DNA of 20,843 bases, taken from positions 1-20,843 of the IMG/VR virus record IMGVR_UViG_3300027832_000134. One strand, given 5' to 3'. The DNA comes from a virus. The position numbers and the translations under genes are program-made. This document shows, in pieces, positions 1 to 20,843 of this stretch. Numbering within the stretch: the stretch's first letter is position 1; the number at the start of each line of letters is the position of its first letter. The notes under the pieces are model-generated. The model did no database searches and was not told the origin of the DNA. It saw nothing but the letters and a program-made list of their open reading frames with translations.

Positions 1-2
1 AC

Positions 3-278
3 GTCCATATCGAGCGCAGCGAACCGAAGAAAGTCGGTCAAAAAATCAAGGCCGCACTACCTTTCGATACTTACCATATTCTAACGATTGGTTCAAATAT
101 AGTCGGTTGTTCTGGCGCAACGGGTGGGCATAGAAGCCCGAGAGAGCACTTGCGCCGGGGTCATATTCGTCGCTTGGCAGACGGCAGACGTATTTGGGTA
201 AACTCATCTGTGATTTCTGCTGGGCGTGGCGCTGGTGTGATCTCAAAAGATTACGCTATCGCTGTAAGCCAGCATTGA
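3..278 (+). CDS. Conserved small phage protein, 5' truncated
   Basis: An open frame enters from the left edge and stops at TGA 276-278, leaving 91 visible residues and no start. The middle and end read HRSPREHLRRGHIRRL...WVNSSVISAG...KDYAI. This Arg/His-rich pattern, with an RRGH block followed by a short beta-strand-like WVN segment and a KDY terminus, is recurrent in phage genomes in the replication/early region. No biochemical role is established to my knowledge. The abundance of Arg, His and Lys is compatible with nucleic-acid contact, but that is only inference. It sits directly upstream of a possible promoter and the replication gene, so it probably ends the preceding transcription unit. 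Confidence is high that it is coding, low on function. Confidence 0.72.
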   Translation, partial: VHIERSEPKKVGQKIKAALPFDTYHILTIGSNIVGCSGATGGHRSPREHLRRGHIRRLADGRRIWVNSSVISAGRGAGVISKDYAIAVSQH

Positions 279-304
279 AAATAAATGTTGCAACAATCTA
301 AAAT
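275..304 (+). promoter_or_regulatory. Possible sigma70-like promoter upstream of the replication operon
   Basis: TTGAAA (275-280) is followed after 18 bp by TAAAAT (299-304). Each hexamer matches its consensus at five of six positions. It lies over the stop codon of the preceding gene and would start transcription near 311, about 155 nt before the replication gene start at 468. It is the only convincing promoter I see before the replication/nin block. AT-richness makes chance matches possible. Confidence 0.4.
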
Positions 305-360
305 TAGGCGCACACTACAAATTCACCGGCCCTGACGAGCCAATTGACGTAAAGAACTCA

Positions 361-471
361 ATGACTTTTTTCGTAAGCATCGCACTCAAGTACCCATCAA
401 AGGCGGCTAGCCATCTTTGCGTCGGGAATCGTCAGCTTGTGTGCGGTGCTTTTCAAAGGGGTTATCCATGA
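361..471 (+). CDS. Possible 36-codon leader ORF coupled to the replication gene
   Basis: ATG 361 opens a frame that ends at TGA 469-471, overlapping the ATG of the next gene (468-470) in an ATGA junction. The same frame is open back to about 270 but has no ATG, GTG or TTG start there, so this may be the end of an older gene that lost its beginning. No Shine-Dalgarno sequence precedes ATG 361. The peptide begins MTFFVSIALKYPSK and contains two Cys; I do not recognise it. The interval 279-467 otherwise holds only the possible promoter. Coding status is uncertain. Confidence 0.25.
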   Translation: MTFFVSIALKYPSKAASHLCVGNRQLVCGAFQRGYP

Positions 472-1151
472 GCTATCGCATCAAGGGCTGGACTAAGTTT
501 CAGCACTTCAAAGACCGCAAACCTCCTTGGGTAAAACTGTACCGAGAACTGCTGGATGACCTTGAATGGCATGAGCTTGATGGCAAGTCAGCAAAGGTTT
601 TAGTCATGTTATGGCTTATAGCTTCTGAGTATGACGGAAACCTTCCTAATGCCAAAACACTGTCTTTCAGGCTCAGAATGACTGAAAAAGAGGTTATCAG
701 TAGCTGTATCAATCTGTCTCACTGGCTGGAGCAAGTCGATATCAATACGATATCATCAGGATATCAGGAGACACGTGTAGAGACAGAGACAGAGACAGAG
801 AAAGAGACAGAGACAGATTCTTTGTCCTCTACGCGGACTCCTAGCCAGCAGCTCTTATCTGTTTTCCATGAAAAATGTGGACTTCTACCAAAAGTGTCGA
901 TTTTCTCTGATAAACGAAAAGGGACGTTAAAGAGCCGATTCAACGAAGTGATGAAAACCGAGAAGTGGGAACCTGAGCAAACAATCGCCTGGTTTGGCGA
1001 CTTTTACGAAAGTGTGAACGCCAGCAAGTTTCTGACAGGCCGATCAGCGCCTAGTCGTGATGGGCGGTCATTCAGGGCAGATTGGGACTGGGTGCATAAC
1101 CCTGTCAACTTTGTAAAAATCATTGAAGGGAAATACGGCAATGGCCTATGA
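468..1151 (+). CDS. Phage replication initiator / helicase-loader-type protein (lambda O / DnaD-like organisation)
   Basis: This 227-residue protein begins MSYRIKGWTKFQHFKDR. The start at ATG 468 is chosen because AAGGGG stands seven bases upstream and the upstream TTG 417 has no ribosome site. Residues about 1-95 resemble the N-terminal winged-helix domain of phage replisome organisers (WVKLYRELLDD...KVLVMLWLIASE). A low-complexity acidic linker (ETETETEKETETD) follows, then a C-terminal domain ending FLTGRS...FRADWDWVHNPVNFVKIIEGKY, a hallmark of phage replication proteins that recruit the host helicase. Position just ahead of nin genes supports this role. The linker-coding DNA carries ordered repeats that may be the origin, as in lambda gene O. 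It overlaps the next gene by 11 bp. Family type is confident; the exact partner (helicase or loader) is inferred. Confidence 0.8.
   Translation: MSYRIKGWTKFQHFKDRKPPWVKLYRELLDDLEWHELDGKSAKVLVMLWLIASEYDGNLPNAKTLSFRLRMTEKEVISSCINLSHWLEQVDINTISSGYQETRVETETETEKETETDSLSSTRTPSQQLLSVFHEKCGLLPKVSIFSDKRKGTLKSRFNEVMKTEKWEPEQTIAWFGDFYESVNASKFLTGRSAPSRDGRSFRADWDWVHNPVNFVKIIEGKYGNGL
738..814 (+). repeat. Iteron-like repeat cluster inside the replication gene (candidate replication origin)
   Basis: GATATC occurs at 738, 749 and 760, spaced exactly 11 bp apart, the first two followed by A plus four variable bases. Six tandem hexamers AGAGAC follow at 779-814, the fourth being AGAGAA. Both sets lie in the sequence coding the disordered linker between the two domains of the replication protein. 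In lambda the origin iterons lie at the equivalent place inside gene O. The repeats are seen directly; the origin role is inferred from position and family knowledge. Confidence 0.5.
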
Positions 1152-1365
1152 ACTAAGTAAACCAAAGATTGAGGACAAGTCCCAAAGCCTAGACTGCCGA
1201 GCCAGTGGTTGTCCGCTACGTTGGAGCGTCAGCACCGAAGGGCGGCATCAGCTTTGCAGCTATCACGCCTGGACTGAGCCGAATCAGTGGCCTGAGATCA
1301 CACAGCGGTTGCAAATGGACGGGCCGTGGCTGCTGACAACAAAACGGGCAAAGGTAGCAGCATGA
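1141..1365 (+). CDS. Small Cys/His-rich phage protein (possible zinc finger)
   Basis: Seventy-four residues start at ATG 1141, which overlaps the end of the replication gene by 11 bp. An upstream TTG at 1123 is in frame, but GAAGGG at 1125-1130 is placed to serve ATG 1141. The core reads C-x4-C-P-x-R-W-S-V...LCSYHAW: two Cys, then a Cys and His after about 20 residues. This arrangement recurs in small phage proteins next to NinB/NinG and suggests one bound metal. It then has a W/P-rich tail (W-P-E-I-T-Q-R-L). I do not know a proven function; a DNA-linked accessory role in replication or recombination is inferred from the operon. Its stop overlaps the next start (ATGA). Confidence 0.65.
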   Translation: MAYELSKPKIEDKSQSLDCRASGCPLRWSVSTEGRHQLCSYHAWTEPNQWPEITQRLQMDGPWLLTTKRAKVAA

Positions 1366-1511
1366 ACTACTGGTCGGCTCAAGATTTGCTAGACGCTCGC
1401 CGTGAAGGTGCAGACATGCCACAGCACGTCATCTTAAAAGCACTTACATTGACCGGCGATATAGAAGCCGACAGCCTGCAAGAGCTAATCGAGTCAGAGA
1501 GCCATGAATAA
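1362..1511 (+). CDS. Small hypothetical protein of the nin-like operon
   Basis: Forty-nine residues start at ATG 1362, which overlaps the previous TGA (1363-1365) as ATGA; AAGG at 1351-1354 is the likely ribosome site. A longer in-frame GTG start at 1326 would overlap the upstream gene by 40 bp and is less likely. The sequence is mostly helical in character (SAQDLLDARREG...QELIESE) and acidic at the C terminus. I recognise no domain. The tight coupling on both sides (it also overlaps the next gene by eight bases) argues that it is translated. No function is proposed. Confidence 0.5.
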   Translation: MNYWSAQDLLDARREGADMPQHVILKALTLTGDIEADSLQELIESESHE

Positions 1512-1722
1512 TTGCGGCACTTGCAAGAACACAAAACCCGGACAACTCACGCGCCAAGGGTTTCAGGAGTGTCGGCTGCAAACAAAATTTGAGTTTTACC
1601 CGTCCCGTCACAGTTGCGACCAATGGCAAGCAAAACCACAAGCACCAGCACCAGACAAGCCAAGCACAGCGGCGCGGGATGAGTTTATTGAAAAGCGCAA
1701 TGCACAGAGGGCGGCGATATGA
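1504..1722 (+). CDS. Small Cys-rich phage protein (possible zinc-binding)
   Basis: Seventy-two residues from ATG 1504, overlapping the preceding gene by eight bases. The first half contains C-G-T-C-K, a later C-R-L and C-D-Q-W-Q, that is four Cys in a CxxC...C...C spacing typical of a small zinc-stabilised phage domain. The second half is Ala/Pro/Lys-rich (QAPAPDKPSTAARDEF), probably flexible. Small proteins of this pattern sit in the nin-like regions of many phages but have no assigned activity that I know. Its TGA (1720-1722) overlaps the ATG of NinG (1719). Existence is well supported by the overlaps; the metal-binding role is inferred from the Cys spacing. Confidence 0.6.
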   Translation: MNNCGTCKNTKPGQLTRQGFQECRLQTKFEFYPSRHSCDQWQAKPQAPAPDKPSTAARDEFIEKRNAQRAAI

Positions 1723-2276
1723 AACCCTGCGAAGTGTGTGGCAAGGAGTTTATTGAGTCACGCCTCGGCCAAAAAGTCTGCGGCTGGAAGTGTGCCGAGA
1801 AAGTGCCAAAGATTGCACGAAAAGCTGTAAAGGTAGCCAAGCAGGTCGAGCGTGCTGCGGACAAGGTGCTGGGCGAGAAGCAAAAGAAACTACCAAAACT
1901 CAAAAGCGAGGCGCAAGTGCCATTTAACGCCTACTGCAAGGAACGAGATAGGCAGGCCGGGTATCCGTGCATATCAAGCGGCAAGGCGCTGGACTGGTCG
2001 GGCAATAGGACGGATGCCGGTCACTATCGATCCGTTGGTGCAGCGCAGCATTTAAGATACAACGAGGATAACTGCCACGCCCAATCTAAACACGATAACC
2101 GATGGCTGGCAGGTAACGCCGTGGACTATCGGCTTGGCCTGATAGCCAGAATCGGACTTGAGCGCGTCGAGGCGCTGGAAAACGACAACGTACCGCATAA
2201 GTGGACGCGAGAGGACTTGACTTTTATCAAGGCGCTTTATATCAGGAAACTTAAAGACCTAAAGGCGGCATTGTGA
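1719..2276 (+). CDS. ninG: NinG / Rap-type recombination protein
   Basis: The 185-residue length matches NinG (about 200 residues). An N-terminal zinc knuckle reads C-E-V-C-G-K...V-C-G-W-K-C-A (residues 4-26). A Lys/Ala-rich coiled segment follows. The family core shows PFNAYCKERD, PCISSGK, TDAGHYRSVGA, the region with RYNEDNCHAQSKHDN, and LAGN...YRLGLIARIG. Lambda NinG (Rap) is a structure-specific endonuclease that resolves branched recombination intermediates; the conserved His and Asn around NCHAQ fit an HNH-like metal site. The gene begins in an ATGA overlap and its stop overlaps the GTG start of ninB, so the two recombination genes are co-translated. Assignment is firm from motif pattern and neighbour; enzymatic activity here is inferred from the family. 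Confidence 0.93.
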   Translation: MKPCEVCGKEFIESRLGQKVCGWKCAEKVPKIARKAVKVAKQVERAADKVLGEKQKKLPKLKSEAQVPFNAYCKERDRQAGYPCISSGKALDWSGNRTDAGHYRSVGAAQHLRYNEDNCHAQSKHDNRWLAGNAVDYRLGLIARIGLERVEALENDNVPHKWTREDLTFIKALYIRKLKDLKAAL

Positions 2277-2677
2277 AGCAGACGTTCATCCTCGCCCACC
2301 CTGAGGCACGTAGAAGGGCTATCCAGGCCGTGCAGGAGGCCGCTGAGGGCTTTGTTATTGAAGTTAGGGAGCCTACCCGCTCCAAAGACGCAAACGCTGC
2401 TATGTGGCCTATTTTGGACGCATTTAGTAAACAATTGGATTGGCCGGTCAACGGTGCGATGACGAAACTATCCTCGGACGAATGGAAAAACATCCTGAGC
2501 GCGGCTTTTGACCGTGAGACCGTCAGGGTGGCGATGGGGCTGGATGGGGGAATGGTGATGCTAGGGCGCAGGACTTCAGAGATGAGCAAAGCCAAGTTTT
2601 CAGAGTTTTTAGAGTTCCTGCACGCTACAGCCGTAGCTAAGAGTGTTGTTGTTTATGCACACCCGAAAATAAATTGA
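2273..2677 (+). CDS. ninB: NinB / Orf-type recombination mediator
   Basis: This 134-residue protein starts at GTG 2273, forming a GTGA overlap with the ninG stop; no better ATG exists before the conserved region. It matches NinB in length and in the C-terminal signature MGLDGGMVMLGRRTSEMSK followed by FSEFLEFLHA. The N-terminal half contains RSKDANAAMWPILDAFSKQL and LSSDEWKNILSAAF, also typical. Lambda Orf (NinB) binds single-stranded DNA and SSB and helps load the phage annealing protein, replacing host RecFOR functions. The stop codon overlaps the -35 element of the promoter at 2674, so it is the last gene of the early operon. Confidence 0.93.
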   Translation: MKQTFILAHPEARRRAIQAVQEAAEGFVIEVREPTRSKDANAAMWPILDAFSKQLDWPVNGAMTKLSSDEWKNILSAAFDRETVRVAMGLDGGMVMLGRRTSEMSKAKFSEFLEFLHATAVAKSVVVYAHPKIN

Positions 2678-2702
2678 ACTTTTCTCAAAACTGTGTTATC
2701 CT
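2674..2702 (+). promoter_or_regulatory. Extended -10 sigma70-like promoter, lambda pR'-like position
   Basis: TTGAAC (2674-2679), a 17-bp spacer, and TATCCT (2697-2702) preceded by TG at 2694-2695, which makes an extended -10. Transcription would begin near 2709. It overlaps the ninB stop codon and immediately precedes a long terminator hairpin, with terminase genes downstream. Lambda has a similar arrangement, with pR' giving a short terminated RNA unless antiterminated. Hexamers match the consensus at four of six positions each, compensated by the extended -10 and ideal spacing. Confidence 0.6.
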
Positions 2703-2708
2703 ATAGTT

Positions 2709-2791
2709 GTCAAGTGTTGCCGCACTAATGAAGCCTTAATTTTGGGCCTTTCACGCGGCAACGTGGAGGGCTTCAAAGTTAAGGCTTTTTT
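2709..2791 (+). ncRNA. Predicted short terminated RNA with loop-to-5'-end pseudoknot
   Basis: From the promoter at 2674-2702 a transcript of about 83 nt would end in the T-run at 2786-2791. Its 3' part is one long hairpin: arm 2731-2755, six-base loop CGGCAA (2756-2761), arm 2762-2787. Outer pairs AAGCCTTAA/TTAAGGCTT and inner pairs TCACG/CGTGG are joined by G.U and A-U pairs almost without interruption. The 5' segment GTTGCCGC (2716-2723) is an exact complement of GCGGCAAC (2755-2762) spanning the loop, so a pseudoknot or a loop contact in trans is possible. Start and end are predicted, not mapped. It may be a regulatory RNA or the attenuated leader of the late operon. Confidence 0.5.
2731..2791 (+). 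terminator. Intrinsic terminator downstream of ninB / late promoter
   Basis: A 25- by 26-base stem with a six-base loop and a run of six T (2786-2791). It is unusually long for a terminator, and its stem keeps pairing through G.U wobbles. It would stop both early read-through from ninB and transcripts begun at the 2674 promoter. Confidence 0.65.
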
Positions 2792-2800
2792 GCTTTCAGG

Positions 2801-2942
2801 CCGCTGTGGGACGACTGTGCAGCGGTATCACACCAGCAACAGGGTCATGCTGGTTGACGGGTTTTAGCGTAATCGAATCGCCCGACAGGGGCTATCCAGA
2901 ATAGCCGAAGGATTCGAAGTAGAGCGTTTGGATCGACTCTAC
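2801..2942 (+). other. Run of four hairpins in the gene-free region (structured RNA or packaging site candidate)
   Basis: Four perfect inverted repeats follow each other. CCGCTG (2801-2806) pairs with CAGCGG (2820-2825). ACCAGCA (2832-2838) pairs with TGCTGGT (2848-2854). CGAATC (2874-2879) pairs with GATTCG (2911-2916) and encloses GGCTAT/ATAGCC (2890-2895/2901-2906). GTAGAG (2919-2924) pairs with CTCTAC (2937-2942). CGATGC is then directly repeated at 2943 and 2951. No reading frame or tRNA fold fits. Position before the small terminase gene suggests late-leader RNA structure or a cos/pac recognition region; this is inference. I see no features in 2957-3096. Confidence 0.4.
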
Positions 2943-3096
2943 CGATGCACCGATGCTATGGCTCCGGGAAGCAGAGAAGCAAGAAAATCTGTAACAGGGT
3001 TAGCTTGCCTTCGCCCTCAACTATCCACCAAGAAGCATAATTAGGGAATTATTCAATCCTGATACACTCCAATTAGCAATAAGCAGTTGCTTTTAC

Positions 3097-3135
3097 GGTA
3101 AAACTCTAGTAATCTACGGTTTTACCTCTTTTTTT
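3097..3135 (+). terminator. Intrinsic terminator just upstream of the terminase genes
   Basis: GGTAAAAC (3097-3104) pairs perfectly with GTTTTACC (3119-3126) around a 14-base loop, and seven T follow (3129-3135). It is the second terminator between ninB and the terminase genes, which suggests late transcription must either begin after it or pass through it. The AT-rich stem makes it moderate in predicted strength. The remaining bases 3136-3239 contain no gene and no convincing promoter. Confidence 0.6.
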
Positions 3136-3239
3136 GGAGTAAATCTTGCACAAGTACGCTGAAACATCGGCTAATGATGCTTTTACGCTAATGTTGCGTT
3201 GCACCAATGTTGACAAATCTACACTAGAAGTAGGTACAA

Positions 3240-3569
3240 ATGGTCGCCGGTAAGAAGAAGGGTTCGCCCAAAACAGGTGGTAGGGTGGCTGGACAGCCCA
3301 ACAAGGCCACTTCGGACGCTCGTGCATCCATAGCACTGTTTGTTGATGGAAACGCGCACAGGCTCAATGGCTGGCTCGATATGGTCGCCAACGGTACTGA
3401 TGATGTAAAGCCCAACCCAGTCAAAGCCTTTGAGATGTTCCAAAGCCTGGTTGAGTACCATGTACCGAAATTAGCAAGGGCTGAAGTCTCAGGCCCAGAC
3501 GGTGGTGCAATCAAGCTAGAGAACGTCACCATCACAATCATCGATCCCTTGAGGATTGGCAATGATTAG
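3240..3569 (+). CDS. terS: Terminase small subunit
   Basis: This 109-residue protein begins MVAGKKKGSPKTGGRVAGQP. An in-frame TAG lies at 3231-3233, so ATG 3240 is the only possible ATG start; the ribosome site (AGAAG) is weak. The basic N-terminal tail with K-T-G-G-R and P-N-K-A-T, a helical middle (FEMFQSLVEYHVPKLAR) and a C-terminal part with VSGPDGGAI match small phage packaging proteins placed directly before PBSX-like large terminases. It would recognise the packaging site on phage DNA, as an oligomeric ring, and deliver it to the ATPase subunit. Its stop overlaps the large subunit start. Identification rests on N-terminal pattern, size and position. Confidence 0.8.
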   Translation: MVAGKKKGSPKTGGRVAGQPNKATSDARASIALFVDGNAHRLNGWLDMVANGTDDVKPNPVKAFEMFQSLVEYHVPKLARAEVSGPDGGAIKLENVTITIIDPLRIGND

Positions 3570-4902
3570 CGCAAAAGTCCCGCGCAAACTAGCCTGCTTG
3601 CTCAAACCAGCAAGGTACAAGGGTGCGTATGGTGGAAGGGGTGGGGCCAAGTCTCACTTCTTTGCCGAACAGCTAATCATCAAGTGCTACCAGAAGGAAA
3701 CTAGGGCCGTTTGTATCCGTGAAGTGCAGAACTCAATCAAAGACTCAGTTCGCCAACTCTTGATGGACAAGGTAAGTCAATTCGGCATGGGCCACCTGTT
3801 TACAGCCGTGGATAACGAGATCAGAGGCACAAACGGCAGCTTGATCATCTTCCGGGGTATGCAGAGCTTCAACGCAGCCAACATCAAATCGCTGGAAAAC
3901 TACCAAGTCGCATGGGTAGAGGAGGCCCAGACCCTTAGTCAACACAGCCTAGACCTACTACGCCCGACCATCCGGGCGCTCGACTCTGAGTTGTGGTTTA
4001 GCTGGAATCCACGGTTCAAGACCGACCCAGTGGACAAGTTCTTCAGGAAAACCCCACCACCAGATGCCGTATCAACACTAATCAACTGGCGGGATAACCC
4101 GTGGTTTCCAGATGTTCTTAGAAGTGAGATGACGCACGACTTCATCGTTGACCAGGACAAGGCAGATCATATCTGGAACGGTGCTTACGGTGGAACGCAA
4201 GGAGCAATCCTGTCCCGCTGGGTGAACAAGGCCGAGCGTGATGGACGCATCGGATCAGTCGAGTTCGACCCTAACGGCGCAGGGATAGACATAAGCTGCG
4301 ACATCGGTTTCAGGGACACGGCATCATTCTGGTACTGGCAACGGTGTTTGGGTGGGTACAGGGTTCTTAAATATGACGGTGCTTCTGGAATGGATGCGCC
4401 CGAGTGGATCGAGCGGATACAAGGCAACCTGCGGAAAATGGGCTTGAGTAAGCTACTCAATAAGGTATGGCTACCCCATGATTCAAGGGCCAAGACCTTC
4501 CAAAGCAAATATACAAGCATGGAGCAGTTCCTAACTGCCTTCGGCGCATCTCATGTCGATGTTGTCCCAATCTCCAAGAAGTCCGACCAGATCAACGCAG
4601 CCAGAGAGGTCATTGACCAGTGTGAGTTTGACCGTATCCAGTGTGAGACAGGTCTAGATGGACTACTAGCCTGGGAGTTCGAATACAGCGAGGATAACAA
4701 CGTCTACAGCCGAGAACCAAAGCATAACTGGGCAAGCCACCCAAGCGATGCGTTTGCTTACGGCTGCCAAGTAATGCAGAAGCACAAACTGCCAGTGCCG
4801 GGAATCGAGACCAAAACCCTGATCGTCGGGCCTGCGAATGAAGTGACAATGGACGATATGTGGGCTATCCACAAAACAAACCAAAGGAGTGCCAGAATAT
4901 GA
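3562..4902 (+). CDS. terL: Terminase large subunit (PBSX-like, ATPase/nuclease)
   Basis: A 446-residue packaging motor. ATG 3562 is preferred over TTG 3556 because GAGG stands at 3551-3554. The N-terminal ATPase has a Walker A-type loop GGRGGAKSH (residues 24-32), a Walker B with catalytic Glu VAWVEEAQ (116-123) and a coupling motif SWNP (147-150). The C-terminal RNase H-like nuclease shows Asp-containing strands near CDIGFRDTASFWYW (246-259), VWLPHDSRAKTF in the middle and HPSDAFAYG near the C terminus. It translocates DNA into the procapsid through the portal and cuts the concatemer. It overlaps the small subunit gene by eight bases. All key motifs are present, so the gene appears intact. 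Confidence 0.95.
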   Translation: MISAKVPRKLACLLKPARYKGAYGGRGGAKSHFFAEQLIIKCYQKETRAVCIREVQNSIKDSVRQLLMDKVSQFGMGHLFTAVDNEIRGTNGSLIIFRGMQSFNAANIKSLENYQVAWVEEAQTLSQHSLDLLRPTIRALDSELWFSWNPRFKTDPVDKFFRKTPPPDAVSTLINWRDNPWFPDVLRSEMTHDFIVDQDKADHIWNGAYGGTQGAILSRWVNKAERDGRIGSVEFDPNGAGIDISCDIGFRDTASFWYWQRCLGGYRVLKYDGASGMDAPEWIERIQGNLRKMGLSKLLNKVWLPHDSRAKTFQSKYTSMEQFLTAFGASHVDVVPISKKSDQINAAREVIDQCEFDRIQCETGLDGLLAWEFEYSEDNNVYSREPKHNWASHPSDAFAYGCQVMQKHKLPVPGIETKTLIVGPANEVTMDDMWAIHKTNQRSARI

Positions 4903-4934
4903 ACGCTGTATCTTATTGGCCTAATCATGGCTGA
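4899..4934 (+). CDS. Possible 11-residue upstream peptide coupled to the next gene
   Basis: ATG 4899 overlaps the terminase stop as ATGA and is preceded by a strong AAAGGAG (4883-4889). The peptide would read MNAVSYWPNHG and stop at TGA 4932-4934. The next gene starts at ATG 4927, inside this peptide's codons, and lacks a recognisable ribosome site of its own. The arrangement suggests that ribosomes engage at 4899 and re-initiate at 4927. It could also be a chance short frame, or the trace of a shifted original start. Confidence 0.35.
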   Translation: MNAVSYWPNHG

Positions 4935-6594
4935 TCCTAGCCAACTAGCGGCGGCGCTCCGCTACCAAGAGGATAGGATCAGTCCTACACCTCGGAATAA
5001 GCTATTGGGCATGGTAGCTGATGCTATGCAAGGTGTGGGCGATTGGGCAACATCTCCAGAACGCGGAGGGCCAAGGGCAGGTTTTAATAAAGCTATTGCT
5101 GACGTGCTGGGCCTGCCGGGTACGCAAAGAACCATCGATGCACTGTCCTATGGCCATCCGTTAGGCAAGGCAGGTTCAGGCGGTATGTGGCAACCTAAGT
5201 CAGACACGGTTGATGCTGTTTTTAATGCAATACCGTTAACTGGGCTGGCAAGCAAAGGCGCAAAGACAGTGGGCCAAACTTTAGCGCCAACAGCCAAGGA
5301 GATGGCGCGTGTAGCCATTGAGAAGCGGCTTGTCGATATTGGTGGGATACAACCCGCTACCGTCTGGCAAGGCTCGCCGCACCGCTTTGCACCTACGGCA
5401 AAGAATCCGCTAGGCGAGTTTGACGCGACGAAGATCGGCACTGGCGAGGGTGCGCAGGCTTATGGGCATGGTCATTATCTGGCTGATGCGCCTGAGGTGG
5501 CTAAGTCGTACGCTGGGCTATTTAACGGTCGCGTTACAAAAACCGTTTCATTGCCAACAGCCGACGGCGTTCGAGTTCCTGGCACATATAACAGAATGGT
5601 GGCGGCTGATGTAGCGACACAGCATAAAGGGAATGTGCAGGCGGCAATAGATGATGCGATTCGCACTAACGCTGACCCAGAATATATTGCAGCAGCTAGA
5701 AATTTGCTCGGCAAAACTGTTGACACTAGCACTATTAACCGTACCCATAAAGGCAACCTCTACAAAGTAGACCTACCAGACGAACACATAGCCCGGATGT
5801 TGGATTACGACAATGCAGTGCCGGAAGCAGTACGCCAAAAAGTCAGTCAGGCGGCAATGCAAAAATTTGGCTCAGGCTCAACTGGTACAAGTGGCGAACA
5901 GCTATACAACGAAGTAGTTAAGGAATTTCAGCGTGCCGGAAGTAAAAACGCCACGGCTGAAGCCACTGATTTTTTAAGGCAGCAAGGCATACCCGGCATA
6001 CGCTACCTAGACGGCGGCTCACGCGCTGGTGGGGCAGGAACAAGCAATTACGTTGTATTCCCCGGTAACGAGGGGATGCTGAAAATCCTTGAGCGCAATG
6101 GGCAGACAGCAGCCAAGCCTAACAACCTAGTAGAGGCCCTGAAATATCAGGAGGGCCAAGCTAAAACTCTTGGTCAGTACGGTGGTTCCGCTCCCAGTTC
6201 AGCACAAAAACCAGCATTGAGCAAAACAGCAGACTTCGGTGGTGACAAAACATATCCCATTAACACAACGGGTGATGTAGTTGTAGGCGACCAAATTTCA
6301 TTTCAACGCGCAACCTTCTCAGGAAGTTTTAGAAATGCAAAGTTTGAAGGGTTTGAGCGTGTTGATGCAAAAATAGTAAAAGACAGCTACGGAAAAGACA
6401 AGCAGCAACATACTTTTACTTTGGAATTACCGGATGGAACGACAACCAAAATAAAAGGACGTAACATTTACAAAGAAGGTACTTGGAGAAAGCCGTGGGA
6501 AGATGAGTCGTTACGCAAAGCCGCCACAGATGAAAAGCATACGCGAGGCGACATTGCTAGAACGGCAAGAGATGAAAGAAAAATGGACAAATGA
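4927..6594 (+). CDS. Large phage protein with ADP-ribosyltransferase-like (polyvalent-type) domain
   Basis: This 555-residue protein starts at ATG 4927; no ribosome site is visible and it may be coupled to the 4899 peptide. Residues 1-140 are linker-like. Residues 146-378 carry a domain seen in many phage proteins: VWQGSPHRF (146-154), KIGTGEGAQAYGHGHYLAD (169-187), NLYKVDLPD, SGEQLY (322-327) and YLDGGSRAGGAGTSNYVVF (360-378). I associate this pattern with the ART-like domain of phage polyvalent proteins, which would transfer ADP-ribose from NAD+ to a target. Here the usual HG after W is QG. A separate beta-rich C-terminal domain (about 440-520) includes VVVGDQISF, FSGSFRNAKFEGFE and IKGRNIY. 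Location between terminase and portal suggests a packaged protein injected into the host. Activity is inferred; family is moderately sure. Confidence 0.7.
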   Translation: MADPSQLAAALRYQEDRISPTPRNKLLGMVADAMQGVGDWATSPERGGPRAGFNKAIADVLGLPGTQRTIDALSYGHPLGKAGSGGMWQPKSDTVDAVFNAIPLTGLASKGAKTVGQTLAPTAKEMARVAIEKRLVDIGGIQPATVWQGSPHRFAPTAKNPLGEFDATKIGTGEGAQAYGHGHYLADAPEVAKSYAGLFNGRVTKTVSLPTADGVRVPGTYNRMVAADVATQHKGNVQAAIDDAIRTNADPEYIAAARNLLGKTVDTSTINRTHKGNLYKVDLPDEHIARMLDYDNAVPEAVRQKVSQAAMQKFGSGSTGTSGEQLYNEVVKEFQRAGSKNATAEATDFLRQQGIPGIRYLDGGSRAGGAGTSNYVVFPGNEGMLKILERNGQTAAKPNNLVEALKYQEGQAKTLGQYGGSAPSSAQKPALSKTADFGGDKTYPINTTGDVVVGDQISFQRATFSGSFRNAKFEGFERVDAKIVKDSYGKDKQQHTFTLELPDGTTTKIKGRNIYKEGTWRKPWEDESLRKAATDEKHTRGDIARTARDERKMDK

Positions 6595-6624
6595 ACAATT
6601 ACTCAAGATGCTGGAGGGCTAACA

Positions 6625-8772
6625 ATGGCTAAAACACTATCCAACGAAGTCGATAAGTACATCAGTTGTATTGCTGCCTACGACAACGAGTTCAAGAAGT
6701 GGGAAGGACGCACGAAGAAGATCATTCGTCGCTACCGGGACGACACTCGCTCGACTTCGGGCAATGACTCAGCCAAGTTCAACATCCTCTGGTCAAACGT
6801 CCAGACGCTCATTCCTGCTGTTTACTCCAAGATGCCCAAGGCAGACGTATCACGTAGGTTTGGCGACAACGATCAGGTCGGACGGGTGGCTAGTCAGCTT
6901 ATTGAACGCGCCTTGGACTTTGAGATCGAGCATTACACCGACTTTCGGACGACAATGCGGTACTGCGTTGAGGATCGTTTCTTGGGTGGGCGTGGTGTTG
7001 CTTGGGTGCGGTATGAACCCCATGTAAGCAATCAGGAAATGCCTGAAGATGGCCTGCAAGTCACCGAGGACACCGATGAGGGTGGAGAAACCAGCAAAGT
7101 ATCGGGTGTTGAAGTCGAGCCTCAAGAGCAGATCGAGTACGAATGCGCTCCTACTGATTACGTCCATTGGTCAGACTTCGGACACTCAGTAGCTAGGACG
7201 TGGGAGGAAGTCACCTCTGTTTGGAGATGGGTGTACATGACGAAAGAGGCTCTAATCGAGCGTTTTGGTGAAAAAGCAGCAAAGCAGATTCCCCTAGATG
7301 CCGGCCCTGATCCGTTGTCGAACTACACCAAACAGCAGCAGGAATACACACGATCTAAGGTTTGTGAGTTGTGGGACAAGGAAACCGGCAAGGTGTACTG
7401 GTTCACCAAAAACAGCAAGTCCTTCGTAGATGTACGGGATGATCCGCTTGATCTAGATCAGTTCTTCCCTTGCGCCCGGCCTCTTTACTCAACGATGACC
7501 AGCGACAGCCTGGTTCCCGTTCCAGATTTTGTACTTTACCAAGACCAAGCCAATGAACTAGACATATTAAGCGACCGCATTGACGGCTTGGTAAAGTCCT
7601 TACGTGTGCGTGGTGTTTACGATGCCAGCCAGCCGGCACTTCAACGACTATTGACTGAGGGCGACAACAACTCTCTGATTCCAGTCGATAAGTGGATGGC
7701 GTTCAGTGAAAAAGGTGGATTAAAGGGCAGCATTGATCTACTACCTCTTGACGTACTGTCAAACGCCTTAATCCAATGCTACCGTGCTAGGACTGAGATC
7801 AAACAGCAGATTTACGAGATCACAGGACTGTCAGACATTATCAGGGGTGCTTCGGTAGCCAGTGAGACAGCTACAGCACAGCAGATCAAAGGCCAGTTTG
7901 CTAGTCTCCGTCTGAAATCCATGCAGGAGGAAGTGGCCCTGTTCGCCTCTGATTTGATTCGACTGAAGGCGCAGATCATTTGTACAAAGTTCACACCGGA
8001 CACAATCCTGATGTACGCCGCGGCGCAGCAGATGAACCAGGCCGATCAACAACTGATCCCGCAAGCACTTGAATTGATTAAAAGCAACCCACTGCGAAAC
8101 TTCCGCATCGAAGTGTCGGCAGATTCCCTAGTCCAGCTTGACGAGGTGCAGAACAAGCGTGATCGGGTTGAGTTCCTGCAAGCATTCAGTGGTTTTATGA
8201 AGGAAGCCCTGCCAGCCGCTCAAGCTGTCCCAGAATTGACTCCGATGCTAGTGGAGATGATGAAGTTCGGCGTTGCGAGTTTCAAACAAGCCGCACCGAT
8301 TGAAGGTGCGATAGATCAAGCTATGGAGCAGATGAAGGAAAAGGCCAAGCAACCACAACCTGAGAGGCCCGATCCTGAGATGATGAAACTCCAAGCCCAG
8401 CAGCAGGGTGATCAGATGAGATTACAGGCTGACGGACAGGCCGCTCAAGTGAAAGCCCAGTTTGAGTCTCAGATTCAGCAAGGTAAGATTCAAGCCGATA
8501 TGCAGATGGAGCAGATGAAGCTACAGGCAGCAGCACAGGCCGAGGCGCAAAAGCAACAATTTGAAATCCAGAAGCACCAACACATGATGCAGATGGAAGA
8601 TCAAAGAGCCGCCCAAGTCGATCAATTTAACCGCTGGAAAGCCGAGTTGGATGCAGCGACCAAGGTACTCGTAGCTCAGATCGGGGCCAAGGCAGGGTTA
8701 GATCAGGCAGCAATGGCAGCGCAAAATGCAGCCAGCAATGAAGTGGGTGAGAACTTAGGCAATGGATTATGA
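6625..8772 (+). CDS. Portal protein
   Basis: This 715-residue protein starts at ATG 6625 with GGAGG at 6613-6617. Its size fits the large portals of short-tailed phages. The N-terminal part reads KKWEGRTKKIIRRYRDD and FNILWSNVQTLIPAVYSKMPKADVSRRF, typical of this portal group, and the middle has YQDQANELDILSDRIDGL and GLSDIIRGASVASETATAQQIKGQF. Residues about 570-690 are Gln/Met/Lys-rich and strongly coiled-coil, which would form the barrel projecting into the capsid. Twelve copies make the DNA channel at one capsid vertex and dock the terminase and later the tail. It ends in an ATGA overlap with the next gene. The assignment is firm from order and core motifs. Confidence 0.92.
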   Translation: MAKTLSNEVDKYISCIAAYDNEFKKWEGRTKKIIRRYRDDTRSTSGNDSAKFNILWSNVQTLIPAVYSKMPKADVSRRFGDNDQVGRVASQLIERALDFEIEHYTDFRTTMRYCVEDRFLGGRGVAWVRYEPHVSNQEMPEDGLQVTEDTDEGGETSKVSGVEVEPQEQIEYECAPTDYVHWSDFGHSVARTWEEVTSVWRWVYMTKEALIERFGEKAAKQIPLDAGPDPLSNYTKQQQEYTRSKVCELWDKETGKVYWFTKNSKSFVDVRDDPLDLDQFFPCARPLYSTMTSDSLVPVPDFVLYQDQANELDILSDRIDGLVKSLRVRGVYDASQPALQRLLTEGDNNSLIPVDKWMAFSEKGGLKGSIDLLPLDVLSNALIQCYRARTEIKQQIYEITGLSDIIRGASVASETATAQQIKGQFASLRLKSMQEEVALFASDLIRLKAQIICTKFTPDTILMYAAAQQMNQADQQLIPQALELIKSNPLRNFRIEVSADSLVQLDEVQNKRDRVEFLQAFSGFMKEALPAAQAVPELTPMLVEMMKFGVASFKQAAPIEGAIDQAMEQMKEKAKQPQPERPDPEMMKLQAQQQGDQMRLQADGQAAQVKAQFESQIQQGKIQADMQMEQMKLQAAAQAEAQKQQFEIQKHQHMMQMEDQRAAQVDQFNRWKAELDAATKVLVAQIGAKAGLDQAAMAAQNAASNEVGENLGNGL

Positions 8773-9110
8773 GAAAAACATACGTTTACCGCAATGGCGA
8801 GATGGTTGAAAAACACACCACCTACACAGAATCCGTTGCCCCGATGGTGATGAATGACATCCAACCTTATAAGTCTATGATTGACGGGACGATGATTCAA
8901 AGCAGGTCAAAACACCGCGAACACTTGCGGGATAATGGCTGTTTTGAGATTGGCAACGAAAAGATGGAAACCAAGGTTACTCCACCTTCAACCGAAAAAC
9001 GGCGAGAGGTTCTCCGCGCCCAGCTTGATAACATGAGCCACGACCAGGCAAACCAGATTATGCAATCCCTGCGTAATGATTCCAGAAACTACACTTCCCA
9101 CAGGAAATAA
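8769..9110 (+). CDS. Small conserved phage protein between portal and scaffold
   Basis: This 113-residue protein starts at ATG 8769 inside the portal stop (ATGA). It reads MRKTYVYRNGEMVEK, then DIQPYKSMIDGTMIQSRSKHREHLRDNG, a pattern I recognise from small proteins directly after portal genes in short-tailed phages. The S-R-S-x2-R/H-x-H-x-R segment with a short Gly turn resembles a small folded domain of about 60 residues. The C-terminal part is helical and basic. No function has been established that I know; a role in head assembly is inferred from strict position. Its end overlaps in frame context with the scaffold start region, leaving one base before ATG 9112. Confidence 0.7.
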   Translation: MRKTYVYRNGEMVEKHTTYTESVAPMVMNDIQPYKSMIDGTMIQSRSKHREHLRDNGCFEIGNEKMETKVTPPSTEKRREVLRAQLDNMSHDQANQIMQSLRNDSRNYTSHRK

Positions 9111-9111
9111 A

Positions 9112-10116
9112 ATGGACACTACCGAACCCATTGCACCGTCAGAACCCCAAGACAACCGCCGTGACCTGCTTTCGCAGCAGTTTGACGATGTAGCTGCTGC
9201 ACCAGCAGAGACAGTACCAGTAGAGGCAGCGCCAGCCCGTTTACGATCAGAGGATGGCAAGTTTGCTGCCAATCCAGTAGCGGCAGTAGAAGCAGCAAGT
9301 ACAGAGGCTATTGAAGAACCCGTCTGGAAACGCGCCCCGGCAAGCTGGAAAAAAGATCACCACGATGTTTGGAACGCAGCCGATCCAAGGATGCAGGAAT
9401 ATGCCTACCAGCGTGAGGAACAAATGCGGGCTGGTGTCGAGCCTTTAATCTCCAAAGCACAGTTTGCCGATCAAATGCAGGAAGCGGTAAATCCTTATAT
9501 GCAGACGATCAACGGTCTGGGAATTGACGCTCCAAAGGCCGTAAAAGCCTTGCTAGAAGCAGATCATGCGTTAAGATACAGCAACCCGCAGGAAAAATAT
9601 AATTTATTTGCTAGACTTGCACAACAATATGGTGTAGATTTAGGCAATGTCAGTGGTTTGCAACAACAGCAAGTCGCTGATCCGCAGATTTATGCACTTC
9701 AAAACGAACTAAATAATGTTCGCGGCGAGGTGCAAGGCTGGAAGAACCAGCAAGAGCAAGCGCAGAATGCTACGCTTTTGAGTGAGATCAACAAGTTCTC
9801 ATCTAAAGCAGATCATTTTGAGCAAGCAAGGCCAACCATGATTAACCTCTTACAAAGCGGCATGGCGAGTACCTTGGACGAAGCCTACGAAAAGGCCATT
9901 CGTTTAGACCCTGAATTGTTTGATAGTGTCCAATCAAGCCGACAAGTCGAAGTGGATGCAGAGAAACGAAAAGCGGCTGACCGCGCAGCTAAAACTGCAA
10001 GATCATCCGCTGTGAGCGTCAAGAGTGCTACACCAAGCGCAGCATCCTCACCTAAAGCTCAAGACCGCCGCAGCAGATTAGCCGATCAATTCGACGAAAT
10101 CTCTGCACGACTTTAA
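9112..10116 (+). CDS. Capsid scaffolding protein
   Basis: A 334-residue acidic, Ala/Gln-rich and mostly helical protein placed directly before the coat gene. ATG 9112 is chosen because AGGAAATAAA precedes it; ATG 9076 in the same frame lies inside the previous gene. The N terminus is low complexity (AAAPAETVPVEAAPA). It continues with KRAPASWKKDHHDVWNAADP and a long helical region to a basic C terminus. Scaffolds of short-tailed phages direct coat assembly into the procapsid and leave before or during packaging; the basic C-terminal helix usually binds coat. Notably the motif RR-x2-L-x2-QFD-[DE]-[VI] appears near both ends (residues about 17-28 and in the last 14 residues). Confidence 0.85.
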   Translation: MDTTEPIAPSEPQDNRRDLLSQQFDDVAAAPAETVPVEAAPARLRSEDGKFAANPVAAVEAASTEAIEEPVWKRAPASWKKDHHDVWNAADPRMQEYAYQREEQMRAGVEPLISKAQFADQMQEAVNPYMQTINGLGIDAPKAVKALLEADHALRYSNPQEKYNLFARLAQQYGVDLGNVSGLQQQQVADPQIYALQNELNNVRGEVQGWKNQQEQAQNATLLSEINKFSSKADHFEQARPTMINLLQSGMASTLDEAYEKAIRLDPELFDSVQSSRQVEVDAEKRKAADRAAKTARSSAVSVKSATPSAASSPKAQDRRSRLADQFDEISARL

Positions 10117-10136
10117 TCTGATTAGGAGTAATTATT

Positions 10137-10217
10137 ATGGCTTTTGCCAATAGCTCAATCAGCGACATCATTGCGACCAACATTCAAAGTCGAACTGGTG
10201 AACTAGCTGACAACGTT
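10137..10217 (+). CDS. Major capsid protein, exon 1
   Basis: Twenty-seven codons from ATG 10137, with AGGAG at 10124-10128. The peptide MAFANSSISDIIATNIQSRT continues GELADNV and matches the N terminus of the coat family whose next residues are T-x-NNALLRRLKE. Those residues are found only after 10914. The frame meets TGA at 10218, the first codon of the group I intron, so translation of unspliced RNA yields only this 27-residue peptide. The exon ends in AACGTT, which pairs with GACGTT at 10228-10233 to give the P1 helix with its U.G pair at the splice site. Confidence 0.88.
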
Positions 10218-10913
10218 TGACAAAATAGACGTTAGAAAACTCCGTGAATTCGGTGAAAAGCTGAGATGCCAACACCGAGCCAAGCGGCGCAGTTAAAAGG
10301 GCGCTGAAGGTGTAACGACTAGGGTACTGCGGAAGCAAAGCCCCACGAGCGCGGAGCGTAAGTATTAACCACAGAGGGGAATCCCAAATGGTAACAGTGT
10401 ACGGATTAGAGGATGCAAGTACCGGCGGGGCGTATGTAGGTTGTACGTCTGGCAAAATAGGTAAGAGGATGCGGGAACACCGCAGCTTACTCAAGGCGGG
10501 AAAACATAGCTCTAGAAGGTTGCAGGAAGCGTGGAACGATCACGCTGGCGCGTTTCAGATGAAAGTCTTAGAGACAATGCCAGCCGATGTGTCAGTGATC
10601 GAGAAACGTGAGCGCGAGTTGTCTTGGATGAAGCATTACAGGTTACAGGGTTTGTTGTTGAACGAGAATGAATATTCGTTCCGACCACCACCGTATGCTC
10701 CAGCAATGGCAGTGGCGGCAAGAGTAGCAAGAGGCTACCGGCCCAGCGCAGAAAGCAACATGAAACGTAGACTGGCGCAGCTTGGTAAGCCGAAAGGTCA
10801 TGGCGCTAAAATAAGTGCCACTAAGCGTGCGAAAAACTTGCGATGAGATAGTCTGCTCTGCACATAAGAAGAATGTGCAGGTTTCGGATAAAGAGCCGAA
10901 ACGTAACACTAGG
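10218..10913 (+). mobile_element. Group I self-splicing intron in the major capsid gene
   Basis: A 696-nt intron. P1 forms between exon AACGTT (10212-10217) and GACGTT (10228-10233), with U10217.G10228 marking the 5' splice site. GACTA (10317-10321) after GTGTAAC pairs with TAGTC (10849-10853) in AGATAGTC, the P7 guanosine-binding core. P9-type hairpins follow: CTGCACAT (10858-10865) with ATGTGCAG (10873-10880), and GTTTCGG (10881-10887) with CCGAAAC (10896-10902). The intron ends in G10913. Removing it joins Val27 to Thr in frame and restores the coat motif ADNVT-NNNALLRRL. A GIY-YIG endonuclease ORF fills the loop between the two P7 strands. Splicing is inferred from structure, not observed. 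Confidence 0.9.
10388..10846 (+). CDS. GIY-YIG homing endonuclease encoded in the intron
   Basis: This 152-residue protein starts at ATG 10388, preceded by AGAGGGGA. The GIY-YIG nuclease domain has VYG (residues 4-6) and AYVG (15-18), the catalytic Arg region KRMREH (26-31), a His-rich helix and the metal-binding Glu in VIEKRERELSWMKHY (70-84), followed by LLNEN. The C-terminal part (about 115-145; ESNMKRRLAQLGKPKGHGAK) resembles a NUMOD3-type DNA-binding module. It should cut intron-less alleles of the capsid gene near the insertion site and so spread the intron. The stop codon ends two bases before the P7 3' strand, so the ORF is fitted tightly into the ribozyme. The first motif is VYG rather than GIY, as some members have. 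Confidence 0.9.
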   Translation: MVTVYGLEDASTGGAYVGCTSGKIGKRMREHRSLLKAGKHSSRRLQEAWNDHAGAFQMKVLETMPADVSVIEKRERELSWMKHYRLQGLLLNENEYSFRPPPYAPAMAVAARVARGYRPSAESNMKRRLAQLGKPKGHGAKISATKRAKNLR

Positions 10914-11834
10914 ACAAACAACAATGCCCTGTTGCGCCGCCTGAAAGAGCGCGGAAACGTCAAGACGTTCTCCGGTGGTAATGTGATCTTGCAAGAGATT
11001 ATGTACACCGACAGTTCCACGAACAACACCAACAGCTATTCTGGCTATGAAGTGTTGAACGTGTCACAGAACAGCCCGATCAGCTCGGCTCAGTTCTCGA
11101 TCACTCAGTACGCCGCTGCGGTTTCTATTTCTGGTTTGGAGATGATCCAAAACTCAGGCAAAGAAGCCATCATCGATCTATTGGATGGCCGGATGAACGT
11201 AGCTGAAGCGCAACTGGCTAACCGACTGGGTAGTGACATTTACCTCGACGGTACTGGTAACTCAGGAAAGAACATCACCGGATTGGGTGCTGCTGTGCCT
11301 GATGCTCCTTCAACCGGAACCTATGGCGGTATCAACCGGGCAACATTCTCGTTTTGGCGTTCGGTGAAGTACGCAGGCTCTGCTGATGGTGGCGCAGCGG
11401 TTTCTGCAACCAACATCCAAAGTTACATGGACGCACTCGCGGTTCAGTTGATTCGCGGTACGGACAAGCCTGATCTGATCGTTGCAGATGCCAACTACTA
11501 CAAGTTGTATCTCCAATCGCTCCAGGCTATCCAGCGTATCTCGGACGGTGGCTCTAGCACTGCTGGCGCTGGCTTTGCTTCGCTAAAATACTATGGTGCA
11601 GGTATGTCCTCGGACGTAGTTCTGGACGGTGGTGTTGGCGGTGCAGCTACTGCGGATCACATGTGGTTTCTGAACACGAAATACATCATGTTCCGTCCCC
11701 ACGTTGATCGTAACTTCGTTCCCATTGGTGGCGAGCGCCAGGCAGTCAATCAAGACGCTGTTGTGAAGCTCATCGGCTGGGCCGGTAATTTGACCAGTAG
11801 CGGCCCGCAATTCAGCGGCGTGCTGATAGCCTGA
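10914..11834 (+). CDS. Major capsid protein, exon 2
   Basis: This exon gives 306 residues; joined with exon 1 (10137-10217) the product is 333 residues. The frame extends upstream into the intron to a possible ATT/ATG-type start at 10815, but those codons are intron sequence and should not be coat protein. The exon begins TNNNALLRRLKERGNVKTFSGG, continues YSGYEVLNVSQNSPISSAQF, AAAVSISGLEMIQNSGKEAIIDLLDGR and ends with VDRNFVPIGGERQAVNQDAVVKLIGWAGNLT. This is the coat family common to short-tailed phages with this scaffold and portal. It forms the icosahedral shell with an HK97-like fold expected. It stands after scaffold and before a small decoration-like gene. The assignment is firm. Confidence 0.92.
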   Translation, partial: TNNNALLRRLKERGNVKTFSGGNVILQEIMYTDSSTNNTNSYSGYEVLNVSQNSPISSAQFSITQYAAAVSISGLEMIQNSGKEAIIDLLDGRMNVAEAQLANRLGSDIYLDGTGNSGKNITGLGAAVPDAPSTGTYGGINRATFSFWRSVKYAGSADGGAAVSATNIQSYMDALAVQLIRGTDKPDLIVADANYYKLYLQSLQAIQRISDGGSSTAGAGFASLKYYGAGMSSDVVLDGGVGGAATADHMWFLNTKYIMFRPHVDRNFVPIGGERQAVNQDAVVKLIGWAGNLTSSGPQFSGVLIA

Positions 11835-11861
11835 TCAATTAACTTTTAAAGGAAAATTATC

Positions 11862-12158
11862 ATGGCATATTCAGTTACCCCCCTGATTGGAACGGACTTT
11901 AACAACATCGTTCCAGTAAACGCTAATAGCGCAGGTACTAACGTCCCCTCAATGGGGCCGCTAGGCACTCAGGCTTTTGGCTCTGATGGTCTGTTGTACG
12001 TCTTGGCGAAAGCCAATGCAACCATCTCTGCATCTACCGCAGTCTGCGCTATCAATGTATCAACATTCCTTGTAGCTGCCTCTGGTGGGTCTTACACCTC
12101 ACCAGCCGTTGCTCTGGCAAGTGGTGATGTAGCCTGGTTCAGCAAAGCATCGGTGTAA
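11862..12158 (+). CDS. Small virion protein, probable capsid decoration/stabilising protein
   Basis: This 98-residue protein starts at ATG 11862 with AAAGGA at 11849-11854. It is rich in Ala, Ser, Thr, Val and Gly with no long helix, and has alternating hydrophobic residues (SDGLLYVLAKANATISAST) that suggest a beta barrel. The end reads VALASGDVAWFSKASV. It directly follows the coat gene and precedes an intrinsic terminator, so it is likely made in similar large amounts. Position, size and composition resemble head decoration proteins, but I cannot point to a diagnostic motif. Role is inferred. Confidence 0.6.
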   Translation: MAYSVTPLIGTDFNNIVPVNANSAGTNVPSMGPLGTQAFGSDGLLYVLAKANATISASTAVCAINVSTFLVAASGGSYTSPAVALASGDVAWFSKASV

Positions 12159-12163
12159 GTAGC

Positions 12164-12193
12164 GGGGTGGTGTAAAGGCCACCCCTTTTTTTT
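12164..12193 (+). terminator. Intrinsic terminator after the capsid genes
   Basis: GGGGTGG (12164-12170) pairs perfectly with CCACCCC (12179-12185) around TGTAAAGG, followed by eight T (12186-12193). This is a textbook strong terminator. The next gene's ribosome site AAAGGA begins right after the T-run. It probably lowers expression of the tail genes relative to the coat. Confidence 0.9.
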
Positions 12194-12205
12194 AAAGGAC
12201 TAAAT

Positions 12206-12736
12206 ATGGCGCTAGATTCTGATATTGTTAACGCTGACTCGCACTTGCATGTCGAGTTTTACACCTTTGAAAAAGAGCCGTACAAGGATATTCCGTTCGT
12301 TCGGATCATGGTTCCTGGTGATAAAAACAACATCATCGAGCAACCTGTCCGCGACGATCACAAGCAGCGATTCCCTCGCCAGTGGCTTTATTTCCAGATG
12401 GCGAATAACGAGGGAATGCCGGTCATTGGCACGACATTGGAGCAATGGTGTCGAGATCGTCCAGAGGAATTTACCGACTACTCAATGGCAGAGCTTCAGA
12501 TTTTGAAGTTCCAGACGGTTGAACAAGTCGCTACGGCCTCGGACTCACAGCTTCAAAAAGTCGGCATGGGTGGGGTTGGTTTGCGTGAGAAAGCACGCTC
12601 TTACCTACTGCGTAAGAATCAAAGCGAAAGTTCTCTAGAGTTGGAGCAAACCCGCAACGAACTCAAAGAGCTACAGGAACAAATGAAAACCTTGATGGCC
12701 CGCAATAAAGGTGGCCGTCCTAAAAAAGAGGTCTAA
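12206..12736 (+). CDS. Conserved phage structural-region protein with HhH-like segment and basic tail
   Basis: This 176-residue protein starts at ATG 12206, with AAAGGA at 12194-12199. The N-terminal half contains short strands and a conserved stretch (VEFYTFEKEPYKDIPFVRIMVPGD, then RFPRQWLYFQ). Residues about 100-135 read KFQTVEQVATASDSQLQKVG-MGGVGLREKARSYL, which resembles a helix-hairpin-helix or SAM-like DNA-contact module with its Gly turns. A coiled coil (ELEQTRNELKELQEQMKTL) and a basic RPKKE end follow. Proteins of this kind appear between coat and adaptor genes in short-tailed phages. Function is unknown to me; a head-completion role with DNA contact is inferred from position and the HhH-like part. 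Confidence 0.65.
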   Translation: MALDSDIVNADSHLHVEFYTFEKEPYKDIPFVRIMVPGDKNNIIEQPVRDDHKQRFPRQWLYFQMANNEGMPVIGTTLEQWCRDRPEEFTDYSMAELQILKFQTVEQVATASDSQLQKVGMGGVGLREKARSYLLRKNQSESSLELEQTRNELKELQEQMKTLMARNKGGRPKKEV

Positions 12737-12739
12737 GCC

Positions 12740-13645
12740 ATGTCTAGCACTCTGCTCCAACTTGTGCAGCAGGTGACAAATGAGTTAGGTGTCAGCACGC
12801 CCACAGTAGTTGCTGCAAGTACTAATCAGGATGTCATCCAAATCTTGGCATTGATGAATGCCGGTGGGTATGAGTTTTTGCGTAAACACGCTTGGCGTGA
12901 GTTGACTAAGCAAAAGCAGTTCAGCACTGAATACTTGACAACTACGGGAACGTGGACTAACGGCGGTACAACGATCACCGGCATTCCATCGACTACGGGA
13001 TTAGATACAACCTACCAAGCCATCGGCACTGGAATCAACCAGAACGTCTTTATCTCTAGCGTAGATTCAGCCACTCAAGTAACGCTGAATCAAGCCTTCA
13101 CCGAAGCAGGAACAGCCGCTGCGGTTGAATTTCAGAAGATGAAGTACTCACTCCCTGATGACTATGAGGCACTTGTTCCACGGACGATGTGGGACAAATC
13201 GAAGCACTGGGAGATGCTAGGGCCAGAGGATGCCCAACAGTGGGAATGGATACTGTCAGGATTTATAGCAACCGGCCCACGGGTTCGGTGGAGGTTGCTA
13301 GGAAGTTATTTTCAAATCTGGCCGGGGTTCAGCAACGCTGAATTTCTGGGTTACGAGTACAGGTCTAAGGGATGGGCCACCAGCGCAGCAGGAGTGGCTA
13401 AAAACAGCTTTACTGTAGACACTGATACCTGCATATACCCTGATCGTTTAATGGTGCTAAGTACAAAGCTGAAGTATTTTTCCGCAAAAGGATTCGATAC
13501 GACAAATTTCTATCGTGATTACCTCACGGAACTTGAAGCAGCGATAGCTCTGGATACGTCGAGTGCAAATCTATCGTTTGCTCCGAGGCCCGGTACGGTT
13601 CTGATAGGTTGGGAAAACATACCAGATTCAAACTACGGCTCTTGA
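12740..13645 (+). CDS. Head-to-tail adaptor / packaged-DNA stabilisation protein (P22 gp4-like)
   Basis: This 301-residue protein starts at ATG 12740, three bases after the previous stop. The N terminus is helical (LLQLVQQVTNELGV...DVIQILALMNAGGYEFLRKHAWRELTKQ), typical of the adaptor family that attaches beneath the portal. A beta domain with TGIPSTTGLDTTYQAIGTGI and FISSVDSATQVTLN is inserted, followed by YSLPDDYEALVPRTMWDK and a C-terminal helix YRDYLTELEAAIALD. Such proteins form the ring that closes the portal after DNA packaging and receives the tail. The identification relies on N-terminal helix pattern, the LPDDY...TMWD segment and gene order. Confidence 0.75.
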   Translation: MSSTLLQLVQQVTNELGVSTPTVVAASTNQDVIQILALMNAGGYEFLRKHAWRELTKQKQFSTEYLTTTGTWTNGGTTITGIPSTTGLDTTYQAIGTGINQNVFISSVDSATQVTLNQAFTEAGTAAAVEFQKMKYSLPDDYEALVPRTMWDKSKHWEMLGPEDAQQWEWILSGFIATGPRVRWRLLGSYFQIWPGFSNAEFLGYEYRSKGWATSAAGVAKNSFTVDTDTCIYPDRLMVLSTKLKYFSAKGFDTTNFYRDYLTELEAAIALDTSSANLSFAPRPGTVLIGWENIPDSNYGS

Positions 13646-13647
13646 AG

Positions 13648-13773
13648 ATGACTCCAATTTCTGCCATTTTTAATGTGAGAAACGGTAGAGTGGCAAACGC
13701 CATATTCTACGGATATTTCTTTGTATTTGCGATCATCTGCAAGTATTGCGCGTGCGAGTATTGTAGCAGATAA
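13648..13773 (+). CDS. Possible 41-residue membrane peptide
   Basis: ATG 13648 lies two bases after the adaptor stop and the frame ends at TAA 13771-13773, filling nearly the whole gap before the next gene. The peptide begins MTPISAIFNVRNGRVANAIF, has a hydrophobic aromatic stretch (IFYGYFFVFAIIC) long enough to cross a membrane, and ends with four Cys in KYCACEYCSR. The ribosome site is weak (TTGAAG). I recognise no family. The stretch is more AT-rich than its neighbours, so it could also be a non-coding gap in which a hydrophobic frame appears by chance. Confidence 0.35.
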   Translation: MTPISAIFNVRNGRVANAIFYGYFFVFAIICKYCACEYCSR

Positions 13774-13785
13774 AGGGTTTGCTAT

Positions 13786-14025
13786 ATGAGTATTCGTTCA
13801 ATGTTGAGAAATACCAGCGGCCGTGCAGCAGGCGTTGCTTCGCTCCCTGCTCCTGTTGGGGGATGGAATGCACGCGATTCATTGGCGAACATGGAATCGA
13901 CTGATGCGGTGATACTTGACAACCTGTTCCCAACGGTGTCATCGGTCAACCTTCGTGGTGGATATACACCAGTGGGTCAACTACTGCGCTTTTCGCTATT
14001 GCAGGGACTTCAATTTATGACGTAA
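13786..14025 (+). CDS. Tail protein, N-terminal fragment (frame broken)
   Basis: This 79-codon frame starts at ATG 13786, with AAAGGG at 13772-13777. It begins MSIRSMLRNTSGRAAG, then PAPVGGWNARDSLANMESTDAVILDNLFPT and VNLRGGYT. The GGWNARD...M-x-DAV-x-L-DN-x-FP pattern marks a tail tube/stabilisation protein of short-tailed phages that is normally one long protein. Homology-like sequence ends around 13976; the remaining residues to TAA 14023-14025 are out of frame. The downstream frame, open from 13920, carries the continuation (TTALFAIAGTSIYDVT from 13980). About 15-20 residues that I expect between the two parts are missing, so a deletion of non-multiple-of-three length is likely. Confidence 0.7.
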   Translation: MSIRSMLRNTSGRAAGVASLPAPVGGWNARDSLANMESTDAVILDNLFPTVSSVNLRGGYTPVGQLLRFSLLQGLQFMT

Positions 14026-14054
14026 CCACTGCCGGTGTTGTAGGTTCTGCTGTT

Positions 14055-15299
14055 GTGACTGGGCTAACGAACGCTCGGTGGGAGTACATCAATGTCACCA
14101 CAACTGGGGGTAGTTATCTCTACGCTGTAAACGGAGTGGATGCTCCCAGACTGTACGATGGCTCGACTTGGGTAACTATCACCGCAGTTTCAACGCCTGC
14201 GATTACCGGGGTAACAACAACTACCCTAGACAACATCACGCTGTTCAAGAATCGTGTCTGGTTCATTGAAAAGGATACCCTGAAGGCGTGGTATCTACCC
14301 ACGAGTGCAGTCGGTGGAGCTGCTGCAACGCTGGATTTAAGTTCAATTGCCAAGATGGGTGGTTCGCTCGTTTCTGTCGCAGCGTGGACGATTGACGCAG
14401 GGTATGGAGTAGATGACAACCTAGTGTTTGTCACCAGCGAGGGTGAAATCATCGTCTACCGTGGGTCTGATCCAGCAAGTGCTGCAACGTGGGCATTGAC
14501 GGGTGTTTGGAATTTGGGCGCTCCGGTCAGCAAAAGGTGTCTCCTAAAGTACGGCGGTGATCTTTTAATACTGTCCTTGGATGGGTTGTTGCCATTAGCC
14601 TCTGCATTACAAAGCTCACGCATCGACCCAAGGGTTGCGCTGAGTGGCAAAATAGAAGGCGCTATCAATGCTGCGACAACAACTTACCAAAACACCTTTG
14701 GTTGGACGATTCTTTATTTCGCCAAAAGGAATGCGCTTTGGATAAATGTGCCGGTGTCTGCTGGAAAGCAAGAACAGTTCGTTATGAACACAATTACCAA
14801 GGCGTGGTGTCGGTTCACCGGATGGCCCGCTAACTGTTGGTCGTTGTTTAACGACGATCCGTATTTTGGTGGGAACGGCTTTGTCGGTGTGGCATGGGGC
14901 AGTGGGTATGTTGATGACACCAGCAATATCGCAACGTCTGCCTTGCAAGCGTTTAACTATTACGAATCGCGTGGAGTAAAAAAATACTTTACCCGCGCAA
15001 GGCCAAGTATTTTCACGGATGGTCTGCCTGGTATTGCTCTCGGCATGAACATTGATTTTGACTTGGTTGGCACAACATCAGAATTGTCGTTTTCGCCCAC
15101 ATTGCAATATGGCTCTTGGGATTCAGCCTTGTGGGATGTGGGATCATGGGGTTCTGGTCTAACGATAACGAACAATTGGCAAGGGATTACAGGCATAGGT
15201 TACTGTGGTGGCTTGCAGTTCAAAAGTGAAAGTCAAGGAATACAACTTGAGTGGGCGGCTACCGATGTGGTCTACCAAAGCGGATGGCCGGGTATCTGA
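14055..15299 (+). CDS. Tail protein, C-terminal fragment (continues the 13786 gene in another frame)
   Basis: The frame is open from 13920. The first in-frame conventional start is GTG 14055, with no good ribosome site, yet family-like sequence begins already at about 13977. It reads VVTGLTNARWEYINVTTTGGSYLYAVNGVDAPRLYDGSTW, then a beta-propeller-like series (FKNRVWFIEKDTLKAWYLP, DNLVFVTSEGEIIVYRGSDP, GDLLILSLDGLLPLA), and ends QSGWPGI. Together with the 13786 fragment this would be a protein of about 500 residues near the adaptor, probably part of the tail hub or tube. Whether the split is real, a sequencing fault or a -1 shift site cannot be told; no clean slippery heptamer is visible. Confidence 0.7.
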   Translation: MTGLTNARWEYINVTTTGGSYLYAVNGVDAPRLYDGSTWVTITAVSTPAITGVTTTTLDNITLFKNRVWFIEKDTLKAWYLPTSAVGGAAATLDLSSIAKMGGSLVSVAAWTIDAGYGVDDNLVFVTSEGEIIVYRGSDPASAATWALTGVWNLGAPVSKRCLLKYGGDLLILSLDGLLPLASALQSSRIDPRVALSGKIEGAINAATTTYQNTFGWTILYFAKRNALWINVPVSAGKQEQFVMNTITKAWCRFTGWPANCWSLFNDDPYFGGNGFVGVAWGSGYVDDTSNIATSALQAFNYYESRGVKKYFTRARPSIFTDGLPGIALGMNIDFDLVGTTSELSFSPTLQYGSWDSALWDVGSWGSGLTITNNWQGITGIGYCGGLQFKSESQGIQLEWAATDVVYQSGWPGI

Positions 15300-15733
15300 T
15301 TGTCAATGGCCCAGAAGTGGGCAGGTGGGTTGCAAAACGCATCCAAGGTGGCTTTTGCGAGGATAGAACAGTAGCCATAGGATTGAAAAAAGACGACGAC
15401 CTGATTGCAGGCGTGATTTATGAGAATTGGAATCATCAAAGTATTTGGTGTCACATTGCGATTGATGGGAAAATAACACCAAGTTACCTAGCAGCGATAT
15501 TTGACTACCCGTTCAACATCGCTCAAGTTGAAAAGATTATTGTCCCAGTAGGAAGTGACAATGAGGAAAGCATACGTTTAGTCAAGAAAATGGGGTTTAC
15601 CGAGGAAGGCCGAATCAAAGAGGGGCGGCTTGATGGAGACATTGTTTTTTTGACGTTGAACAGAAAAGACTGTAAGTATTTAGGAGAAAGATATTATGGG
15701 AAAATCAAGTCCAGCGCCACCACCAGCGCCTGA
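15284..15733 (+). CDS. GNAT-family acetyltransferase
   Basis: This 149-residue protein starts at ATG 15284; GTG 15251 in frame is deeper inside the tail gene and less likely. It begins MAGYLIVNGPEVGRWVAKRI and continues LIAGVIYENWNHQSIWCHIAI, FDYPFNIAQVEKIIVPVGSDNEESIRLVKKMGFTEEGRIKEGRLDGD. The N-x-[ES]-[SA]-x-R/K-x2-x-K-x-GF-x-EEG segment is the classic GNAT acetyl-CoA-binding C-terminal half. It would transfer an acetyl group from acetyl-CoA to an unknown amine, perhaps on a virion or host protein. Such GNATs occur among tail genes of short-tailed phages. It overlaps the tail gene by 16 bp and the next gene by 38 bp. The family is firm; the substrate is unknown. Confidence 0.87.
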   Translation: MAGYLIVNGPEVGRWVAKRIQGGFCEDRTVAIGLKKDDDLIAGVIYENWNHQSIWCHIAIDGKITPSYLAAIFDYPFNIAQVEKIIVPVGSDNEESIRLVKKMGFTEEGRIKEGRLDGDIVFLTLNRKDCKYLGERYYGKIKSSATTSA

Positions 15734-17519
15734 TTATTCAGCAGCCGCTAGGGAGCAAGGCGCAGCCAATGAAGCAACTGCACGGCTTCAGGGCCGAATT
15801 AACAATCCAAATATCTATGGGCCGTTAGGGAGTCAGACTGTTTCGTGGGACGGAGATCAGTCAACCATCCGTCAAACACTCACGCCCGATGCACAAAACG
15901 CGCTGGAAAACCAGCAACGAACACAACGGGACTTGTCGGGACTTGCCCAACAAGGAATTGGTACGGCCCAAAGGATCATGGGAAGTGCATTCAACCCCAA
16001 TTTGCGAGGCCTACAAACCGACTTAGGAAACCAGGGCGAAATTGACAGAGGCCCGAATGCCGGGATGTTTGGTCTAGCCTCTGGTGGTGGTCAATACGGA
16101 CAAGCACAAGGTGTTGATGAGGGACGGTTTGGATATGCTCAAGGCGGCCCGCAAGCTGGAAATGCAAGGACAAGTTTCGGCGCGGATCAAGCTGGATACG
16201 GCCCCGATGCAGGTCAATACGGTTATCAGAGAGGTGGCGTTCAAGGCCCAAACCTACAGTCATCGTTAGATGGCAGCGGCAGGATTAACGAAGGCCCGTC
16301 TGGTGGGCAATTTGGATTGGCACGGCAAGGCATTGCAGGGCCAGAGTTGCAAGGTCAGATTGATACATCAGGCGATGCAAGGATGCCGGTTAATGCAGGG
16401 ATGACAGGCCAAGAGGCAATCATGTCTAGGTTGCAGCCTCAGATCGAGCGTCAGCAAAGAGCAACTGCCCAACAAATGGCGAATCAAGGTTTGGTCTCTG
16501 GTGGCGAGGCGTTTACCAATGTAATGAGAGATCAATCACAACAACAGAACGACCTGCTCTCGCAGGCGGCGCTCCAAGGTATCAATCTTGATATGGCTGC
16601 GAATCAACAGGGATTCGGGCAAGCACAAGCAAGAGGACAATTTGGTAATCAGGCTCAACTATCGGGCTTCGGTGCTGATTTGCAAGGCGCTCAACTGTAC
16701 AACCAAGGCATTCAGCAGAATTTTGGTAATGAGTTGCAAGCACAACAAGCTCAGAATCAAGCCCAAGCGCAAAGGTTTGGGCAACAGGTTCAATCAGGTC
16801 AATTTGGTAATCAAGCGCAACTAGCTAGTTTCGGGGCTAACTTGCAGAATCAGCAAGCACAGAACCAAGCCGCCGCGATGAATTTTGGTCAAGGACAAGC
16901 TGCCCAACAAATGATGAACCAAGGCATCGGGCAGAACTATGGACAGAATCTAGGTGCTGCTCAATTTGCCAATCAAGGTATGGGACAGAACTTTGCCCAA
17001 GGACAGGCTGCGGCACAAGCTCAAAATCAAGCCATGCAGCAGAATTTCCAGAATCAAATGGCTTCTCAACAATCTCAGAATCAAGCGTTGGCTCAGAATT
17101 TTGGCCAAGGGATGCAGGGCCAGCAAATGCAGAATCAGGCGATCAGTCAAAACTTTGCTCAAGCTCAAGCTGCTCAACAGGCTCAAAATGCCGCTCAGAA
17201 CCAGCAGTACAACCAAGCATTACAAGGCGCACAGTTCGGCAATACGGCTCAACAACAGTCCCTTGCTCAACAGTTACAGATGCGTCAACAGCCGTTGAAT
17301 GAGATTACAGGATTGATGAGTGGATCACAGATTCAAATGCCCCAGTTCCAAGGTTACGCAGGTTCAAACATCGCACCGGCTCCGATATTTGGAGCAGCAC
17401 AAGCACAACAGCAAAATGCTATGGATCAGTACGGGATTGCGTCATCTAATGTAAATGCTCAGAATGCGGGGATGTATGGGTTGTTGGGTGCTGGTGCTGG
17501 TATGTTTAGGTTTAAGTAA
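15696..17519 (+). CDS. Gln/Asn/Gly-rich repeat virion protein (probable ejection or tail-linked protein)
   Basis: This 607-residue protein starts at ATG 15696 with AGGAGA at 15682-15687, inside the end of the GNAT gene. The N terminus MGKSSPAPPPAPDYSAAARE followed by INNPNIYGPLGSQTV is a common start of phage proteins encoded near ejection genes. Residues about 115-225 repeat GP-x2-GxFG and QYGYQ/QFGLA elements. A conserved middle (RLQPQIERQQRATAQQMANQ followed by GLVSGGEAFTNVM) precedes about 230 residues of QNQAxxQNFGQ-like repeats. The C terminus ends in a Gly-rich hydrophobic GLLGAGAGMF. It is likely packaged and released into the cell envelope with DNA; this is inference from order and composition. 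Repeat length may vary between isolates. Confidence 0.75.
   Translation: MGKSSPAPPPAPDYSAAAREQGAANEATARLQGRINNPNIYGPLGSQTVSWDGDQSTIRQTLTPDAQNALENQQRTQRDLSGLAQQGIGTAQRIMGSAFNPNLRGLQTDLGNQGEIDRGPNAGMFGLASGGGQYGQAQGVDEGRFGYAQGGPQAGNARTSFGADQAGYGPDAGQYGYQRGGVQGPNLQSSLDGSGRINEGPSGGQFGLARQGIAGPELQGQIDTSGDARMPVNAGMTGQEAIMSRLQPQIERQQRATAQQMANQGLVSGGEAFTNVMRDQSQQQNDLLSQAALQGINLDMAANQQGFGQAQARGQFGNQAQLSGFGADLQGAQLYNQGIQQNFGNELQAQQAQNQAQAQRFGQQVQSGQFGNQAQLASFGANLQNQQAQNQAAAMNFGQGQAAQQMMNQGIGQNYGQNLGAAQFANQGMGQNFAQGQAAAQAQNQAMQQNFQNQMASQQSQNQALAQNFGQGMQGQQMQNQAISQNFAQAQAAQQAQNAAQNQQYNQALQGAQFGNTAQQQSLAQQLQMRQQPLNEITGLMSGSQIQMPQFQGYAGSNIAPAPIFGAAQAQQQNAMDQYGIASSNVNAQNAGMYGLLGAGAGMFRFK
16588..17230 (+). 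repeat. Degenerate direct repeats encoding Gln/Asn-rich units
   Basis: Recurring near-copies include CAATTTGGTAATCA followed by GC-CAACT at 16638 and 16800, and many copies of CAGAATCAAGC/CAAAATCAAGC. They encode QFGNQAQL, SFGA/GFGADLQ and QNQAxxQNFGQ units in the gene at 15696. The copies are diverged in third positions, so the tract is old or under protein-level selection rather than a fresh tandem duplication. Confidence 0.7.
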
Positions 17520-17605
17520 TGGCACAGGAACTGTTGACCGTCAAGCCAGAAGCAGTCCACATTCACCCAAGTGGTTATTACATGGTTGATTACGCCGCAC
17601 TGTAA
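17519..17605 (+). CDS. 28-residue small protein coupled to the virion genes
   Basis: ATG 17519 overlaps the preceding TAA (17517-17519) as TAATG, and TTAGG lies a few bases upstream. The frame ends at TAA 17603-17605, ten bases before the next gene's ATG. The peptide begins MAQELLTVKPEAVHIHP and ends GYYMVDYAAL. It fills the 95-base gap between two large genes almost completely. I recognise no family. Start-stop coupling and fit within the gap support translation; function is unknown. Confidence 0.5.
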   Translation: MAQELLTVKPEAVHIHPSGYYMVDYAAL

Positions 17606-17614
17606 GGAACAAAA

Positions 17615-19672
17615 ATGGCTACTATAAACCCCACCCACGCATTCAACCTTGCCAGCCCTTATGCGGCTGAAATGCAAGAGATGCAGCGCAGACAACAAAT
17701 GTCTGAAATGCTCCAGCAGCAGTCACAATCACCGTTTGAGCGATTTAGCTATCAGGGCATCGAAGCGCCAATTCCATTTACTGCTGGACTAGCAAAGATA
17801 CTTCAAGCCTACACCGGAGCGAAAATGCAACGGGAAAATGTTGCCGAGCAGAAAGCACTTGGGCAGAGATACAAAACCGAAACAATGGACACCCTCAGTC
17901 AAGCACAGGCTATGCGCGAGGGTACTCCAGCGCAGCCAGCACGTCAAGGAATTGATGCGCCGCCCGACGATCTAGGAGGAGGCCCAGGCTTTCCAAATCA
18001 AGCAGCAATTCCAGCTATTGCGCCAAATATCCAAGGTTCAGCCAATCTGCTGATGGGTTCAAACAACCCCATGTTGATGCAAATGGGGCTGACTGAAAGA
18101 CAAGATGCGATAAAAAGCCAACGAATGGCGGAGGTACTAAAACAGGTAGGATATGGAACTCCACCACCTGCTGTAGCACCACCTGCTGTAACGCAGCCCA
18201 TACCAAGCCCGCAAGCAGCGTCAACGCCTGCTGGGGGTCAGTCTGGTGCTATGGTTCCTCAGTCTAGGATTAACCCGCAGTCATTGGCATTACTCAAGGC
18301 TTTGGCTATTTCTAGCGGCGATCCTTCTATATTGGGGAAAATTGCAGAGTTGGAGCAGGGAGCATTTCTTAAAAGTAAGCCAGACGCAGCAAGAATGATG
18401 GAAATAATGGGTCAAGACCCGATAGTAATGGGGCAACTTGGACACTCTAAAGCAGTGGCTGATTCAAGGCAAATTATTTCAGGTGGGACTACGATACGCA
18501 ATCCGATATCCAATAAAGTCGAGTTTGTCGCCCCTAAACTAGGTGAAGGCCAATACCAGTTGGCAGATGGCAGTGTTGGAAATCTTCCCGGCTATACAAC
18601 AGCGGTGGGCCAAACTGACGCAGCTAAAGCTCAAGCAGTTCAGCCGTACCAAATGGGATCAATGGAAGTCCCGATCATGCTCCCGGGCGGGGATCAGACA
18701 ATAATCAAACTCAACCCAGTGCAAGCTGCTGATTACAACAAGACGGGAAGATTGCCAGATGCAATCGCCAATTCCATTCCAGGGTTCAAGCAACCAGGAG
18801 CGCAAATACAGCAACAAGCCATGCCGTCAAGTAACCAAGAATTATCTGAGGCACTCCGAGCGGCGCTTACTGCGGATGCAAAGGCAAGCGGCTCGCCTGA
18901 TGGTTCATTTACAACAAAATTTAGCGGCTCACCAGTAGGTCAATATGGGTATGCGCCCAATCAATCTGGCACCGCGGTGACTGCACCTGTTTCTGAATCG
19001 GGCGTACCTGTTGTCGGCAGAACGCAGTCCGAAAGCGACAAAATTAAACAGGCACGGCAAACAGCGGCAGGCAAGGCTACGGACGATGCTTTCGCAAAGG
19101 ATTTCGTTCAATTCACAACTGGCGGGGCGCAAGATGCAATGAAGCAACTCGCACAGCTTCAAGATGTAGTTACTGCGCTGAAAGACCCAAATGCGTCACT
19201 TACCGGGCCTTTTGTGGGCAACATACCAGATGCGGTCAGGAAATTTACCAACCCGCAAGCCATCGCTATGCGCGAACGAGTTGAGGAAGTGGTACAAAGA
19301 AGTCTCCGAATAATCCTTGGCGCTCAATTCACTGAAAAGGAGGGCGAACGCCTGATTGCTAGGGCATACAACCCAGGACTAGAACAATCCGAGAATGCTA
19401 CCAGAGTAGGTCGCCTTCTAACTCAGTTGGATCAGGCTTATGAGAATAAGGTTGATGCGTCGCAGTATTTCCAAAAGAACGGAACGCTCCAAGGTTGGAG
19501 TGGGAAACTACCGAGCATGGCTGATTTTGACCCTTCGCCCATTAGATCAAATAGATCAGTGTCGGGAAAAGTTGGTAGCGCACTAGGCGGGATTAAGCCA
19601 CAATACGCTACCAACGGCTCCCAAAGGATAATGTCTATCGATGGTGGTGTAACGTGGCAACCTGCGAAATAA
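17615..19672 (+). CDS. Large probable internal virion / DNA-ejection protein
   Basis: This 685-residue protein starts at ATG 17615 with AAGGAAC just upstream. It opens MATINPTHAFNLASPYAAEMQ, then Met/Gln-rich helices, and APIPFTAGLAKILQAYTGAKMQ, a pattern I associate with internal proteins of short-tailed phages. A Pro/Ala-rich stretch (PPPAVAPPAVTQPIPSPQAA) divides it into two parts. The C-terminal third is folded and helical (MKQLAQLQDVVTALKDPNASLTG...RVEEVVQRSLRIILGAQFTEKEGERLIARAYNP). The end has a short beta hairpin with MSIDGGVTWQP. It probably travels in the head and enters the periplasm with the genome. There is no transmembrane segment or lytic motif visible. Function is inferred from position and style. 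Confidence 0.68.
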   Translation: MATINPTHAFNLASPYAAEMQEMQRRQQMSEMLQQQSQSPFERFSYQGIEAPIPFTAGLAKILQAYTGAKMQRENVAEQKALGQRYKTETMDTLSQAQAMREGTPAQPARQGIDAPPDDLGGGPGFPNQAAIPAIAPNIQGSANLLMGSNNPMLMQMGLTERQDAIKSQRMAEVLKQVGYGTPPPAVAPPAVTQPIPSPQAASTPAGGQSGAMVPQSRINPQSLALLKALAISSGDPSILGKIAELEQGAFLKSKPDAARMMEIMGQDPIVMGQLGHSKAVADSRQIISGGTTIRNPISNKVEFVAPKLGEGQYQLADGSVGNLPGYTTAVGQTDAAKAQAVQPYQMGSMEVPIMLPGGDQTIIKLNPVQAADYNKTGRLPDAIANSIPGFKQPGAQIQQQAMPSSNQELSEALRAALTADAKASGSPDGSFTTKFSGSPVGQYGYAPNQSGTAVTAPVSESGVPVVGRTQSESDKIKQARQTAAGKATDDAFAKDFVQFTTGGAQDAMKQLAQLQDVVTALKDPNASLTGPFVGNIPDAVRKFTNPQAIAMRERVEEVVQRSLRIILGAQFTEKEGERLIARAYNPGLEQSENATRVGRLLTQLDQAYENKVDASQYFQKNGTLQGWSGKLPSMADFDPSPIRSNRSVSGKVGSALGGIKPQYATNGSQRIMSIDGGVTWQPAK

Positions 19673-19683
19673 GAGGATAAAAC

Positions 19684-20843
19684 ATGGCACTACCACCAGG
19701 ATTCACCTTAGAAAGTACGCAGGCTTCAGGCTTGCCGCCGGGGTTCACCTTGGAGCCACCTGCGCCCCCAAGGACACCTACGGAAAGCATCAAGCGCGGG
19801 CTGGGACTAGGTACTCGCAGCGTAATTCAAGGTGTTACGGGTTTGCCGGGTATGGTATACGATGCCTTCTCAATCCCTGTAAATACTGCGATTGCTGGTG
19901 CAAACGCAGCCGCGAAACTTCGGGGCTATGGCAATAGCGTCCCTTATGTTAAAAATGCAGCCGCACGAATTTCAGAGGGTTTGACATCTTTAGGCTTGCC
20001 TAATCCAGAATCTGTAGGTGAACAAAGACAAGCTGCGATTACGCAGGGTGCGGCTGGTGTTGCTGGTGGACTTGGGTTGGGTGGGTCTTTACAACAAGTG
20101 CCAAATGCTCAAAAACTAGCTGCACTTTTAACGTCACGCCCAACGGCACAAGTCGTTGCTGGATCATCTGGTGCAGTTGGTTCGCAGATTGCGCGGGAAG
20201 CCTTACCACAAGACACAAATCCTCTGGTTCGTTTTTTGGTTGAAACAGGTGCTGGAGTAGCTGGCTCAATGACTCCGCAAGCAGTAACAGCTACCGCAAG
20301 GCGCGTTGCAACACCAGTTCGCGCCACTCTTACGCCAGAGGAAATTAGGCTTACGCAAGCTGCGAAAGCCGCAGGTGTTGAACTATCTGTTGGGCAACAA
20401 ACAGGAAGCGTCCCATTACAAACGGCAGAGCGAGTTTTGGGCAGACTTCCATTTTCGTCGGGTATGCAGCAGCGCCAATTTCAGGGTCAGCGTGAAGCAT
20501 TTAATACTGCTGTGCTAAAGCCAGCTGGGATAAAGGCAAACAACGCGGCCCCTAATGTTTTGCAGGATGCTTTCAAAACGCAAGGTAATCGGTTTAACAC
20601 TCTTGCCGCAAATACTACAGTGAAAATAGACGCTCCATTCTGGCAGCAAATGGATGACACTGTAACGCAATATGGGCGCAGATTGCCAACAGATCAAAAA
20701 CCCGTATTTCAAAGTTATGTTGATGACATCAATGTAATGAGGAATACAAATAACCCGCAGATTGCGGGTAAAGAATACCAAACGATTGCGTCTGATTTAA
20801 GAACTGCATCTAGGGCAGCGCGTGGCGCAAATCCAGCATTGTC
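19684..20843 (+). CDS. Probable ejection / internal virion protein, 3' truncated by window end
   Basis: ATG 19684 is preceded by AGAGGA and the frame stays open to the last base, giving at least 386 residues. The N terminus carries a duplicated motif, ALPPGFTLE and GLPPGFTLE, 15 residues apart, a tag found at the start of several phage internal proteins. A Gly/Ala-rich hydrophobic region follows (AAITQGAAGVAGGLGLGGSL and VAGSSGAVGSQIA, then LVETGAGVAGSMTPQAV), which could insert into a membrane. Later residues are helical with AGVELSVGQQTGSVPLQTAERVLGRLP. A role in forming the DNA-ejection conduit is inferred from position after other virion genes and these hydrophobic glycine stretches. The missing C terminus may hold an enzymatic domain. 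Confidence 0.72.
   Translation, partial: MALPPGFTLESTQASGLPPGFTLEPPAPPRTPTESIKRGLGLGTRSVIQGVTGLPGMVYDAFSIPVNTAIAGANAAAKLRGYGNSVPYVKNAAARISEGLTSLGLPNPESVGEQRQAAITQGAAGVAGGLGLGGSLQQVPNAQKLAALLTSRPTAQVVAGSSGAVGSQIAREALPQDTNPLVRFLVETGAGVAGSMTPQAVTATARRVATPVRATLTPEEIRLTQAAKAAGVELSVGQQTGSVPLQTAERVLGRLPFSSGMQQRQFQGQREAFNTAVLKPAGIKANNAAPNVLQDAFKTQGNRFNTLAANTTVKIDAPFWQQMDDTVTQYGRRLPTDQKPVFQSYVDDINVMRNTNNPQIAGKEYQTIASDLRTASRAARGANPAL

Follow-up and report, generated by a model that had tools for sequence, protein, structure and literature searches.

The window analysed here, the whole stretch of 20,843 nucleotides of the IMG/VR virus record IMGVR_UViG_3300027832_000134, carries on its plus strand a gene in two pieces, separated by an insert of 696 nt at positions 10218–10913 that is almost certainly a mobile group I intron, putatively of IA2-like type, located at a conserved Asp-Asn-Val triplet in the major capsid gene of an Mx8-type tailed phage. 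Exon 1 (10137–10217; 27 codons, MAFANSSISDIIATNIQSRTGELADNV), whose Shine-Dalgarno motif AGGAG (10124–10128) lies 8 nt upstream of the ATG at 10137, matches the N termini of uninterrupted homologues, and exon 2 (10914–11834) provides a further 306 codons plus the stop. The insert is therefore found between codons 27 and 28, where a previous sequence-only reading of this DNA had located the split. Exon 2 matches PHROG 9953 (phrog_9953, major head protein; E=5.9e-99), and tblastn retrieves the capsid genes of Mx8 (50% identity), Mx9, Stenotrophomonas phage BUCT555, Bradyrhizobium and others at 30–52% identity. An AlphaFold model of an uninterrupted homologue (L002; relatives are designated by L numbers), based on an alignment of 32 sequences and with a modest mean pLDDT of 67, shows the HK97 fold according to Foldseek, with phage capsids including that of HK97 as matches (best E=2.7e-9). 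As judged from this homology and from the predicted fold, the host gene is an Mx8-type, HK97-fold major capsid gene. In the model, codon 27 marks the end of a poorly ordered N-terminal arm (residues 1–26 with pLDDT <50), and the family columns D25, N26 and A32 around the junction are invariant.

Joining position 10217 to 10914 yields ...ELADNV-TNNNALL... in frame, in agreement with the claim that excision reconstitutes a coat motif, and the same arrangement is present in 76 uninterrupted close homologues (49 distinct junctions), which read across the site without a gap. In every relative with a resolved 3' site, excision after a terminal G restores the motif DNV-[TSR]x[NH]; as the search for the 3' end demanded a G before the exon, it is the restoration of the frame that constitutes the test, and a few divergent loci have no resolved 3' end. 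The splice sites had been said to be placeable to the base, which holds only in part: the alternative cut at 10217–10912, also with a terminal G, equally restores the valine (as GTG instead of GTT), leaving a sliding ambiguity of one base, and 10218–10913 is chosen solely because of the U.G rule at P1. Automatic placement of this shared position (site 1) slid by one base wherever both placements yield valine. In the frame of exon 1, the first codon of the intron is a stop (TGA), and an in-frame stop opens all 49 distinct site-1 introns, being TAA in 44 and TGA in five. Because the TGA at 10218 is in frame with exon 1, all capsid production would require splicing; stops of this kind have been read in a review as stalling ribosomes ahead of the ribozyme (PMC3984707).

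The RNA core was compared in a structural alignment of 21 cores, clustered at 97.5% and with the endonuclease gene removed. P1 (10212–10233) is formed by the exon bases AACGTT (10212–10217) and the internal guide sequence GACGTT (10228–10233), six base pairs closed by U10217.G10228, and P7, the guanosine-binding helix (10317–10853), by GACTA (10317–10321) and TAGTC (10849–10853). Both are invariant in the 21 cores and, for this reason, contribute no covariation. P3 (10240–10356; 10240–10246 with 10350–10356) is paired in 147 of 147 cells and shows two-sided changes at four pairs, a result reached by no shuffle, with CTCC/GGAG, CTTC/GAAG and TCGG/CCGA as plain compensatory versions. Covariation extends to P4 (10250–10255 with 10273–10278; 120/126 cells paired), to P6a (10285–10290 with 10301–10306; 125/126, with numerous two-sided changes), to P8 (10358–10841; 10358–10363 with 10836–10841; 116/120, all six pairs covarying), whose loop houses the endonuclease gene, and to P9 (10858–10880), in which CTGCACAT (10858–10865) faces ATGTGCAG (10873–10880) and 147 of 164 cells are paired. 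For most variable pairs of P3, P4, P6a, P8 and P9 no shuffle attains the observed pairing, although these numbers are descriptive, since the shuffles ignore relatedness. P5 (10260–10261 with 10268–10269) and P6 (10279–10281 with 10309–10311) complete the core alignment, and no P10 pairing is evident in the intron. Two further stems were examined one sequence at a time, as MAFFT misaligns both: a P7.1-like stem (10322–10343) between the 5' strand of P7 and the 3' strand of P3, an IA-type feature of 3–6 bp, and the P9.1 hairpin (10881–10902; GTTTCGG at 10881–10887 with CCGAAAC at 10896–10902), of 6–7 bp, each of them found in 21/21 cores. On inspection, P1, P7, P9, P9.1 and the terminal G10913 all lie at the coordinates that the sequence-only reading had assigned to them. 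Of the IA2 features considered, namely P7.1/P7.2 between P7 and P3' and P9.1, a P7.1-like stem and P9.1 are seen; together with the frequency of IA2 among viral group I introns, of which it makes up more than half (PMC11835236), they are the basis for a putative IA2-like assignment.

The identification as a group I intron is confirmed above all by comparison, through covariation and the intronless homologues, whereas a match to Rfam below the gathering cutoff is the weakest part of the evidence. In a permissive search, RF00028 (Intron_gpI) matched positions 10237–10357 with 26 bits (E=2.3e-4) against a gathering score of 50 bits, which is a detection threshold and not a defining property of group I introns; at that threshold, Rfam gave no match in the window. 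A covariance hit had been anticipated, and it is present, albeit with a score under the cutoff because the model is interrupted by the gene of 459 nt inserted in P8. Gene-less introns of relatives (L087, L137, L192 and L209) score 50–64 bits against the same model.

The gene in P8 (10388–10846, plus strand) encodes a protein of 152 aa related to I-TevI, whose proposed identity as a GIY-YIG homing endonuclease is substantiated by a match to PF01541 (25.5 bits, cutoff 22.6), by matches to the I-TevI structures 1MK0/1LN0 (E=9e-12) and by intact catalytic residues, with Y5, Y16, G18, R27, H31, H40, E77 and N92 kept in all 38 distinct homologues. The median dN/dS is 0.077 (93 pairs), and the endonuclease thus evolves under purifying selection. 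At its end, the coding sequence overlaps with the P8 3' strand. Within the C-terminal part, KRRLAQLGKPKGHGAKISATK (10760–10843) is almost invariant among homologues of 46–52% overall identity and, to judge from this conservation, is likely a DNA-contact motif. Immediately upstream of the endonuclease ATG, GAGGGGAAUCCC forms a 3-bp hairpin across the Shine-Dalgarno sequence, GGG(GAAU)CCC (10376–10385), which is paired in 60 of 60 cells, with A-U in place of G-C as the third pair in four cores and, by eye, the form UGG/CCA in L137/L138; by covering the ribosome-binding site, it probably lowers translation of the enzyme. By analogy with the behaviour of such enzymes, the predicted cleavage target is the exon junction region.

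The anatomy, the covariation, the contrast with empty sites, the purifying selection on the enzyme and the repeated gain or loss are directly observed; self-splicing, cleavage, homing and the roles of stop and hairpin we infer as follows. The exon end AACGUU would pair in the RNA with the internal guide GACGUU (P1, with U.G), the guanosine held in P7 would attack after U10217, and the freed exon would in turn attack after G10913, thereby joining the exons in frame, while the stop at the first intron codon would keep ribosomes out of the ribozyme core. During co-infection, the GIY-YIG enzyme expressed from the P8 loop would cut intronless capsid genes at DNV and repair of the cut allele would copy the intron in, with enzyme output probably held low by the hairpin.

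The empty site is best illustrated by close alleles that differ in the presence of the intron at one exact position, such as L196 (intron) and L059/L051 (intronless). Over the 60 bases that lead up to the site, L196 and L059 differ only once, at base -1, which is T in the former and A in the latter. This base is T in all intron alleles, as P1 requires of the U at -1, and in only 4/76 close intronless genes and 25/205 intronless genes family-wide. A co-conversion tract was sought, but the data do not support one as a general feature: strong differences across the first 240 bases of exon 2 and upstream of the site are seen between L115 and L002, and not within the pairs L196/L059 and L202/L063.

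A pattern built on P1 and P3, which includes exon bases and is hence blind to copies at other sites, was found in 72 viral stretches and three stretches of metagenome-assembled genomes (MAGs), always immediately behind the xDNV of a capsid gene of this kind. Introns occupy the same insertion site even in capsid genes of as little as about 33% identity (L126, L129, L130, L133 and L135), and in L137/L138 the intron lies one codon downstream of it. In a phylogeny built from the distal region of exon 2 (102 alleles, of which 31 have the intron), the distribution of the intron requires 11 changes of state, nine or more of them on supported branches, as compared with about 27 for shuffled labels. 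Gain and loss are not distinguishable on this tree, which establishes repeated gain or loss of the intron across the capsid phylogeny; ordinary mosaicism around the gene, of the kind seen in L115/L002, could account for part of the scattered distribution. Introns lacking the endonuclease gene (L163, 295 nt; L203, 251 nt) are as expected of a cycle of gain and loss. The clustering of intron alleles on the tree and the existence of gene-less introns would also suit an intron that splices but no longer moves, inherited with the capsid gene and carrying its endonuclease as a passive relic. This seems improbable in view of the constraint on the enzyme (median dN/dS 0.077, catalytic residues intact in 38/38) and of the state changes on supported branches, including sister alleles such as L196/L059. 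BLAST against 50,697 annotated phage records revealed none with an intron of this lineage or its enzyme in a capsid gene. The intron core gave only weak matches in other phages (best E=1e-3), several of them in polymerase or terminase genes, and the endonuclease gave a weak match to phage TuIa and no other.

Since each particle is built from hundreds of copies of the capsid protein, a mobile intron in its gene would put the whole yield under the efficiency of the ribozyme. It could be asked if the intron has been co-opted as a regulator, with timed or gated splicing delaying capsid protein to the late phase, as the extreme 5' position, the immediate stop codon kept in 49/49 introns and the conserved hairpin over the endonuclease ribosome-binding site might suggest. 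We give this a small chance, because the intron is dispensable, being missing from many close relatives whose capsid genes are nearly identical, and because the same features fit a purely selfish element. The cost of carrying the mobile intron is directly measurable in natural near-isogenic pairs, in which 59 of 60 exon bases next to the site are identical. The capsid gene as a target also fits a finding in jumbo phage PhiPA3, in which an intron endonuclease is reported to help the phage to harm a co-infecting relative (PMC11620839).

The absence of the lineage from annotated isolates implies that gene callers and capsid-based environmental surveys will split or mis-start such genes. The prediction that the coat would be annotated with an intron-derived N terminus is right in kind, as the mechanical open reading frame at 10815–11834 puts 33 codons of intron sequence in front of exon 2. 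That this frame is real, the capsid gene being broken or alternatively started and its coat protein made from a start inside an unspliced insert, is hardly conceivable: although the frame is open in the window and in several relatives, it stays open for anything from 1 to 252 codons into the intron among relatives (1–8 codons in 13/49 distinct introns), a variation in length that marks the opening as incidental, no homologue has an N terminus resembling the codons of 10815–10913 (close intronless ones start with MAFANSS...), and the RNA core covaries.

In about a dozen relatives' contigs, the capsid gene is interrupted two or three times, at six or more sites. The additional sites were placed to the base by a U before the intron, a G at its end and restoration of the frame, except for the second introns of L131 and L192, whose position is approximate. 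One such intron lies in codon 71 (phase 1) in L100, L109, L137, L209, L215 and L226, with the same gap in L112; others are found at codon 82 (L087), at codons 108–109 (L137 and L226, also L192), at codon 150 (L110) and at codon 309 (L109 and L113), the last with a 7-bp P1 and a P7 motif on inspection. Rfam supports the extra introns of L087, L100, L109 (codon 71), L137, L192, L209, L215 and L226, and weakly that of L110. L109 and L137 have three capsid-gene introns each, the second and third being located at 3657–3907 and about 4660–4910 in L109 and at 3683–3933 and 4076–4294 in L137. Enzyme types in the relatives were called by motif only: GIY-YIG at codon 27, a LAGLIDADG-like frame in the second capsid intron of L192 (6100–7120) and an HNH-like frame in a capsid intron of L226 (600–3000). 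A broader proposal would have the Mx8-type capsid gene serve as a recurrent platform, with at least six sites (codons about 27, 71, 82, 108, 150 and 309, mostly at highly conserved residues), up to three introns per gene and GIY-YIG, LAGLIDADG-like and HNH-like enzymes, and would have stacked splicing limit or time capsid output. Taken as a whole this is rather unlikely, if less so than the relic or the regulator; were it true, intron load would be a direct handle on phage fitness.

Among known systems, the td intron of phage T4 interrupts a metabolic gene, has its open reading frame in the P6 region and encodes I-TevI behind a structured ribosome-binding site. The present intron resembles it in its putative IA2-type core, in an enzyme that is related to I-TevI and shares its catalytic residues, and in the structure at the ribosome-binding site of the enzyme gene, but differs in the location of the frame in P8, in its coat-protein host gene and in the shorter enzyme (152 aa). 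The closest precedent in a capsid gene is mycobacteriophage LittleE, where splicing was demonstrated by RT-PCR and N-terminal sequencing (PMC3706429). Like the case described here, LittleE has an endonuclease-frame intron in a phage major capsid gene, a U before it, a terminal G and intronless homologues; unlike it, the LittleE intron is a single one of 819–820 nt whose putative LAGLIDADG frame runs along the other strand, in a different capsid family and at a different insertion site. The lactococcal phage Tuc2009 is cited as a further case in the same paper (PMC3706429). The major capsid gene of Faustovirus E12 also contains several group I introns, two of which include a GIY-YIG gene, although this giant virus infects amoebae and its capsid gene has spliceosome-like introns as well (PMC6247863). 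Several group I introns per phage gene, with splicing shown on RNA, are likewise known from Bastillevirinae and Jug phages, mostly in DNA polymerase, nrd and terL genes (PMC11878797, PMC12363816), and searches of the papers on GISSD2, on Bastillevirinae and on bacterial group I introns turned up no mention of capsid genes. Capsid introns as such are thus already known from LittleE, Tuc2009 and Faustovirus; new are the spread of one site over a large group of uncultivated phages and the stacking of introns.

The three MAG matches identify no host. L213 and L214 share their intron junction sequence despite being binned in a Caulobacterales and a betaproteobacterial MAG, respectively, that is, in different classes, which makes bin-based host assignment unreliable here. 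L215, on a contig of a Sulfuricaulis MAG, has a two-intron capsid gene, and its capsid locus is a possible prophage. Elsewhere in the window, a 555-aa protein is encoded between terminase and portal (4927–6594), with a match to DUF7699 and a weak one to an endolysin PHROG. Inside the structural module, an open reading frame at 15251–15733 resembles, by eye, a GNAT acetyltransferase. Finally, a tail-region gene (13786–14025 and 14055–15299) changes frame near 13970–14025 and is a single frame in at least ten relatives, so that the change may be an indel introduced during sequencing or assembly, or else a genuine mutation.
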